A stretch of 64,000 nucleotides of DNA from Candidatus Nitrosocosmicus oleophilus (GCF_000802205.1 NZ_CP012850.1:2878587-2942586); one strand, 5' to 3'. Counted from the stretch's first letter, positions 1 through 64,000 are shown. The notes: a model not told the origin generated them from the letters alone. Program-made: numbers and translations.

Positions 1-44
1 GCTGCTGCTATTGTTTGTTTGAGTCTCTATAGTAGTGCCATTTA

Positions 45-3000
45 TTATATTCTCGATGGTTTGACTACCGCTTTCGCTTGAGCCTGTTGAACCTGTGCTA
101 CCTGTTGTTCCTGAACCTGTGCTACCTGTTTGACTACCGCTTTCGCTTGAGCCTGTTGAACCTGTGCTACCTGTTGTTCCTGAACCTGTGCTACCTGTTG
201 TTCCTGAACCTGTGCTACCTGTTGTTCCTGAACCTGTGCTACCTGTTGTTCCTGAACCTGTGCTACCTGTTGTTCCTGAACCTGTGCTACCTGTTGTTCC
301 TGAACCTGTGCTACCTGTTGTTCCTGAACCTGTGCTACCTGTTGTTCCTGAACCTGTGCTACCTGTTGTTCCTGAACCAGCGGTGCCTGTTTGACTACCG
401 CTTTCGCTTGAGCCTGTTGAACCTGTGCTACCTGTTGTTCCTGAACCTGTGCTACCTGTTGTTCCTGAACCTGTGCTACCTGTTGTTCCTGAACCTGTGC
501 TACCTGTTGTTCCTGAACCTGTGCTACCTGTTTGACTACCGCTTTCGCTTGAGCCTGTTGAACCTGTGCTACCTGTTGTTCCTGAACCTGTGCTACCTGT
601 TGTTCCTGAACCTGTGCTACCTGTTGTTCCTGAACCTGTGCTACCTGTTGTTCCTGAACCTGTGCTACCTGTTGTTCCTGAACCTGTGCTACTGTTGTTC
701 CTGAACAGCTGTTTTGACTACCGCTTTCGCTTGAGCCTGTTGAACCTGTGCTACCTGTTGTTCCTGAACCTGTGCTACCTGTTGTTCCTGAACCTGTGCT
801 ACCTGTTGTTCCTGAACCTGTGCTACCTGTTGTTCCTGAACCTGTGCTACCTGTTGTTCCTGAACCTGTGCTACCTGTTGTTCCTGAACCAGCGGTGCCT
901 GTTTGACTACCGCTTTCGCTTGAGCCTGTTGAACCTGTGCTACCTGTTGTTCCTGAACCTGTGCTACCTGTTGTTCCTGAACCTGTGCTACCTGTTGTTC
1001 CTGAACCTGTGCTACCTGTTGTTCCTGAACCTGTGCTACCTGTTGTTCCTGAACCTGTGCTACCTGTTTGACTACCGCTTTCGCTTGAGCCTGTTGAACC
1101 TGTGCTACCTGTTGTTCCTGAACCTGTGCTACCTGTTGTTCCTGAACCTGTGCTACCTGTTGTTCCTGAACCTGTGCTACCTGTTGTTCCTGAACCTGTG
1201 CTGTCAGAGGAATCACTACCTGAACCTGTGCTGTCAGAGGAATCACTACCTGAGCCTGTGCTGTCAGAGGAATCACTACCTGAGCCTGTGCTGTCAGAGG
1301 AATCACTACCTGAGCCTGTGCTGTCAGAGGAATCACTACCTGAGCCTGTGCTGTCAGAGGAATCACTACCTGAGCCTGTGCTGTCAGAGGAATCACTACC
1401 TGAGCCTGTGCTGTCAGAGGAATCACTACCTGAGCCTGTGCTGTCAGAGGAATCACTACCTGAGCCTGTGCTGTCAGAGGAATCACTACCTGAGCCTGTG
1501 CTGTCAGAGGAATCACTACCTGAGCCTGTGCTGTCAGAGGAATCACTACCTGAGCCTGTGCTGTCAGAGGAATCACTACCTGAGCCTGTGCTGTCAGAGG
1601 AATCACTACCTGAGCCTGTGCTGTCAGAGGAATCACTACCTGAGCCTGTGCTGTCAGAGGAATCACTACCTGATTCGGTCCCTTGGCCTGCACTAATACT
1701 ACCGCTATTATCTTGGTTTTGTACTGCGAAATTGTTACCTGAACTAAGGTCATCAATTCCACCTCCAAAGCTCTTCTGCTCATCTGAAGAATCATTGTCG
1801 GAACTTACTTGTTCGGGACCGCTAGACTCTTCACTATTTTGAATCGGAGATCCGGATACGGCTTGATCCATTGATTCGACTTCTGACCTATTAGAATTTA
1901 CATTTGGCTGATCACTACCATGGCATAGACCATTTGGTAGTGAAACACTACAATTATTGTCCTTATATTCATTATTGTTTATGTTTGTCGGTAATCCGTT
2001 TGCGTTATTGATATCTATCTCATTGCCCTGTGCTAAATTGTTAAAGGTAGCGTTATTATCTTGACTTTGGGCATCGATGAATATACCGTTTAAGGAGTCC
2101 TTAACAGTATTCAAATAAATATCATTGTTATCAGAGTCGACTAACGCCGTACCTCCTAATTCATTAGATTTGAGTAAGTTCGTATCTATGCTTGAATTTG
2201 ACGATGAATATGCTACAATCCCGATGCTATTGTTAGTCAATCGGTTATCTTCGATAGTAGAATCAGTAGAACTTGTTACAAATACTCCAACGTGATTGTC
2301 CGAAAAGTCTATTTCAGAAATACTATTGTTTTCTCCTCCTGTCGATAAGATTCCTGCTTGAAATTCTGAAATTGTTCCAGGACCTTCGACAGTTACATTC
2401 TCAGTATTGGTAAGCATTACTCCTATTTTTGAACTATTTTGACTTGGACCAGTAACTGAAAAGCCGTTCAAATCGATCGTGATATCGTCGCCGCCGACAA
2501 GTAGTCCATCACTTTTACAATTAAGATTAGATGTCAATACTACACTCTCCTCAATTACTTGTCCACAGGAAATACTAGGAACACTAGATTCAGGTGTTTC
2601 AAAAGGATTATTTGTTATGGGGCCGGCAACTTCGTTACTGTTCTCAGTATTGAAACAGTTATCGTAACTTGCAGTATTTTTAGGTTTGCTAGTATCATCG
2701 CTTATGCTATCAATCTTACTAGAAGTAGTTGGTGCTGGTGGAGGTGTTATTACTTTACCTGTTTTTCCGCTAGGCTTAGAATCAGTATTTGAGGATGCAC
2801 TACCATCGCTTGAAGAACTTGCAACTGCTTCAGAACCGGCCGAGGAACTTGCTGAACCTTTACTATCGCTTGAGGATCCTTTACTATCGCTTGAGGATCC
2901 ACTACCGTCGCTTGAGGATCCACTACCGTCGCTTGAGGATCCACTACCGTCGCTTGAGGATCCACTACCGTCGCTTGAGGATCCACTACCGTCGCTTGAG

Positions 3001-3605
3001 GATCCACTACCATCGCTTGAGGATCCACTACCGTCGCTTGAAGAACTTGCAACTGTTTCAGAACCAGCCGAGGAACTTGCTGAACCTTTACTATCACTTG
3101 AGGATCCACTACCGTCGCTTGAGGATCCACTACCGTCGCTTGAGGATCCACTACCGTCGCTTGAAGAACTTGCAACTGCTTCAGAACCAGCCGAGGAACT
3201 TGCTGAACCTTTACTATCACTTGAAGAACTTGACGACCCTTTACTCCCACCAGAGTTGGTGCTGTCATCGTTTATGCTATCAATCTTACTAGAAGTAGTT
3301 GGTGCTGGTGGAGGTGTTATTACTTTACCTGTTTTTCCACTAGGCTTAGAATCAGTATTTGAGGATGCACTACCGTCGCTTGAAGGATTATTGTCATCAT
3401 CTATCGTTTCAGGTTTGTCTTGACCATTTTGTAAAGTTTCCGAGGTTTCATTTTCGTTACATAAGATATCTCGTAGGGAACCTAGAGAATTGCTATCATA
3501 ATATTGTGCTGCTACACTATTATTTACTGAAATGGTGGATGCATTAAAAGTTAGTAACAATACAAGAAATATGACTGGAATTATGCTATTCTTCTTATTT
3601 ATCAA
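45..3605 (-). CDS. Giant secreted repeat protein: beta-helix plus Ser/Gly/Asp/Thr stalk (adhesin-like), frameshifted and partial
   Basis: The start is a TTG at 3605; the first 33 residues form a signal peptide. Residues about 55-330 are Ser/Gly/Asp repeats (SDGSGSS units and a duplicated Pro-rich block with PPPAPTTSS). Residues about 355-560 look like a right-handed parallel beta-helix of the NosD/PbH1 kind (LTNNSIGIVAYSSSNSSI style turns). Then follow 16 copies of SDSSDSTGSG and many GSGTTGST units. At about 691-692 one base is missing from a 24-bp repeat unit, so the last ~215 residues switch to a Gln/Val-rich frame (VAQVQEQQ) and stop at 45. In the unshifted frame the repeats stay open to base 1 with a sensible non-repeat tail, so the intact gene extends beyond the window. 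Probable role: surface attachment or matrix protein; this is inferred from architecture only. The shift could be genuine, phase-variable, or an assembly error in repeats. Confidence 0.8.
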   Translation of the reverse strand: MINKKNSIIPVIFLVLLLTFNASTISVNNSVAAQYYDSNSLGSLRDILCNENETSETLQNGQDKPETIDDDNNPSSDGSASSNTDSKPSGKTGKVITPPPAPTTSSKIDSINDDSTNSGGSKGSSSSSSDSKGSASSSAGSEAVASSSSDGSGSSSDGSGSSSDGSGSSSDSKGSASSSAGSETVASSSSDGSGSSSDGSGSSSDGSGSSSDGSGSSSDGSGSSSDGSGSSSDGSGSSSDSKGSSSDSKGSASSSAGSEAVASSSSDGSASSNTDSKPSGKTGKVITPPPAPTTSSKIDSISDDTSKPKNTASYDNCFNTENSNEVAGPITNNPFETPESSVPSISCGQVIEESVVLTSNLNCKSDGLLVGGDDITIDLNGFSVTGPSQNSSKIGVMLTNTENVTVEGPGTISEFQAGILSTGGENNSISEIDFSDNHVGVFVTSSTDSTIEDNRLTNNSIGIVAYSSSNSSIDTNLLKSNELGGTALVDSDNNDIYLNTVKDSLNGIFIDAQSQDNNATFNNLAQGNEIDINNANGLPTNINNNEYKDNNCSVSLPNGLCHGSDQPNVNSNRSEVESMDQAVSGSPIQNSEESSGPEQVSSDNDSSDEQKSFGGGIDDLSSGNNFAVQNQDNSGSISAGQGTESGSDSSDSTGSGSDSSDSTGSGSDSSDSTGSGSDSSDSTGSGSDSSDSTGSGSDSSDSTGSGSDSSDSTGSGSDSSDSTGSGSDSSDSTGSGSDSSDSTGSGSDSSDSTGSGSDSSDSTGSGSDSSDSTGSGSDSSDSTGSGSDSSDSTGSGSDSSDSTGSGTTGSTGSGTTGSTGSGTTGSTGSGTTGSTGSTGSSESGSQTGSTGSGTTGSTGSGTTGSTGSGTTGSTGSGTTGSTGSGTTGSTGSTGSSESGSQTGTAGSGTTGSTGSGTTGSTGSGTTGSTGSGTTGSTGSGTTGSTGSGTTGSTGSTGSSESGSQNSCSGTTVAQVQEQQVAQVQEQQVAQVQEQQVAQVQEQQVAQVQEQQVAQVQQAQAKAVVKQVAQVQEQQVAQVQEQQVAQVQEQQVAQVQEQQVAQVQQAQAKAVVKQAPLVQEQQVAQVQEQQVAQVQEQQVAQVQEQQVAQVQEQQVAQVQEQQVAQVQEQQVAQVQEQQVAQVQEQQVAQVQQAQAKAVVKQVAQVQEQQVAQVQQAQAKAVVKPSRI
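60..1199. repeat. 24-bp tandem repeats with interspersed 33-bp-like variants, coding for GSGTTGST
   Basis: The core unit on the + strand is 24 bp (contains cctgttgttcctgaacctgt) and is repeated dozens of times, interrupted several times by a block containing gactaccgctttcgcttgag that codes for STGSSESGSQ. Larger blocks of core units plus interruption are themselves duplicated. One unit at 687-700 lacks a single C, which shifts the minus-strand reading frame. Confidence 0.95.
1201..1680. repeat. 30-bp tandem repeat, 16 copies, coding for SDSSDSTGSG
   Basis: The unit begins ctgtcagaggaatcactacc and recurs every 30 bp for 16 copies with nearly no variation (one A/G difference in the first unit and the last unit ending differently). 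It codes for a Ser-Asp stalk on the minus strand. Such near-perfect homogeneity implies recent expansion or ongoing homogenization. Confidence 0.95.
2697..3384. repeat. 21-bp SDGSGSS repeats flanked by a ~120-bp long direct repeat
   Basis: Between about 2860 and 3160 a 21-bp unit (cttgaggatccactaccgtcg) recurs in two blocks, coding for SDGSGSS. The block is bracketed by two near-identical ~120-bp copies, 2697-2815 and about 3266-3384, that code for the Pro-rich linker. Recombination between the long copies would delete the whole N-terminal stalk in frame. Confidence 0.9.
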
Positions 3606-4120
3606 TATGTCATAAAGTTTCTTTAAAAATATATCGATTTTCAGTATTTACTAATTAAAAAGAATCACATGGTTTTTGATGATAGATTGTTATTTAGGTA
3701 ATCATATTACCAAACATATTGCGTTATTGTTGTACAAACTTTTCTAATAGGATTCTTTAACGGTAAAAGTTTCAATAACTAGGCATATTTTTTGCACGAA
3801 TATTCCGTAATTGACATCTATATTCTACTATCTCTAGATTAGTCCTTGCAGATCTTTATGGTTCGGTTTTCCCGATAGGCCTCCATAGGAATCAATCATT
3901 TGGTACAGTGATTTGACTCTAATGGGCAAAGTTCTATGACAACTAATTAAGTAATGTATTACAATCTACCAGGTAAATATATCAAGAATATATCAATAAC
4001 AAATTCAGGGCATAGATTTACAAGATGTTTCTTTGATTACAAAATTTCTAATATTACATCGATTACGGGTATAATATCAATTCTAAGTAATAGTATTCCA
4101 TCAGCATAATGGAGCGACCA
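3606..4120. other. Intergenic, 515 bp
   Basis: Apart from the candidate TATA box next to the adhesin start, I see no open frame with coding character, no RNA-like fold and no repeats here. Confidence 0.5.
3622..3633 (-). promoter_or_regulatory. Candidate TATA box for the repeat adhesin gene
   Basis: Read on the minus strand this is TATATTTTTAAA, centred about 23 nt before the TTG start at 3605. That spacing fits a leaderless archaeal transcript. It rests on position and composition only, in an AT-rich background. Confidence 0.4.
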
Positions 4121-4552
4121 TCATTGAGTTGGTCTTTTGACTTTGGACAATACCCTAATCTTTACATTGTAAATTGGATCGCCATTTTGTAAATACAAGT
4201 CTGACTTGGTAATGCCAGCTATAGTATTTTTCAACCTTACTCGCGTATTATCATTGAGAAGATATTCATTCCATTTTTCAGATGTTGTAGAGAAGGAAAT
4301 TTCTTTCTTATAAGAAGATTCCATCTCCTCCTTTGTATATAATTTCTTATGCGCAGGCCCAGTTGCTTTATCAGAAAAAATGAAAGATTGAATAGACTGA
4401 AAATTAAATTCATATTCTTTTGATTGATCCATCTTTGATTTTTTCACCCCGGTTAACACTACCCTACTTTTGAGTTTTGTATCATCACTTAACAGATATG
4501 AATCCCAATATTCCTTTATTACCTTAAAATCCAGTGTAACGAAATCACTCAT
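4121..4552 (-). CDS. Small hypothetical protein with an internal duplication
   Basis: This 143-residue protein starts at ATG 4552 and has no signal peptide or membrane segment, so it is probably cytoplasmic. It consists of two related halves: residues 14-40 and 92-118 align without gaps around a core W-x2-YLL-x-D-x-T-(K/R), followed by a conserved G-(V/I)-x-KS. Each half then continues into a predicted beta-rich tail. I do not recognise the family and assign no function. It stands alone on the minus strand between the adhesin and the divergently transcribed potassium channel. Confidence 0.6.
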   Translation of the reverse strand: MSDFVTLDFKVIKEYWDSYLLSDDTKLKSRVVLTGVKKSKMDQSKEYEFNFQSIQSFIFSDKATGPAHKKLYTKEEMESSYKKEISFSTTSEKWNEYLLNDNTRVRLKNTIAGITKSDLYLQNGDPIYNVKIRVLSKVKRPTQ

Positions 4553-4842
4553 TTAGGTTTAATCTTTTTAAAGCATATTTTAATCAATCCGGTCGCCTAT
4601 CCATTTATCCAATGTTGAGATAACAATCAAAGGGAATAGCGATAATGATGTTACTTTGCATATTTTGGGTACCCACGTTAATTGTAAAAATAGTGACGTG
4701 ATGAATTGAAAAGCGTTATCAAAAATTGAAGAATTTATTTATCAATAGACAAATGTCAAAAACATATAAAACTTAGTAGCATAATTCATTCATATCATAG
4801 TATCTAAAAACTGAAATGAATTTGTGTTACATTATCTAAAAG

Positions 4843-5742
4843 ATGAAAAGAAATACTAATTATGAGTTTTTTATTATTTCTTTGACTGGATTATCTGTAT
4901 TCCTGATATTGTTTCAATATTATTATGATCCTTTAGGTCAAGCTTTAACAGCTCTATTTGTATTTGATTTCATTGTATCCGTTATTTTGTCAATTGACTT
5001 TGCCATGAGAGTAAAAAAGTCAAAACAAAGATACAAATATTTTTTATCTCATCTGTATGAAATTCCTGCCCTAATACCGTTGTACGCCCTAACCCTGCTG
5101 CAAGATAGCACTGTATACGGCGCCGGCTTAAAAAGTTTAAGGCTTATTCCGATTTTTAGGTTCTTGCACGTTTTATCCAGATCCTTAATAGTGATGGATG
5201 AAATCAAAAATAGACTACTTTATGTTGTTTTTCTATCTGTAATTACAGTTACTGCGGGTGCATTTACCATGTACGTTGTGGAACATAATGTTCCTGGTTC
5301 AAGGATAGCAAACCTTGGGGATGCTTTTTGGTGGGCAGTGGTTACAGTTACTACGGTTGGATATGGGGACATATACCCAGTTACACTTGAAGGAAGAGTA
5401 ATTGCCTCAATAATAATGGTCGTGGGTATTGCAATTTTAGGTATATTAATTTCAACTATTGGGGCACAATTTTTAGAGTCAAAACTGAAATATCAACGTA
5501 AAAGAGAAGAAAATAATATCAAAGTAATGATTAAGGATAAGATTGATAGGCTTGAAGGCCTGCAAAGTGAGGAGATTGTGACACTTTTAAATCTCATCTC
5601 AAATCTTCATGTTGAACTCAAGAATGGCAATAGCAGCAGTCAATTGCAGGGATCCCCATGTTTAAAATGCAATAATATAAATCCTCAAGCGGCAATCTAC
5701 TGTAATAGGTGCGGAAGTAGAATAACCACTGGCAACCTATAA
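4843..5742 (+). CDS. Voltage-gated-type potassium channel with C-terminal zinc ribbon
   Basis: This is a 299-residue membrane protein of the six-segment K+ channel superfamily. The selectivity filter TVGYGD is at residues 171-176, between a fifth segment (about 126-147) and a sixth (about 186-208). An S4-like helix around 97-118 carries spaced arginines (R100, R106, R113). The cytoplasmic tail (about 212-265) looks helical and could form a coiled coil; it ends in a four-cysteine zinc ribbon (C273, C276, C287, C290). A zinc ribbon in place of the usual RCK/TrkA-N regulatory domain is unusual and suggests a different gating or assembly input. The stop codon lies 11 bp before tRNA-Ala on the same strand. 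Confidence 0.9.
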   Translation: MKRNTNYEFFIISLTGLSVFLILFQYYYDPLGQALTALFVFDFIVSVILSIDFAMRVKKSKQRYKYFLSHLYEIPALIPLYALTLLQDSTVYGAGLKSLRLIPIFRFLHVLSRSLIVMDEIKNRLLYVVFLSVITVTAGAFTMYVVEHNVPGSRIANLGDAFWWAVVTVTTVGYGDIYPVTLEGRVIASIIMVVGIAILGILISTIGAQFLESKLKYQRKREENNIKVMIKDKIDRLEGLQSEEIVTLLNLISNLHVELKNGNSSSQLQGSPCLKCNNINPQAAIYCNRCGSRITTGNL

Positions 5743-5753
5743 AAGGTATTAAA

Positions 5754-5828
5754 GGGCTGGTGGTTCAGCTTGGTACGAACGTTCGATTCGCAATCGAGAG
5801 ATCGCGGGTTCAAATCCCGCCCAGTCCA
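5754..5828 (+). tRNA. tRNA-Ala (anticodon CGC)
   Basis: All arms fold: acceptor GGGCTGG/CCAGTCC with the G3:U70 pair that marks alanine tRNAs, D stem GTTC/GAAC, anticodon stem TTCGA/TCGAG with loop TTCGCAA, 5-nt variable loop, and T stem GCGGG/CCCGC with loop TTCAAAT. The discriminator base is A and no CCA is encoded. There is no intron in the anticodon loop. Confidence 0.97.
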
Positions 5829-5922
5829 CTTTTGTTGTAGTTATGCGCAAGTCTTCAATTTTTATTTTGATTTATTCCAATCTTAGGCATATTTTACTCT
5901 CTTTTATAGAAACTTTGGAACC

Positions 5923-6412
5923 ATGATGCAACAAAGAAGTGGCATAATAATCAATATCAGTTCAATGCCGAGATTAGCAGGAATTCCCTCTCAATCAGTT
6001 TATTCTGCTACAGAATTTGTAGTACAGGGAAGGGTAAAGCCTCATCATACATATTGGAGCCTTTTGGAATCAAAGTGATATTGATTGAACCTGGAGTAAC
6101 AAATACAAAATTCGTACAAGATATAGTCGTTTCTACTAATAAGTATGAAGAAGACAAAAATGGGGATCGAATTAACCAGATTGATGAAAACAATAAGGAT
6201 GTCCAATTATCTTTTTACAATGATACAATGAAAAAATTCTTGGCGTTTTACTTTAAAGCAATGAGTATAGTGTTTCATCCACGGGTGTTGCAGATGAAAT
6301 AATCCATAGCATTGAATTGGTCTATAATGAATTAAATGCTGCTAATTGTCGTGTCCTAAGACTCATAGTTGGAAATGATTCAAAAAATATTCATAGCTTA
6401 AAAAATATCTGA
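5923..6412 (+). pseudogene. Decayed short-chain dehydrogenase/reductase
   Basis: Three reading-frame fragments together match the C-terminal half of a classical SDR. The first (from ATG 5923) has IIINISS followed by YSATEFVVQG, the place of the YxxxK catalytic motif, but with Glu instead of Lys. The second frame supplies EPFGIKVILIEPGVTNT. The third, ending at TGA 6412, starts STGVADEIIHSIE. The N-terminal NAD-binding Rossmann half and the segment joining the first two fragments are missing. The remnant lies directly downstream of tRNA-Ala. No function can remain. Confidence 0.8.
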
Positions 6413-6628
6413 TAAATAGTGAATTTTATACAATGTTAAAAATTGATTAATTAAAATAGATGAAAGCAGTCTTAGATTGGATAATGTATTTCAAAAATTT
6501 CATGATGTAAAATTAATACTTACATATTTTTTAATGGACGTCTTTATGTAGTAGCAGAGGTTTGAATAATTGTAACCTGATCGTAATTGAAAACTTGGTA
6601 TAGGTATTCTCTTTTATACTGGTTTTAG

Positions 6629-7261
6629 TCATTGTGTATTAACAAGAAGAAAATCAATAATTTTGTCTATTTTCTGTATATCTGCACCATAAATTTTTCT
6701 AAGGTATTCAAGGCCAGACAGGTGTTCCTCTTCTGAAAATGCTTGCATCCCATCCTCTGCTATTACTATTTTCAATCCTCTTGTAAAAGCATCGTATGAT
6801 GTATGTTTTGCGCAAATATGTGTATGTATTCCAGTAATAATTATTGTGTCGACGCCTTTTCCATCATACGCACTGGTTAAAGCTCTGTCTAAGTTAGTTC
6901 TATCAAACGCGCTATAGGTTCTTTTCGTGATAACGCTATCATTCTTAAGAGGTTTCAACTCCTCAATAATTTGCTGTCCAACGGTACCTTTCATTGCATG
7001 AGGTCCCCATAAGTCTAATTCATATCTATCAGTGGGAAGATGTTCATCTACACAATAAAAGATAGGAATTTGAGCATTCCTAGCGAAATCCAATAAAGTG
7101 CTGATATTTGGAATAATCTCTAACGCCCGCTCGCATTTTAAGCTACATTTAATAAAATCATTCAACATGTCCAATACTAAAATTGCATATCTTGCCAGGT
7201 TTTTCTCACACCAAGATAATACTTTAGTACTTGATATTTTCCTTTCTAATATTGATAACAT
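6629..7261 (-). CDS. pncA: Isochorismatase-family hydrolase, probable nicotinamidase
   Basis: This 210-residue cytoplasmic enzyme probably hydrolyses nicotinamide to nicotinate and ammonia. The cysteine-hydrolase triad is visible: Asp31 in VLDMLNDF, Lys113 in TKRTYSAF and Cys150 in HTHICAKHT. The residues that bind metal in nicotinamidases are also present (D72-x-H74 and H89 in the W-x-PH segment), which favours nicotinamidase over other isochorismatase-like hydrolases. About 25 residues precede the first strand. It lies 343 bp downstream of, and on the same strand as, nicotinate phosphoribosyltransferase, the next enzyme in NAD salvage. The substrate call rests on motif plus neighbour. Confidence 0.8.
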   Translation of the reverse strand: MLSILERKISSTKVLSWCEKNLARYAILVLDMLNDFIKCSLKCERALEIIPNISTLLDFARNAQIPIFYCVDEHLPTDRYELDLWGPHAMKGTVGQQIIEELKPLKNDSVITKRTYSAFDRTNLDRALTSAYDGKGVDTIIITGIHTHICAKHTSYDAFTRGLKIVIAEDGMQAFSEEEHLSGLEYLRKIYGADIQKIDKIIDFLLVNTQ

Positions 7262-7604
7262 ATGGTATCTTGATGCTTATAATTAGGCTTGATTCCAAAA
7301 GATCTTATGATAACTTACCAATATGATTATTGCATGAATGAATTAGATAAATCTGAGATAGTAACATTCTATAGATTTATCTATTTAAAAAATTAACAGT
7401 AGAGGAAGGTATGATCTTTATTTTAACATCTAGAAGACTTTTTGTTAAACCCTTTTCAGATAGCGGCCCAAACTTTCCCTTATCTGACCAGCAGATGCAA
7501 AATATAGATTAAAGAATTATAAATGAATAAAGAACCAGATGGGAGATACAAAACATAGTTATAATAAGAACAATATGCAATTGTTGATGATTCTTATATT
7601 AACT
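7262..7604. other. Intergenic between the NAD salvage genes, 343 bp
   Basis: I see no coding frame or RNA. The length suggests that the nicotinamidase gene has its own promoter rather than being tightly co-transcribed with the upstream phosphoribosyltransferase gene. Confidence 0.4.
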
Positions 7605-9098
7605 TTATACTCCTAATTCATCGGTCAGCTTTAACAATTTTTTACTGTAACTTACAGGAAAACTTTGAACTTGATCCAAATTCGTTAGAAACGGAATCAT
7701 TTGAACTTGTTGAATATGATATAGTTGTGTTGCATCTAGTGAAGGTAACGACTTTACTATAGAGCCATTTTCAATAATCTTTTCCAAAAGCGGCAGAGAG
7801 CCTTCAATGAGCTCGTCGGCAAGTGAAATTATATCCTGAATCAATATCCTTTTATCATCAAGTATTCGGTGAATTTGTTTGGGACCTGGATATGTATGTT
7901 TACCAGGACTTGTTTTTACTTTATAGATAATTGATTTTTGTGTACTTGCTTTTCCGACAGTTTTCTCACTATCATTGGAAAGTTTAGTTTCTTTATTACT
8001 CTGATTTAATTTGTCCTGCCTTTGTACGATTGTAGCTACCATTTTATATACACCATTAAGTACCGGATCGTCCCGTGATGTACTAAGCTCCGTACCAACA
8101 GCGAAACTATCTATCGGAGCCTTATTTTTGAGTAATTCTTTTATAATATTTTCATCTAGGTCACCACTTACCATTATTTTTGTACTATAATAATCACGAT
8201 CACGGTCCCCAGCTTCATCAAACATTTCTCTTATCTTTTTACTTAAATACAACAAGTCTCCACTATCCAGCCTGACTCCTTTTGGTAATATTCCTTCTTG
8301 AATTATCATTTTTATAGCGTTTAATGTATCATAAGTATCCACTAGAAGATAACCATCAGGAAATAATTTTTGGAACTCTTTAAACGCAATTATTTCACTT
8401 TCAAAGCTCATAATAAATGAATGTGCCATAGTTCCATAAACAGGGATACCGAATTGCATGCCGGCCAAAGTATTTGATGTACCTGCACATCCCCCTACAT
8501 ATGAAGCCCTAGCCGCTAAAAGAGCAGCTTCTGGTCCATGTGCCCTTCTTGAACCAAATTCAATTATCGGTTTGTTATTAGCAATATTACAAATTCTAGA
8601 AGCTTTTGTAGCGATGAGAGTTTGAAAATTGATTATTGATAAAAGGTAAGTTTCTAATAATTGAGCTTCAATGATTGGAGCTTCGATTCTAAGTATTGGT
8701 TCAGTAGGAAATAAAACAGTCCCTTCTGGCACTGCCCATAGGTCGCCAGTAAACCTCATTTTAAGCAGATAATCATAGAAATCTTGTTTTATTCCTCTAA
8801 ATGCATCTAGTGACCTTAAATAATCTATTTCATGTTTGTTAAACTTGAAATTCAAAATATATTCCACTGATTGTTGCAATCCTGCTGTTACTAAATATGA
8901 CCTGTTTTTAGGTAGCCTCCTCACAAATAATTCGAATATACCCTTTGTTTCCCAATCTTTGTGATATTGACTGAAATAATACCCAGCAGCCATAGTTATC
9001 TCATAAAAGTCCGTCAAAAGTGCTGTATTTCCCTCAAAATTACTACCAGAAGTATATTTCAATTTAGTATATTTTAACAGGGTAGATAATAAGCCCAT
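7605..9098 (-). CDS. pncB: Nicotinate phosphoribosyltransferase
   Basis: This 497-residue enzyme joins nicotinate to PRPP to give nicotinate mononucleotide in NAD salvage. Family signatures are clear: TDFYEITMAAGYY near the N terminus, EFGSRRAHG, the GGCAGTSN block followed by GTMAHSF, LVDTYDT and RLDSGDL in the PRPP/product site. A Lys/Ser/Thr-rich insertion lies around residues 350-390, before a C-terminal segment with TYPGPKQIHR. It begins with ATG 9098. With the neighbouring nicotinamidase it would recycle nicotinamide to NaMN. Confidence 0.93.
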   Translation of the reverse strand: MGLLSTLLKYTKLKYTSGSNFEGNTALLTDFYEITMAAGYYFSQYHKDWETKGIFELFVRRLPKNRSYLVTAGLQQSVEYILNFKFNKHEIDYLRSLDAFRGIKQDFYDYLLKMRFTGDLWAVPEGTVLFPTEPILRIEAPIIEAQLLETYLLSIINFQTLIATKASRICNIANNKPIIEFGSRRAHGPEAALLAARASYVGGCAGTSNTLAGMQFGIPVYGTMAHSFIMSFESEIIAFKEFQKLFPDGYLLVDTYDTLNAIKMIIQEGILPKGVRLDSGDLLYLSKKIREMFDEAGDRDRDYYSTKIMVSGDLDENIIKELLKNKAPIDSFAVGTELSTSRDDPVLNGVYKMVATIVQRQDKLNQSNKETKLSNDSEKTVGKASTQKSIIYKVKTSPGKHTYPGPKQIHRILDDKRILIQDIISLADELIEGSLPLLEKIIENGSIVKSLPSLDATQLYHIQQVQMIPFLTNLDQVQSFPVSYSKKLLKLTDELGV

Positions 9099-9999
9099 AC
9101 GTCAAATTACCGCATTTTGTATTGATTATTTTGTGGGAGAATGTAAAAATAGTATTTTATATCTCTAACTTATACATCTTTGCGTTTCTTTCTGAAATGT
9201 GAACCAACAAATTTATTATTTTCAGATAAAAATTAGGAGATTTTGTTTGTTCAAGTAGCTCCTATAATTATTAACATTACTCATCGATTTCTCCTGACAA
9301 GAAATTTGTCGGCAGTCACTTATTTGACAGTATAATCTTTGATTCTTTCGTTATGTCCCTGGTTTATCCTACGTATATTCCTTGAAATAATGGGTCGATT
9401 AACATGGAGCTTTGAAGTAATCGAGATCTTTGGTAACTTTTAACCATAAAATGTTTAACTTTTCTTACCTAGCACCACATAGTTGTTGTTGGTATTTATC
9501 AAAAGTTGCACCTTTTCTTGCGATTTGTGTATACTTGGTTTTTAGAAACTAACAATAACTTTGGGCGATCTCCTGATTTGCTACATTAGATTCAATCCCT
9601 AAATATATCAGAAAAAGTTATCCTAAAGTTCAGATTCCATCAGGTCATTATCTTACTATTCAAGTCTACTCATTATATAAAATATAATTCCTCCCATTCC
9701 ATTGCCTTGAGTTTGAGTAATCCCTCTTTCATACACTGTACATCTGCAAAATATATTTTAATAAAAATATTATTTGAAAATTTTTAAATAGGGACATATA
9801 TTATCTATTAATAATTAGAATAATATACAGTAAAAGTTTAGTCTACAATATTTTTCTATATCAATAACATAAAAATATTAATAATAATTCCTTTAAACTA
9901 ACAAACTCTACACTAATTCATATTGTCCAATATTCCGTTGAACTCGAATGTAAAACACTTTAATCCATATTCTATCTATTGAGCATTCGGAGGAAGAAA
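9099..9999. other. Intergenic, ~900 bp
   Basis: This long AT-rich stretch separates two divergent genes. I see no convincing coding frame on either strand, no tRNA-like fold and no tandem repeat. A good Shine-Dalgarno (GGAGG at 9989-9993) at its right end belongs to the next gene. Confidence 0.5.
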
Positions 10000-11277
10000 A
10001 TGCAATCAAATACAATTTTTTGTAAGAATCCAACTGAGAAACTTGTATTAATAGTAACACTATCAGCATTGGGATTGCTCCTCCAATCCTTTGCAGGCAG
10101 TTGGGATGCAACATCACATTTAATAAAAACACCTGAAACTTTTTTTACACCTCCACACCTTATGCTATATACTGGTATCGGATTTACACTAATTGCGTTT
10201 TTAGGAGCAATAAATTTTGAAAAGAGCCGAGTTGTGGTTGCAAGACCTGGATTTAAAGATAAAGCAGTAGTTGAGGAAAATCCTAATAAGAAAATAGAGA
10301 TTATGAAGATTCAAAACATTAAAGTATCATTGAGACTCTTAATTGCTGGTACAATTGTTCTATTAAGCGGAGCTCCTCTAGATTTTTTTTGGCACAGGCT
10401 ATTTGGAAATGATGGGTTACTTAGTCCCCCTCATCTAGTTGTAATTACTGGTATGCTAATAATTAACATTGGAGCCATTATTGCTTGTTACTGGCTTTAT
10501 CAAAATAATAGAAATTCAAGAGGTTTAAAAGGTATATTGATCTCTTTATTTGGCACATTATGGTATATATCAACATGGTATGTGTATTTCTTTGCGCTTC
10601 CATTTTCTAAAGGGCATTCATTAAATTTTAACCCAGATCCTATGGTAGCAGCAATAATTGGCACGATTTGTATACCACTTATCACCTCTATTATATTTGT
10701 TCAAGTATGCAAGGTCTTTAATAAAACAGGCACAGCAAGTACCGTTGCATTAATTGTCATTGGAATAACCGTTTTGGGCAGTATACTTCCTGCTAGTAGC
10801 TTTCCTGAATCCATGGTTCTCATCCCAGTTTATGTGTCGATAGCTATAATCCCTATTCTAATAGCGGATTATATAGCTAATTATTCTGTTGGTCATAGAA
10901 ATTTAATAGAAGAAAAAAATAGTAACAAGAAAATTAACTTTAAAAACTTACATTTGTTTTTGCTTATAGGAGCAGGAATAATTGTAGGACTTACCTACTA
11001 TACTTTTAATTTTCCTATGCTTACTATAGTTTTCATAAAACTTTTCGGATTGCCCGTAACGATTGATAATCTTGCAAATAATTTTATTGATAGTCTAACT
11101 TTTGTAGGTCAATATAATAGTAATATGAATTTAATTTTGATATTTACTATGGTTGGCGGGATCATGGGAGCATTGGGCACTGTTATTGTTTTGAAGGCCA
11201 ATTCTATTTACAATAGTAGTAAAGACATCTCAAAGTTCATTAAAATAGCTAAACCTTCATGGCATTTACCAAAATGA
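10000..11277 (+). CDS. Polytopic membrane protein with duplicated DxxxH-x12-HLxxxTG motif
   Basis: I choose ATG 10000, because GGAGG lies 6 nt before it; a TTG at 9979 in the same frame would place that SD inside the gene. The 425-residue product has roughly ten membrane segments. The same motif occurs twice with identical spacing: D36-x3-H40-x12-H53-L-x3-TG and D128-x3-H132-x12-H145-L-x3-TG, each with PPHL. The duplicated Asp/His sets lie at membrane boundaries and could bind metal, but this is inference. I do not recognise a named family. No partner gene is adjacent; the IS element inserted 200 bp downstream. Confidence 0.75.
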   Translation: MQSNTIFCKNPTEKLVLIVTLSALGLLLQSFAGSWDATSHLIKTPETFFTPPHLMLYTGIGFTLIAFLGAINFEKSRVVVARPGFKDKAVVEENPNKKIEIMKIQNIKVSLRLLIAGTIVLLSGAPLDFFWHRLFGNDGLLSPPHLVVITGMLIINIGAIIACYWLYQNNRNSRGLKGILISLFGTLWYISTWYVYFFALPFSKGHSLNFNPDPMVAAIIGTICIPLITSIIFVQVCKVFNKTGTASTVALIVIGITVLGSILPASSFPESMVLIPVYVSIAIIPILIADYIANYSVGHRNLIEEKNSNKKINFKNLHLFLLIGAGIIVGLTYYTFNFPMLTIVFIKLFGLPVTIDNLANNFIDSLTFVGQYNSNMNLILIFTMVGGIMGALGTVIVLKANSIYNSSKDISKFIKIAKPSWHLPK

Positions 11278-11473
11278 GTGGACAATAACTACATGAAACG
11301 AGGTCACAATATTTTGATACTTCATAATTAGGAACAAATGCTATTCGAATCGATATCAATGCCAACTAATTTATAACTGGGTGAAACTCATCCGTTACCA
11401 AATATCTAAGATTTTCAATCAACCTTAATCATTTAAAATTGTTTTTGATATCTAACTAAGTTGATGATTGTAA

Positions 11474-11480
11474 TTAACTT
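11474..11480. repeat. Target-site duplication, left copy (TTAACTT)
   Basis: TTAACTT is found immediately outside the left end of the insertion sequence and again immediately outside its right end. Confidence 0.8.
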
Positions 11481-11499
11481 TTGCTTTGTCGCCTAACTC
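11481..11499 (+). repeat. IS left inverted repeat
   Basis: The outer nine bases TTGCTTTGT are identical to the right end read inward. Confidence 0.8.
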
Positions 11500-11534
11500 A
11501 ACATATTTAGCTGGAATGAACAGATTGATTATTT

Positions 11535-12428
11535 GTGATAGACTGGCCCTCTTACAATCGCTCATTAGTTCAACGCGGTGAGATCCTCTTCTCGTATGAT
11601 TTCCTTGATGGTTGGGGTTCAGAGATAGAGAATATGAATATAAACAAAAAGGGTAAACCATTTGTATTTCCAGATTCTTTCATCTTGGCCATTGGTTACA
11701 TTCGCTATTTATTTCACCTACCATACAGACAAACCCAAGGTATAATTAAGGCCACAGGAAAAAGGTTACCTGCTAATCCACCAAGTTATGGTCACATCTG
11801 TAAACGAATCAACAAGCTAAACATCGATATTAAAAGAGACAAGATGGATGACGATGATGACCTAATAATATCAGTAGACAGTACAGGTATCAAGATTACT
11901 AACAGAGGTCAGTGGATGGATGAGAAATGGAATACACAAAATAGAAAAGGATATCTCAAGATCCACGTTGCTGTAGACATAAAGACCAGGAAAATCATTG
12001 CTTTGGAAGTGACAGATGAGAAGGTACATGATGGGAAAATGCTAAAGAAACTAGTCAATCATGTTTTGGATTCGAGAGAACCAAACACTGTAAAGATAAA
12101 ATCGGTACTAGCTGATGGAGCCTATGATTCAAATCCAAACTTTGTGTATCTTGAGGACAAAAAGATCAATCCAGGTATAAAGGTAAGAAGGAACTCTATT
12201 GTTTCTCCTAAAAACAATAGGTTAAGGAACAACGAAGTAAAGTTACAAGCAAAGGATCTGTTGAAATGGAAGACAAAAAGAAAATACGGACAGAGATGGA
12301 TATCTGAAACTGTGTTCTCAGCTATAAAGAGAATGTTTGGTGAATACACATCAGCAAACAGGTTTCAAAACATGGTAAAGGAGATCATGATAAAAGTATC
12401 ATTGTATAACATTTTTAGAAGAATATAA
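11535..12428 (+). CDS. IS5-family DDE transposase
   Basis: This 297-residue transposase starts at GTG 11535, the first start codon after an in-frame TGA. The N terminus IDWPSYNRSLVQRG is typical of IS5-type enzymes. Catalytic DDE residues are visible: Asp in SVDSTGIK, Asp in LADGAYDS, and Glu in WISETVFSAIKRMFGE, the last with the family K/R spacing. The frame is intact, so the enzyme may be active. Confidence 0.92.
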   Translation: MIDWPSYNRSLVQRGEILFSYDFLDGWGSEIENMNINKKGKPFVFPDSFILAIGYIRYLFHLPYRQTQGIIKATGKRLPANPPSYGHICKRINKLNIDIKRDKMDDDDDLIISVDSTGIKITNRGQWMDEKWNTQNRKGYLKIHVAVDIKTRKIIALEVTDEKVHDGKMLKKLVNHVLDSREPNTVKIKSVLADGAYDSNPNFVYLEDKKINPGIKVRRNSIVSPKNNRLRNNEVKLQAKDLLKWKTKRKYGQRWISETVFSAIKRMFGEYTSANRFQNMVKEIMIKVSLYNIFRRI

Positions 12429-12460
12429 CATGATGATCATGATGATAACCGGAGAATAAG

Positions 12461-12479
12461 GAATTATGCAACAAAGCAA
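12461..12479 (-). repeat. IS right inverted repeat
   Basis: This is the partner of the left end; the sequence read inward differs at three positions. Confidence 0.8.
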
Positions 12480-12486
12480 TTAACTT
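12480..12486. repeat. Target-site duplication, right copy (TTAACTT)
   Basis: It is identical to bases 11474-11480 and directly abuts the right inverted repeat. Confidence 0.8.
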
Positions 12487-12722
12487 TCATTAATGGAAGT
12501 AATACAAGATAGGTGATTTATTGAATCGTCATCCGATTTTTTTGGTTTTATGACCAAGTAGTCCTACAGTATAAGCAAATTATATTTTCGTTACATCTAG
12601 AGAGCTATCAGCAGATCGTTATACAGTGGTACTTAATATATTGATATCAAACATGATCTTTTAAAGTAGAAATGATTGGCATAAAATTATTGTTAGGTAC
12701 GTAGTATCGCAAAAAGGAAAGA

Positions 12723-13118
12723 CTATTGATCAGGTTTCATATTTTCGATGAAGGTGGCAAATTTAGGAAGACCCTCTGGAAGGGTTCCTGAAGCATCAGT
12801 CCATTTTACAGAATGTGACATGTTAGTTAGAATGATTAAGAGACCATAACTAAAAAAATCTGCACTTCCTTCCTTTGGAGGATAGTTTTGGTCAGAATCC
12901 AGTACTTCGTCAGCTAAAATTTCATTCGCTAACTCCTTTTCTTCATTAACGGTAAGTTTTGAAACTCTAAAGGTATTATTTATTTGATCGATAAATGTTA
13001 ATTCTTTTGTAAAAGAATCATAAAATATCTTTTGTTTTATTCCCACTAAGCCACCTTCCTTGACATATACAACTGCAAAGCCAGATGAAAATTTATCATA
13101 TGAATCATTTTCATTCAT
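12723..13118 (-). CDS. Small protein resembling the emfourin protease-inhibitor family
   Basis: This 131-residue protein starts at ATG 13118 and lacks a signal peptide or membrane segment. The order of features recalls emfourin-type inhibitors of metallopeptidases: an N-terminal strand ending in GGLVGI, a middle helix with Glu-rich LTVNEEKELANEI, then a Ser-Ala-Asp-Phe-Phe-x-Tyr strand, a second strand ending VKWTDAS, and a final LPEGLPKFATFIENM helix. The resemblance is from memory and moderate. If correct, it could protect against one of the metallopeptidases encoded elsewhere in this window, but none is adjacent. Otherwise it is a hypothetical protein. Confidence 0.5.
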   Translation of the reverse strand: MNENDSYDKFSSGFAVVYVKEGGLVGIKQKIFYDSFTKELTFIDQINNTFRVSKLTVNEEKELANEILADEVLDSDQNYPPKEGSADFFSYGLLIILTNMSHSVKWTDASGTLPEGLPKFATFIENMKPDQ

Positions 13119-13983
13119 GAATTCTTGACCAAATCATGTTATAAAAGGATATTGTTAAGGTTATGCAATTTTTCCAAATTTCGAAATATTTTTGCAAATA
13201 ATTTCCTTCGGTTTGGATGTCGCTTTTTGAGAATAAGAAGTATAGGCAATCTGTTATGTAGCTTTTTGCTACGTTTTTCTATTACCAATCGTGTTTATTA
13301 GATTATCAGTTTATCAGCTAAATGTTGCCTTCCTTGTCTTTTCATATTTTGGTTATTCTGATAGGAAAAATTCTAATGCAAATGTGTTCTTTTCTTTAGA
13401 CAGGTGAAAATGGGAATTCGCTTACTTTCAAGTGATATTGAAACCTTCAATTATATCACATTCACAATATCTCTAAAAACTTGATCTCACCATATGACTG
13501 CTTTTGCAGTGTGTATTTCTGAACACATTACCAAATCGATGTATGTTTTCATTTGACAATGAAAACATGTCCTTCAAATGTTGTCCTAAAGAAAATCCCG
13601 AATAATAAAATACAAATATGGAACATAGAGTAATTACAAATTTGGAATATGCTCTTTTTCAGTTAATCACAAATGGGTGGGTTAAAGTGTCTTCAAATCG
13701 TAAAGTTATCTCTGAATGAGGTCTAAGCCTGTAAAAGTAATTCTTTAGTTATCCATAATATGTGTGTTCATATTAATCAGAAACAACCCAATAGAATGCC
13801 GATTAAACGTACTAGCTGTGTCTAATAAAGTAACAGTAAGGAATTGCCCTTGTATTTTGTTCATAGTCTATTAAATTTTTGATTTAAACGATATAAACAT
13901 AATTTCATTTTTATGAACAAAAAGAACTATGAATTAGACGGATTTTTATGTCGAGTAAATGACAGATTTTGATTGGTGGGTTT
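13119..13983. other. Intergenic, ~865 bp
   Basis: I see no coding frame, RNA fold or repeats in this stretch. It ends where the first copy of the 132-bp tandem duplication begins. Confidence 0.5.
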
Positions 13984-14252
13984 TTAGCCTCATTGAATCT
14001 ATGGAATTTAAGAATATCTGTACGGCTTATGATAAAAGGAAATATGTTATTCTCAAATCATACCATATTTTTTTATTGAAATTGTGAAATGAGAGACTTA
14101 TGGAGAGTGGATTTATTAGCCTCATTGAATCTATGGAATTTAAGAATATCTGTACGGCTTATGATAAAAGGAAATATGTTATTCTCAAATCATACCATAT
14201 TTTTTTATTGAAATTGTGAAATGAGAGACTTATGGAGAGTGGATTTATTAGC
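13984..14252 (+). repeat. Perfect 132-bp tandem duplication covering the promoter and start codon of the decarboxylase gene
   Basis: Bases 13984-14115 and 14116-14247 are identical, and the match continues 5 more bases to 14252. The pentamer ttagc stands at the start of copy 1, at the junction and at the end of copy 2, which points to duplication by recombination at this microhomology. Each copy contains the same upstream region and the same ATG with the first seven codons of the decarboxylase (MESGFIS). Confidence 0.97.
14100..14219 (+). CDS. 39-codon leader ORF created by the tandem duplication
   Basis: The ATG at 14100 is the duplicated copy of the decarboxylase start. It is in frame with the real start (132 bp = 44 codons away). 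The frame reads MESGFISLIESMEFKN, continues into non-coding-derived sequence and stops at TGA 14217-14219, 12 bp before the ATG at 14232. It would compete for ribosomes if transcription starts upstream of copy 1. It is probably not a functional protein. Confidence 0.5.
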   Translation: MESGFISLIESMEFKNICTAYDKRKYVILKSYHIFLLKL

Positions 14253-15902
14253 ATAGGGCAATACCTCATTGAAAGACTCTATGAACTTGGAATAAGACAT
14301 ATTTTTGGAGTTCCAGGGGATTTTGTACTTGGATTCTATGATCTACTAGTCAATAGCAAAATCAAAGTAATCAACATGTGTGATGAACAGCGAGCGGGGT
14401 TTGCTGCTGATGCTTATGCCCGAGTTAATGGAGTGGGAGCTGTTTGCGTTACTTACTGCGTCGGAGGATTGAAGATTGCCAATCCAACTGCGGGAGCCTT
14501 TGCAGAAAAATCTCCCCTGATAGTAATAAGTGGATCACCGGGGATAAGAGAAAGGAGAAAAGATCCATTGCTCCATCACAAGGTAAGGGACTTTGACACT
14601 CAACTTAGAGTATTTAATCATGTAACTATTTCTTCTACCGTACTGGACGACCCACAAACGGCTGCCAAGGAAATTGATAGAGTTCTAGATTCTTCTCTGC
14701 AACATAAACGTCCTGTATATATTGAAATACCTAGAGACATGGTTTCTCAACCACTATACTTAGATAAAAGTCGTATCAATGGTAAGGAGTCTTTTTCTGA
14801 CCCTGAAAAGGAGAAAGACAATTCAACAGTATTAAATGAAGCGCTTATGGAAGTAATCTCTATCATAAAATCATCTAAAAAGCTAGCTATACTGGCAGGA
14901 GTTGAATTACATCGGTATGGATTGCAGGATAAATTGGTGTCCATTGTTGAAAAATTCCAAATACCTGTAGCATCAACTCTTTCAAGCAAGTCTGTAATAA
15001 GCGAAATCCATCCATTATATTTGGGATTATATGAGGGCGCTATGGGCCATGATAACGTTAGAGATTATGTGGAATCAAGTGATTGCTTGATCCTTTTGGG
15101 TGCCTTTGTGACTGATCTGGATCTTGGTGGACTTCCTTCAAAAATAGATCCGGCAAATAGTATATCTATTACAAGTGAAAAAGTTTCAATAAAATACCAT
15201 AATTTTGAAGGGATTAGACTTGAGGATTTTATTAGAGGAATGGCTGATTCTAATGAGATTGGTGGGCCTAGAAGAGTCACTAATCTACCATATACTCAAA
15301 AATCAATTCAGTTTTCTGCAATTAAAGGAAAAAAAATAACGATCAACAGATTATTTCAATGCCTTGATTCTTTTTTAAAAAATAATATGATAGTCTTAGC
15401 AGACGTAGGGGATGCCTTATTTGGAAGTACAGATCTAGTGATTCATAACAAAACAGAGTTTTTATCTTCAGCATATTATGCTTCTATGGGCTTTGCTGTA
15501 CCTGCAAGCATTGGAGCTCAGTTTGCCAATCCAAAATTACGACCACTGGTAATAGTAGGTGATGGTGCATTTCAAATGACGGGCATGGAAATATCAACAT
15601 CTTATAGGTTTAATCTAAACCCTATAGTACTTGTACTAGATAATCAAGGCTATGGTACAGAACGTTCTATTTTAGATGGTCATTTTAATGATATTCCAAT
15701 GTGGGATTATAGCAAAATTCTTAAGTTGATCGGAGGTGGTATAGGATACCTTATAGAAACTGAAGAGCAATTTGAGGATTCGTTACTTCAGGCTGAAAGA
15801 AATAAAGAAAGCTTTTCCATATTAGATATTCGACTGGATCGATATGACAAATCTACTGCCTTACAAAGACTTACAGACAGTTTAAGGAAGAGTGCCATAT
15901 GA
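14232..15902 (+). CDS. Thiamine-diphosphate 2-oxo acid decarboxylase (pyruvate/indolepyruvate decarboxylase type)
   Basis: This 556-residue cytoplasmic enzyme probably decarboxylates a 2-oxo acid to the aldehyde. The three ThDP-family domains are present. Residues specific for the PDC/IPDC branch can be placed: Asp30 in VPGDF, Glu52 in CDEQRAGFAADAYAR (cofactor activation), the His115-His116 pair in LLHHK, and Glu477 after NQGYGT. The ThDP motif GDG (443-445) to N471 is intact. Acetohydroxyacid synthases lack the HH pair, so that reading is less likely. Substrate (pyruvate, indolepyruvate, phenylpyruvate or branched) cannot be told. It is monocistronic, with its control region duplicated in tandem. 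Confidence 0.85.
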   Translation: MESGFISIGQYLIERLYELGIRHIFGVPGDFVLGFYDLLVNSKIKVINMCDEQRAGFAADAYARVNGVGAVCVTYCVGGLKIANPTAGAFAEKSPLIVISGSPGIRERRKDPLLHHKVRDFDTQLRVFNHVTISSTVLDDPQTAAKEIDRVLDSSLQHKRPVYIEIPRDMVSQPLYLDKSRINGKESFSDPEKEKDNSTVLNEALMEVISIIKSSKKLAILAGVELHRYGLQDKLVSIVEKFQIPVASTLSSKSVISEIHPLYLGLYEGAMGHDNVRDYVESSDCLILLGAFVTDLDLGGLPSKIDPANSISITSEKVSIKYHNFEGIRLEDFIRGMADSNEIGGPRRVTNLPYTQKSIQFSAIKGKKITINRLFQCLDSFLKNNMIVLADVGDALFGSTDLVIHNKTEFLSSAYYASMGFAVPASIGAQFANPKLRPLVIVGDGAFQMTGMEISTSYRFNLNPIVLVLDNQGYGTERSILDGHFNDIPMWDYSKILKLIGGGIGYLIETEEQFEDSLLQAERNKESFSILDIRLDRYDKSTALQRLTDSLRKSAI

Positions 15903-16354
15903 GTATTGAGAAAAGAGTGGAATAATCTTATTATAAAAATCAAATTCAGTTAACATATTGCACTCTAATCATATATTCATATCATATTATAGTAGATCAA
16001 AGTGCAAGTCAAATAGAATCAATGATAATTTTTTCATCAAACGTGAATTTGCGAATGTCATATCCAATCCAAATACCTGCGATTACGAATGAATATTTGA
16101 AACAATAAAATTTGTCGGAAATTCCAGGAGGTACATCTCGAGTGGTTATAGAGGAATTGTTTAATAACATGTTCAAAAAAGATACTTGTTGTTAACAAAT
16201 ATCACATTCTTATTTCTTTTATATCTGTGGTTTATATTCCCATAAAGAATATGATATGTTAAATAAGCACCGTGAATAATAAATATATACAACCAAAAAT
16301 TATGATTCACATATAAAATCACAGTTAGCTTTATACAAAAAATAATATAGATCT
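15903..16354. other. Intergenic, ~450 bp
   Basis: Mostly featureless. A short + strand frame (TTG 16112 to TAA 16195, 27 residues, beginning SEIPGGTSRVVIEELF) has coding-like composition and could be the relic of a gene end, but it is too short to call. Confidence 0.4.
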
Positions 16355-17218
16355 CTATTCTATTACCACACCAACCAAAGGAATATCTCTAAATTCGTTG
16401 AATAGACTGCTTTGTTTATCAAAGTTGATCACCAAAATCCTACCATCCAAAATAGATACAGATGCATTGGTGTCCTCAAATGTATTAGTTGTGGATGTAC
16501 TATCGATACCTGCAGAGAGATTTTTCTCAATTACATCCATAGTTCCCCTAAATGTTATGTCGGAGTTTTGTTCTGTAACAGTAGTAACTCTAAAATTAGA
16601 AAGAGTGTACTCTGTTTTATTGTTTCCGACTGAGGGCTGATTAGTGGACAAAGCTGATTCTGATTTATTAGAGGATAAACTCAAAGGTTGTTTTGTGAAA
16701 GTGGTCTTAAAGTCAATTTGGCTGTCATTGTTAGTTTTTAGTGACCAATTTCCGAATAGACTATTAATGATTTTTCCGGTTTGTAGGTCATATTCTGTAC
16801 TTACTATTGCACCTGACAAGTTCTTATTGACAAGAGGATTATTGGATGTTATAGAGAAAATAGAATTGTTATTACATGTATTTTTAGTAGTACTGCTAGT
16901 CTGGCCATTATCATTTGTTTGAGTCTGGATTGAAATACTATTACTGCAACTATTACCATTGGTTACATTACCATATAATTGGATCTCCTTAGCAATTGAT
17001 GATTGTAAGTTTTTTTGGAACTGCTCAATCGCTTGATCTAAGGAAGTCGTAGTTGCATCTGCGGTGTTAGTTTGTTGCAGAAAGCCAAAGAAAAAAACTG
17101 AAAATATAAATAAAATAGTAGGGACCAGAGTCTTTGTTTTATTTTTATCAGGCGTTGTTGATATAATTCTACGAAGTCTTTTAGAGTTTGTATGAAACAA
17201 ATCTTTGTCTTTATTCAT
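16355..17218 (-). CDS. Exported or membrane-anchored hypothetical protein
   Basis: The 287-residue product has a charged N terminus, one hydrophobic segment (about 31-48) followed by QQTNTADATTT, consistent with a signal peptide or N-terminal anchor with the bulk outside the cell. The remainder is rich in Asn, Ser and Thr and predicted to be beta-rich, with alternating blocks such as FNVTTVTEQNS-like strands. It ends in a hydrophobic strand near ILVINFDKQ. I do not recognise the family. The composition matches the other secreted proteins of this region (18.9-20.7 kb). Confidence 0.6.
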   Translation of the reverse strand: MNKDKDLFHTNSKRLRRIISTTPDKNKTKTLVPTILFIFSVFFFGFLQQTNTADATTTSLDQAIEQFQKNLQSSIAKEIQLYGNVTNGNSCSNSISIQTQTNDNGQTSSTTKNTCNNNSIFSITSNNPLVNKNLSGAIVSTEYDLQTGKIINSLFGNWSLKTNNDSQIDFKTTFTKQPLSLSSNKSESALSTNQPSVGNNKTEYTLSNFRVTTVTEQNSDITFRGTMDVIEKNLSAGIDSTSTTNTFEDTNASVSILDGRILVINFDKQSSLFNEFRDIPLVGVVIE

Positions 17219-17456
17219 ATAATATACAAAGGGTTATTGAACACTAGCATTATTTAGGTTTGATAGGAACAAAATTAACAGATATAACAACAATATTCCA
17301 TTAATGTGTCAACCAACGAGAGCAATGAAGTAAAAAGCAATGGATAAGATACATAAAATAATTATTTGAGCACCATTAATTTTGACCATGACGTCAACTC
17401 CTTGTTTAATTTTACCAATATTTGGGTATGCATAAAATTCTATACTATCTGCAAAG

Positions 17457-18233
17457 TCAATCTACTCTATTTATCACTAACATTTTGTTAACTCCATTGC
17501 GAAATTCATACTTTACTTTCTCAATTCTGAATGAAACTTTTCTTCTCATACGTTCATTTATACTTTCCATCAATGTATCAAGATATTCAGGAATTTTCGC
17601 ATCTGGTTTTTGAACTGGAAAAATCCTAACTTCCTTTGAAGTAACTCGCAACATCTCTAAGATAGAATCATGATGAAAATCATAATCAAACATGTTATGA
17701 TAGTAAAAAAGGAAATTAGAGCTTAGCACAAGATCAAAACTTTTGTCACTAAACGGTAATTTTGGAAGGACAGCTTTTACGTATCTTTTATGTTTTTTAG
17801 AAGGACTATTTACTTGTTCTTTTGTTGTGTAATCTGAAATGAATTGCTTTAACGAAGATGCTCTTGACTTTCGAAGATCTTCGATATTCGAATACATCTC
17901 CCAGTTATAAAACTCTGGAACTCTAGAGAGGCTATCAATCATATAATCCAGGTCATCTTTCCCTCTTTTTTCTAAGATAGGAAGATTGCCATCTTCATAC
18001 ATTAAATCGCATCCAACAGCTGTTTTTACCTTGTATTTGGCTGAAATCTCAGCAACAAATGATGATGCACCGGAAGGACAATCCAGTATTTCAAGATCTT
18101 TTAAACTGGATTCATCAAGATTAAACATCCACATGTATTCAGAAAAAGTTCTTCCTATGAACACAACTCTATCTAGGTTAAGAACACTACGCTCATTGGC
18201 AATATTATTGTTATTTGATGGTGGATATGACAT
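17457..18233 (-). CDS. SAM-dependent methyltransferase-like protein
   Basis: This 258-residue protein has a class-I methyltransferase layout: motif I at about residues 47-60 (EILDCPSGASSFV), an acidic strand end VGCDLMYED, and a post-motif FDLVLSSNFLFYY at about 170-182 followed by a helix with ILEMLRVTSKEVRIFPV. A long helical insertion with Lys-rich QVNSPSKKHKRY separates motif II from the post-motif. No signal peptide. The substrate is unknown; the Cys-Pro in motif I in place of the usual Gly-x-Gly is a deviation. It could be a methyltransferase-fold protein of altered activity. Confidence 0.65.
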   Translation of the reverse strand: MSYPPSNNNNIANERSVLNLDRVVFIGRTFSEYMWMFNLDESSLKDLEILDCPSGASSFVAEISAKYKVKTAVGCDLMYEDGNLPILEKRGKDDLDYMIDSLSRVPEFYNWEMYSNIEDLRKSRASSLKQFISDYTTKEQVNSPSKKHKRYVKAVLPKLPFSDKSFDLVLSSNFLFYYHNMFDYDFHHDSILEMLRVTSKEVRIFPVQKPDAKIPEYLDTLMESINERMRRKVSFRIEKVKYEFRNGVNKMLVINRVD

Positions 18234-18977
18234 GCTCTAAGAGTACAGTAGTGGTATTCGAAATAAATTAATTGTGATTTTTTTGACTGGAGCAGATCCG
18301 TTTAAGCCATACAAGCAAAATTTGATGGTCAAAAATTATTAGTATAGCGGAAAGCCCTCTACTGCAAAGGTATTCACATTATAATTAGTCTCTCCTTGAT
18401 CATCAAAATCTGAATAAAAAATTTTTCAGATAGTATGATCCCTTCCAGTTCAGAATTGAAAGGGGGTCACATATCTCCCTAAGTATGATTAAATGTTCAA
18501 TGGAGAATGATATGTAAGATAAGTAAAACTGCCTGCAAATACACAATATTAGAAACTGAAATAAATATTGTGACTATTGTAAATTACCTCTATTCTCTCT
18601 AAGAACACTGAAAATAATATAATATTCATTATATACAAAACATTACATTTCAAAGTTGGCTAGACATGAATCAAGACGATTGGTTTGGAATGTATTGGCA
18701 ATTATCAGTATGAATGATTTGCAGAGTATTCCCTATCACTTAATTTATGTCCTCTTAATAGGATTATTGCAACTAATCCTTAGCATACCAATTTAATCTA
18801 GACTAATTAACTGGCATTGCATATTATATATAGCAACATAAAAACTAAACTAATCAAATTCATTAATATTATATATGTAGGAACACAACTCTTTAGAAAC
18901 TAAACTAAAATTGAAATTTTTAGAGTATTTAGTTATCTCTGATACCAAAAAAAGTTAGATGTTATGATTCAATCCTT
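18234..18977. other. Intergenic, ~745 bp
   Basis: I find no convincing gene, RNA or repeat here. Confidence 0.5.
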
Positions 18978-19784
18978 CTAACTATTATCACCTGCTAATA
19001 CTTCATTATTTTGGGATGAGCCATCTGTGATTGTACCATTACTTTGGGATGAAACCTGATTGTCTGGAATAGAAGAATCTATCAAAGTATTGTTTTGAGG
19101 TGCATCCTGTGTTACGTTACCATTATTGATGTTGGTCAAATTACTATTATTAGCCGATGTAAGATTTGATGCTTGTTCTAATGCTCTAGGTATAGTAATG
19201 TTTTCTGCAGAGGAAATATTTTGAATTCTTTCAGTGATATTACTAGAGGACATACTTGCCATGGTGGATATTTTACCATTAAATACCATGTAGTGTAATG
19301 CAGCTCCAGGCGAAGGAGGTTCATCACAGTGAATTTCAAAGAATCCCTTAGCAAGATAATCTACCGAACATGTCACTTTATTGAACTGTATTGTATTTAT
19401 CAAGACAAGGGACTTGTCTGGATCTACAGCGCTATCAAATACTATGAAGGTGTCAGCAGATCCATTAGGATCCCAACCCATTGACTTGCTCTCATTATTA
19501 CTGACCAAAGTTTTGGCATCGATATCAGCTAAACCTGTATTCAGACTTTCCATATTCTGTGAGGGAACAAATCTTGGCGGAAAATCGTTACCCAATTGAG
19601 AAGATGTTTCATCTGCGTTAGATAGGTAGTCAACCTTAAGATACTCATCATTAGAATTACCTGAACCTGTACTCCCTCCCGTTGTTGCCGCACCAGCAAC
19701 AACTACATAATTACTGGTCATGGATGCTATTATTAAGGTCGTAACAAAAAGAAATGCTATAGTCATAAAATTCTGTGATTTCAT
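18978..19784 (-). CDS. Secreted Asn/Ser-rich hypothetical protein
   Basis: The 268-residue protein starts with a signal peptide (hydrophobic AFLFVTTLIIASM, cleavage probably after VAGA near residue 32). The central region (about 70-160) contains a two-cysteine segment (TCSVDYLAKGFFEIHC) typical of a disulphide-linked beta domain. The last ~80 residues are low-complexity Asn/Ser/Thr/Gln (many NxS/T sites), which suggests a flexible surface tail that could be glycosylated. The family is not recognised. It lies in a run of exported proteins on the minus strand. Confidence 0.65.
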   Translation of the reverse strand: MKSQNFMTIAFLFVTTLIIASMTSNYVVVAGAATTGGSTGSGNSNDEYLKVDYLSNADETSSQLGNDFPPRFVPSQNMESLNTGLADIDAKTLVSNNESKSMGWDPNGSADTFIVFDSAVDPDKSLVLINTIQFNKVTCSVDYLAKGFFEIHCDEPPSPGAALHYMVFNGKISTMASMSSSNITERIQNISSAENITIPRALEQASNLTSANNSNLTNINNGNVTQDAPQNNTLIDSSIPDNQVSSQSNGTITDGSSQNNEVLAGDNS

Positions 19785-20026
19785 TAAAGTAGACTTTTAA
19801 TAATAATATAAAAAGCTTTTCAGATCAGCGAATTTTATCAATAATATTATGACCTTAAGCATTATTTCACCGACATTCTTTTTAAAGTTAACATAGGCAT
19901 TACTCCCAATGGATACGATATTTAGTATCTAAAACTGGGCTTTAGAAATGAGATTGATGCATAAAATTGCTATTCCTTGATTAAGATTAAAAAAAAGGTA
20001 AAGTGTTTGAACAGTCCTTTATACAA

Positions 20027-20725
20027 TTAATAATTGCATTTGGACGGTTGCTGGGATTTCCAATTCCATGAATTGTGATCAGCGTATGGGTTGTTGTAGC
20101 TTGTACCATAATTCCACCAGCCATCATCATAGCTCTGTGCACAGCTGTCAAAGTATTTGTAATATCCTTCAGGTACATAGAAGGAAGCCGTTCCATGTGC
20201 CCCATTGGAACCAACGCTCCAATCCTTAAAGCCAAAACATTCCTGTCCCCAAGATGAAGAAGACCCTTTCCATTTCATTCCACACAAGTCAGTCCAACCA
20301 TAATCATTATTTTTCGAATAGATCCATATCGTATATGTTCCTGGGTACACATAGAAATATGATGCTGCTGCTGTTGCAGTCTGATTGGGTGCACCCGATT
20401 GTTGAGATTGATCCATTGCCATTTGTCCTTGTCCAAGCATTCCTAAAGATGATGGTCTTTGTTGAGATTGATCCATTGCCATTTGTCCTTGTCCAAGCAT
20501 TCCTAAAGATGGTCTTTGTTGAGATTGATCCATTGCCATTTGTCCTTGTCCAAGCATTCCTAAAGATGATGGTCTTTGTTGAGATTGATCCATTGTCATG
20601 CCCTGCATTAATTGATTGGCCTCCCTATCTGATTGTGCGAATATGCTAATACTATTTAATGATGCTGTTAGTGCCATCGATAGCACCAAAAAACATACAA
20701 AAAATAATTTACTAAAGATTTTCAT
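20027..20725 (-). CDS. Secreted protein with Met/Gln-rich tandem repeats and an aromatic C-terminal domain
   Basis: The 232-residue product has a signal peptide (about 1-32, ending IFAQ). Then come about 3.5 copies of a 19-20 residue repeat (MDQSQQRPSSLGMLGQGQ). The rest (about 115-232) is rich in Tyr, Trp and Gly with four or more cysteines (DLCGMKW, QECFGFK, FDSCAQS, PSKCNY), likely a disulphide-stabilised extracellular domain. The Met-rich repeats could bind copper, as methionine motifs do in other secreted proteins, but this is conjecture. No close family recognised. Confidence 0.65.
   Translation of the reverse strand: MKIFSKLFFVCFLVLSMALTASLNSISIFAQSDREANQLMQGMTMDQSQQRPSSLGMLGQGQMAMDQSQQRPSLGMLGQGQMAMDQSQQRPSSLGMLGQGQMAMDQSQQSGAPNQTATAAASYFYVYPGTYTIWIYSKNNDYGWTDLCGMKWKGSSSSWGQECFGFKDWSVGSNGAHGTASFYVPEGYYKYFDSCAQSYDDGWWNYGTSYNNPYADHNSWNWKSQQPSKCNY
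20401..20597. repeat. 60/57-bp tandem repeat in the Met/Gln-rich secreted protein
   Basis: Units start at 20401 (60 bp), 20461 (57 bp) and 20518 (60 bp), with a partial unit from 20578. The 57-bp unit lacks one Ser codon; the units are otherwise identical. Confidence 0.93.
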
Positions 20726-21343
20726 TACCTCGAAATGGAAATTAATAGTATAAAAATATATTTGAAAATGGAATTATTTTGTCTAGATTGTAAGTCATTC
20801 TCAAGATCAGATTTATGAACTATTTTTAGCTTTGATTTGTTTTCAATCGACTTTTTAGGTAGTTATTCGCAAAGTTTTTTTGAATACATTATCAATCGTT
20901 TGTTTTGTTTTTAAATCCAAATTATTGTTTTTACTCCAGTAGGAATAATGGCTAACTTTTCGACATCGAAAAACTCTCTCTATTGTAGTATTTAATATCT
21001 TTAATCTCCAAACCCATAAATGTTAATCTTACTCTTGTAAGAATTAGGGTTTGTAATAAGATTTGATATTACTCCCCTAGCAAACCATTAATATTCAGAG
21101 AGAAATCAGAATATAGGAAAAATATTCATTTCAGATTTGGCAAAGGTACAAGTTAACATTCTGGTCTCTCCTAGAGACAATACAAGATATTCACAAGTCT
21201 GCAGATTTATAAATCTAAGCTGCGACTTTTAATCCCCTTTTGAGAAAAACATTAATGAGAGAACAACGTAGCTTACAAAGGCGGAATTGATAATTTGGAT
21301 GATTAGATTCCTTATACTATAAACTACTAATACATGGGATTTT
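20726..21343. other. Intergenic between divergent genes, ~620 bp
   Basis: I see no coding frame or RNA. It must hold promoters for both flanking genes, but I cannot single out one TATA box in such AT-rich sequence. Confidence 0.45.
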
Positions 21344-22390
21344 ATGCTTTTGGTAATTATTGGCAAAACTTATTATATTGGGAACCCCTGTATTATATCA
21401 TTGAAATTAGATCTATTTATTAACAAAGAGACTTATCAACCCGATGAGAAGGTAAGTGGTCATATAGAATATACTGATCCCCTGATAGGAGGGGTAAAAG
21501 GCATGAAGATCAAAATCAACGGATACCAGACAACAACCATAACCGAGACCCGTAGGGTGCAAGTTCCGGTAATACGTCCTACGCCAGGTGTAGATAGAGA
21601 TGGTGATGGAAGGCCTGATAGTATTCCAGGTGTAGATAGAGATGGTGATGGAAGGCCTGATAGTATTCCAGGTGTAGATAGAGATGGTGATGGAAGGCCT
21701 GATAGTATTCCAGGTGTAGATAGAGATGGTGATGGAAGGCCTGATCGACCAACTGCAGAACAGACTGAAACCATAAACCATAGTGATTCAGAAACGCTAT
21801 ATTCGCGTGAAATTCCATTAGATTCTAAATCGCCGAGCTATTTCGAATTTAAGCTTCCTACCAACCTGATGGAAAGTTATACCGGACAACATGCAAAAAT
21901 AAGTTATTCAATTCTAGCAGAAGCTGAGACCTTCGGATTAAACAAAACAGATAGCAAAAATTTCAATATTGTAGTGAAGGAACAAAATATCGGAGATCCT
22001 GTTAGGACTTTCATCAATGGAAAAAAAGGAGTGGTTGAATCAGTAGTGGAGATTCCCAAGAGTCGTTATTCTCGAGGCGAAACAATTGCAGGCACTATCA
22101 AAATCAGAAATCTAGATAGAGGCAGTATCCAAAAAGGAGAAATTGTGATTAGAGGTCTAGAGTATGCTGCAGCAGATAATATTTCTAGGACATCTGTTAT
22201 AGAGGAATATAAAACTAATATAATTTGGGATTCTGACAATACGGGTTCATTTAACTTTAGCATACCAAGTACTGCCCATAGGAGTTATGAAGGAAAATAT
22301 TCCAAATACTATTGGGAAATAGAACAATCTCTTGAAACAGGATTTTCATCATCTGACATAAAAGCAAAGAATTTTTTTGTTATTACCTAA
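21344..22390 (+). CDS. Arrestin-fold (Spo0M/arrestin-domain-like) protein with four DxDGDG repeats
   Basis: The N-terminal part (KLDLFINKETYQPDEKVSGH) and later GETIAGTIKIRNLD are the paired start motifs of two arrestin-like beta-sandwich domains, so the protein probably is an intracellular scaffold or trafficking-type factor. Inserted in a loop of the first domain are four identical 14-residue repeats (GVDRDGDGRPDSIP) whose D-x-D-x-DG-x-x-D pattern resembles calcium loops of thrombospondin type 3 or dockerin modules. ATG 21344 gives an atypical 19-residue hydrophobic lead; TTG 21401, just before KLDLF, is the likelier start. Alone on the + strand. Confidence 0.7.
   Translation: MLLVIIGKTYYIGNPCIISLKLDLFINKETYQPDEKVSGHIEYTDPLIGGVKGMKIKINGYQTTTITETRRVQVPVIRPTPGVDRDGDGRPDSIPGVDRDGDGRPDSIPGVDRDGDGRPDSIPGVDRDGDGRPDRPTAEQTETINHSDSETLYSREIPLDSKSPSYFEFKLPTNLMESYTGQHAKISYSILAEAETFGLNKTDSKNFNIVVKEQNIGDPVRTFINGKKGVVESVVEIPKSRYSRGETIAGTIKIRNLDRGSIQKGEIVIRGLEYAAADNISRTSVIEEYKTNIIWDSDNTGSFNFSIPSTAHRSYEGKYSKYYWEIEQSLETGFSSSDIKAKNFFVIT
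21584..21745 (+). repeat. 42-bp tandem repeat, four copies, coding for GVDRDGDGRPDSIP
   Basis: The unit begins ccaggtgtagatagagatgg. Three full copies and 36 bp of a fourth are identical at every base. Confidence 0.97.
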
Positions 22391-22560
22391 AACAATCTTT
22401 TATTATTTTATGGTTTTGCTGGTATGTATATTAGATAATTTACTTTATTCTGCCAGATGTAATCCCAATTTTCTCATCATATTTGGATTAAAATAAGGTA
22501 GAGAATAGCTGATTACTAATATAAATGAAGAATACATAGATGCCAGCAATTCTATTTAAC

Positions 22561-24342
22561 TTAAACCCACGATAGTTGAGCTAATTTCATGGATGCCCGT
22601 TGTAATGGTGAAATGTAAATCTTTGAACTTCCCCATGGGAAAGGCTGGGAGTAATCAGAAACTACTACTTTCATCACCTTTTCTAGATAGTTTTTTATAT
22701 CATTATCCTCTAGAGCATCCAAATCATCACTATCCTTCCAAGGTCCTTTATACATAACTGCGTTTAGCTCCCACATATTATGTGCTCTTCCTGCTGGATT
22801 ATAACTTCCGCCAAACTTTACATATTTGGTCCAGTTTTTTTTCCTGTTTTTTAATACTATTAGCAATTGCTTAGCATGTAACATCTCATGAATTTTTCCT
22901 CCTGATTCAGCATAGAATTGCAACGTTTCTACTAAAGGATTATTTCTTAAATAATATGCATAGTATTTGGAAACTTCTTCGATGATTCTATTCTCTTGCT
23001 TTTTTGGAAATATAATATGTATCTTTTTCTCCTTCGCAATTTCCTTGTCAATCAATTCCTTGAATTCTTTTTTTGAGTATTTGTCCATGTCTTTTTTAAA
23101 TTCTATCTTTTTTTCTTTATATCGTCGAGAATACAAGAAAGTAGCAGATCTTACCAATGCTCGAGCTATTTTATCATCTGAAAAATAGGGCGCCATTATG
23201 AAGATTTCATCCATGTCTTTGCGTAACAATAAGTCTACATAATCACTTTGAGCATCTTGAACATAGCCAGGAACATTCATAGAAAGTCTTATAGTTATAT
23301 TTCCCTCTTTTGGCAATTGTTTTATGAATAACTTTTTTATTTCCTTCTTTTCCATTTCATGGAATTGTTTAATATTATCAAATTCATTAGAACGGCTTTT
23401 TTGGTTTGACATTATCAACAAAGTCATCATGGTCAGTACTCTTACAAATGGTCCTTGCACTAGGTCCATCTCATCAAACAGTATATCTCTAAACTGTGAT
23501 TCTATTCCGATACCTCCAAAAAAGGCGACTGATCCATCAAAAATCCATAATTTAATATGATTTGCGGCTAAAAAATCTGATGATAGTGGATTCCAGCTGT
23601 CGTTTACATATACGCTAATTCCGGCCTTTCTCATATCATCTATCATTTTCAAAGTGTTTACTTCAAAGTCCTTCAAACTTGTAGGTGGCTTTTGCATCAA
23701 AACAGAAACTAAGCCATCAATAAGTAAACTAATATGCATACTAGGATTTGATCTCTTTTTTTCTATGAGTTTTTTACATACTTCCATTCCATAATTATCG
23801 GCCTTAAATCCCAGTTCTATACTGAGTATGCTCTCTTTGCTCTTATTGTCTATCCAATCGTAAAAACCATTGGGTGCTCTATTCCAATTTTCTCCCAAAG
23901 GGCCACCATTCATAAATTCCTTTACATTATTATAATTTACAGTAGAGACCTTTGTCATTTGAGAGATATCAAATCGTGTGATTCGTTTACTCAAAGTAAT
24001 CTTCCTGATAGTTTGTTCAATAAATGTACTGGACGGAACGGGTTTTGGATAACGAATAAACCTTAATAACACTTTAGTCGCTCTCATAATATCACCAATA
24101 AATGGAAAAACAGTTACGCGGTCATAAAAAAGATCATTTATTGTTTGAATAACATCATCATCATAAGTTTTTTTAATTTCAGTAGATCGATTAGCCAATT
24201 GCAAATTGATTTTGGTTAAATTACTACTTCTTCTTGATATTTCAGATTCAATTTTGGAGAAATCTCTTAGATTTTTTGACTTTTTTAATTCTAAAGTCTC
24301 AGGATTATTAGGGGGTCTAATTACTGATTTATTATACTCCAT
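22561..24342 (-). CDS. Phospholipase D superfamily protein (cardiolipin-synthase-like)
   Basis: The 593-residue protein has two HKD regions. The first is canonical: H262-x-K264-x4-D269 followed by FFGG. The second has H489-x-K491 with GGSYNPAGR (510-519), but the Asp position holds Val, as in several family members. The N-terminal 150 residues are helical and charged. No strong signal peptide or membrane segment, so a peripheral phospholipase, transphosphatidylase or nuclease are all possible. AAGGTGG precedes ATG 24342 at good spacing. It follows a small gene by 9 bp and probably shares its transcript. Confidence 0.8.
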   Translation of the reverse strand: MEYNKSVIRPPNNPETLELKKSKNLRDFSKIESEISRRSSNLTKINLQLANRSTEIKKTYDDDVIQTINDLFYDRVTVFPFIGDIMRATKVLLRFIRYPKPVPSSTFIEQTIRKITLSKRITRFDISQMTKVSTVNYNNVKEFMNGGPLGENWNRAPNGFYDWIDNKSKESILSIELGFKADNYGMEVCKKLIEKKRSNPSMHISLLIDGLVSVLMQKPPTSLKDFEVNTLKMIDDMRKAGISVYVNDSWNPLSSDFLAANHIKLWIFDGSVAFFGGIGIESQFRDILFDEMDLVQGPFVRVLTMMTLLIMSNQKSRSNEFDNIKQFHEMEKKEIKKLFIKQLPKEGNITIRLSMNVPGYVQDAQSDYVDLLLRKDMDEIFIMAPYFSDDKIARALVRSATFLYSRRYKEKKIEFKKDMDKYSKKEFKELIDKEIAKEKKIHIIFPKKQENRIIEEVSKYYAYYLRNNPLVETLQFYAESGGKIHEMLHAKQLLIVLKNRKKNWTKYVKFGGSYNPAGRAHNMWELNAVMYKGPWKDSDDLDALEDNDIKNYLEKVMKVVVSDYSQPFPWGSSKIYISPLQRASMKLAQLSWV

Positions 24343-24351
24343 ATTTCCACC

Positions 24352-24543
24352 TTATGAACAAACCGCCTTATCCAAATTAATCATGTAATCAACGTTTAAA
24401 TTTTTATGAGATTCTAATTGAGCAAGCACTTTAGCTGTTCTAATTAATTCATGATTTATGATGTGATTATATGGAAAAAAAGATAGATATCCACATTGTG
24501 GTATCAAGCAATTTGGGTACAGTTTGATCCCTTTGACCTGCAT
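24352..24543 (-). CDS. Small hypothetical protein upstream of the PLD gene
   Basis: The frame (63 residues, ATG 24543) ends 9 bp before the PLD start. A good TATA-like box lies about 24 nt upstream of its ATG, which fits a leaderless transcript carrying both genes. It has two cysteines near the start (NCLIPQC) and a mainly helical second half. No family recognised. Support comes from promoter position and spacing. Confidence 0.5.
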   Translation of the reverse strand: MQVKGIKLYPNCLIPQCGYLSFFPYNHIINHELIRTAKVLAQLESHKNLNVDYMINLDKAVCS

Positions 24544-24561
24544 GTTGTTATCTACCCAATA

Positions 24562-24574
24562 ATATATATAAATT
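24562..24574 (-). promoter_or_regulatory. Candidate TATA box for the small gene and PLD
   Basis: On the minus strand it reads AATTTATATATAT, centred about 24 nt before ATG 24543. Confidence 0.45.
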
Positions 24575-24805
24575 TTTGTGTTCTTTTGGCATGAATTAGC
24601 AATATCCGACCTAAAAACGTAAGTTGAATTTGCGGTCTTTTTTTTTGTGCAATTTAAGAGATCATTTAATCAAGACTTTTTGCAAAATTCAGTATTATCT
24701 AAATTTTGCATATATGCACAATCAGATACGACTCCTCTTACTCAATTGTAGATGCGTAATCTCCTATTATCCACGAAATTACATCAATCTTCTGCGAGGT
24801 TTGAT

Positions 24806-27271
24806 TTAGCCCAATTGTTTTTCTAAAACTGATTTGAGATTATTCACTTGTGGATTAAATTTATTCTGAAATGCAAGATCACGAATTAAATCCCCTGATG
24901 AATCAGAACTTTTTTCTAAAAAGTCCAAAATGTTTATTACTTTATCAATTTCGCCAGCCTCAAGTGAGTCTTTTAGATTCGATGAGTCGGCTATAGCTTG
25001 AGATAAAATATTCTCAGGGATAGAAATGTTGGTGGAGTTACTGACTACAAAGCTGCCTGTATCGTTAGTTAATACAATTCCTGCAGCAGCACTACGTGGG
25101 ATGAAATAGTTAGTGGTGGAGTTTTTTATCTGAAGTACATTTGAAGCGTCACTGGAGTTACTTGAGACAGCAATGTTAATGGAGTTACTTACTACAAAGC
25201 TGCCTGTATCGTTAGTTAATACAATTCCTGCTGCAGCAGCAGCACTACTTGGGATAGAAATGTTAGTGGTGGAGTTTTTTATGTGAAGTACATTTGAAGC
25301 ATTACTTGGGATAGAAATGTTGGTGGAGTTACTGACTACAAAGCTGCCTGTATCGTTAGAGATAACCCTTCCTGCAGCAGTATTACTAGAGATGGCAATA
25401 TTAGTGGAGTTACTTACTACAAAGCTGCCTGTATCGTTAGTTAATACAATTCCTGCAGCAGCACTACGTGGGATGAAATAGTTAGTGGTGGAGTTTTTTA
25501 TCTGAAGTACATTTGAAGCGTCACCGGATTTACTAAAGACAGCAATGTTAATGGAGTTACTGACAACAAAGCTGCCTGTATCGTTAGTTAATGATATTGC
25601 TGCAGCAGCACTACGTGGGATGAAATAGTTAGTGGTGGAGTTTTTTATCTGAAGTACATTTGAAGCATTACTTGGGATAGAAATGTTAGTGGAGTTACTG
25701 ACAACAAAGCTGCCTGTATCGTTAGTTAATGATATTGCTGCAGCAGCACTACGTGGGATGGAATAGGTTGTGGTGGATTTACTCTCGCCCAATTTGGTCA
25801 GAAGAAGGTTCTTTCCTTCACTCTCTGACAAGTTATTTACGGTTTGTACAATGTTATTACTTAAGACTACATGATCCAACAATAGATCCGGAATACTTTT
25901 TTCATTATAGATATTCAGATCTGCAGGTGAATTGACAATATCTATGGTCGAATCGGTTGATGATGCAAATATTCTGTTTATTTCCGTAGGTAAAATCCGA
26001 TCGAAATTACTTTTAGTTAGAATGTATTTAATATTCTTCCAATCATCATATCCAGTTAATACCTCCGTTGGTACCTTATCACAATCGATATTAATCGGGA
26101 TTAGCTTTGTTGAGGTTATGTTGTCTTTACCATCCCAATCTAAGGATTTATTTAGAACGTATGGCATATCAGGAGGACATATTTTTTTATGATCTAAATT
26201 GTGATAACCAATCCATGTGCTCATATTAGCCTCGCTTGGTAAACAAGTTGTCACTATTCCTCTAGATTCATTAATGCTTTTTTCATTTAATGGCAGACTA
26301 GCGCACCTGGAGTAATCCAAGGGTCTGTTGCCAACAGGTGAAGGAAATTGAAAATTATAATTCATGATACTCAAATAATTTGGTTTATAGCTGTTGTCAT
26401 CAGTGAGGTTTCCACCGTGTCCTAATCCTAGCGTATGTCCCAACTCATGCATTAATGTTCCTGATTCATAGTAAATATTGGATTTCACATCTCCTGTGGT
26501 AGCATCAGTTTTTAGTATCGTAGAATTTGTATTAAGAAGCTTTGCTTTATCAAATTCACCCAAAGATACAACGAAATCCAAAGTACTTGGATTTGCACAT
26601 CCGGATCTAGTTTCGAAAGGTTTTAGATTCTTCAACGGGGTAAATTGATGAATAAATATTCCGTAATGATATACCATTAATTTTGCTGAATTAATATTTA
26701 TTTTGTTTGAATCGTTAGCGTCATTTGATAACCCGAAGTATTTATCTTTAAGTGAATTGAAACCATCCCATTTTCCGCCAGCTTGACAAACAAGATGAAT
26801 ATATGATTGATGGGGGATTTCATCGTCTACAATTACATGCAAATTAATCCCAGTGGTATTATCGGGATTACAGGGTGGAGAGTTCTTGAAAGCATCCTTG
26901 ATCATTTGAATTGAAGTATCATTTGGTCTGTGATTTTTCATATAATCAATTTCCAAGAATAAATCTTTGTGATCAACTTTTGCTCCAAGAGATTTTAGAT
27001 TAAGATCCATCTGAGAATCATTGTTAAGATCCAAGCCGTATAATTCCCATGCATCTGGGATGTCATCTGCATCCTTATCAATTGGTGTACCAGTATCATT
27101 ACATCCAGTTTTGGCCTCAGCTTTATCTGTAAATAGTCCAGAATAAGTCAATGAAAACAAAAATAATAGAATGCTAATGTCAAGAAAAAGATATCTAAAA
27201 ATCAATGTATTAAATTTCACGATGACTAATAACATTAACTGGTATTTAAATATCCACCCAATATTCCTCAA
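24806..27271 (-). CDS. Secreted metzincin-type zinc metallopeptidase with C-terminal tandem repeats
   Basis: The 821-residue protein has an N-terminal hydrophobic export segment (about 25-50), then a DxDxDxxPDxWE calcium-loop-like segment (about 65-80). The zinc site HELGHTLGLGH (H275, E276, H279, H285) matches HExxHxxGxxH, and the following LSIMNY supplies the metzincin Met-turn. The C-terminal third (about 500-750) carries at least five copies of a ~40-residue repeat with the core NDTGSFVVSNSTNI, each bearing N-glycosylation-type sites and many Ser/Ala, probably a stalk or cell-surface spacer. The substrate is unknown. Monocistronic between the PLD operon and a subtilase gene. Confidence 0.85.
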   Translation of the reverse strand: MRNIGWIFKYQLMLLVIVKFNTLIFRYLFLDISILLFLFSLTYSGLFTDKAEAKTGCNDTGTPIDKDADDIPDAWELYGLDLNNDSQMDLNLKSLGAKVDHKDLFLEIDYMKNHRPNDTSIQMIKDAFKNSPPCNPDNTTGINLHVIVDDEIPHQSYIHLVCQAGGKWDGFNSLKDKYFGLSNDANDSNKININSAKLMVYHYGIFIHQFTPLKNLKPFETRSGCANPSTLDFVVSLGEFDKAKLLNTNSTILKTDATTGDVKSNIYYESGTLMHELGHTLGLGHGGNLTDDNSYKPNYLSIMNYNFQFPSPVGNRPLDYSRCASLPLNEKSINESRGIVTTCLPSEANMSTWIGYHNLDHKKICPPDMPYVLNKSLDWDGKDNITSTKLIPINIDCDKVPTEVLTGYDDWKNIKYILTKSNFDRILPTEINRIFASSTDSTIDIVNSPADLNIYNEKSIPDLLLDHVVLSNNIVQTVNNLSESEGKNLLLTKLGESKSTTTYSIPRSAAAAISLTNDTGSFVVSNSTNISIPSNASNVLQIKNSTTNYFIPRSAAAAISLTNDTGSFVVSNSINIAVFSKSGDASNVLQIKNSTTNYFIPRSAAAGIVLTNDTGSFVVSNSTNIAISSNTAAGRVISNDTGSFVVSNSTNISIPSNASNVLHIKNSTTNISIPSSAAAAAGIVLTNDTGSFVVSNSINIAVSSNSSDASNVLQIKNSTTNYFIPRSAAAGIVLTNDTGSFVVSNSTNISIPENILSQAIADSSNLKDSLEAGEIDKVINILDFLEKSSDSSGDLIRDLAFQNKFNPQVNNLKSVLEKQLG
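25020..25770. repeat. Imperfect ~110-170 bp direct repeats in the metzincin gene
   Basis: A block containing gttactgactacaaagctgcc and cctgtatcgttagttaat recurs six times, interleaved with blocks containing gtgggatgaaatagttagtg. Copies differ by short deletions and substitutions and are combined in different orders, a pattern left by repeated recombination. Confidence 0.85.
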
Positions 27272-27541
27272 TCCTTTGCATAAAATGCAATAACATAAGA
27301 TCAGAGAGAAATGTTTTTGGATTTATTCAGTCGTTTACATGGATCCCATATTCTTCATGTCTAGCCAATCAGCCCACTGAGTACACTGATAGAAGACACA
27401 CGATGTAGGCTAGCTAGTTAATTAAATCATAAATCAATTTCAAAATATCAAATAACCATTTCAATCAATCAATTAATTGGTGCGAAAAAATAAGAGAAAC
27501 TATGCTGGCATAATTAGAATTCACAAAAAGAATAATAGATT

Positions 27542-29017
27542 CTAGTTTGGATTTGAAACCGTTGTGACGTTTTTACCATATAATAATGGTTCATTTACAC
27601 CATCTACATCTCCGGTGAAGTATCCGTGACCATTGCCATCACATTGCATGTTTCCCTTGGTTGCTGATGTTAGTAGGGCGTTGTACACTTCAGATGGTGA
27701 TGCGTCAGGGTGATTAGCCTTGTATAGAGCTGCTTCTCCGGCTACATGAGGAGTTGCCATGCTTGTGCCTGAGATTGACTTAAAAGTTCCATCATTCCAA
27801 GTTGATAGAATATCAGAACCAGGGGCTGCTATATCTACTATGGGACCATAATTACTATAAGAAGAAAAAGAATCGTCAAGATCGCCAAAAGAAGATGGAG
27901 TCCCCATTCCCCCACATTTACCATCTGTATCACTTATAGAAGATACTGTTATTACATTTTGGAACCTAGCTGGAACGTACCAGTCAGCAGGGTTTGCCTC
28001 ATTACCCGCCGCGACTGCTACAACTACACCTGCATTAATTAGATCATTAATGCTACTTTCATAGACTGAAGAGTCACATTCCGATCTCCATGCGGGACAG
28101 TAGCCACCTAAGCTCAGGTTTACAACGTCTATCGTATCAGCGTTTTCTAATACATAATTAAGTCCTGAAAGAATTCCTGATAGGGATCCACTACAACCAT
28201 CTGCAGTCTTCTCTAATACTTTAACATTCCAGATTCGGGCATCAGGTGCTGCACCTACTACACCAAAAGAGTTATTTCTCGCGGCAGCAGTGCCGGCGAC
28301 ATGTGTACCGTGACCACAATTATCTTGTGTAGAGATCCCAACAAAAGAAATGTTCTTGAAGAGATTAAGATCTTTATGGTTGTTAACCCCTGTATCTAAT
28401 ATTGCAATATCAGCATTGGCTGATTGTAGGGACTTGTTGGTAGCCTCAGCATCAATTCTATCTATGCCCCTTGGAATAGTCTGCGTTGATGTCTTAAAAT
28501 CACTTGCATTTGATATAGGTTCTGGGATAGTCATTAACATATCTGCTTGAGCGGACTCAACGAGCGGATTTTCCTCTAATATATTTTCAACAACTGAAGA
28601 CACGACAGAAGAATTGTCTAGTAAACTAGCTCCACTAAATGAGCCATTTTCTGAGGGTGCTATATCAAGTACATACGTATTCAGACCTAATAGCGAACGA
28701 TTTACACTGGCATCAAATCCTTGATCCTCAATATCAGTGGTCACGGCCGAGATAGGATCACTAATTGAAAGTGCTGCTCCTCCTAATGCAGAGGGATCTT
28801 TTAACTTGACTATGTATTTGCCAGGAATAACTGCAGTTTCGGTGGGAGGGGTACTTACCGAAGTAGTATTTGAAGTATTACTATTATTTGATATAGTATT
28901 GTTCTGTCCTAAAGAAAATTGCATTGGCATCAAGGTAATTGGAGAACCAATTATTGACAATACAAGGATAACAGTGACAATAACTTGAGTTCTTTTCAAT
29001 GTTTTGAGATTATCCAT
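27542..29017 (-). CDS. Secreted subtilisin-like serine protease (S8) with I9 propeptide
   Basis: The 491-residue preproprotein has a signal peptide (about 10-38), a short Asn/Ser/Thr linker, an inhibitor-I9-type propeptide (about 62-160, starting GKYIVKLKD), and the catalytic domain. The triad is Asp208 (ILDTG), His236 (GHGTHVAG) and Ser419 (GTSMATPHVAG), with oxyanion-hole Asn339 (AAGNE). Several cysteines in the catalytic domain suggest disulphides. It would act outside the cell on proteins. It is complete and looks active. ATG 29017 start; no co-transcribed neighbour. Confidence 0.95.
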   Translation of the reverse strand: MDNLKTLKRTQVIVTVILVLSIIGSPITLMPMQFSLGQNNTISNNSNTSNTTSVSTPPTETAVIPGKYIVKLKDPSALGGAALSISDPISAVTTDIEDQGFDASVNRSLLGLNTYVLDIAPSENGSFSGASLLDNSSVVSSVVENILEENPLVESAQADMLMTIPEPISNASDFKTSTQTIPRGIDRIDAEATNKSLQSANADIAILDTGVNNHKDLNLFKNISFVGISTQDNCGHGTHVAGTAAARNNSFGVVGAAPDARIWNVKVLEKTADGCSGSLSGILSGLNYVLENADTIDVVNLSLGGYCPAWRSECDSSVYESSINDLINAGVVVAVAAGNEANPADWYVPARFQNVITVSSISDTDGKCGGMGTPSSFGDLDDSFSSYSNYGPIVDIAAPGSDILSTWNDGTFKSISGTSMATPHVAGEAALYKANHPDASPSEVYNALLTSATKGNMQCDGNGHGYFTGDVDGVNEPLLYGKNVTTVSNPN

Positions 29018-30089
29018 ATTGAAGATTCTGAATCAAGTAGTATTTAAGATTATAGATGTATCTTTACAATGTTCATAAGCCTTTTAAAGATGACAAACTG
29101 GAGAATGTCAAAGTGTGTGGCGAAAATCCTGATTTATTTAATGCAAATAAAATTAGATATATTAATTAGAAAATAGGAATTGGGGTTAACTGCACATAAC
29201 GATACTTTACTATTATCATCAGGATCATAAAAGTAGGTAAATAGAGGATAACCAACAACCAAAAATAGATATGATAATTTTCACAGGCGTATAAACTTCA
29301 AATCTAAAAATAATCTGAAAAAGCGAATTTGTAAATACAAAATTAACAAGATGAGATTTAGATCGATAGAATGGCATAATTTAAGGAATTTGAAATAAAG
29401 TGTATTAAATGTTTAAGGTTTGTTCTACAAGGTGGGCCCATTTTGACCTTATCAACGAATAATAGGATAACAAATTACCTTGAATAGCCAGATCAATGAT
29501 GCACTCTCACTTTGTATAACTGTGCAACAGGTGTATTGGGTCAACTAATACATTTTCCTAATCGGCACAAGATAATATTCAAATAAAGCACTTTCGATGT
29601 CAAAAAATTCGTTATTATCCAAGCTAAAGGATTTCTACTATATTGTTAATCTTTTCTTGACATCAAGGTACTATTCAAATCCTCAAGAAAGATATTTCCA
29701 AATATTCTATAAAAGGGAATTCAATTCTTAACATAAATTTGGTTAATATAGTTAAAATAGTGAAATAATGTAAAACCTATAGGAGCCAAACATCATCAGT
29801 GAGTTTTCACGTTGTAGATGATTGGAATGAAACATAATGAGAAATTACAACATACAAGAGAGCTGTAAATAACCCATTAGTAACAGTGAGAATGATATTT
29901 GAAACAATGAATTTTACTGTAATATTCAATAATTACTAATATATCTTAATTGGATTTGAAATCTGATTGACATTTACAAAACTTTAATTATATTTGTACT
30001 ATTCAATTATTGTTGGAATATTACAAAATTTAAAAGGACATCTGCTTAATTATTGATAATGTTAAATAGTTGAATTCAATGGATATATT
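29018..30089. other. Intergenic between divergent genes, ~1.07 kb
   Basis: This is the longest gene-free stretch of the window, between the subtilase gene and the divergent ParB-like gene. I see no coding frame, tRNA or direct repeat, and no obvious palindromic parS-like site. Confidence 0.5.
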
Positions 30090-30959
30090 ATGCAAATACA
30101 CTTTTCAGCCTCACCCCTGTTGAAGGGTATAATAGAAGAAATAGATATTTCAAAGATTTCGGCACCTAAATTTATCTTCCGTAATTTAGATACGAATATG
30201 TTAAATGAACTGGCTATCTCAATTAGACAACACGGCCTACTAAATCCCATAGTTATAAGAACAAAAAAAGATGGCTTTGAAATTGTATCAGGAGTCTCGA
30301 GATTTCTTGCATGCAAGAAATTAGGCTACAGGAAAATAATGTCTCATATCATAGAAGTAAATGATATTGAAGCGTTTGAAATCTCTCTGATAGAAAATAT
30401 CCAGAGAAAAAACCTAAGTCCACTAGAGGAAGCAAATGCCTTTAAAGCATATATTATTGATTTCGGGTGGGGAGGAATCTCAAGTCTGTCCGACAAGATT
30501 TCAAAGAGTGTATCATATATTTATAAAAGATTGTCAATATTAGACCTTCCACAGGAGTTAATTGAAAATTACAAGAATTCCTTATTGAACAAAAGTACAT
30601 TGGAAGAATTAGTCTTTTTAAAGGATCATGATGAGCAATTAAAGATTGCTAGACAGGCGATTAATAACAACATGACTGTCTTAGAAATCCGAAGAATGAT
30701 CAAGAGAGCAGTATCAAAACAAAGTGATCAAAATTCCTTTTATGATATACCTACAACGAACTCGGAAGATTTGGATATTAAAACTTTACGTTCTTTTGAT
30801 AAAAGCATTACGACACTCAAAATCGCTCTGAATAAGCTCGGAACGATAATAGACGCTATTGAAGCAAATTGGGTTGTTTACGAAATATTAATGCAACACA
30901 AAAGTATGCTCAATAACCAAATTGATATCTTAATTAAGGAAAAAAAGAAGATTGTCTAA
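30090..30959 (+). CDS. ParB/Spo0J-like protein
   Basis: The 289-residue protein has an N-terminal ParB/sulfiredoxin-like domain (about 15-105), a middle helix-turn-helix region (about 120-185, SDKISKSVSYIYKRLSILDLP), and a variable C-terminal helical part for dimerisation. Of the CTP-binding motifs, ENIQR (about residues 108-112) is canonical, while the GERRxRA motif reads GVSRFLA, keeping one Arg. No ParA-type ATPase is next to it, so a classical segregation cassette is absent; it could be a nucleoid-binding or regulatory ParB relative. ATG 30090. It stands alone, preceded by more than 1 kb of gene-free DNA. Confidence 0.85.
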   Translation: MQIHFSASPLLKGIIEEIDISKISAPKFIFRNLDTNMLNELAISIRQHGLLNPIVIRTKKDGFEIVSGVSRFLACKKLGYRKIMSHIIEVNDIEAFEISLIENIQRKNLSPLEEANAFKAYIIDFGWGGISSLSDKISKSVSYIYKRLSILDLPQELIENYKNSLLNKSTLEELVFLKDHDEQLKIARQAINNNMTVLEIRRMIKRAVSKQSDQNSFYDIPTTNSEDLDIKTLRSFDKSITTLKIALNKLGTIIDAIEANWVVYEILMQHKSMLNNQIDILIKEKKKIV

Positions 30960-31312
30960 AGACTAATGATACTCTTTTTAAATATAAGATAAGGGCAAGA
31001 ATATGAATGAAAAATAACAGGGCAAGAATACGCAATAATCCTTGTGGAAATAATCTCGCGATTTTAGATATAGTTCAGTAGATTTCCAAATTCTTTTCTT
31101 AGCCGTCATATTTGAAAGGTAATAATTTAATATTGAGCCTTTTATTCTCCTATTTGTTACCTTTCACTAGATCCAGAAAGATTCGTTCAGTTACAAATCA
31201 ATTTATTACAAAGAATGAAATTATGGGATATGAATACAAGTGTGCCTCATCAGACTTTAATACTGGGAATTAACACAGTAGCCCGTACATAACGAGAGAT
31301 TAACAGCTATAG
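30960..31312. other. Intergenic, ~350 bp
   Basis: The stretch lies between two convergent genes. I see nothing coding or structured in it. Confidence 0.45.
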
Positions 31313-31735
31313 TCAGACGAGTTCGTTAACTGTAATTGTCCTGATCGCAGTTGCTGAAACATGTGTCTCGTCACCAGCAAAGAATGCTTCAACAGAATAT
31401 TCTCCTGGGGCTAGTAGGACTCCTAAACTGTATTTACCATATTCATTAGTTATAACGTTCTCAGTGTTCTCATCTATACCTGAAATTATTACAGTAACGC
31501 TCCCTATACCTGAATCCCCGCATTTAAGTTCACCCAATAAGTATACAGGAAGGGTACTACCTGATGCAACAGTTCCTCCACTGGGATTTGAATTTAAACT
31601 TAATGATGTTTGGCAGTCAGTCATTTGAGCTGAAGCTTGACTAAATGACGTTGATGTCATTGCAAGTACAGTGAATGCAAAAATACCTGTCATAATTACA
31701 AGGATGAATGTGTTGCTATAATTATTGTTATTCAT
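31313..31735 (-). CDS. Small secreted Ig-like / carboxypeptidase-regulatory-like domain protein
   Basis: The 140-residue product has a signal peptide (about 8-36, ending SQASAQ). The mature part is one beta-sandwich domain: SLNSNPSGGTV strands, then a NEYGKYSLGVLLAPGEYSVEAFFAGD segment like the G-x-Y-x-(3-6)-P-G-x-Y signature of carboxypeptidase-regulatory or bacterial Ig-like domains. Two cysteines (about 40 and 74) could form a disulphide. It is probably a surface or extracellular binding domain. ATG 31735. Confidence 0.7.
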   Translation of the reverse strand: MNNNNYSNTFILVIMTGIFAFTVLAMTSTSFSQASAQMTDCQTSLSLNSNPSGGTVASGSTLPVYLLGELKCGDSGIGSVTVIISGIDENTENVITNEYGKYSLGVLLAPGEYSVEAFFAGDETHVSATAIRTITVNELV

Positions 31736-32125
31736 AATTTACATCACATTAAGCCGTTAAATATTTAAGCATTTTACTCGGGGAATTTTTGTTCAACCAC
31801 ATACTATAACATGAACTTATTCACCATAATGAAAATAAAAAATAATCTCAAGTAAATAGATGTCTAATGGGCTAACATCATATCTTTCTCCTATCCAATA
31901 GAGAAAAATATAGACATGTACATATTTGAAAGATTATCCCCTGGTGATCAGCTGGTGATAGGAAAATAAGTAAGATTGAGTTAGACCTAAGATCTCGTAT
32001 TTTTAGAATTTGAAACACTAAAAAAATCTTTTACGACATTCATATAATGCTGATACCATTTTAAATTTGTCAAAAAAAGATAAATTCATTTTATATTTAT
32101 AAAGTCATTTGTAGAAAAATTATCA
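31736..32125. other. Intergenic between divergent genes, ~390 bp
   Basis: It contains a good TATA-like box for the Lrp-type gene at its right end and otherwise nothing I can identify. Confidence 0.45.
32090..32104 (+). promoter_or_regulatory. Candidate TATA box of the Lrp-type regulator
   Basis: TTTATATTTATAAAG is centred 29 nt before ATG 32126, the spacing expected for a leaderless or very short leader transcript. Confidence 0.5.
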
Positions 32126-32563
32126 ATGGATGATATAGATTCAAAAATACTAAGAAGACTTTTAACAGATGCTAGGAGTTCGTATAGAAAAATAGCATTT
32201 GAATTGGGAATTTCTCCACCCACAGTACTTAATCGAATTTCCAAACTTGAAAGAGATGAGGTAATAAAGTCCTATTCTGCAATGGTAGATTATGCAAAAA
32301 TAGGATTTGATTTGACAGCGGTAATTGAAGTGACAGCTATTAAGAATAAAATAATTGAGGTACAAAGGCATATATCAAAATTTTCTAATGTTTGTGCAGT
32401 TTATGATATTACAGGCTTGACTGATTTAATAATCATTGCAAAGTTTAAGAATCGTTCAGAATTAAGTGATTTTGTCAAGCATGATTTATCACTGCCGTAT
32501 ATCGATAGAACTAATACCCACATAGTCTTAATTACCGCTAAAGAGGATTTCAGATTATTGTGA
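32126..32563 (+). CDS. Lrp/AsnC-family transcriptional regulator
   Basis: The 145-residue protein has an N-terminal winged helix-turn-helix (about 4-60, IDSKILRRLLTDARSSYRKIA then GISPPTVLNRISKLE) and a C-terminal RAM-type ligand domain (about 65-140). Such regulators sense amino acids and often control nitrogen genes. Its last 9 bp overlap the end of the convergent GXGXG glutamate-synthase gene, so it is a good candidate regulator of the glutamine synthetase / glutamate synthase block. That link is inferred from position. Confidence 0.9.
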   Translation: MDDIDSKILRRLLTDARSSYRKIAFELGISPPTVLNRISKLERDEVIKSYSAMVDYAKIGFDLTAVIEVTAIKNKIIEVQRHISKFSNVCAVYDITGLTDLIIIAKFKNRSELSDFVKHDLSLPYIDRTNTHIVLITAKEDFRLL

Positions 32564-33478
32564 TACTATATCAGGTACTATTTTGATAAAGTCGCGCATA
32601 TCGTATTTTTGAACATCTTCCATTGACTTATTCGTTAGGGATATTACAGGGTTTTCCATAGAAAAATCATTTAATTGTTCTATGTATAGTTCTTTTTCAA
32701 ATACCCGCAGTGTTTCCCTTATTATGGAGTAATCTTCTATAGACAAGTTATCAATTTTTGCTCCCTCGGCTGCGATGGTTCCCTGGGGAGAATAAATTAC
32801 TCCTCCAACCATCCCCGGACCAAATAATTCACCTGGCAACCCCAAATTAAGTAATATACCACCTGACATGTATAGACCTGAATTATATCCTGCACCAAAA
32901 GTTACCAGCCTACCACCTCTTGCTTGTCCCATTGCTCTTTCCATACATCCTTTTTTGATCAGGACATCCACACCGGTGCTAAATTCAGTTGCTTGATTAT
33001 TTTGACAAGCCAATTCCGTGGCAAATCCCTCTACAATTATTTTACCTTTATATCCTTTATCAGCCAACCCATTCTCGCTGTTACCCTTTACTGTCCATGT
33101 GCCATCAAAATTGCAAAATGCTCCAAAAAAATTTCCGACGTTACCTTCTACCACTAGATCGAGTTTTATTGTCTTGTCAAAACTGAGTATCCCTATTCTG
33201 TATAAGGACCTTGGGTTTTTTATTATGAGCTTAGTTTCACCTTCAATCACCTTTTTACTTATGATTGAATTTATTGCTCTTTCCATTATCAGCGGGGAAC
33301 TTACAACATCTCCAAATTTTTCAATCGATGCACGTTTTGTCCCTTCTGGGAGTTTTATGCCATATTGTTGCTCAAATAAAGTGTTAATCCTTTCAAATTG
33401 CATATCAGGATTAGATATTTTTGAACCTATTTCTTTTAGTATTATTCCAAGTTCATCAATATCTAATATGTAACACAT
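32555..33478 (-). CDS. Glutamate-synthase-like GXGXG (alpha-subunit C-terminal) domain protein
   Basis: This corresponds to the C-terminal beta-helix domain of glutamate synthase (COG0070-like; also found as GlxC or MgsB). The hallmark Gly-rich turns are visible in GYKGKIIVEGFAT, ARGGRLVTFGAGYNSGLY and GGILLNLG. I choose ATG 33478 (MCYILDID); a TTG 33499 would add seven residues. It is the last gene of a minus-strand block and lies 16-37 bp after the amidotransferase gene. In whole enzymes this domain positions the amidotransferase and FMN domains and lines the ammonia channel region. Confidence 0.85.
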   Translation of the reverse strand: MCYILDIDELGIILKEIGSKISNPDMQFERINTLFEQQYGIKLPEGTKRASIEKFGDVVSSPLIMERAINSIISKKVIEGETKLIIKNPRSLYRIGILSFDKTIKLDLVVEGNVGNFFGAFCNFDGTWTVKGNSENGLADKGYKGKIIVEGFATELACQNNQATEFSTGVDVLIKKGCMERAMGQARGGRLVTFGAGYNSGLYMSGGILLNLGLPGELFGPGMVGGVIYSPQGTIAAEGAKIDNLSIEDYSIIRETLRVFEKELYIEQLNDFSMENPVISLTNKSMEDVQKYDMRDFIKIVPDIVSQ

Positions 33479-33515
33479 TAGTCTTTGGTCGTTGATCAAA
33501 GCCTTATTAATTTAT

Positions 33516-34394
33516 TTATTCGATGGTAAAAACCAATGACTTACCTGGCGAGGCTGCCTTCACTTCCCTGTTGGCTCCGATGATATCCAAAGCAGATAGG
33601 TCCGTCGCCATAGCCCAAAATGCAGGATAAGCATCTGACCCAGGATTATAACCCACAATACCCTTTCTTGTTCCAAATTTATCCCGTACTAATGACAAAG
33701 TACGATTGGTGGATGCAATATACGTAAAAGGCCCATCAGCTTTTTGAATGAATTCACTATGTGCCTTCTCTAGGTCGCCATGCTGTAATAGCTGGTCGAC
33801 AAGAAATATTGCTATCACTTCTGAATCACAGCTAGAATAGAAAGGGTATCCTTTGATTTCTAGCATATTTCTTAGTTTGGAATAATTTGCTATTTCTCCG
33901 TTATGCACCACTGCAATATCGGGCATAACAGTAGTACTAAAGGGATGAGCATTGCTTGGATCAACGTTACTGCTTGTCGCAATTCTCAAATGTCCTATTC
34001 CGTGAGTCCCGTTCATTGATCTTATATTGTATTTTTTATCAAGGTCTCTCACTAGACCCACATTCTTAATCAACTTCATTTCTTTAGTATAACCCATAAT
34101 TGAGACGTTTTCGTCTTCTCTTAACCTGGAAACAAGTTGATCAGAACCTTTTGAATATTTAATTTCCGTAGTAGTTTTTTCTTCCCTCATCTCGTATTCA
34201 TTCTCACACTTTATGAGGTAAGCAAGGCTAGCAAACGAATTACTTTGACAAGTGTCGTCATTATTGTATATGGCTACTCCAGCGCTATCTTGTGCTCTTA
34301 CTTGCTGGCTTTCCATCATCTTGTAAAGTAGTTCACCTACTAAGAAGTTTGAATCGGTATGTTCTTCTAATATAATCCCACATATTCCACACAC
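33516..34394 (-). CDS. Class-II glutamine amidotransferase subunit of the split glutamate-synthase-like enzyme
   Basis: The 292-residue protein starts with GTG and CGICGI, so removal of Met exposes the N-terminal nucleophile Cys typical of Ntn amidotransferases. RAQDSAGVAIY, GHLRIATSS and HNGEIANY match the glutamine-binding motifs. It hydrolyses glutamine to give ammonia for the synthase subunit. Length equals stand-alone subunits such as archaeal GltB domain 1, GlxB or MgsA. A SD-like GAGGGG precedes the start. It lies 18 bp after the degenerate FMN-barrel gene. Confidence 0.9.
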   Translation of the reverse strand: MCGICGIILEEHTDSNFLVGELLYKMMESQQVRAQDSAGVAIYNNDDTCQSNSFASLAYLIKCENEYEMREEKTTTEIKYSKGSDQLVSRLREDENVSIMGYTKEMKLIKNVGLVRDLDKKYNIRSMNGTHGIGHLRIATSSNVDPSNAHPFSTTVMPDIAVVHNGEIANYSKLRNMLEIKGYPFYSSCDSEVIAIFLVDQLLQHGDLEKAHSEFIQKADGPFTYIASTNRTLSLVRDKFGTRKGIVGYNPGSDAYPAFWAMATDLSALDIIGANREVKAASPGKSLVFTIE

Positions 34395-34412
34395 GTTACT
34401 TTCATCCCCTCT

Positions 34413-35579
34413 TTATCTACTTACCAACAGGTACTCAACTAGCTCCTGTTTTTGAGATTTATTTAGATCCAGTTGTTCTTCTGCGGCGTATTTATATACA
34501 AAATCTTCAATTATTTGACGATAAGTCTGGTTTGTTCCTTCTATTGCGATATCTGCTTGTATACTTGCTTCAATATTTGATGTACGCAAATCTGCGGAGG
34601 AAATATTATAAAAATTACTATATCCTAAGGCGGCAGGAACTCCTTTTAGTTCTCCTTTAGTAGCCATCACATGTTTGCATATCCTATCGGATACTGCATT
34701 GAAATCTGACTGAACCTCATGATGATGAGCAGCATTAGCAATCAACAAGCTCGTAGAATATCCAATGATATCTGCACCTAATGCGGCCGCTCTTACAATC
34801 CTGCCAGTATTGTTAACATCTCCGGCAACTATTAGTACTGTCCCATCATTTTCCATTCCAGCATAGTAACGATTTATTGCACATTTTATATCATGTATGA
34901 CTTTAATTGCATGCATTTCTCTGTTTTTTGAATTATTTATTATTTTGATAGTATTTGCGATAATCCCATCAGCACCTGCATCTAACAAAGGTCCAAGATA
35001 TTTTTCAAAAGTATTGTCCACCTCAATAAGGATTGGCCCATCAAATTCTTTTCTTATTTCGGTTAGAAACTGTAGGGACCTTTCATTGCTACATTGAAAT
35101 ACAAGGCCTTCCGTATCGTACCTAACTTCTTCTCCTAATACTTTCGTTCTTTCACTTATTCTTTTAAAATGTGGATACTCTCTATTTTCTATTCTATTTT
35201 CTGAAATAAGTCCTAACGTCGTGTTCTCAAAAGTCTCGAGCCTATTTAATGCACTGTGGAGAGATTCTAATGTCGTATTATCTATTTGTGCGTCATTATC
35301 ATAAATTATCAAAGGCATTGACAAAGTAACTTTGTTGGGACACTGTCTTCGACCTATGGATATATCAAGATCAATTATTTCTCGATATGGATCGTATGGG
35401 GGACGCGATAGTTGTGCACCTAATGCAGTTATGCAATTCCATAGGTCTTGAGTTTTAGCACTATCACCATTCTTTTGTTCAAGTTTTATTTTTTCATCTA
35501 TAGATATATTGCGAGGAAGACCTGTTTCAGCTAATTCCAAGATAGAAGATCGTATTATGTATTTTTCTTTGATATTCAT
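34413..35579 (-). CDS. Degenerate glutamate-synthase-like FMN-barrel paralog
   Basis: The 388-residue protein keeps the TIM-barrel pattern of the FMN domain (GPILIEVDNTFEKYLGPLLDAGADGII; then VLIVAGDVNNTGRIVRAAALGADIIGYSTSLLIANA where the synthase has its FMN-phosphate site) but lacks the GGTGA motif and all three Fe-S cysteines. It starts with a 4-bp overlap on the catalytic FMN gene, so the two are translationally coupled. A non-catalytic partner forming a heteromer with the active barrel is the simplest reading. I know no named function for it. Confidence 0.7.
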   Translation of the reverse strand: MNIKEKYIIRSSILELAETGLPRNISIDEKIKLEQKNGDSAKTQDLWNCITALGAQLSRPPYDPYREIIDLDISIGRRQCPNKVTLSMPLIIYDNDAQIDNTTLESLHSALNRLETFENTTLGLISENRIENREYPHFKRISERTKVLGEEVRYDTEGLVFQCSNERSLQFLTEIRKEFDGPILIEVDNTFEKYLGPLLDAGADGIIANTIKIINNSKNREMHAIKVIHDIKCAINRYYAGMENDGTVLIVAGDVNNTGRIVRAAALGADIIGYSTSLLIANAAHHHEVQSDFNAVSDRICKHVMATKGELKGVPAALGYSNFYNISSADLRTSNIEASIQADIAIEGTNQTYRQIIEDFVYKYAAEEQLDLNKSQKQELVEYLLVSR

Positions 35580-37057
35580 TTTTTAGTTATCTCCGGAATA
35601 TCTCTGAGTATATTATCTATGTCCTTGTTCTTTATCTTGTTGTAGTAACTCGATGCATTGGTAGATAATCCTGATACCAAATTTGATATCTCATCAGTAG
35701 CATGAAGGTCCTCTTTGTTGAGATCTTGTATTCTTTTCTTTCCTAAAGAGCCTACAATATTTTGCAGTTCGACCCTTGTACCCTTAATATAATTGACTAT
35801 TCTATTTACACTGGATTGAATGTCTAATTTTTCATACGATCCAGTTAATCCTGCAGGGCAAGTGTTGGTATAACAATCTTGAACTAATGTGCATCCCATA
35901 GATATGAGAAATCCCGTACCTATGCCTACTCCATTTGACCCGAGAGAAATGCATTTTGCAATCCGTTTTGAATCCCAGATACCACCGTGAGCGATCAGCT
36001 TGAACTCATCCATATCCCTCTTTGAATAGTAATTATCTATTGCATCTTTAGCCAACCTTATTGCAGGTATGGTATTTACACCAATACTATCTCGAATTTC
36101 CCAAGGTGCAGCCCCAGTCCCCCCTACATAACCGTCAATAGCAGCAGCATCTGCAAAAGATTTGAGTATTATAGAGATATCATCTTGAACTCTTGATGCA
36201 CCCACCTTTACAATAATTGGAACATTCCAGTCAGTAAGCTCTCTTAATTCAAGAATTTTTGCAACTAGATCCTCTGGACCTAGGATATCAAGGTGTCTTG
36301 AAGGTGAATGAGCCGACTTATAAGGTGGTATACCGCGGTTTTCTGCCACTAATTCAGTTACTTTTGAACCGGGTAACAATCCACCATGTCCTATTTTTGC
36401 TCCTTGTCCTATCTTGATTTCTATTGCATCTGCATTGAGCAAGTAGTCAGGATCCTTCCAAAATCTCCCTGATGCATATTGAACCACCAATGGATATTTT
36501 CTACGAAAAAGCTGTTCTCTGTCTATACTATCTAAATTATGTTCCTTAAGCAGCCTGGATACTTGATCCATTACATTGGGATTACCATTGTTAAAATCAT
36601 GAACTTCCCAAGGTAGTGCTCCTCCTTCTCCAGTATTCATTATCACTCTTATGCCATCGTCCGCAAGTTGATTTAATGCCAGATGCAATGCTATTTTTGC
36701 AGGAAGCTTTAGTGAACCATAGCTCATACCAGATACAAAAAACGGAATGTCCGAGGTTATTTTTCTGTTTGAATAGCGACCTCCTATAGATAAAGATAGA
36801 TCGACATTACTACAATCAATATCTGTTTTTAGGGTTCCACCAATGAGATCGATGGAAGAAAAATAATCATTTGTGGAATTCGCACCTAGCCCTGAATAAG
36901 GGATTAGACCATCAAATGCTTTTCTTGCATCTAGAATAATTTTTGATTGATCGTAATATAATGAGTTGAAATTATCACTCTTAGTAACAAGTGCGGCAGA
37001 AGAAACTTCTTTTAGAAGATTTCTTTTGATATCTAATAAATCTTTAGGATACGACAT
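35576..37057 (-). CDS. Glutamate-synthase-like FMN / 3Fe-4S subunit (GltB central domain, GlxD/MgsC type)
   Basis: The 493-residue protein carries the catalytic synthase barrel: GEGGALPWE, QYASGRFW, IEIKIGQGAKIGHGGLLPG, GGTGAAPWE and a Gly-rich phosphate site GSNGVGIGTG. Cys389, Cys395 and Cys400 have the C-x5-C-x4-C spacing of the 3Fe-4S cluster in glutamate synthases. The HLDILGPEDLVAKILELREL stretch resembles the shorter GlxD/MgsC branch more than full-length GltB. The expected reaction is reductive transfer of glutamine-derived ammonia to 2-oxoglutarate, but N-methylglutamate synthase is a related alternative. It follows glutamine synthetase by 7 bp. Confidence 0.88.
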   Translation of the reverse strand: MSYPKDLLDIKRNLLKEVSSAALVTKSDNFNSLYYDQSKIILDARKAFDGLIPYSGLGANSTNDYFSSIDLIGGTLKTDIDCSNVDLSLSIGGRYSNRKITSDIPFFVSGMSYGSLKLPAKIALHLALNQLADDGIRVIMNTGEGGALPWEVHDFNNGNPNVMDQVSRLLKEHNLDSIDREQLFRRKYPLVVQYASGRFWKDPDYLLNADAIEIKIGQGAKIGHGGLLPGSKVTELVAENRGIPPYKSAHSPSRHLDILGPEDLVAKILELRELTDWNVPIIVKVGASRVQDDISIILKSFADAAAIDGYVGGTGAAPWEIRDSIGVNTIPAIRLAKDAIDNYYSKRDMDEFKLIAHGGIWDSKRIAKCISLGSNGVGIGTGFLISMGCTLVQDCYTNTCPAGLTGSYEKLDIQSSVNRIVNYIKGTRVELQNIVGSLGKKRIQDLNKEDLHATDEISNLVSGLSTNASSYYNKIKNKDIDNILRDIPEITKK

Positions 37058-37064
37058 GTGTTAC

Positions 37065-38573
37065 CTAAACATTCCCATACATGTAGAATTCTCTTGGCGA
37101 AGGTATTGCGGCCACAGTGGCATATTCATCCTTTTTAATCTGACAATACATTTTAATAAAATCGTCTTCAAATACAGGATTCAAAAAGTCAGCATCAGAT
37201 TCTAGAGACTCTATAGCATCTAACAAAGAGGTAGGCAATTTCTTAATTCCATATTCTCTCTTTTCTTGCTCTGTCAGTTTGTATATATCTTTGTCTACGT
37301 GGTCTGGAGGAGATATTTTTTTGTTGACTCCATCAAGCCCAGCTAGTAGCAATGCCGACTCCACAAGATATATGTTTGAACTTGGATCAGGTGTCCTATA
37401 CTCTATTCTTTTTTGCTTCTCCATATTTTTATAATGAGCTGGAATCCTGATGCTAGCTGACCTATTCATTTTACTCCATGCTACATTAATTGGGGCCTCA
37501 TAGCCAGGAACTAATCTTCGATATGAATTAGTAGTTGGATTTGTTAAAGCACAAAGCGCTCTAGCGTGATCTATTATACCGCCAATATAGTAATGAGCTG
37601 TTTGACTTAATTCTGCGTAATCGTCAGAAGGATCAAAGAACATATTTGCATCATGTCCGTATTTCTTTTTAGTCCATAAACTCTGACTTACGTGCATACC
37701 TGAACCATTGTCAAGTGCTACTGGTTTAGGCATAAAGTTTGCAATCATTTCTCGCTTGGCAGCAACCTCTTTTACAGTTTTCTTATAGGTAATTACGTTA
37801 TCGGCCATTCTGATAAGATCATCATACACCATTTGAATTTCGCATTGTCCAGCTGTTGCAACCTCATGGTGGTGTGCATCAACTCTTATTCCGAAATATT
37901 CTTGTAATGTTTCTGATACTTCGTCCCTTAAATCAGTTAAACTGTCGGCTGGAGGTGCAGGGAAATATCCTCCTTTAAACGGAATAGTATATTCGTTACC
38001 ACTAGAAGAGTTCCATGGAGCTTCCCCAGATTCTATTGAGTATCCTGATCCACCAGAACAATCTACTGAAGACATGGGACTTGGAAGAAGTGATATCTTA
38101 TTGAATATAAAAAATTCTAGTTCAGGTCCCCAATAACTTTTCTCAAAACCTTTATTCTTTAAGAATTCTTCTGCTTTTTGTGCTATATATCTGCAATCTC
38201 TGGAATACCTTTTACCACCGTATCCGTCATAAATATTAACAAACATGCGTGCAGCCATGGAAGGATAGGCATAATTTTTTTTGTTATGATTATTCTTGTC
38301 AAAATATTCTGGCAAGATTGCAAAAGTGGAGGGGTCTGGCTTGAGTAGCATGTCGGATTCATAGATCTCTTTAAATCCTTTTATGGAACTACCATCTAGT
38401 CTAGGTAATCCCTCCTTAAACGCGTCTTCTGTAATTTCTGTACTGTTTACAGATATTTGGTGAAGAAATCCAAAAGGGTCGCAGAAATTAAGTCTTACCC
38501 ATTTTATTCCAGATCTTTTTAATTCATTTATCACACCCATTTCAGAATTTTTAAAGGTTTTTTCTACTTGCAT
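37065..38573 (-). CDS. glnA: Glutamine synthetase type I
   Basis: The 502-residue enzyme makes glutamine from glutamate, ammonia and ATP. Signatures: DGSSIKGF near the N terminus, GPELEFF, AHHHEVATAGQ, the ATP/glutamate loop NGSGMHVSQSLW, NPTTNSYRRLVPG and NRSASIRIP. These belong to genuine glutamine synthetases rather than gamma-glutamylmethylamide synthetases, although I cannot exclude the latter by eye. The C-terminal region (DIYKLTEQE) looks like the non-adenylylated GSI-alpha type. It heads the block glnA - FMN subunit - degenerate barrel - amidotransferase - GXGXG and probably is its first gene. Confidence 0.93.
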   Translation of the reverse strand: MQVEKTFKNSEMGVINELKRSGIKWVRLNFCDPFGFLHQISVNSTEITEDAFKEGLPRLDGSSIKGFKEIYESDMLLKPDPSTFAILPEYFDKNNHNKKNYAYPSMAARMFVNIYDGYGGKRYSRDCRYIAQKAEEFLKNKGFEKSYWGPELEFFIFNKISLLPSPMSSVDCSGGSGYSIESGEAPWNSSSGNEYTIPFKGGYFPAPPADSLTDLRDEVSETLQEYFGIRVDAHHHEVATAGQCEIQMVYDDLIRMADNVITYKKTVKEVAAKREMIANFMPKPVALDNGSGMHVSQSLWTKKKYGHDANMFFDPSDDYAELSQTAHYYIGGIIDHARALCALTNPTTNSYRRLVPGYEAPINVAWSKMNRSASIRIPAHYKNMEKQKRIEYRTPDPSSNIYLVESALLLAGLDGVNKKISPPDHVDKDIYKLTEQEKREYGIKKLPTSLLDAIESLESDADFLNPVFEDDFIKMYCQIKKDEYATVAAIPSPREFYMYGNV

Positions 38574-38975
38574 TTATGATTGACAACAGTAATAAAGATA
38601 AACTTGTCTGACTTTTTTATTAACAATTGATACATAGTTAGCATTCTTATTTTTCATTTGTTAAATAATAAGTCAATAGATGTCTCAATATATTACACTT
38701 GAAAAATCTCATTTCTGTGGCAAAAAAAGCTTTACTTTCTGTAAGCCATGTCCTCGACAAAAAAAGTTGACTTAACTTTTACGGGTAAATTATTTAGAAT
38801 TTGCTATAATGATCTTATATGAAAATCTCACAATACATTTTTAAGTTGAAAATAGAGAATTGAAAATGTGTGATTCATTTACAATAAGTAACTAATACCT
38901 TAAAATAGTAAAATAAAATATTCTTGATTAAAAGACGAAATCTAGTAAAAGAAATAATAGAACCAACGGATTAAT
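38574..38975. other. Intergenic between glnA and the fixABCX operon, ~400 bp
   Basis: Both flanking genes are on the minus strand, so this gap should hold the glnA promoter and the end of the fix transcript. Apart from the possible small peptide on the + strand I see nothing definite. Confidence 0.45.
38680..38775 (+). CDS. Possible 31-residue cysteine-containing peptide
   Basis: ATG 38680 opens a 31-residue frame with three cysteines and many lysines (SHFCGKKSFTFCKPCPRQKK), similar in style to one half of a zinc knuckle. It lies in the gap between fixCX and glnA on the opposite strand. No promoter or homolog can be shown; it may be chance. Confidence 0.25.
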   Translation: MSQYITLEKSHFCGKKSFTFCKPCPRQKKLT

Positions 38976-40856
38976 TCATCCATACTTGTATTGGATCCCT
39001 TTTTCGCCTCTGGGATGCCTCCATTCTGTTTCTGGGGAACACGTTCCACATTCTATGCAACCTTCGTGTTGCAAAACCACTTCTTCTCCTTCAAGACTAT
39101 AGCATTTAGTTGGACAAAGAGTAACCATTTTTTTCATAAATTCGCTCCTTGAGTTTGTTATTTTGATATGGCTTTGTGGGTCATCATTATAACTCAGACT
39201 TGATATACGTTGAGATAATTCCGGAATAGATAGTGAATATTCAGATATTGTTTTGGTTCCGAGTTTTTCTGCAATATTTATTGGAGTATTAATGTATGTT
39301 TCTTTTGATTCTATAAGCGATAACATATTATTGTATCCTATCTTATTAACAATGTCGATAGACACATTTCTCAATTTATCATTTAGAAACAATTTGAATA
39401 GAAATTTATGCTTACCTATTTTTTCTGATGGAATTTGTTTGCCTGCAGCATCGATTATTGTTTTGATATAATGTTTGTCTATTCTTTCCATATCCATAGT
39501 ATATGGGCTTTGTTGGACAGATTGTGAATAAAGCTCACCCAGGTAGTTTGACGCAACATCAAGATTATTTTTCTCCAAGGCTTGTTTTATTGCATTAGAT
39601 GCTCTTGCTGCATCATCAATACCTACATTTAGACCCTCGATTCGTGGTCCAATAAATAGACCTCTTCCTGCGGCGTCACCTATGAATAAAATGTTTTTGA
39701 TGTAAGGCTTTTTCATTCTACAGCGTTTCCCATCTGGAATCAATTTCGTACTATACTCTAATTCTACATAATCTGTTTCAAATCGTGTGTTATACTTTTC
39801 AAGCAACTCCTTGTGAATAGAATCTATTTTTGATTTAGCATCTTCAATAGAATTGAATTCCTTATCTTCAAGAAATCTCTTTTTCCCCTCATGAGAATAA
39901 TACTCAAATCTTAAATTCTCCCATTTTTTTATAAGTTTATTGACTGCAAATTTAATGCGCAATTGTTCCATCTTAGTCAAGGTTTTATCTGGATAGGGTT
40001 CTAAGGCTACTTCATCTTTGATATATTCTTTGACAAAGGGATTATTTAGTAACGCGTTTATGAGGTTGTTTGGCCCGGTTGGATTTGAAAGCAAAGAGTC
40101 ATAATGATACACAACTCCTGCGGATAGAGAATCAAGATTGGTATATAAAAAACCTCCCCCTATGTGATCGAGAGTTATGTCACCAGCAAAAATATGGGCT
40201 GTTCCTTCTCCCGGATTTAATTGAAATCTTTCTTCTATTATTTCTTCTGGTAGTTTGATGACAACCTTTACTCCTTGATACAATTCTGGTGGCAAGAATT
40301 TTTTTCGAGCTCCTGTAATTTCTGCAACCTCTGAATTTACTCCGTCAGAAGCAATAACAGCTTTAGCTTCAAAATCATCTAGCTCGTCTGTTTGGATAAT
40401 TGTTTTGCCCCTTTCATTATCCCAGGTAATATTTCTAACATGAACTCCACTTATGATACCTCCACCATTTTTTTCGGCAGTCTCCAAAGATTGTTTGGCA
40501 AACCAAGAGTTTAATTTATTTAGCAAAACAGAACATCCAAAATTAGATTGATAATCATGGGAATCGGTCAAATCGATGGACAGGACTTTGTCCTTAGATA
40601 CACAATTTAGAATATATTTTGTAATTTGTCTTTCCCATGGTTTTTCTTCTAAGAAATTTTCAAATATTTCATCAACATTATGAACCTTACCAGTTTGAGG
40701 ATTTTTTGAATACAGTATCCCTCCAGAAACGTTCTTTGTTCCAATAGTAGACCCAGCTTCTAACAATACTGTCTGAATTCCCACAGAGGATAGTTGTTTT
40801 AATGCTGCTAGACCTGCAGAACCTCCACCAATTATGACAACATCAAACTGTTCCAA
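38976..40856 (-). CDS. fixC: FixC-FixX fusion: electron-transfer-flavoprotein:quinone oxidoreductase with C-terminal ferredoxin
   Basis: The 626-residue protein fuses the two membrane-side components of FixABCX. Residues 1-~560 form a FixC/ETF-QO flavoprotein (GGGSAG at 10-15 after DVVII; GDAAGRG in the second FAD motif). The last ~46 residues are FixX: C581, C600, C603 and C606 (GCIECGTC) form one 4Fe-4S site, and the end WRHPRGEKGIQYKYG is the FixX signature. A further Cys585 is present. It should pass electrons from the ETF to quinone. The start overlaps the end of the ETF alpha gene by 14 bp. Confidence 0.92.
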   Translation of the reverse strand: MEQFDVVIIGGGSAGLAALKQLSSVGIQTVLLEAGSTIGTKNVSGGILYSKNPQTGKVHNVDEIFENFLEEKPWERQITKYILNCVSKDKVLSIDLTDSHDYQSNFGCSVLLNKLNSWFAKQSLETAEKNGGGIISGVHVRNITWDNERGKTIIQTDELDDFEAKAVIASDGVNSEVAEITGARKKFLPPELYQGVKVVIKLPEEIIEERFQLNPGEGTAHIFAGDITLDHIGGGFLYTNLDSLSAGVVYHYDSLLSNPTGPNNLINALLNNPFVKEYIKDEVALEPYPDKTLTKMEQLRIKFAVNKLIKKWENLRFEYYSHEGKKRFLEDKEFNSIEDAKSKIDSIHKELLEKYNTRFETDYVELEYSTKLIPDGKRCRMKKPYIKNILFIGDAAGRGLFIGPRIEGLNVGIDDAARASNAIKQALEKNNLDVASNYLGELYSQSVQQSPYTMDMERIDKHYIKTIIDAAGKQIPSEKIGKHKFLFKLFLNDKLRNVSIDIVNKIGYNNMLSLIESKETYINTPINIAEKLGTKTISEYSLSIPELSQRISSLSYNDDPQSHIKITNSRSEFMKKMVTLCPTKCYSLEGEEVVLQHEGCIECGTCSPETEWRHPRGEKGIQYKYG

Positions 40857-42171
40857 CTACTGCACTACCTCCTTCTTCTTTTGTTTGTGTCATATTTTCA
40901 CGTTCAAGCTCTTCAATCATGATTGGTAAAACGTCCTCTATTCTTCCCTTAATGAAAACATCGCATTCATCTCTTATTGGAGCGTTCTCGTCAGGGTTTA
41001 CTGCTATTATGAATCCAGAATTTTTCATGCCTGCTAAATGTTGAGTGGCCCCACTAATCCCTAATGCAATGTAAATTGTGGGTTCGACTTTCTGACCGCT
41101 TGTACCTATCACTCTTTCTGGAGTAATATACAGCGAGTTCATTTTGTCACTTAATTTAAAAGGTTTTTTTGATATGGGAAGTGAAATACCGATTTCTGCG
41201 TTTAACAATTTTGCAAGTTTTTCTATTAACTTTATATTCTCTTCTGGCGATTCTTTTATGCCCCTTCCAAAACTTATTATTGTTTTATGGCTGCCAAAAT
41301 CGATGGTCTCTTTAAGGACATTTCTACTTAGAACTCTGATTTCAAGATCTTTTGTGTCAAACTCTGGAATGTGTTCTTCAATTATACCAGTCCTAAACTC
41401 GTCTTTTTCTAATGGTTCAAATACACCGGGAATAATACTACATGCTTGAGGATGATAATCCCTTTTTATTTCAGGATTTTTGTTATCTAGACAAAGAATA
41501 GTGGTCCAAAGAAATCCGGAGAAATCTGGTCTATACATCATTAGTGTTTTTTCAAATTTTAGCATTTGTCCCTTTGTTTTATGTTCATGTCTAAAGTCGA
41601 TGTCTTCTATTACAAGTTTGTTGATATCAGATGCCAATCCAGATTCTAGCTCTGCTAGGACTGTGGATGACAAGTGTCGCCCAGTACTATCAGCTGCAAA
41701 GAACATGTATCTAGGTCGTTTAAACTCTTTAGAATATTCCGGTGAGATCTTTTCAATATATTTTGTATTGGTTGCTATTTGAACAATTATTTTCGTATAT
41801 ACCTTATTTATATGATATTGCAGTTTTGGGTCGTCTGCAAAAATGACGGCGTCTGCACCACTATAAATTAATTCCTTGCATAAATCTTTAATACCATTAC
41901 CTAGAATTACTGCAATCACTTTTTCATTTAATGAATATTTTTTATTAAAATCATCTATAAGTCTTCTTGCTTCAGATAACATTTCTAGACCAACAGGAAT
42001 AATTTTACCATCCACCTGTTCGACTATAACATACAAGTTTCTGTACTTACTGATTTGATTCATTTTATTGATACCATCTATCTCCGCAATATCTTTCTCT
42101 TTCTTCTTCGTCAAAGCAGCAGTTTGATCTACGGTCTTGTTCATATTTTCATTTATTTGGTTCAAGCTCAT
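40843..42171 (-). CDS. fixB: Electron transfer flavoprotein alpha subunit (FixB)
   Basis: The 442-residue subunit has the ETF alpha C-terminal FAD domain: GRGIKESPEENI, ERVIGTSGQKVEPTIYIALGISGATQH, and VNPDENAPIRDECDVFIKG. The N-terminal alpha/beta domain (about 45-240) is longer than usual by an initial ~45-residue charged extension. It pairs with the FixA subunit, and the FAD of the alpha subunit carries electrons to FixC. GGAGGTG lies just before ATG 42171. It follows fixA by 18 bp and overlaps fixCX by 14 bp, a compact operon. Confidence 0.93.
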   Translation of the reverse strand: MSLNQINENMNKTVDQTAALTKKKEKDIAEIDGINKMNQISKYRNLYVIVEQVDGKIIPVGLEMLSEARRLIDDFNKKYSLNEKVIAVILGNGIKDLCKELIYSGADAVIFADDPKLQYHINKVYTKIIVQIATNTKYIEKISPEYSKEFKRPRYMFFAADSTGRHLSSTVLAELESGLASDINKLVIEDIDFRHEHKTKGQMLKFEKTLMMYRPDFSGFLWTTILCLDNKNPEIKRDYHPQACSIIPGVFEPLEKDEFRTGIIEEHIPEFDTKDLEIRVLSRNVLKETIDFGSHKTIISFGRGIKESPEENIKLIEKLAKLLNAEIGISLPISKKPFKLSDKMNSLYITPERVIGTSGQKVEPTIYIALGISGATQHLAGMKNSGFIIAVNPDENAPIRDECDVFIKGRIEDVLPIMIEELERENMTQTKEEGGSAVVGTV

Positions 42172-42189
42172 TCACCTCCACACATATGC

Positions 42190-43053
42190 TCATGTAATTG
42201 TCTCGTGGATTTTCTCAAGTATATTAGAGATTTCACCAGGATCAATATTCTCAACGGTCTGAGCACTCCTGTTTGATTTTATCTTGGGAATTTTTTCCAC
42301 TTTGTATACGATTGTGGGTGAACCAGGCAACCCCACTAATTTTGGATCAACTTCCAATTCTTTGGCGTTAAATACTTTTAAAATAGATTTATAATTACTA
42401 GATCTCATCTTGGCTTCCTTATGATATTTTGAGGCGCTTAGTCTTTGGGAAACCGTTACAAATGGAGATTTGTAAGAAGGGTCTATAGCAACAAAAACGG
42501 GTAGAGGTGCCTGCACCTTTTCTATCATGTTATAATTTCCGTATGAAACTAGGCGTACAGCAGTCATTAATCGTTTTTCAATATCAATTTCATAGCTAAT
42601 GACATTCCCCAAAAAAGTAAAACCTAATTTCCAGGCAGTTTGAGGACCTGTCTGTCCTGTTTCACCGTCTGAAGCTCTAAAACCTGAAAATACAATATCC
42701 ATAGATTTTCCATCATTCATCTTTGATATCCCAGTTTTTAGAACCTCTGCTGTAGATAGGGTATCTGCACCTGCAAACGACCTGTCGCTGTATAGATGTA
42801 ATTCTTCAGCGTCAGATAATAAAAGTGATTGATCAAGTGCCAACTCGGCCATTGGCGGACCCATAGTTCCAATAGATATACGAGCACCATATTTTACTTT
42901 AGCATAAAAGGCAGCTTGTGAAGCAATTGCACTATGATGTCCCAAAATAGTTTTAGTTTCTGCTCTGTTTAATGTCCCATCCGGATTGTAACTTACATTT
43001 CCGTCTGAAAAATCCGGTTCTAATTTAATAATAACCGCAATGTTGAGACTCAT
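42190..43053 (-). CDS. fixA: Electron transfer flavoprotein beta subunit (FixA)
   Basis: The 287-residue subunit has the ETF beta pattern: YNPDGTLNRAET near the N terminus, IGTMGPPMAELALDQSLLLSDAEELHLYSD, GADTLSTAEVLKTGI, and the nucleotide-binding DGETGQTGPQTAWKLG. In bifurcating FixAB complexes this subunit binds the FAD that receives NADH electrons; in simple ETFs it binds AMP. Sequence by eye leans to the FixA side because FixC and FixX are encoded next to it. First gene of the operon, ATG 43053. Confidence 0.92.
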   Translation of the reverse strand: MSLNIAVIIKLEPDFSDGNVSYNPDGTLNRAETKTILGHHSAIASQAAFYAKVKYGARISIGTMGPPMAELALDQSLLLSDAEELHLYSDRSFAGADTLSTAEVLKTGISKMNDGKSMDIVFSGFRASDGETGQTGPQTAWKLGFTFLGNVISYEIDIEKRLMTAVRLVSYGNYNMIEKVQAPLPVFVAIDPSYKSPFVTVSQRLSASKYHKEAKMRSSNYKSILKVFNAKELEVDPKLVGLPGSPTIVYKVEKIPKIKSNRSAQTVENIDPGEISNILEKIHETIT

Positions 43054-43533
43054 AATAAATTCACGGATGCATCTCGTTTAAGGGCTTCTAGTGTATGTTA
43101 TATACTTTTCACTATTGAACTTTAAATTTTTATCCAGGTATTGACAAATAATAAAGGTCCTTCCAAATTAGTTGCAACATCAATCATTAGCTTGTATTGA
43201 AAACCTCAAAATCTGGTCCAACTAAGGTCCAGGCTAAAATAAACAACCATGTCGAAGTAATAGCATGGGAGGAGTATAACGAACCTAGTATACTTGATGA
43301 ATTTCCTCCTTCTAGTTGTCATAGATGTATGAATAAAAGATCATAATGAATCAAACAAAAAACCCTTTAACTAAGTATCTCACTTCTTTATCCAAAATTT
43401 ACTGGTGATTATTATTATCGGGAAAAGATAGGAGGTTAATTAGGTATGGATACCAGTCCTTCCCTAGAAATCTTTTAGTGAAAAGACATATAATCATACA
43501 TTTGATTATCCTCCAGTCGATATTGAATTTTGT
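43054..43533. other. Intergenic, ~480 bp
   Basis: It holds a possible 49-residue + strand gene (below) and otherwise no identifiable feature. The fixA promoter must lie at its left side. Confidence 0.4.
43197..43346 (+). CDS. Possible 49-residue protein with a CxxC motif
   Basis: From TTG 43197 the frame reads KTSKSGPTKVQAKINNHV, then VIAWEEYNEPSILDEFPPSS and CHRCMNKRS before TAA 43344-43346. The composition (charged, with Trp, and a C-terminal CxxC) looks like protein rather than random AT-rich DNA. A TAG stop lies two codons before the TTG, so it is a small gene or the end of a decayed one. No family recognised. Confidence 0.4.
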   Translation: MKTSKSGPTKVQAKINNHVEVIAWEEYNEPSILDEFPPSSCHRCMNKRS

Positions 43534-44043
43534 CTATATTTGGTTTCTTCTTTTAATCCAGGGGTTGTTTTTTATTAAATTTTGTAACGAAGACTCAGCC
43601 ATAATTGGAGGAATTTTCATGCCTTTTGAAACATAATTTACAAACTTAAATTTGGCTTTCATTGAGCGTTCAACAGAAATGGTGTCATTCAGAGATTTGA
43701 CTGGATTCGGTGTTACGAGTATCGCAAAGAGCAAATCAGACAATAATCTATATTTATCGTCCTCAGTTTTATGTGATAATAAATTTTCAAGTTCTTCGAA
43801 ATTTTGTAACATTTTACCAAAAAGTTCCATAACAATTTGCTCATCTTGATAATCCTGATCAACCTCATCTGTCTCATAACCTGAATTAAGTTTCTTATTT
43901 TCTAGTATCATTCCAGTTTCACTATTGAATACATTGGACATTCCAAAATGGATTATATTATTATGACGATGGGCATTCCATTTTCTACTAAATGTTTTCC
44001 TGCAGCTAGCACAAATGTAATTTCGAGTCAATAAAATACTCAA
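43534..44043 (-). CDS. C2H2 zinc-finger protein
   Basis: The 169-residue protein has one N-terminal C2H2 finger: C11-x2-C14-x12-H27-x4-H32 with a Phe at the classical position (RKTFSRKWNAH). The rest is helical with acidic stretches (DEVDQDYQDEQIV), without membrane segments. Small single-finger proteins are common in ammonia-oxidizing archaea and are presumed nucleic-acid-binding regulators. The start is TTG 44043; no ATG precedes the finger. Confidence 0.75.
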   Translation of the reverse strand: MSILLTRNYICASCRKTFSRKWNAHRHNNIIHFGMSNVFNSETGMILENKKLNSGYETDEVDQDYQDEQIVMELFGKMLQNFEELENLLSHKTEDDKYRLLSDLLFAILVTPNPVKSLNDTISVERSMKAKFKFVNYVSKGMKIPPIMAESSLQNLIKNNPWIKRRNQI

Positions 44044-44432
44044 GAATAGTTATGTATAAATGAGTAACTCGGAGTCACCCACCTCATATGGATGTCATGT
44101 TTGGTTCATATTCATTATCCATGGGTTAAATGTGGCTGATTGAACTAGACTCGTATGGAGGTTACTGGAGCAGATGATTTCCTAAGTTTCAAAAGTATAC
44201 AAATTACTCAATGGTAATTGCAGCGCACCCATTAGTCATTGTTTTGGATGATTTGTTGTATCCTTGAAATCTATCTGTTTTATCGAAGTTTGAATAGTAA
44301 TCAATTACTCGCATTAAGAATTGCGAAAGTTAGAAAACGGATCTTGAGTTTCAAAATAAAGTGTTAATGAAATACAGCCAGCGGGAAATTGCTAAAAAAG
44401 ATGAAAAATAAGAATTTTTATATCTCTAACGA
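44044..44432. other. Intergenic, ~390 bp
   Basis: I see no gene or structured element in this stretch. Confidence 0.45.
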
Positions 44433-44957
44433 TTATGCCTGCTTTGCTTGCTTACTCATGATCTGCGATCTGATAGAGGAAAGAGATTGATCAATTTGAT
44501 AAATGGCCAATTTGTCACCTCCAAGCAAATCAAATTTTTGGAGAATTGTTTGAAATAATGTCTCCTCCTCTATTTGTTCCGTTACAAACCATTGAAGAAA
44601 AGAGTAGGTTGAATAATCCTTTTCCTTCCCAGCCATATCGACCAGCTCATAAATTGATTTGGATACTGTTTGTTCGCCCTGCAGACCAAATTGAAATGCA
44701 GATTGAAGTGATTCAAAGCTATTCTGAGGTTTATCGATTGCGGGAACTATGGCTTCTGCCCCAGCTCCATTGAGATAATGAATAAATCTTAACATATGTT
44801 GATTTTCTTCGCTGGCTTGTTCAAAGAAAAAGGCTGCACTACCATCGTAGCCGGTCCGCTCACACCATGATCCGATTGCAATATATGCATTCGCTGATGA
44901 GGCTTCATAAGATATTTGTTCATTAATGGCCCTTGTCATTTCTGGTGAAATTCGCAT
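44433..44957 (-). CDS. Ferritin
   Basis: The four-helix-bundle iron store has the expected metal ligands: Glu in NEQISYEASSANAY, E-x2-H in ASEENQHMLRF, Glu in GEQTVSKSIYEL and EQIEEETLF. Ferritins of this branch usually begin M-x-I-S-x-x-M-x-x-A-(I/L)-N-(E)-Q, so I start at ATG 44957 (MRISPEMTRAINEQ). An upstream in-frame ATG at 44978 would add seven residues (MKHWLLY). The product oxidises Fe(II) and stores it as mineral in a 24-mer. Alone on the minus strand. Confidence 0.92.
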   Translation of the reverse strand: MRISPEMTRAINEQISYEASSANAYIAIGSWCERTGYDGSAAFFFEQASEENQHMLRFIHYLNGAGAEAIVPAIDKPQNSFESLQSAFQFGLQGEQTVSKSIYELVDMAGKEKDYSTYSFLQWFVTEQIEEETLFQTILQKFDLLGGDKLAIYQIDQSLSSIRSQIMSKQAKQA

Positions 44958-44978
44958 ATATAACAACCAGTGTTTCAA

Positions 44979-45418
44979 TAATATCTAAATTTTTGCTTTC
45001 TAGGGCAGATTTGACCTATGTCTATAGTATAATCAGTTTAATAAAAATAATCGATTGATCACTCCTCTGCATAGTAATAACTGCCTCAACACTCTTTAGT
45101 TCGCACTCTTCTTTTAATTGATGAATTCCTGATAGAAAATAAGTTGGCTAATATCAATCAATATAGAAGTCGACTGATGAAATTCTAGTCGATTCTGATG
45201 TCGAGTATTGTTACTTTCCTAAATGCATAATTGAAAGTCACCATAGACGAATGCCCAGGCCCGTATTGACTGATTTCAGGCTTAGTAAATGAGGACATCT
45301 TTATCATTTTCCGTAATTTTTAGCAACATACCATTTGAATATCTAAAACAGACGAATATTTTTTGAGATATGTAGCAGATACAGATTTAAATCTACCATC
45401 TTTTTATTTCGATCATTC
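44979..45418. other. Intergenic between divergent ferritin and PPK2 genes, ~440 bp
   Basis: A TTTAAA box at about 45385-45390, 30 nt before the PPK2 start, is a plausible promoter. Otherwise nothing seen. Confidence 0.4.
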
Positions 45419-46237
45419 ATGGATCCTCTAAGAAAATTTTTAGTTAATCCAACAAAAGCATCTGCAAATCAAGTAAAGTTAAAAAATTGGGATCCGCAAT
45501 ATACCTGGAACAAAAACAAAATTGATGCAGTAACAGAAATGGATCAGTTTTCTAAAAATATATCTGAATTGCAATACAAGCTTTTCGCCGCCAATAATAA
45601 ATCGTTATTAGTTATATTACAAGGAGCTGATGCCTCAGGAAAGGATGGAACAATTCGTCAAGTGATGGGCGCTTTAAATCCCCAGAATTGTTATGTAAAG
45701 TCCTTTAAGGTTCCTAATGACGCTGAATTGGCCCACGATTATCTTTGGCGAATTCATACCGAAGTTCCTTCAAAGGGTCAAATTGCAATATTCAATCGTT
45801 CTCATTATGAGGACATTATAGAACCTTTTGTCAACAACTTAATTTCTAAGGATCAGGTAATTCTCAGATGCAAACAAATTAATGATTTTGAAAAATACTT
45901 GTCAGAAAACGGTATTACCATAATAAAGTTTTTTTTGCACATCAGTAAAGAAGAACAAAGGAGAAGACTTCAAGAAAGAATTCAAGACCCTACAAAGCAG
46001 TGGAAAATTAATGAAAATGATATAGTAAGTCATAGAAATTGGGACAAATACGTGGGGATATACGAGAAGATATTGAGTTTATGCAGTAAGAAATGGGCAC
46101 CCTGGTATATCATACCTGCAAATGTAAAGCACTTTCGAAATTGGGCAATATCATATATCATTCTTAAAAAATTAGAAGCAATGAAACCTGAATTTCCAAG
46201 AGTAGTTATAGATCCTTCAGAATTCATTCTAGATTGA
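45419..46237 (+). CDS. ppk2: Polyphosphate kinase 2
   Basis: The 272-residue cytoplasmic enzyme transfers phosphate between polyphosphate and nucleotides. Walker A is GADASGKDG (69-77), followed by the family motif MGALNPQNC and FKVPNDAELAHDYLWRIH; Walker B lies in IAIFNRSHYEDI; the lid contains EEQRRRLQERIQDP. The length fits single-domain PPK2 of class I/III. It could regenerate ATP or GTP from polyphosphate, or make polyphosphate. Single gene with ATG 45419. Confidence 0.95.
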   Translation: MDPLRKFLVNPTKASANQVKLKNWDPQYTWNKNKIDAVTEMDQFSKNISELQYKLFAANNKSLLVILQGADASGKDGTIRQVMGALNPQNCYVKSFKVPNDAELAHDYLWRIHTEVPSKGQIAIFNRSHYEDIIEPFVNNLISKDQVILRCKQINDFEKYLSENGITIIKFFLHISKEEQRRRLQERIQDPTKQWKINENDIVSHRNWDKYVGIYEKILSLCSKKWAPWYIIPANVKHFRNWAISYIILKKLEAMKPEFPRVVIDPSEFILD

Positions 46238-46477
46238 CCTATTGTTGTCTTCGCGTTTGATATTTTTCTTCCAATAGACAGTCAACCATCAAATGGATGT
46301 AAACAAATTAATTCATACCTAATCTGCGGCAAAAAGTTAGTTACAGAATCAACGATATTTCTGGACCGTCTGATAACTTTTTGATCTGTTAAAATATTGA
46401 TATCTAAAAAAGTTTCAACAATGATAATTAAGGAAATAATAAAGTATGTTTAAATATATTGGTTCAAAATATGAACT

Positions 46478-46786
46478 ATGAACTCAGTAATATTCTACCT
46501 TGTGGTCTTATCATTAGGATTATCTATCGTACCGCAGGTGTTCGCTCAGGGAAATATTATACCTTTTGAAAAGAGATTGAGCGAACAGATTTCTAATAAT
46601 TCAAATACTTCAAATTTTGCAAATGATGCATCCTTACTCGATAAGCCTAGGAATTCAACAATGCAGCAGATTAAATCTCACAATCAAACTATCAATCAGC
46701 TTTTTAATAGTTCAATTCAAACCATGGAAGATGGATCGGAAAAGACCCGACAGAATATAAGCGATATACTTTCATTGTTAAAATAA
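46478..46786 (+). CDS. Small secreted hypothetical protein
   Basis: The 102-residue product starts with a clear signal peptide (IFYLVVLSLGLSIVPQVFAQ, cleavage after FAQ). The mature 78 residues are polar, rich in Asn, Ser and Gln, and predicted to be helical (TMQQIKSHNQTINQLF). It may be a small extracellular helical protein. The family is not recognised. The gene is converged upon by the membrane-protein gene at 46823-48031. Confidence 0.65.
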   Translation: MNSVIFYLVVLSLGLSIVPQVFAQGNIIPFEKRLSEQISNNSNTSNFANDASLLDKPRNSTMQQIKSHNQTINQLFNSSIQTMEDGSEKTRQNISDILSLLK

Positions 46787-46790
46787 TCCG

Positions 46791-46797
46791 TTTTTTT
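46791..46797 (+). terminator. T-run terminator candidate
   Basis: Seven consecutive T follow the stop codon of the small secreted protein by 4 bases, in a 36-bp gap between convergent genes. Archaeal terminators are typically T-rich without a hairpin. Confidence 0.45.
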
Positions 46798-46822
46798 ATA
46801 TAGTGTTAATCCAGGTGAAATT

Positions 46823-48031
46823 CTAAACAACTTCTTTTTGAACCCTGAATATATTAACAATTAGAATCACCCCGGAAACTGTATAAAGGATTGCAAAAAC
46901 CCAAAAGTAGGCATCAAATATGAAAAATGGATCAAATCGAGCCCATAAAGACAACATTAAGGCACTATAAACTATAAAAACAAAAAATGGGGAAATCAAA
47001 AGTATCAATCGTAGGAATTTTGATTGAGAGGAAAAGAATAGTAAGGGGTTAATTGTATCTACAATATCACCAGGAGGAATATGCTCCTTTTTCAGTCTTA
47101 TTGTATCTTTCAACACCGATAGAAAAATAAGATAAAAAAAGGCAAGAATAATCGGTGAGAAGACCAGTATTTCTTCAAATCCTAATGCGATACTGCCGAT
47201 TGGAGTCCCTACATCACCAATTCTTTTAATTATGGATGCTATCAAACCTTCTGTATTTGTAATGTCTCCTTCAATTTTTGTTATGTTAGATTTAAAAGAG
47301 AGCAATAAATCCTTAAGGGATGCTTGATTAGACTCCAAAGAATCAATTGATTGATTACCAGGGTTTCCCAAAAAAATAGAAATGGTTTCTCGAGGTACAT
47401 CCTTTTCGAAAAATGTTTTGGTAACACCATTTAATTGCTGCGAAATAAGAAGTGTGGATTGAATTGTATTAGAATTATTTATTATCGAGTTATAATTATC
47501 AAGTAAATTCTGCCTAATTAGGGTTATCTTTGGTGCGTAATTGATATCCCAATTGCTCAGGACAGATTTAAAAGTTGAAGATAAAATCGATTTGCTCTGA
47601 TTGTTTATCAAATAATCATACTCATTCTCTGCCATAAGTCGAATATTGCATTTGAAAAAATCCCCTGTAATGATTATTTTGTCACATTCCGGATATATGC
47701 TTAGGCCGCTCAATACTAATTCATTTATTCTAGAAGAAATATTTTTGAAATCGTTGTCTATTAATGGTTCTGCAATTTTTTCATAATTTTGATAGTAATT
47801 TACAAGGCTGTTATTAAAACTGCTAAAGCGTGTAAAATCATTTTGGAACTGATCCTTTTCATCTTTTAATATATTCAAATGTTCCAATGAAAGATAATAA
47901 GGCAAAATAATAAACAAAAGTAAGAGTATAGATAGTCCAAGCATTAGCATAAAAATTCTATTTGTTAAAACTGATTTTTTTATGTATTCTTCTCTAAGCT
48001 TAGATAAATCTTCGGACTTGGCCAAGTACAA
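46823..48031 (-). CDS. Membrane protein with large extracytoplasmic helical domain
   Basis: The 402-residue protein has one membrane helix near the N terminus (about 26-48), a ~220-residue extracytoplasmic region rich in Asn, Ser and Leu with coiled-coil-like stretches and one pair of cysteines (PECDKIIITGDFFKC), then three more membrane helices (about 278-300, 340-362, 372-395). This topology resembles sensory or scaffold proteins, but no known domain is visible. ATG 48031; single gene. Confidence 0.65.
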   Translation of the reverse strand: MYLAKSEDLSKLREEYIKKSVLTNRIFMLMLGLSILLLLFIILPYYLSLEHLNILKDEKDQFQNDFTRFSSFNNSLVNYYQNYEKIAEPLIDNDFKNISSRINELVLSGLSIYPECDKIIITGDFFKCNIRLMAENEYDYLINNQSKSILSSTFKSVLSNWDINYAPKITLIRQNLLDNYNSIINNSNTIQSTLLISQQLNGVTKTFFEKDVPRETISIFLGNPGNQSIDSLESNQASLKDLLLSFKSNITKIEGDITNTEGLIASIIKRIGDVGTPIGSIALGFEEILVFSPIILAFFYLIFLSVLKDTIRLKKEHIPPGDIVDTINPLLFFSSQSKFLRLILLISPFFVFIVYSALMLSLWARFDPFFIFDAYFWVFAILYTVSGVILIVNIFRVQKEVV

Positions 48032-48558
48032 TATTTTATTAATTCGTTAATTAATTAAGATATCTAAAGACTCATGATATTTCCCTTGGGATTGATATCT
48101 GAATCTTACAGAGACTTGCATTTTAATGACATTTTTCCTCTTCGTATAGAATATCATGATGTCATAACTTTATTATTTATTATTTTATAGTATTACAACT
48201 AGAAACGTTAAAAGCAAGTGGCCCTAAATAAAGTTCAAAGATTGATATGATTTTTAGCTAATTTATTCTATTATCAAATTTAGAATTTGTTCTAATTTAG
48301 ATAAAATTCACTGCAACAAGAATTCTATGTTTTAAATCAGCAAAAGGTGAAGATAAATCAATATACATGTCTTCCTATATGGGTACAGGCTCGATAAGTT
48401 TAAGGTCATTAGTAATAAATGAAATTTTAATAAACAAAATGTGTTTTCATTTTCAAAGAATCTTGAAAACGTTGAATGTAATTATGGGAGTTTATGATCT
48501 TGAGATCCGACGCTTATAAGACAAGATGTTGATGGATTAATACAATAATATCCATACA
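48032..48558. other. Intergenic between divergent genes, ~530 bp
   Basis: I see no RNA or coding frame. The region immediately before the tyrosinase start has no ATG in the correct frame. Confidence 0.45.
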
Positions 48559-49425
48559 TTGTCATTAGTATTGCAAAATCTTTTATATTATTTAATAAAT
48601 AACAGTTCATTGTCAAGCAACAATAGCGTAGTAATTATAAGAAAGAATATCAGCAATTATCTTCCTAATGAATTACTAGAATTTAGAAATGCTATGGAAA
48701 AATTTATGGCAATAAGAGACAACAGAGGTTACAACCATATCGCAGGATTTCATGGAGCTCCTGATTTCTATTGCTGGCACCATCAACGAAATGATAGAAC
48801 GGTCTTAAGGGCCAGGCTTTTTTTACCATGGCATCGAGCTTATTTAAAATATTTAGAGGACCATCTACGAGATTCCAATACACAAGTTTCTCAACCTTGG
48901 TGGGATCCTAGTTCCCCGCTCTCTCACAGAGAAGGCATTCCAAAGTCATATAGTGCACTGACAATAAACCGCAAAAAGAATCCGTTATCTAGTTTTCGCA
49001 TATTTGTACCTAGGTCTTCTGTTCCAGGTTTACCGAACATTACTTTAGATGAAGATTCTTTCCGAGATCCGAGTCCTCCTTCTGAATTACCGGAACCTTC
49101 AATTGTAGACTCACTATATGAAGAGGAAGATTTTGGAATATTCAGTGACAAGCTGGAGGATTATCATGACAGAATTCATGTTTGGTGTGGAGGGTCAATG
49201 GCGGACGTCATAACCGCGGGGTTTGACCCTATTTTTCATGCTCATCACTGCAACATAGATAGAATATGGTGGATTTGGCAATTACGGCATGGAAACTCAA
49301 CAATGCCAAGTAACATATTAGATCTTCCTCTTCCGCCTTTTAATTATACGGTAAAAGATGTTCTTAATATTTATGATTTAGGATATGACTACGCCACCGC
49401 AAGTGCCGAGGTGGTAACAGGGTGA
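48559..49425 (+). CDS. Tyrosinase-type type-3 copper protein (catalytic domain)
   Basis: The 288-residue protein has both copper sites. CuA: H65 (GFHGAP), H74 (CWHH) and H92 (LPWHRAYL), with Cys72 two residues before H74, placed for the Cys-His thioether of many type-3 copper enzymes. CuB: H203 and H207 (YHDRIHVW), and the pair H229/H230 (FHAHHCNIDRIWWIW). It should oxidise phenols or catechols with O2. No signal peptide is visible. The start is a TTG (48559); no ATG occurs before residue 46. Its stop overlaps the start of the next gene by 4 bp, which supplies the C-terminal domain. Confidence 0.9.
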   Translation: MSLVLQNLLYYLINNSSLSSNNSVVIIRKNISNYLPNELLEFRNAMEKFMAIRDNRGYNHIAGFHGAPDFYCWHHQRNDRTVLRARLFLPWHRAYLKYLEDHLRDSNTQVSQPWWDPSSPLSHREGIPKSYSALTINRKKNPLSSFRIFVPRSSVPGLPNITLDEDSFRDPSPPSELPEPSIVDSLYEEEDFGIFSDKLEDYHDRIHVWCGGSMADVITAGFDPIFHAHHCNIDRIWWIWQLRHGNSTMPSNILDLPLPPFNYTVKDVLNIYDLGYDYATASAEVVTG

Positions 49426-49967
49426 ACAAGATGAGTAAAAGCAACAAGAAGAGGAATAATAAAAAAATGGATAGCTTGAGTGGTAGAAAGGTCGGCAATA
49501 TTTTTTCTAGCCCACGCATCAAACTGAATTGGATCAAAGAAGAGACTGAATTTTATAGAGCAGATATTGAATTTTTTGGTATTGACATCTCCGGACCATC
49601 ATATGAGGGAAGGGTATTCCTCAATAATCCAAAAGCAGATGAGAAAACCGAATTAAACCTTGATAATGGTTATGCTGGATCCTATTATATTTTCGGACAT
49701 GGCGGATGCTATGGTGATGCAGGGCATTGTGACATAAAGCCGCGAAGAACTTTTGACTCAAGAACAGAACATGACCTGACCCCCGCTTACAAATCAATGA
49801 TTGCAACCGAACCAATAAAAAAAATATTGAAAACTACAAAGGAGATTGTGATTAGCGTCGTTCCGATCTCGGCAAGAAGCGCCAGGATGAGTAACGCCAA
49901 AGATATGGTGTATATAGATAAAATAAGGATTAGTTGCTATGAAAATTACTCAAAGTTAAATAAGTAG
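49422..49967 (+). CDS. Detached C-terminal domain of tyrosinase/polyphenol oxidase
   Basis: The 181-residue protein opens with a Lys/Asn-rich stretch (about 1-25), then a beta-sandwich: EFYRADIEFFGIDISGPSYE, GRVFLNN, GYAGSYYIFGHGGCYGDAGH. This sequence pattern is what follows the catalytic domain in some tyrosinase-family proteins, where the domain covers the active site or aids copper loading. The GTG start overlaps the tyrosinase stop (GTGA), so translation is coupled. I infer that the two chains form one enzyme. A split by recent frameshift is possible but the Lys-rich linker and good overlap argue for a stable two-gene form. Confidence 0.7.
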   Translation: MNKMSKSNKKRNNKKMDSLSGRKVGNIFSSPRIKLNWIKEETEFYRADIEFFGIDISGPSYEGRVFLNNPKADEKTELNLDNGYAGSYYIFGHGGCYGDAGHCDIKPRRTFDSRTEHDLTPAYKSMIATEPIKKILKTTKEIVISVVPISARSARMSNAKDMVYIDKIRISCYENYSKLNK

Positions 49968-49991
49968 CAAAGCAAAGACTAGTCTAACAGA

Positions 49992-50384
49992 TTGGACAAT
50001 GTTGAAATAGCAATAGAGAAAGAATCACACGATAACATTGATCCTAGTTATTCTCTAAAAATAACCACCAACGGTACAGTCGAATTTAAGGGAACAGCGA
50101 ACGTAAAAAATGGGGGTAAACATACCCTTAAGATCTCCCAGGATTTGGTAGCAGAAATAGTCGATAAATTTAACATGATTTATTTTTTTTCTTTAAAGGA
50201 CAAGTATTTATCACCGGCTGGTCCAGAATCCCAAGAAACTAAGACTGTAATTTCTGTACGGGTAGGCGACAAATTTAAAAAAATAGAATATTCCAATAAA
50301 GGTAAAGCCCCTCATAGCCTTGATTCTTTGGTATCTCAGGTAGGAAAAATTACAAAAATTGATCAATTCATACAAAGTCAATGA
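49992..50384 (+). CDS. DUF6438-like protein
   Basis: The 130-residue protein resembles DUF6438: SLKITTNGTVEFKGTANVKNGGKHTLKIS, then a helix EIVDKFNMIYFFSLKDKY, then SVRVGDKFKKIEYSNKG and a final helix. The usual C-x-G-x-C-P motif before the first strand is missing (NIDPSYSL). No signal peptide. TTG 49992 is the first usable start; it begins 24 bp after the tyrosinase-partner gene and probably shares its transcript. Function unknown. Confidence 0.6.
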   Translation: MDNVEIAIEKESHDNIDPSYSLKITTNGTVEFKGTANVKNGGKHTLKISQDLVAEIVDKFNMIYFFSLKDKYLSPAGPESQETKTVISVRVGDKFKKIEYSNKGKAPHSLDSLVSQVGKITKIDQFIQSQ

Positions 50385-50585
50385 AATAAAAAAGGATATA
50401 ATGATGGTCTTTTCTTGATATATCTGCAAAAATAGAACCAATAAGAAATATTTGAATTTTCAACAATATACAAAAGATGGAAACTAAAATAGAGCGGCGA
50501 AAGAGTGCTCCGCTCATTTTTTCTAGTATATTCAAAGCTTTTATGACTTACCTAAATAAGCTATCTTGCAAATTAAGATATACTG

Positions 50586-51800
50586 ATGAGTTATACTATA
50601 AAAGAGGCCAGTACTACAAGACACAAAGAATCTAGAAATATAGAAAATGTTCTTGTCATGCAAGGGGGTGGCTCTCTAGGGGCTTTCGCTTGCGGCGTGT
50701 TTAAGGCATTGGTAAAACATAAGGTTCAGATTGACATAGTTGCAGGTACTTCTATAGGTGCAGTCAACGCAGCCCTAATAGTTGGAAGTAAATCCGGGCA
50801 TCCAGAAAAAGACCTTGAAGATTTTTGGCTTGAAATTGGTGAAAGCAGCATTGAAATCATTCCAGATTTATGGGTATATGGGTGGAACAGTAGAGCCAGA
50901 ACTTATGTGCCTAAGACCATTTCATCCGCTTCTGCAAATGCGGCCTTTTTTGGAGTTCCCAAAATGTTTATCCCAAGATGGCAGTGGTGGAATACTAGTA
51001 AAAACTTTCATGGCATGATGGGTGGGCTGGAAGAACAGTATTTTGATCCTAGAAACTGGACATTTATTTATGACCACTCCCCTTTAGTAGGGACTCTAGA
51101 GAAATACATTGATTATGGAAAATTAAATCTTGCAGCAACAAAAGAAGAGTTGCGTTCTGTATTGAGATTAATTATCACAGCAGTGGATGTTATGACTGCC
51201 AAGCCACTTATTTTTGATAATACATTGATGAAAATAAAACCAGAACACATTCTAGCAAGTTCAGGATATCCAATATATGGATTTCCTTGGGTTGATTTAG
51301 GAAATGATATTAAAGCATGGGATGGAAGCTTACTTAGCAATACTCCAATAAGAGAGGTACTCTATGTGTCTCCACGAAATGACAAGAATATTTTTATTGT
51401 TGAAAACTATCCACAAAGAATTGACAGTCTTCCTTCCAATTTCATAGAAGTGGTAAATAGATACAAGGACATTTTATTTTGTGATAAAGATATTGAAAGC
51501 ATAAAAAATGCAAGATTAGTTACTAGACATATTAAACTAATTGAGAAACTATATGATATATTTGACAAGCAAGTTGATCATTCCACACTAAGCAAGGAGG
51601 AAAGAAATGATATCCGAAGTGAGTATAAAGACTTGATTGAAAATTATGGTGCAGAAATTAAATCTGTTACCAGAATAATTAGAAGTGAAATCGAATCGCC
51701 TTCGATCCTAAAGAATAGTGATTTTTCTAGTACCACAATTAGGGAGTTGATAGAGCAAGGTGAAAGGAAAACTGAAGAAAAGTTAGAAAAAATACGATGA
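50586..51800 (+). CDS. Patatin-like phospholipase
   Basis: The 404-residue lipid acyl hydrolase has the oxyanion loop QGGGSLGAF (26-34), the nucleophile GTSIG (54-58, Ser56) and the catalytic Asp in the WDGSLLSNTP motif at about residue 241. A Trp-rich insertion (about 105-155, WQWWNTSKNFHGMMGGLEEQ) is typical of the NTE-like/patatin family with a lid. The C-terminal 120 residues are helical and charged. No signal peptide, so it is a cytoplasmic or peripheral enzyme acting on membrane lipids. ATG 50586. Confidence 0.92.
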   Translation: MSYTIKEASTTRHKESRNIENVLVMQGGGSLGAFACGVFKALVKHKVQIDIVAGTSIGAVNAALIVGSKSGHPEKDLEDFWLEIGESSIEIIPDLWVYGWNSRARTYVPKTISSASANAAFFGVPKMFIPRWQWWNTSKNFHGMMGGLEEQYFDPRNWTFIYDHSPLVGTLEKYIDYGKLNLAATKEELRSVLRLIITAVDVMTAKPLIFDNTLMKIKPEHILASSGYPIYGFPWVDLGNDIKAWDGSLLSNTPIREVLYVSPRNDKNIFIVENYPQRIDSLPSNFIEVVNRYKDILFCDKDIESIKNARLVTRHIKLIEKLYDIFDKQVDHSTLSKEERNDIRSEYKDLIENYGAEIKSVTRIIRSEIESPSILKNSDFSSTTIRELIEQGERKTEEKLEKIR

Positions 51801-52250
51801 CATTAAAAATCTTTAATTGCAAATCCTATTTCAATAAATCAACTAGATTCATAAGGGTGAGGACCAAAGATTTTCCTATCATTTTGATCTCCTGGTTAAT
51901 GTTACCAAGACAATCTTCGATGGATTTGTTTAAGAATATCGATTAGAATTATGTGATGATAGCATATTATCTATCCAGTTATTTATATTTTGATTACATC
52001 CTGCTTTATTTCTTATATCCCTTATATTTCAAAGAAATGTAGAAAATCTCATCCTATTTCTTTTTCAATATCATCAAATTCTATCATAGCTATTATAGAT
52101 CGTACTTTAATACTTTCAAGAAAAAAAACGCTTTTTCTACAATACGTGACAAGTCAATTGAACCATGGGTATATACTATCAAACTGGCCAATTGGATCTC
52201 AATCCAAAAGCAGATTTTCTTCAAACATGCGACGAATTATCTAGACATTA
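51801..52250. other. Intergenic, ~450 bp, upstream of a decayed hydrolase
   Basis: No intact gene. It may contain unrecognisable 5' parts of the dienelactone-hydrolase relic that follows; a short frame from ATG 52164 (MGIYYQTGQLDLNPKAD) ends at a stop. Confidence 0.4.
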
Positions 52251-52607
52251 TCTAATGTGAATGAAAAGATTGAGGCAGATGGATAGTGTTTTAGCCGCGT
52301 ATAAACATCTCAATCAGCTCCAATTAGTAACCTCGATTCTCCGCTTGAAGCAGCTATTTTATATCATGAGAACGCTGGAATTTACCAAGAATAATTATCC
52401 AATAGAACGGAACCAGTCTTTGGCATATTTGGCACCCTGGTCCAATAAATTCCTCCATAAGAAGTGCAATAATTTGAAGATGCCTCAAATCCAAATAACA
52501 TTACCAATGAAATTTACGGTTACCAAGGAATTGGTCATGCTTTGGCAAATTCAACAGGAGCAAGATTCGTACTGAATGGAAGGTTGGATGACAAAAAAAC
52601 ATCCTAA
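52251..52607 (+). pseudogene. Decayed dienelactone hydrolase family gene
   Basis: Pieces in different frames match the C-terminal half of dienelactone hydrolases. SNVNEKIEADG is followed by a stop; SPLEAAILYHENAGIY corresponds to the strand before the catalytic Asp; PVFGIFGTLVQ-stop-IPP-stop-EVQ-stop-FEDA shows three premature stops where the family has a (D/G)xDxxIPPExVxxFE stretch; and GIGHALANSTGAR is the catalytic-His segment. The nucleophile Cys region is absent. Clearly non-functional. Confidence 0.75.
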
Positions 52608-52753
52608 TTTCTTAACAAGAACTAAAAACAAATAATTCTTATAAACATAGCTATCCTAGCATCTACCTTTTTTCATTTTTGATAATACGAGTCACTATAC
52701 AGGCAAATTATCTGTTATCAAACTCGGAATAGTAATTTTCTTTAAATAAATAA

Positions 52754-52957
52754 GTGAAGTCAAAAAAGTATTGCACTAAAATACGGCAATCAATAGGTAT
52801 TGAAAAAACAAACTATGTGTATAAGTTAGTTATCATTTTTTTACTGTTCCTAACCATGTATGTTTCAAATCTTAATCACAGTAAAACACTAGCCGATCAC
52901 CACTCACCAAATTTGCCTTTATTAGAAAAATCACTAAAATATACATTAACTATATAA
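52754..52957 (+). CDS. Small exported protein or remnant
   Basis: The 67-residue frame (GTG 52754) has a signal-peptide-like segment (YKLVIIFLLFLTMYVSNLNHS) followed by only ~30 residues. Downstream another frame reads HIDNSPDVKAAFYDPSNQ before a stop, so this is probably the N terminus of a larger secreted protein broken by frameshift. I cannot identify it. Confidence 0.35.
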   Translation: MKSKKYCTKIRQSIGIEKTNYVYKLVIIFLLFLTMYVSNLNHSKTLADHHSPNLPLLEKSLKYTLTI

Positions 52958-53627
52958 TACATATCGATAACTCGCCGGATGTTAAAGCAGCATTCTACGA
53001 CCCCTCAAATCAAAGACATACAAATATTAGCCAATGAGAATCATTTCATTTCAGAAGTTCATTCCATACATTCTCATGTCTTAGTTATATTGATTTGAAT
53101 GCACTATTTCCAAATAACTGGCCTTTTTCGAAGGTAATACCAGTGCCTTGTTTATTGCCAAAATTGTCATGACCATATTAGCAAACAATTGATTAGTCTA
53201 AACAAAGATTCAGTTAAAGCAAATCTGACCATCTTGGATATGGACGCATATTCAATGTCCAAGCTACCCCTCATAGGATGAGGTTTAGTCGAAATTTGTT
53301 TTTTACTTACTTCTGTGGCTGCTAGCAATTTTTATGTTATAAAATTCGTAACGGACAACACAATTAATTGGAGCGATTAAATTGAATAGTTATTTAGATT
53401 AGGAAACAAGATCTCAACCAAAGTCGAATGTGACATAGTCTTCATCCCCAGGTGTCGAGCGACTGGAACAATGCTAATATTTGTATTATAAAATGGGATT
53501 AAATAATTGCCTCCTAATCTTATCATTATTTCCAGGAGAGAAGCATCAGATGAATGTTTGTTGAAAAACCCTATGAAAATTTATGAAAATAAGAAAAAGA
53601 TATAAGTAAATAAGTATTCTTGGTATT
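52958..53627. other. Gene-free stretch with degenerate coding remains, ~670 bp
   Basis: The first ~150 bp contain coding-like pieces in shifted frames that may continue the broken exported protein at 52754. The rest shows nothing identifiable. Confidence 0.35.
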
Positions 53628-53954
53628 GTGGGAATAGCGACTTCATATCCAATACCGACTCCCGACTTTGAAGATAGTGCGAATAAAAGCACCACCGGAC
53701 ACAAGATCTCATTCAATCTCCAGAAACATAAACTATCTCCAATAACCTATACGAGCGACGATGAAGGCTTGTATGACAATGAAGTGTCCGAAGAAATATC
53801 AAATATTAAGAGTAATTCAGAAAAGTTAGAATCCAAACTAGATCTTAAAATAAAGGAACTAGATCTTAAAATAAAGGAACTAGATCTTAAAATAAAGGAA
53901 CTAGATCTTAAAATAAAGGAACTAGATCTTAAAATAAAGGAACTAGAACATTAG
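53628..53954 (+). CDS. Small coiled-coil protein with perfect heptad repeats
   Basis: The 108-residue protein (GTG 53628) has a polar N-terminal half without domains and a C-terminal coiled coil made of five identical heptads LDLKIKE plus LEH at the end. Leucine and isoleucine occupy the a/d positions and Lys/Glu the flanking positions, ideal for a parallel dimer or trimer. The next gene, 59 bp downstream, codes for a membrane protein and may be its partner. No family recognised. Confidence 0.6.
   Translation: MGIATSYPIPTPDFEDSANKSTTGHKISFNLQKHKLSPITYTSDDEGLYDNEVSEEISNIKSNSEKLESKLDLKIKELDLKIKELDLKIKELDLKIKELDLKIKELEH
53838..53942 (+). repeat. 21-bp tandem repeat, five identical copies (one heptad each)
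   Basis: The unit ctagatcttaaaataaagga plus one base recurs exactly, starting at 53838 with period 21. Each unit equals one coiled-coil heptad, so copy-number change by slippage alters coil length without breaking frame. Confidence 0.96.
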
Positions 53955-54013
53955 ATTTAGCATGATTCAACCTAATGATGATTTACCATACACAAATGAG
54001 GTAAAGTATTAAA

Positions 54014-54568
54014 TTGGTGGACTTGCCATCTTTTTTAAATAGATCCGATTTTATAGGAAAATATTTGCCTGGATATGTTCTTGTAGTTTTATATATTTTA
54101 TTATTTGAATTTGACAAAATATCAAGCTTAGATAAGGACATAATTACAGCTTTAGTTTTTGTTGTCGCAGGTCCTACATTAGGGTACACTATAACCCAGT
54201 TTCATAGAAGCTTACCATATATCAGAAGTGCAATAATTGGTGATAAGGATGACAGTGCTAAGGAAGAATTGAAAAAAACAGTTCGCAGATACGCTAGACT
54301 TAAAACATTACTCAGTGTAGAGGAAAAATCCGAACTAGAGCTCGCCGAAGCAGAGTATGATTTTAGTATTTCTACCGGAATTGTTTTTTTGTTGTTAGAA
54401 GCAATTATTTTTTATCATATTGTCATTAATGATTTGAAATTAGATCCTCTTATTCAAATACCGTTTTTGGTTCTAGCAGGATGTCTATTTGTGAATGCAC
54501 ATTATCAGAAGACAAGGGCTTACTATCCTCTATTTTCTGAATTCGTAAAAAAGTATAAAATTACCTAA
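54014..54568 (+). CDS. Four-helix membrane protein, hypothetical
   Basis: The 184-residue protein (TTG 54014, or GTG three bases later) has membrane helices at about 18-33, 43-62, 118-138 and 145-162, with a charged cytoplasmic loop between the second and third pairs (about 75-115, EELKKTVRRYARLKTLL). It lies 59 bp after the coiled-coil gene, same strand. The family is not recognised. Confidence 0.6.
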   Translation: MVDLPSFLNRSDFIGKYLPGYVLVVLYILLFEFDKISSLDKDIITALVFVVAGPTLGYTITQFHRSLPYIRSAIIGDKDDSAKEELKKTVRRYARLKTLLSVEEKSELELAEAEYDFSISTGIVFLLLEAIIFYHIVINDLKLDPLIQIPFLVLAGCLFVNAHYQKTRAYYPLFSEFVKKYKIT

Positions 54569-54869
54569 TATCCAAATTTCGGACCTCGGCCTATATGATT
54601 TTAACTATTATGATAATCAATATAGGTAATGAAGCTCAATAATTTCACACACTAAATGAATATTTTAGAATATCAGGTGTAATTAACTTCATAACGATTC
54701 GTTTAGTATTATTTGTAAATCATAAGTATTTGTGCTGGGACTATCATGTTTAAAGCTAATACATAGTCATTATGAAGCAAAATCATGCATATAAAAGATC
54801 TTCATTTTGTCCAATGAATCCCAAATTAAAAAAAATTGATTATTGTCTAATGAAAAAATAATTTTAGAA
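54569..54869. other. Intergenic between convergent genes, ~300 bp
   Basis: I see no coding or structured element. Confidence 0.45.
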
Positions 54870-56141
54870 TTATTCAATTCTTTCACTCGAATAAAATAAT
54901 TTCAATAATTTATTCCATTCACTATATTTTTTTGTAAATGAAAGTTTTTTGTATGGGGTTAAGTGAGTCTCATATTTATGGGTATTCTCAGGAAACCAAA
55001 TCGTAATTCCATTAGAATTTTTGATGGCTTCTCCTAAGTGTACATTTGAAATGACTACTCTTTTTAAACTAGTGATGGTCATTTTAGTTGTATTTTCGTC
55101 TATATCTAAAAACTTTTTACATAGTAACAGAAAGTGACCTGCATCTACGTAATCGTCAAAATCATTCTTGGGTGCATATACTTGGACATTTTGTCTGATT
55201 CTTCTAAGTTTCGCTACGGTATCATCTTTATTGGTTTCAAGTAGTTTTCTTAATTTGTTGGCAAAATTATCATAGTTTGAAGCTAGTTCTTCAATATGTT
55301 CCATATCTAAGGCTGACTGAGTTATGGGCCAATATTCATCAGTATTATAAGGTGGTGAATTGTAGAAGTCATAATAGTTTTTTACTAAATCCTTGGCCAA
55401 ATCTTTTGGATTGTCAGATGAATTGTTCAAAGATTTTAAATCAATTGCATATGGCCAACCCGTAGTTGGCTCCAATTCTTCCGAACCCACAATAACCCTA
55501 GTATACGGCTTAACCTCATATGCCACTTCTAACATATTCATGAGGCATGCATCAAATCCAAGAATACCTATCTTATTATGTTCGGAAAAACCAGATTGTT
55601 TGATTGCATAAGACAATTCTAACATGTCCAAAAAATTCCCAGAAGATTCATCAATAGCTATATAACGCATTTTTGGTGAACTTTCAATGACGGTCTCATG
55701 TTTAAACACAGTTTTACTTCTACCGCTTATCCTCCTCTTTAGGGTTGAAATAGGCAATCGACTTCTATCATCCCTCCATCCACTTCCGTGATTCCATATT
55801 GTTACTAAGTAATTGGAAGAAGGATATTCAGTAGTTGCCCATTTGAGAGCATCAGTCAATGTTTGCGGATCTCCAGAATCTTTCTCTTTTAGTCTTTCCA
55901 AAACAACTCTGTTTGCCTTATTTGTTACGTTGTTTTTTTCAGGTATCAAATATCGAATTGTTCCCTCATACCCATCATATTGGGGCCCCGATGAGTCAAA
56001 TTCTATCAAACATCTCGTATTTTTCACAGTACCAGTAATTTCCATTTCTTCAAGATCTCCCACTCCGTCATCACTTAATCCTCCGTCTCCAGCCATATAT
56101 GCAAACAAGGTCCAATTTATCGAATTCGTCATAAATAGCAA
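54870..56141 (-). CDS. Clostripain-type cysteine peptidase (C11 family)
   Basis: The 423-residue enzyme has the C11 dyad: His118 in TIWNHGSGW and Cys199 in GFDACLMNM, each on a caspase-like strand. The N terminus WTLFAYMAGDGGLSD and ELEPTTGWPY after the Cys are family features. Clostripains cleave after basic residues and are usually exported; here no signal peptide precedes the domain (MTNSINW), so the enzyme may act inside the cell or leave by another route. ATG 56141 or M4 is the start. Single gene. Confidence 0.9.
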   Translation of the reverse strand: MLFMTNSINWTLFAYMAGDGGLSDDGVGDLEEMEITGTVKNTRCLIEFDSSGPQYDGYEGTIRYLIPEKNNVTNKANRVVLERLKEKDSGDPQTLTDALKWATTEYPSSNYLVTIWNHGSGWRDDRSRLPISTLKRRISGRSKTVFKHETVIESSPKMRYIAIDESSGNFLDMLELSYAIKQSGFSEHNKIGILGFDACLMNMLEVAYEVKPYTRVIVGSEELEPTTGWPYAIDLKSLNNSSDNPKDLAKDLVKNYYDFYNSPPYNTDEYWPITQSALDMEHIEELASNYDNFANKLRKLLETNKDDTVAKLRRIRQNVQVYAPKNDFDDYVDAGHFLLLCKKFLDIDENTTKMTITSLKRVVISNVHLGEAIKNSNGITIWFPENTHKYETHLTPYKKLSFTKKYSEWNKLLKLFYSSERIE

Positions 56142-56276
56142 TGATCATAATACTATTTAATATTATTGGTAAAGAAACCCAATAATTACAAATAACCTAC
56201 TAAAATTTAAAAGATCAATAGTAGGTAAATAGACATTTGCTAAACTTTCAAATATGGCCTGTTTAGCAGGTATAAT

Positions 56277-57044
56277 TTACTTAACAGTTACATCATAAAC
56301 TACGTTTGAAAGTCGATTTTCAGGAGATGGTTGTCCTTCAGATCCTGGTTTGAAATAGGCCTCGTTAAATTCAATCATATGATTACCAATATCTAGCGGT
56401 TTCAAGAATAGAAAATATCCATTAGCCATAGCTCTGTATGTTCCGGGTGATACATCATAAATATTGTCATCCGTATACGTTATGTTATATAAAAAGGGAT
56501 TATGAAGGAAATCAGCCCTATTTTCTGAACTCATAACTTCAACACCGTCTACTTTAGCAGTAAACTTTACTGTATCTAAACCTATATTGACACAATCCCT
56601 CAATTCCTCGTCTGTTTTCAGTCCTTCGCTAAAGTCGCATCCACCGCCATAAATTTGAACTAAAAGTGCTTTGTCCTGAGGTACAGTACATTTCCTTATT
56701 TCTGCATCTGCAAAATCAGACAGCCCTAGACTTCTTCCATCTGAAAGGAACCAGACGTCTTTGTTAGTTTGATTCCAAGCGCACTTCTCAGGCGAATAAG
56801 ATTCTCGTGGATGAATTTGGCTCAGATTAGATGGATCTTGCTCATTGACTTTATTTGGAAGGGAAACATGCCATTGCCACCATTTACTCATCCATTCAGA
56901 GTATGAAGTTCCATATGGATGAGAATCTTTAGAATAAATCAAGTTGGAACTATTAGTCGGGGCAGCATGACTAGTTTGACTGTTAATTGACATAATAAGC
57001 ATGATTAAAACGAAAGTTGTTTTTACTAGATACGTTTCATACAT
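56277..57044 (-). CDS. Secreted hypothetical protein
   Basis: The 255-residue product has a signal peptide (about 8-28, ending SHAA). The mature domain begins with an aromatic helix (YSEWMSKWWQWHVSLP) and carries six cysteines, among them AWNQTNKDVWF-preceding KCA, IRKCTV, GGGCDF and LRDCVN, so disulphides are likely. The second half is a beta-rich domain ending VVYDVTVK. I have no named family for it; the SEWxxKWWQW start recalls uncharacterised exported proteins of soil thaumarchaea and bacteria. Confidence 0.65.
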   Translation of the reverse strand: MYETYLVKTTFVLIMLIMSINSQTSHAAPTNSSNLIYSKDSHPYGTSYSEWMSKWWQWHVSLPNKVNEQDPSNLSQIHPRESYSPEKCAWNQTNKDVWFLSDGRSLGLSDFADAEIRKCTVPQDKALLVQIYGGGCDFSEGLKTDEELRDCVNIGLDTVKFTAKVDGVEVMSSENRADFLHNPFLYNITYTDDNIYDVSPGTYRAMANGYFLFLKPLDIGNHMIEFNEAYFKPGSEGQPSPENRLSNVVYDVTVK

Positions 57045-57146
57045 AATCCAATACTATGGTCACTTTTGTTATATCCTTTTCTATTACAATTGAAATTCTA
57101 AAGTCAATCAAAGGTTTATCTTTTTGATATCCTTAACCACATATAG

Positions 57147-58457
57147 TTGACAATTCCAAAATCAACCCATTTTATTGTTATTTGTGGGATAATACTGCTG
57201 GTTTTGTCATTTATTGACAACATAATTATGAGCAATTTCCTCAATTCTATTTTGGAACGCCATTCTTTGTCAAATCTCTTGACGTTTACTTTGCTATTAG
57301 TTTTCGCTATCGCGATTCAACTTGTAATATTTTATTCTATAAGAAAAAGATACTCCTTATTCGAAAAGACGATAACCAGATCTTTATTCACTTTTCAGGT
57401 TTTGTTAATCTTTTTTATGCTAATCAGTATTATTCTATTTGCATACTTGGTAGTTCAAATTATGCTGCAAGGTGCATATGATACTATTATCTACAAATCC
57501 ATAATATTTTCAAATTATTTCTTTGCCCTGGCTAATATGGGTATACTGATCTATTACCTTTTTTCATGGTTCAAAAGAAATCACAGCATAGTAATGCTGG
57601 TATATTTCATCGCTTTCTCCGTATTTATGATCAATGAAATTGGCAGCATTCTTATATTATATTTTCAACTCGATGATAGACCACAGAAAATCACCTTTAT
57701 CACCAATCCTTGGGATTCAATTAGTCTTAAAATATTATCTTTTACTGACTTTTATAAATTAACATCAATTATTTCATTTAGCATTACTTGGGTTGGGACT
57801 TGTCTACTAATGTACCATTATTCTCGAAAAATAGGAAGATGGAAGTTCTGGTTATTAGCTGTATTGCCATTGATTTATTATATAGGAAATATAGACATCA
57901 TAAGATCAGCTATATTTAATCATGTTTTAGTTTTCAGCCCTCATTTGTTATTGATTGTACAAATTGTTCTAGGGGGTGCTAAACAAATTGGAGGATTTTT
58001 CTTCGCACTGGCTTTTATAATAATATCATTGAAAATCGATGGTCAAAAACTGAAATATTTTCTACTGATCTGTGCTACAGGAGTAATGTTACTTTTTAGC
58101 AGTAATCAAATATCACTTGTTCAGGTTATTCCATATCCTCCCTTTGGACTTATCACAATTTCACTCTTATCCATTTCATCATTTTTAGTCTTAGTAGGAC
58201 TGCTCAGTATTGCCTCTTCAATGGCATATGATAAGACCTTGCTTGAAAATGCACGAAAAATTGTCAGGGAAAAAGCATCTACATTCTTATATGATATCGG
58301 CTCTGCTCAATGGCAAAAAGAAATGGACAGTACAATACCAGCAATAATGGACGTTGGAGCAAAACAGATGGATGATACTTCCGTCCCGCCCTCCTTATCT
58401 GAGGAGGAGGTAAGGGATTATATTAATGAATTAGTAGAAGAGCTAAAAAAAGCATAG
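57147..58457 (+). CDS. Polytopic membrane protein, hypothetical
   Basis: The 436-residue protein (TTG 57147) has about ten membrane helices within residues 1-360 and a ~75-residue cytoplasmic tail with an acidic end (PPSLSEEEVRDYINELVEELKKA). Aromatic residues are frequent; there is no visible transporter, cytochrome or kinase motif. It could be a sensor or transporter-like protein. It stands alone between genes of opposite strand. Confidence 0.65.
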   Translation: MTIPKSTHFIVICGIILLVLSFIDNIIMSNFLNSILERHSLSNLLTFTLLLVFAIAIQLVIFYSIRKRYSLFEKTITRSLFTFQVLLIFFMLISIILFAYLVVQIMLQGAYDTIIYKSIIFSNYFFALANMGILIYYLFSWFKRNHSIVMLVYFIAFSVFMINEIGSILILYFQLDDRPQKITFITNPWDSISLKILSFTDFYKLTSIISFSITWVGTCLLMYHYSRKIGRWKFWLLAVLPLIYYIGNIDIIRSAIFNHVLVFSPHLLLIVQIVLGGAKQIGGFFFALAFIIISLKIDGQKLKYFLLICATGVMLLFSSNQISLVQVIPYPPFGLITISLLSISSFLVLVGLLSIASSMAYDKTLLENARKIVREKASTFLYDIGSAQWQKEMDSTIPAIMDVGAKQMDDTSVPPSLSEEEVRDYINELVEELKKA

Positions 58458-58787
58458 ATATATTATTTTTTACCAATAACAAAGATCGAGAGTTTTATAG
58501 TTTAAACTTTTTTACTCCAAAGTAGATCTAAATAGTTCTGAACCTGTATTATATAGACTATTGATAATCACAGTAAAGTACGCTCATTTTAAAACCTTTA
58601 TTATTACTATATTTGAGATACTAGATAAAAAAGTCACTAGCCAAACTAAATAGTACTATTTTACAGTTTGAAAGAACAAATTAATAAATTGAAAAAATGG
58701 TTAGAATAATGATGGTAAATACAGAGCAAAAAAGCTAGACTATTTTTAAACATTCTCATACGCTAGGTCGCATCATCATCAAAACAT
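58458..58787. other. Intergenic between convergent genes, 330 bp
   Basis: I see no gene or structured element. Confidence 0.45.
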
Positions 58788-59762
58788 TTAGCTTATTATG
58801 GTCGGCCTTAATTTTTCTAAATACCCGCGCATTCTTGCAACTTGGTCCCTGGTGAACATTAATGCATATTCATCATCCCAACCATCCATAAAGTTCAATG
58901 CTATTGGATCTGGGCAGCCAGGACATTTTTGTTCACTTGAGTAACCTATTGGAGATCCGCATTGGGCTCCGATTTGTGGAGGAGTATCACAAATCTCATC
59001 CCCAGTATAATCGCAGAGTTCATCTGCTTCACATTCTGGGCTATCAGATGGACCCCACAAATGATATAACCCGAGCCAATGACCCACCTCGTGAGTCAAA
59101 GTTTTGCCCTTATCTCTACCAGGCTGCGTTGTTTTTCCCATGCCAAAATATCTATAATCAATTACGACCCCATCTGTCGATACCAGATCCCCATATCTGT
59201 TTTTACGTGGGTATTGAGCATAACCACCAGGCGAGGATAACTTACAAACCCATACGTTTAGATATTTTGCAGTATTCCAGGCATCATGACCACCCGATTC
59301 AGTAGATTTTACAGGTTGTTCCTCTAGTGAGTAGGAACCTGATTCGGTAAAAGATTCAAAGAACTCATTACTTGTATGAGTAAAGGTAATCCCATCAGTT
59401 GGATTGCCGCTTGGATCATTTTTGGGAAAGATAAAATTCAACTTTGAATCGGTAGCAAGAGCTTTTTCTTTTGGGAATTTAGAAAATAGAACATTGTCAA
59501 TGTTTTTATTTCTAAAATCTTTGTTCAGTGAATCAAATTGCTTTAAAATTTGTGATTTCTTAATTTTTTCAATATCCTCATGATAAATTATATGAAAAAC
59601 GATTGGTATATCATATAATGGCAGGTTACGGATAAATCTATATTTTGTTAGGGATTTTTTTTTTGATTCTTCTAATTTGATTTGCCTTATTAATGATTTA
59701 TCACTTTTAGAAGGAGGTTTATTGTAATAATCGGTATTACAGTAAAAACCATGATTTGGCAT
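58788..59762 (-). CDS. Pappalysin-like zinc metallopeptidase (M43 family)
   Basis: The 324-residue enzyme has the metzincin site HEVGHWLGLYH (H224, E225, H228, H234) and the Met-turn in LNFMDGWDD (M292). Typical M43 features include IPIVFHIIYHE, WNTAKYLNVWVC, and a Cys-rich segment between the zinc site and the Met-turn (ECEADELC, EICDTPPQ, CGS, CPGCPDP). No signal peptide is visible (it begins MPNHGFYCNT), which is odd for a cysteine-rich metzincin. It follows a small hypothetical gene by 37 bp and is probably co-transcribed with it. Confidence 0.92.
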   Translation of the reverse strand: MPNHGFYCNTDYYNKPPSKSDKSLIRQIKLEESKKKSLTKYRFIRNLPLYDIPIVFHIIYHEDIEKIKKSQILKQFDSLNKDFRNKNIDNVLFSKFPKEKALATDSKLNFIFPKNDPSGNPTDGITFTHTSNEFFESFTESGSYSLEEQPVKSTESGGHDAWNTAKYLNVWVCKLSSPGGYAQYPRKNRYGDLVSTDGVVIDYRYFGMGKTTQPGRDKGKTLTHEVGHWLGLYHLWGPSDSPECEADELCDYTGDEICDTPPQIGAQCGSPIGYSSEQKCPGCPDPIALNFMDGWDDEYALMFTRDQVARMRGYLEKLRPTIIS

Positions 59763-59799
59763 GTCACATCAATTAATAGTGTGGAGATATTGCTACAAT

Positions 59800-60285
59800 C
59801 TAATGATGTCCGCCATCTAATCCGCAGTCAGTACTATAGAGAACATACACTCTGCTATAATTACAAGGAGGAGAAATCATATCTAAAGAATGAACCTTTG
59901 GAGTATTTTTCAATACATCTTCTTGACAAGTAGCCCATTCGCCAGAAACAGTCAAGACCTTTAACAAGACTTTGGAATCTGCAGGATCGTCTTTTAGCAC
60001 ATACGAAACTGCTAACGAAAGTGGGGTTCCTAATGCATCCCACATAGTTAACTTGGTAGGAGATTTATATTCAATTATAGGGTTGAGATTTGCATTACCA
60101 TATTCATGAAGGTAATTAGACAATTTGCCCTCAGGTTCTAATTCATGAAAATCAACGTCAATATAATACAATCCACTTGATTGGTGATCTTCTTTTGCTG
60201 TTCTATGTATAATGATATAATTTTTGTTTAGTGCCTGAACATACTTTGTCTTTAGTATTTCATATTCTGCCCAACATCTTACCAT
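59800..60285 (-). CDS. Hypothetical protein upstream of the M43 peptidase
   Basis: The 161-residue protein (ATG 60285) has no signal peptide or membrane helix, is likely beta-rich, and carries four cysteines mostly near the end (EWATCQED, PPCNYSRV, TDCGLDGGHH), closing with two histidines that could bind metal. It lies 37 bp upstream of the pappalysin-like gene, so a role as inhibitor, chaperone or substrate of the peptidase is conceivable but unproven. Confidence 0.6.
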   Translation of the reverse strand: MVRCWAEYEILKTKYVQALNKNYIIIHRTAKEDHQSSGLYYIDVDFHELEPEGKLSNYLHEYGNANLNPIIEYKSPTKLTMWDALGTPLSLAVSYVLKDDPADSKVLLKVLTVSGEWATCQEDVLKNTPKVHSLDMISPPCNYSRVYVLYSTDCGLDGGHH

Positions 60286-60645
60286 ATTTTAAAACAATGT
60301 CATATAGTTAAAAAACTTTTCCCTTAAACGAAATATCATTTAGATTTCAACATTTTTTAGCAATAACAGAATCAGGTTTTACATTAGAAATTTATTCAAT
60401 AATTGACATGATACACATTTAACTATGACAGGTATTAAAGAATGGGTGATCAAAAGTCATATGTCATAATTCTCTTCATGATTGACAACGTTATACCAGA
60501 AACCGGAAATTTTGTTAATTGGAGATATTATACAATTTAGGTTCATAAACGAAGAATGGGATAGGAATTCTTACCTTGTAGAATCAAATTATAAGATTAT
60601 AAAATTGATTCATTATTTGAAAATAGTTACAGAATATCATATTAA
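60286..60645. other. Intergenic, 360 bp
   Basis: Promoter region of the small gene and M43 gene on its left side; nothing else seen. Confidence 0.45.
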
Positions 60646-60810
60646 TTAATACCATTTAGTAACAGCTTGAGAGTTTTCAGCACCTAGTGGTGAATTTGAA
60701 TCCTTCGATACTAATTTGCCTAGTAAAAATGCAACCTGAAAATTAGTATCTATCGAATCGAGTAAAGCATAGAATTCAACCTCTCTTTTGTAAGAAACTA
60801 ATCTGGTCAC
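60646..60810 (-). pseudogene. Coding-like fragment lacking an ATG
   Basis: The minus-strand frame ending at TAA 60648-60646 reads VSYKREVEFYALLDSID, TNFQVAFLLGKLVSKDS and AENSQAVTKWY, clearly protein-like. A GTG at 60810 could start a 54-residue product, but protein-like sequence (RRSKKFLNKSFLQPFCDRY) continues upstream for ~23 codons until a stop, without any ATG. It is therefore probably the 3' remnant of a gene, or a small protein with a rare start. Confidence 0.4.
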
Positions 60811-60914
60811 CCGATATCTATCGCAGAAAGGTTGAAGAAAAGATTTGTTTAGAAATTTCTTGGACCTCCTCAGAATATTTTTAAAGTATTAGGCTGAAGA
60901 GGATGGGTAAGGTG

Positions 60915-61124
60915 TTAATCTTTTGGTACCAATTCTCTAATATCCTTCAAGATTGAGAATGATTTAGCAAGAACTAGGAAGAATATGACTACAATAGATC
61001 CTAATTTTCCTGCCCTCTTAATATTCAAAATTTGATATTTCAGTCCTCTTGAAAATATAGATAACATGTTTTTGGCACTTTTAGAGGTATTTTTGACCTC
61101 CTTTAGGATCAAAATATGGCTCAA
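60915..61124 (-). CDS. Small single-helix membrane protein
   Basis: The 69-residue protein begins at TTG 61124, overlapping the phosphoribosyltransferase stop by 4 bp (TTGA), so it is probably translated from the same message. One membrane helix (about 42-58, GSIVVIFFLVLAKSF) follows a Lys-rich amphipathic stretch. It could tether or regulate the upstream enzyme; no family recognised. Confidence 0.5.
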   Translation of the reverse strand: MSHILILKEVKNTSKSAKNMLSIFSRGLKYQILNIKRAGKLGSIVVIFFLVLAKSFSILKDIRELVPKD

Positions 61125-61810
61125 TCGTAAGAGTGCTGCTTAATCATGATTTTCTTTACAGTCTCGTCACTCACCTGATCAAAATGTCTGTAAAATTGAC
61201 CCACGGCAGAAAAAGCCTCTTCCATATGCAAAATTAAAACATTGTCAGCTATGTTAGCAAGCCTATTCACAGTTTCATCTCTGGCAGGAGCTACAGGTAC
61301 TGCAACAACAAGCTGCTTGCAATTACAATTGTTCTTTACCCATTCTGCGGAAGCGATTATGGTGGATCCTGTAGCTATTCCGTCATCAACAAGCACAACA
61401 ACTCTTTTCTCAAATTTATCATGATAAGAAATATCGCCTCTAAATTCTATAAGGCGTCTCCTTATTTCCTTTTTTTGAAAATCTATTTCCTTTTTTAAAT
61501 AAGCTTGGGAAATGTTAAAAAGTCGTATAATGCCTTCATTTAAAAAATAGCTGCAGTCTGGCATCATCGCTCCGACTGCGAATTCCTCATTGAATTCTGC
61601 CCTTATCTTTCTAGTAACGACCACATCCAAATTGCATCGGAAATGATTTGCTATTATGTTACCTAATATGATACCTCCTCGTGGGATAGCTAAAATAATT
61701 ACCTCATTTGCAGTATTAGACAAATCTATTTGACTTTTTTTCAGTATCTCTTCTAATTCTTTAGCTATCTCGTGTCCAGCCTGCTCGCGATCCTGAAACA
61801 ACACGCACAT
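61121..61810 (-). CDS. Phosphoribosyltransferase-family protein
   Basis: The 229-residue cytoplasmic protein has the type-I phosphoribosyltransferase core with the PRPP motif VVVLVDDGIATGST (137-150) and an N-terminal VIILAIPRGGIILG strand-turn. The N- and C-terminal extensions and the RGGIILGNIIA form are those of the stand-alone PRTase proteins often annotated as 'predicted phosphoribosyltransferase' next to dienelactone hydrolases or erythromycin esterases. The acceptor base is unknown. It is first in a two-gene unit with the small membrane protein. Confidence 0.88.
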   Translation of the reverse strand: MCVLFQDREQAGHEIAKELEEILKKSQIDLSNTANEVIILAIPRGGIILGNIIANHFRCNLDVVVTRKIRAEFNEEFAVGAMMPDCSYFLNEGIIRLFNISQAYLKKEIDFQKKEIRRRLIEFRGDISYHDKFEKRVVVLVDDGIATGSTIIASAEWVKNNCNCKQLVVAVPVAPARDETVNRLANIADNVLILHMEEAFSAVGQFYRHFDQVSDETVKKIMIKQHSYD

Positions 61811-62104
61811 AATAGTAAATATATAATTCCAGTATTAAACTGAAACAAAAACACGGGAACCCCTCACAGCGATCGTCTTAACACGTAATATTACTATTTC
61901 AGTTGATACATATCATAATCTAGATCCTACAATGCAGTTAAAATTACTACTATTTTTCAAATAAATTTCAAGTAGGGGTTGAACTAAATCGCACATGCTC
62001 CAGGTTTTATCCAAAAATTAAACGGTACATTCATCAAACCTGCATCATTAGGTCCAACATAACCGCAAGGGAACAAACTAATTTAGGAATTACTGTAGGA
62101 GGAC

Positions 62105-62431
62105 ATGGATAATATTTTTGATCTTGATTCAATGCTATTAGAGCTTAACAAAAAAGGCAATTCATCATGTTCCTTGGATGTTTTACACAATAACAGTTTT
62201 GAAGTGGGAGTGCTTAGACTCAATCCAGGTCAGAAGGACACACAGGGACCTCATTCAGAAGACGAACTCTATTTCGTTATGGAAGGTAAAGGATTAATCA
62301 ATATATTAGAGAAGAATCATGAAATAAGAAAAGGTTCTTGTATTTTTGTTCCCTCAAAAACAAAGCATTACTTTCATGGGAATAAAGAAAGACTAGTAGT
62401 CTTATACGTATTTAATGTTTCAAAGAGCTGA
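62105..62431 (+). CDS. Cupin-domain protein
   Basis: The 108-residue single-domain cupin has the two conserved motifs: GPHSEDELYFVMEGKG (about 50-65) and GSCIFVPSKTKHYFHG (about 80-95). Metal ligands are partly present (H, E, E, and a His in KHYFH). GGAGG immediately precedes ATG 62105 with only two bases of spacing. The function (dioxygenase, isomerase or small-molecule binding) cannot be told. Confidence 0.85.
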   Translation: MDNIFDLDSMLLELNKKGNSSCSLDVLHNNSFEVGVLRLNPGQKDTQGPHSEDELYFVMEGKGLINILEKNHEIRKGSCIFVPSKTKHYFHGNKERLVVLYVFNVSKS

Positions 62432-62644
62432 TTCAAGCAGTTCATACAAAAAAGATACTTAATTCTCAACCCTCAAACAAAGATCGGGATAAAACACTTT
62501 TAGACTCACAAGTCAACCAAAAGTAGTTTCAAAAAAAATGCAAAACCGATTGTATGCGTACTCTATTTTGGCTTCATAATTTAAAATAACCCGATTCTAA
62601 ACCTATCTGGTATTGATAATTCTAGATGATAATTTAACTATCAT

Positions 62645-63529
62645 TTAATCTGGTGACATCATATCGGCAATTCGAGTTACCCTATCCTCAGGATTATATT
62701 GATTAACTACCTCATACAATGGCATTCTTTTTCCCCCAACTATTTTGATATCTATTTCGATTTTGCCATTCGAGTCTATATCGATAATATTATAGGTATC
62801 CTCAAAAACCCCTCTATATCTCCAAGAACAAGCTGTGCCGGCATAAGCTATTTTCATTGTACCTAAATCCCAGATCCAAGGCCTGTGCTTGTGACCGCAG
62901 ATAACAATATCGACATCATTAGCCAGACATGTTCTTAAAACATCACCTGCGTCAGATATTCCCACTACATTTGTATAGCCTGTATCAGGTATGGCAATCA
63001 AATGGTGATGCATTGCAACAATCTTTATTATTGCTTTAGTCCTATTTTGAGACTGCTGCTGACCCTGTTGGTGTTTCAGATCCGCTTTAGGTTTGGGAAT
63101 GTGATATTTTCTTAGAATCTTGTTTAACCATAGGTTTTGTCTAAATCCAACTTCACCTTCATCTCTATCTGCTCTTGCAGTTCCTACCGTAGTAACTATT
63201 ACTGTTTGGTTCTTGTTCTTCGGATTATTATACTTGTAAACCCGTGAACCACTCGGTGCAGAAACAGGAAAGAATTGTCTAAATAAAAGATAGCCAGTGT
63301 GTCTATAGTCATGGTTTCCTGGAAATATTATCAGATTCTTGCATGTGAATTTTTTTATTTCTTGTTGGGCCTGTTCGAACTGAAAGAATAATCCGTCATC
63401 AGTTAAATCCCCTGATATAATAATGACATCAGGTTTTAAATCATTATTAATCTCATCCACCAAAGTATCAAAAGTATCTTTTTTAAATAAACCACCAATG
63501 TGCAAGTCAGATATTTGAACAAATCTCAT
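62645..63529 (-). CDS. Calcineurin-like metallophosphoesterase
   Basis: The 294-residue enzyme has all five metal motifs in order: D8-x-H10 (SDLHIGG), GD (40-41), GNHD (71-74), HHH in MHHHLIA, and GHKH in CGHKHRPW. The closest overall pattern is the 3',5'-cAMP phosphodiesterase-like (CpdA/Icc) branch, but other phosphoesters are possible. A Gln-rich insert (HQQGQQQSQN) lies near residue 160. No signal peptide. ATG 63529; single gene. Confidence 0.9.
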   Translation of the reverse strand: MRFVQISDLHIGGLFKKDTFDTLVDEINNDLKPDVIIISGDLTDDGLFFQFEQAQQEIKKFTCKNLIIFPGNHDYRHTGYLLFRQFFPVSAPSGSRVYKYNNPKNKNQTVIVTTVGTARADRDEGEVGFRQNLWLNKILRKYHIPKPKADLKHQQGQQQSQNRTKAIIKIVAMHHHLIAIPDTGYTNVVGISDAGDVLRTCLANDVDIVICGHKHRPWIWDLGTMKIAYAGTACSWRYRGVFEDTYNIIDIDSNGKIEIDIKIVGGKRMPLYEVVNQYNPEDRVTRIADMMSPD

Positions 63530-63675
63530 ATCCTATATCTTATTTAATATTTTGAAATATAACGTTAAATACTTTCACAAAGAGAAAGAGATGAAAATCA
63601 TATTCTGCAAATTGATTGAATCCCCTTAAACAATTATCATAACAATTACTAGTGATGAATTCTAGTCAGTGAGAG

Positions 63676-64000
63676 TCATGGTTTTTTGAATGTAGGTTTG
63701 GGTATAGCAATTTTAATAGGATGTCTAAAGGCAGGATGTACCAAGATAAACTCACCTCTGTGTAGTTTGCTGATAACCGATTTGGTAGTGTCATCTACCA
63801 TTGAATATGGATTTGTAGAAAGCTCGGATAAGCCCAACTTGGTGATAACATGTAACCCAGTATTTTCATTAATGCTCTGATCAATTTGACTTTTGAATTG
63901 CTGTGCAGAGAAAAGTATGCAGTGTCTAGACTTGCCAGTGATCAAAATCTTTAACAGTTCTTCTGCAACAGCCGAACGATTAGACATCGACATTCTGAGA
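63676..64000 (-). CDS. HerA/FtsK-like ATPase, C-terminal end (partial)
   Basis: The frame is open through the right edge of the window and ends at TGA 63678-63676; an internal ATG at 63993 is not a start. The visible ~107 residues include LLKILITGKSRHCILFSAQQ, TGLHVITKL and LHRGEFILVHPAFRHPIKIAIP, the pattern of the last strands and arginine-finger region of HerA-type hexameric ATPases/VirB4-like proteins, which pump or resect DNA. The Walker motifs lie beyond the window, so the assignment is only moderate. Confidence 0.6.
   Translation of the reverse strand, partial: LRMSMSNRSAVAEELLKILITGKSRHCILFSAQQFKSQIDQSINENTGLHVITKLGLSELSTNPYSMVDDTTKSVISKLHRGEFILVHPAFRHPIKIAIPKPTFKKP

Follow-up and report, generated by a model that had tools for sequence, protein, structure and literature searches.

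Gene organisation and the catalytic gene

The window, i.e., the whole 64,000-nt stretch of the Candidatus Nitrosocosmicus oleophilus genome that was analysed (source genome: one contig of 3,430,706 bases), contains a group of four genes located on the same strand. They encode a type-3 copper tyrosinase (ORF1), a detached domain homologous to the C-terminal part of longer tyrosinases and referred to here as the lid (ORF2), a DUF6438 protein (ORF3) and a patatin-like phospholipase (ORF4) (Table 1).

Table 1. Coordinates of the genes and sequence elements at the tyrosinase locus, counted from the first nucleotide of the window.
Feature	Position	Strand	Remarks
ORF1, predicted catalytic subunit, type-3 copper tyrosinase	48559..49425	+	PF00264; TTG start uncertain; 288 aa
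CuA region H65...C72-W-H74...H92 with Cys-x-His thioether motif	48751..48837	+	Invariant in 7 two-gene homologues
CuB region H203-D204-R-I-H207...H229-H230	49165..49248	+	HisB1+1 = Asp
Shine-Dalgarno sequence GAGGTG	49408..49413	+	8 nt before the ORF2 GTG; GAGGTGAT in G013
GTGA overlap, ORF1 stop/ORF2 start	49422..49425	+	4 nt; identical in G013 and G012
ORF2, detached C-terminal (lid) domain	49422..49967	+	GTG start, 181 aa; homologous to the fused rhizobial C-terminal domain
Invariant loop F91-G-H93-x2-C96-x-G-x2-G-H102-C103	49692..49730	+	Alignment of 11 sequences; proposed plug/copper-handling site
ORF3, DUF6438 (PF20033)	49992..50384	+	Pfam 2.1e-17
ORF4, patatin-like phospholipase	50586..51800	+	Pfam 1.3e-22

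The sequence of ORF1 places it in the tyrosinase family, as the match to PF00264 in the Pfam search (1.1e-31, 111.3 bits) lay well above the cut-off of 22.6. All six copper-binding histidines were identified (H65, H74 and H92 for CuA; H203, H207 and H230 for CuB) and, together with the C72-W-H74 motif, they were unchanged in the alignment of seven homologues, in agreement with an earlier note on this DNA, in which complete CuA and CuB ligands and a CWH thioether motif had been described. C72 corresponds to the thioether cysteine near HisA2 and a covalent bond is predicted for this motif. The protein ends at a Y-x-Y motif (Y276-D-Y278), which closes the catalytic cores of this family. The oxidation of phenols or catechols by O2 is the predicted activity, and the Asp at HisB1+1, also found in known tyrosinases (PMC11608171), is compatible with an action of ORF1 on monophenols as well. 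Among the proteins of the PDB, ORF1 matched mollusc haemocyanins best (5.5e-154 as the sum over 8 repeats).

It is uncertain where ORF1 starts, because the proteins of other genera begin at an RKN motif, which is found at about residue 28 of ORF1. A jump in nucleotide identity with the G013 genome was observed at about position 48556, and dS was low in the first 26 codons (0.10 vs. 0.43, few sites). The segment 48556–48640 is possibly a leader or regulatory element instead of, or besides, a coding sequence.

A C-terminal domain encoded by a separate gene

ORF2 begins with a variable basic linker of about 22 residues and had neither a Pfam match at E ≤ 1 nor an NCBIfam match. A tblastn search of plasmids revealed residues 64–151 of ORF2 within 'tyrosinase family proteins' of Mesorhizobium and Rhizobium, with 39–43% identity. 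The rhizobial enzymes are 665–666 aa long and the region matching ORF2 was located behind the catalytic domain, at residues 519–645 of the 665-aa proteins (36% identity, E 1e-17). The comparison of the ORF2 family profile with the rhizobial C-terminus gave 100% probability, the rhizobial sequence being itself a member of the profile. The combined archaeal and rhizobial lid profile also reached the C-terminus of the tyrosinase encoded on p42d of R. etli CFN 42 (E 3.6e-5), which was outside the profile; R. etli is listed among the species with zymogen tyrosinases (PMC9454253). No relation to ORF2 could be detected for the C-terminus of the R. leguminosarum tyrosinase of locus L021. The earlier note had recognised in the second gene a domain that elsewhere is fused behind tyrosinase, and the position of the match in the rhizobial proteins bears this out.

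A more distant relationship was found to the plant polyphenol oxidases (PPOs). The joint profile of the core end and the lid aligned full-length tomato PPO (PDB 6HQI) into its C-terminal domain (E 2e-7). The lid profile alone scored 11.0 bits on this stretch, compared with a maximum of 6.9 bits among 2000 shuffles (1809 scored); as the stretch was picked because it aligned, this score was treated as supporting evidence only. Taken at sequence level, these data give a weak indication of homology between ORF2 and the C-terminal domain of tomato PPO. AlphaFold, run on the ORF2 sequence alone, reached a pLDDT of 32 and no solved homologue was found for ORF2 alone, and the fold proposed for ORF2 thus derives from sequence comparison.

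Within the F-G-H-x2-C-x-G-x2-G-H segment, F91, H93, C96 and H102 were invariant in 11 sequences of ORF2 homologues, and the subsequent C103 was kept in all but G013, in which R was found. The same Cys/His loop is present in the fused rhizobial domains and hence does not distinguish the split form. The fungal CXXC motif as such is absent from ORF2, and the aligned plant PPO stretch does not contain the Cys. In the viral contigs and phages scanned, the ORF2 domain was not found, and a tyrosinase alignment scan of viral contigs gave no match. An annotation gap of a Rubrobacter marinus plasmid (L020, 3001–3120) contains a short lid-domain fragment that includes the FGHGGCCGDAGHC motif; this fragment has no adjacent tyrosinase gene and looks like a gene remnant.

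The lid profile was searched in 70 genomes of the family and in 400 genomes of Nitrososphaerales. Among the latter, the domain was detected in seven genomes at eight loci, belonging to three genera of one family. All eight copies were separate genes directly behind a tyrosinase gene, with open frames of 166–192 aa. The junctions varied: a GTGA overlap occurred in the three Nitrosocosmicus loci and a 1-nt overlap in G404, the genes were separated by 24 nt in G402, 12 nt in G412 and 29 nt in G411 (C652), and the second pair of G411 showed either a 4-nt overlap or a downstream ATG start behind a Shine-Dalgarno-like site. No fused archaeal form was found in the 400 Nitrososphaerales genomes searched; the fused form was found in rhizobial plasmids, the bacterial side of the comparison being drawn from plasmids. 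ORF1 and ORF2 are both under purifying selection (dN/dS of 0.089 and 0.080, respectively, relative to G013), and ORF2 is probably made by coupled translation.

These results uphold the main proposal of the earlier note, i.e., a tyrosinase divided between two genes overlapping by GTGA, the second of which codes for the detached C-terminal domain. That note had named a fused gene in close relatives, with the overlap as a lone frameshift, as the finding that would speak against it, and had called for a search of two-gene and fused forms. The search returned only the two-gene form in Nitrososphaerales, at eight of eight loci and with varying junctions, and the conservation of the split in three genera rules out a lone frameshift or a sequencing error.

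Distribution and neighbouring genes

PF00264 proteins were present in 4 of the 349 genomes sampled from the phylum, compared with 15 of 70 for the family and 5 of 15 for the genus. The rarity of tyrosinases in archaea, assumed in the earlier note, was thus confirmed for the phylum sample but not for the family. In the phylogenetic tree, which is rough as the bootstrap did not converge, the paired tyrosinases formed one clade (bootstrap 85) and were grouped with the rhizobial enzymes (99/97), and the f2-family enzymes of the order were placed outside this clade. Within the family, a lid gene accompanied every tyrosinase of the paired clade, and no lid match was obtained at the other tyrosinase loci examined. 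The presence of an adjacent lid gene in every member sets the clade apart from the lid-less Bacillus-type tyrosinases, which have neither a lid nor a caddie. The Nitrosopumilus tyrosinases (NkTYR/mTyr-CNK and NsTYR) are likewise PF00264 enzymes of ammonia-oxidising archaea and are entered in a published table as lacking a C-terminal domain (PMC11608171).

The genome studied here encodes a second, distantly related tyrosinase (C1:300658–301227 of G000; locus L079, 4290–5405), which fell outside the paired clade and had no lid gene or lid match. It is oriented divergently to a patatin gene (5822–7525), about 0.4 kb apart. Another unusual archaeal architecture was noticed in G335, from a different family of the order (L013, 1348–3672), where a tyrosinase is followed in the same frame by a long extension that includes a stretch resembling von Willebrand A (open frame of 979 aa). 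In the rhizobial loci L017, L018 and L019, the gene of the fused tyrosinase overlaps with that of a multicopper oxidase; the tyrosinase genes of L018 and L019 are, in addition, located upstream of LodA/GoxA quinone-cofactor oxidase genes, so these plasmid genes apparently form an oxidase cluster.

The earlier note had also placed the pair in a cluster with DUF6438 and patatin genes. The DUF6438 gene was situated directly behind the lid gene in five of the eight two-gene loci and is therefore probably functionally linked to it. As a fixed partner, patatin did not hold up: it directly followed only in the three Nitrosocosmicus loci, and the 200-nt gap between the DUF6438 and patatin genes indicates that patatin may lie outside the operon, probably as a separate transcript. 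A terminator in this gap was considered and rejected, the predicted hairpin not being conserved in G013 and G012. Patatin genes were nevertheless located near 5 of 21 independent tyrosinase loci, against an expected 0.5–0.7 (P about 1e-4 to 7e-4; a post hoc estimate from one patatin query, with some contigs short), including both tyrosinases of this genome. They recurred near otherwise unrelated tyrosinases (L071, L078, L079, L083 and positions 50586–51800 of the window) in differing orientations, which also argues against a fixed operon partner.

Proposed two-subunit mechanism and alternative explanations

The latency of known tyrosinases is imposed by a C-terminal domain of the same polypeptide; in Streptomyces this task falls to a separate caddie protein, which also loads copper (PMC11608171, PMC9454253). 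In the lids of fungal enzymes, the site is plugged by a Phe, and copper is believed to be brought in by a CXXC loop close by (PMC4157443). We consider it fairly probable that ORF1 and ORF2 form a two-subunit phenol/catechol oxidase, the detached lid of which shields the copper site and helps to load copper. ORF1 would be the catalytic core and ORF2 the lid made from its own gene, binding the new, copper-free core. The invariant F91 or a neighbouring residue would enter the active-site entrance as a plug, rendering the enzyme latent, and the loop residues H93, C96, H102 and the mostly conserved C103 are candidates for handling and passing copper. The departure of ORF2 would then give the active enzyme with no protease needed. 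A strongly hydrophobic N-terminal segment was seen in neither protein (maximum KD19 of 0.72 for ORF1 and −0.19 for ORF2), and the complex is therefore probably cytoplasmic; it would act on phenols or catechols that enter the cell. All of these points, i.e., binding and latency, the transfer of copper, activation and the substrate, are proposed on inference. The gating of activity by the detached domain, suggested in the earlier note, is plausible, as known C-terminal domains and the Streptomyces caddie act in this way (PMC11608171, PMC9454253); phenolic detoxification in soil, copper handling and melanin formation, also put forward there, would be possible roles. The fuller claim that the lid serves as a trans-acting subunit for latency and copper loading, that its release and not proteolysis switches a cytoplasmic phenol oxidase and that this arrangement is convergent with the unrelated Streptomyces caddie appears to us evenly balanced.

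The closest counterparts are the bacterial zymogen tyrosinases of the 'second architecture', carrying a C-terminal extension, such as those of Rhizobium etli, Verrucomicrobium spinosum and Burkholderia thailandensis (PMC9454253). They share with the archaeal pair the homologous core, the thioether Cys near HisA2 and the C-terminal domain homologous to ORF2 (the R. etli p42d enzyme and other rhizobial plasmid enzymes were compared). However, they are single polypeptides with proposed proteolytic activation, whereas the archaeal proteins are encoded by two genes at all eight loci and their activation is proposed to proceed without cleavage. The plant and fungal enzymes (tomato PPO, AbPPO4 and A. 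oryzae tyrosinase) also have a lid behind the Y-x-Y motif, and in the fungal lids a Phe acting as placeholder is found together with a copper loop containing Cys. These enzymes are fused and activated by proteolysis, and the fungal CXXC differs from the archaeal H-x2-C-x5-H-C loop.

In the Streptomyces MelC2/MelC1 system, the core and its partner are separate proteins from neighbouring genes. ORF1 and ORF2, overlapping or adjacent on one strand, have a similar caddie-like operon layout, known here from gene order. MelC1 is believed to obstruct the active site and to supply it with copper, and ORF2 may, by analogy, have the same role. In contrast to ORF2, which is encoded downstream and has no Tat-like signal, the MelC1 gene is situated upstream of the core gene and the complex is exported by Tat. 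The CxH thioether motif of the ORF1 core is a further difference from the MelC2 system. The identification of ORF2 as a MelC1 caddie was rejected, as no PF06236 match was found and ORF2 is homologous to another domain family.

An unlikely alternative is that ORF2 is a permanent second subunit and not a removable lid, the heterodimer being a constantly shielded, haemocyanin-like binder of dioxygen or copper, or an oxidase of small catechols reached via the covered pocket. The mollusc haemocyanins, the best-scoring solved sequences for ORF1, share with it a compact CuB loop, also carry a thioether bridge (PMC11608171) and have a fixed C-terminal domain, and no protease gene was consistently linked to the archaeal pair. 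However, the Pfam match, the tree and the ligands put ORF1 among tyrosinases, together with the rhizobial enzymes, and a separate gene would be an odd route to a permanent cap. Mollusc haemocyanins are extracellular oxygen carriers built of repeated fused core and lid units, whereas here a single core has a separate lid, and a cell of 1 micrometre would hardly have an intracellular oxygen carrier.

It is also quite unlikely that ORF2 acts chiefly as a copper metallochaperone, required a single time during assembly and exerting neither shielding nor control of activity. Such a role would be in keeping with the invariant H/C/H loop and with copper insertion by the caddie (PMC9454253) and the fungal C-terminal domains (PMC4157443), but ORF2 is homologous to lid domains, the known ones both shield and load copper, and the two functions are not mutually exclusive.

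Programmed −1 frameshifting that would join both frames into one protein is highly improbable: the frames do overlap, with ORF2 in the −1 frame, but no slippery heptamer could be seen where they do so, ORF2 is equipped with a start and a Shine-Dalgarno site of its own, and the genes of G402, G411 (C652) and G412 are 12–29 nt apart with stops between them. The least credible explanation, namely that the pair lacks a joint function and results from decay after a gene fission or from a sequencing error, could draw on the ORF1 of G012, which is broken into pieces, but a neighbouring gene on the same contig is also broken, which points to assembly errors, and the split, already noted as conserved across the genera, is intact in the closed genome and five others with dN/dS of 0.08.

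The archaeal two-gene tyrosinase lies outside the three bacterial architectures distinguished in a review (PMC9454253), and the open-access literature searched yielded no account of a tyrosinase lid with a gene of its own besides the Streptomyces caddie. If the proposed two-subunit mechanism is correct, two unrelated domains are used as separate tyrosinase gatekeepers and soil ammonia oxidisers possess a phenol-oxidising capacity. Since the core and the lid would be naturally separable proteins, latency, copper loading and thioether formation could be tested by mixing them. Strain MY3 of Ca. Nitrosocosmicus oleophilus has been reported as a pure culture from hydrocarbon-contaminated sediment (3.43 Mb, 34.1% GC; PMC6657660), in which the expression of the gene pair could be followed.

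Two repeat-containing genes were additionally noticed in the window. The region 45–3605 on the minus strand encodes a 1186-aa protein rich in Ser, Gly, Thr and Asp, in which a NosD-like repeat region is flanked by long tandem arrays of 24-, 30- and 21-nt units; the region is T-rich on the plus strand, with 49% GC. An ORF of 108 aa at 53628–53954 ends in a perfect 21-nt repeat of 5.3 copies, encoding coiled-coil-like LDLKIKE heptads, and the identity of the units suggests a recent expansion of this array.
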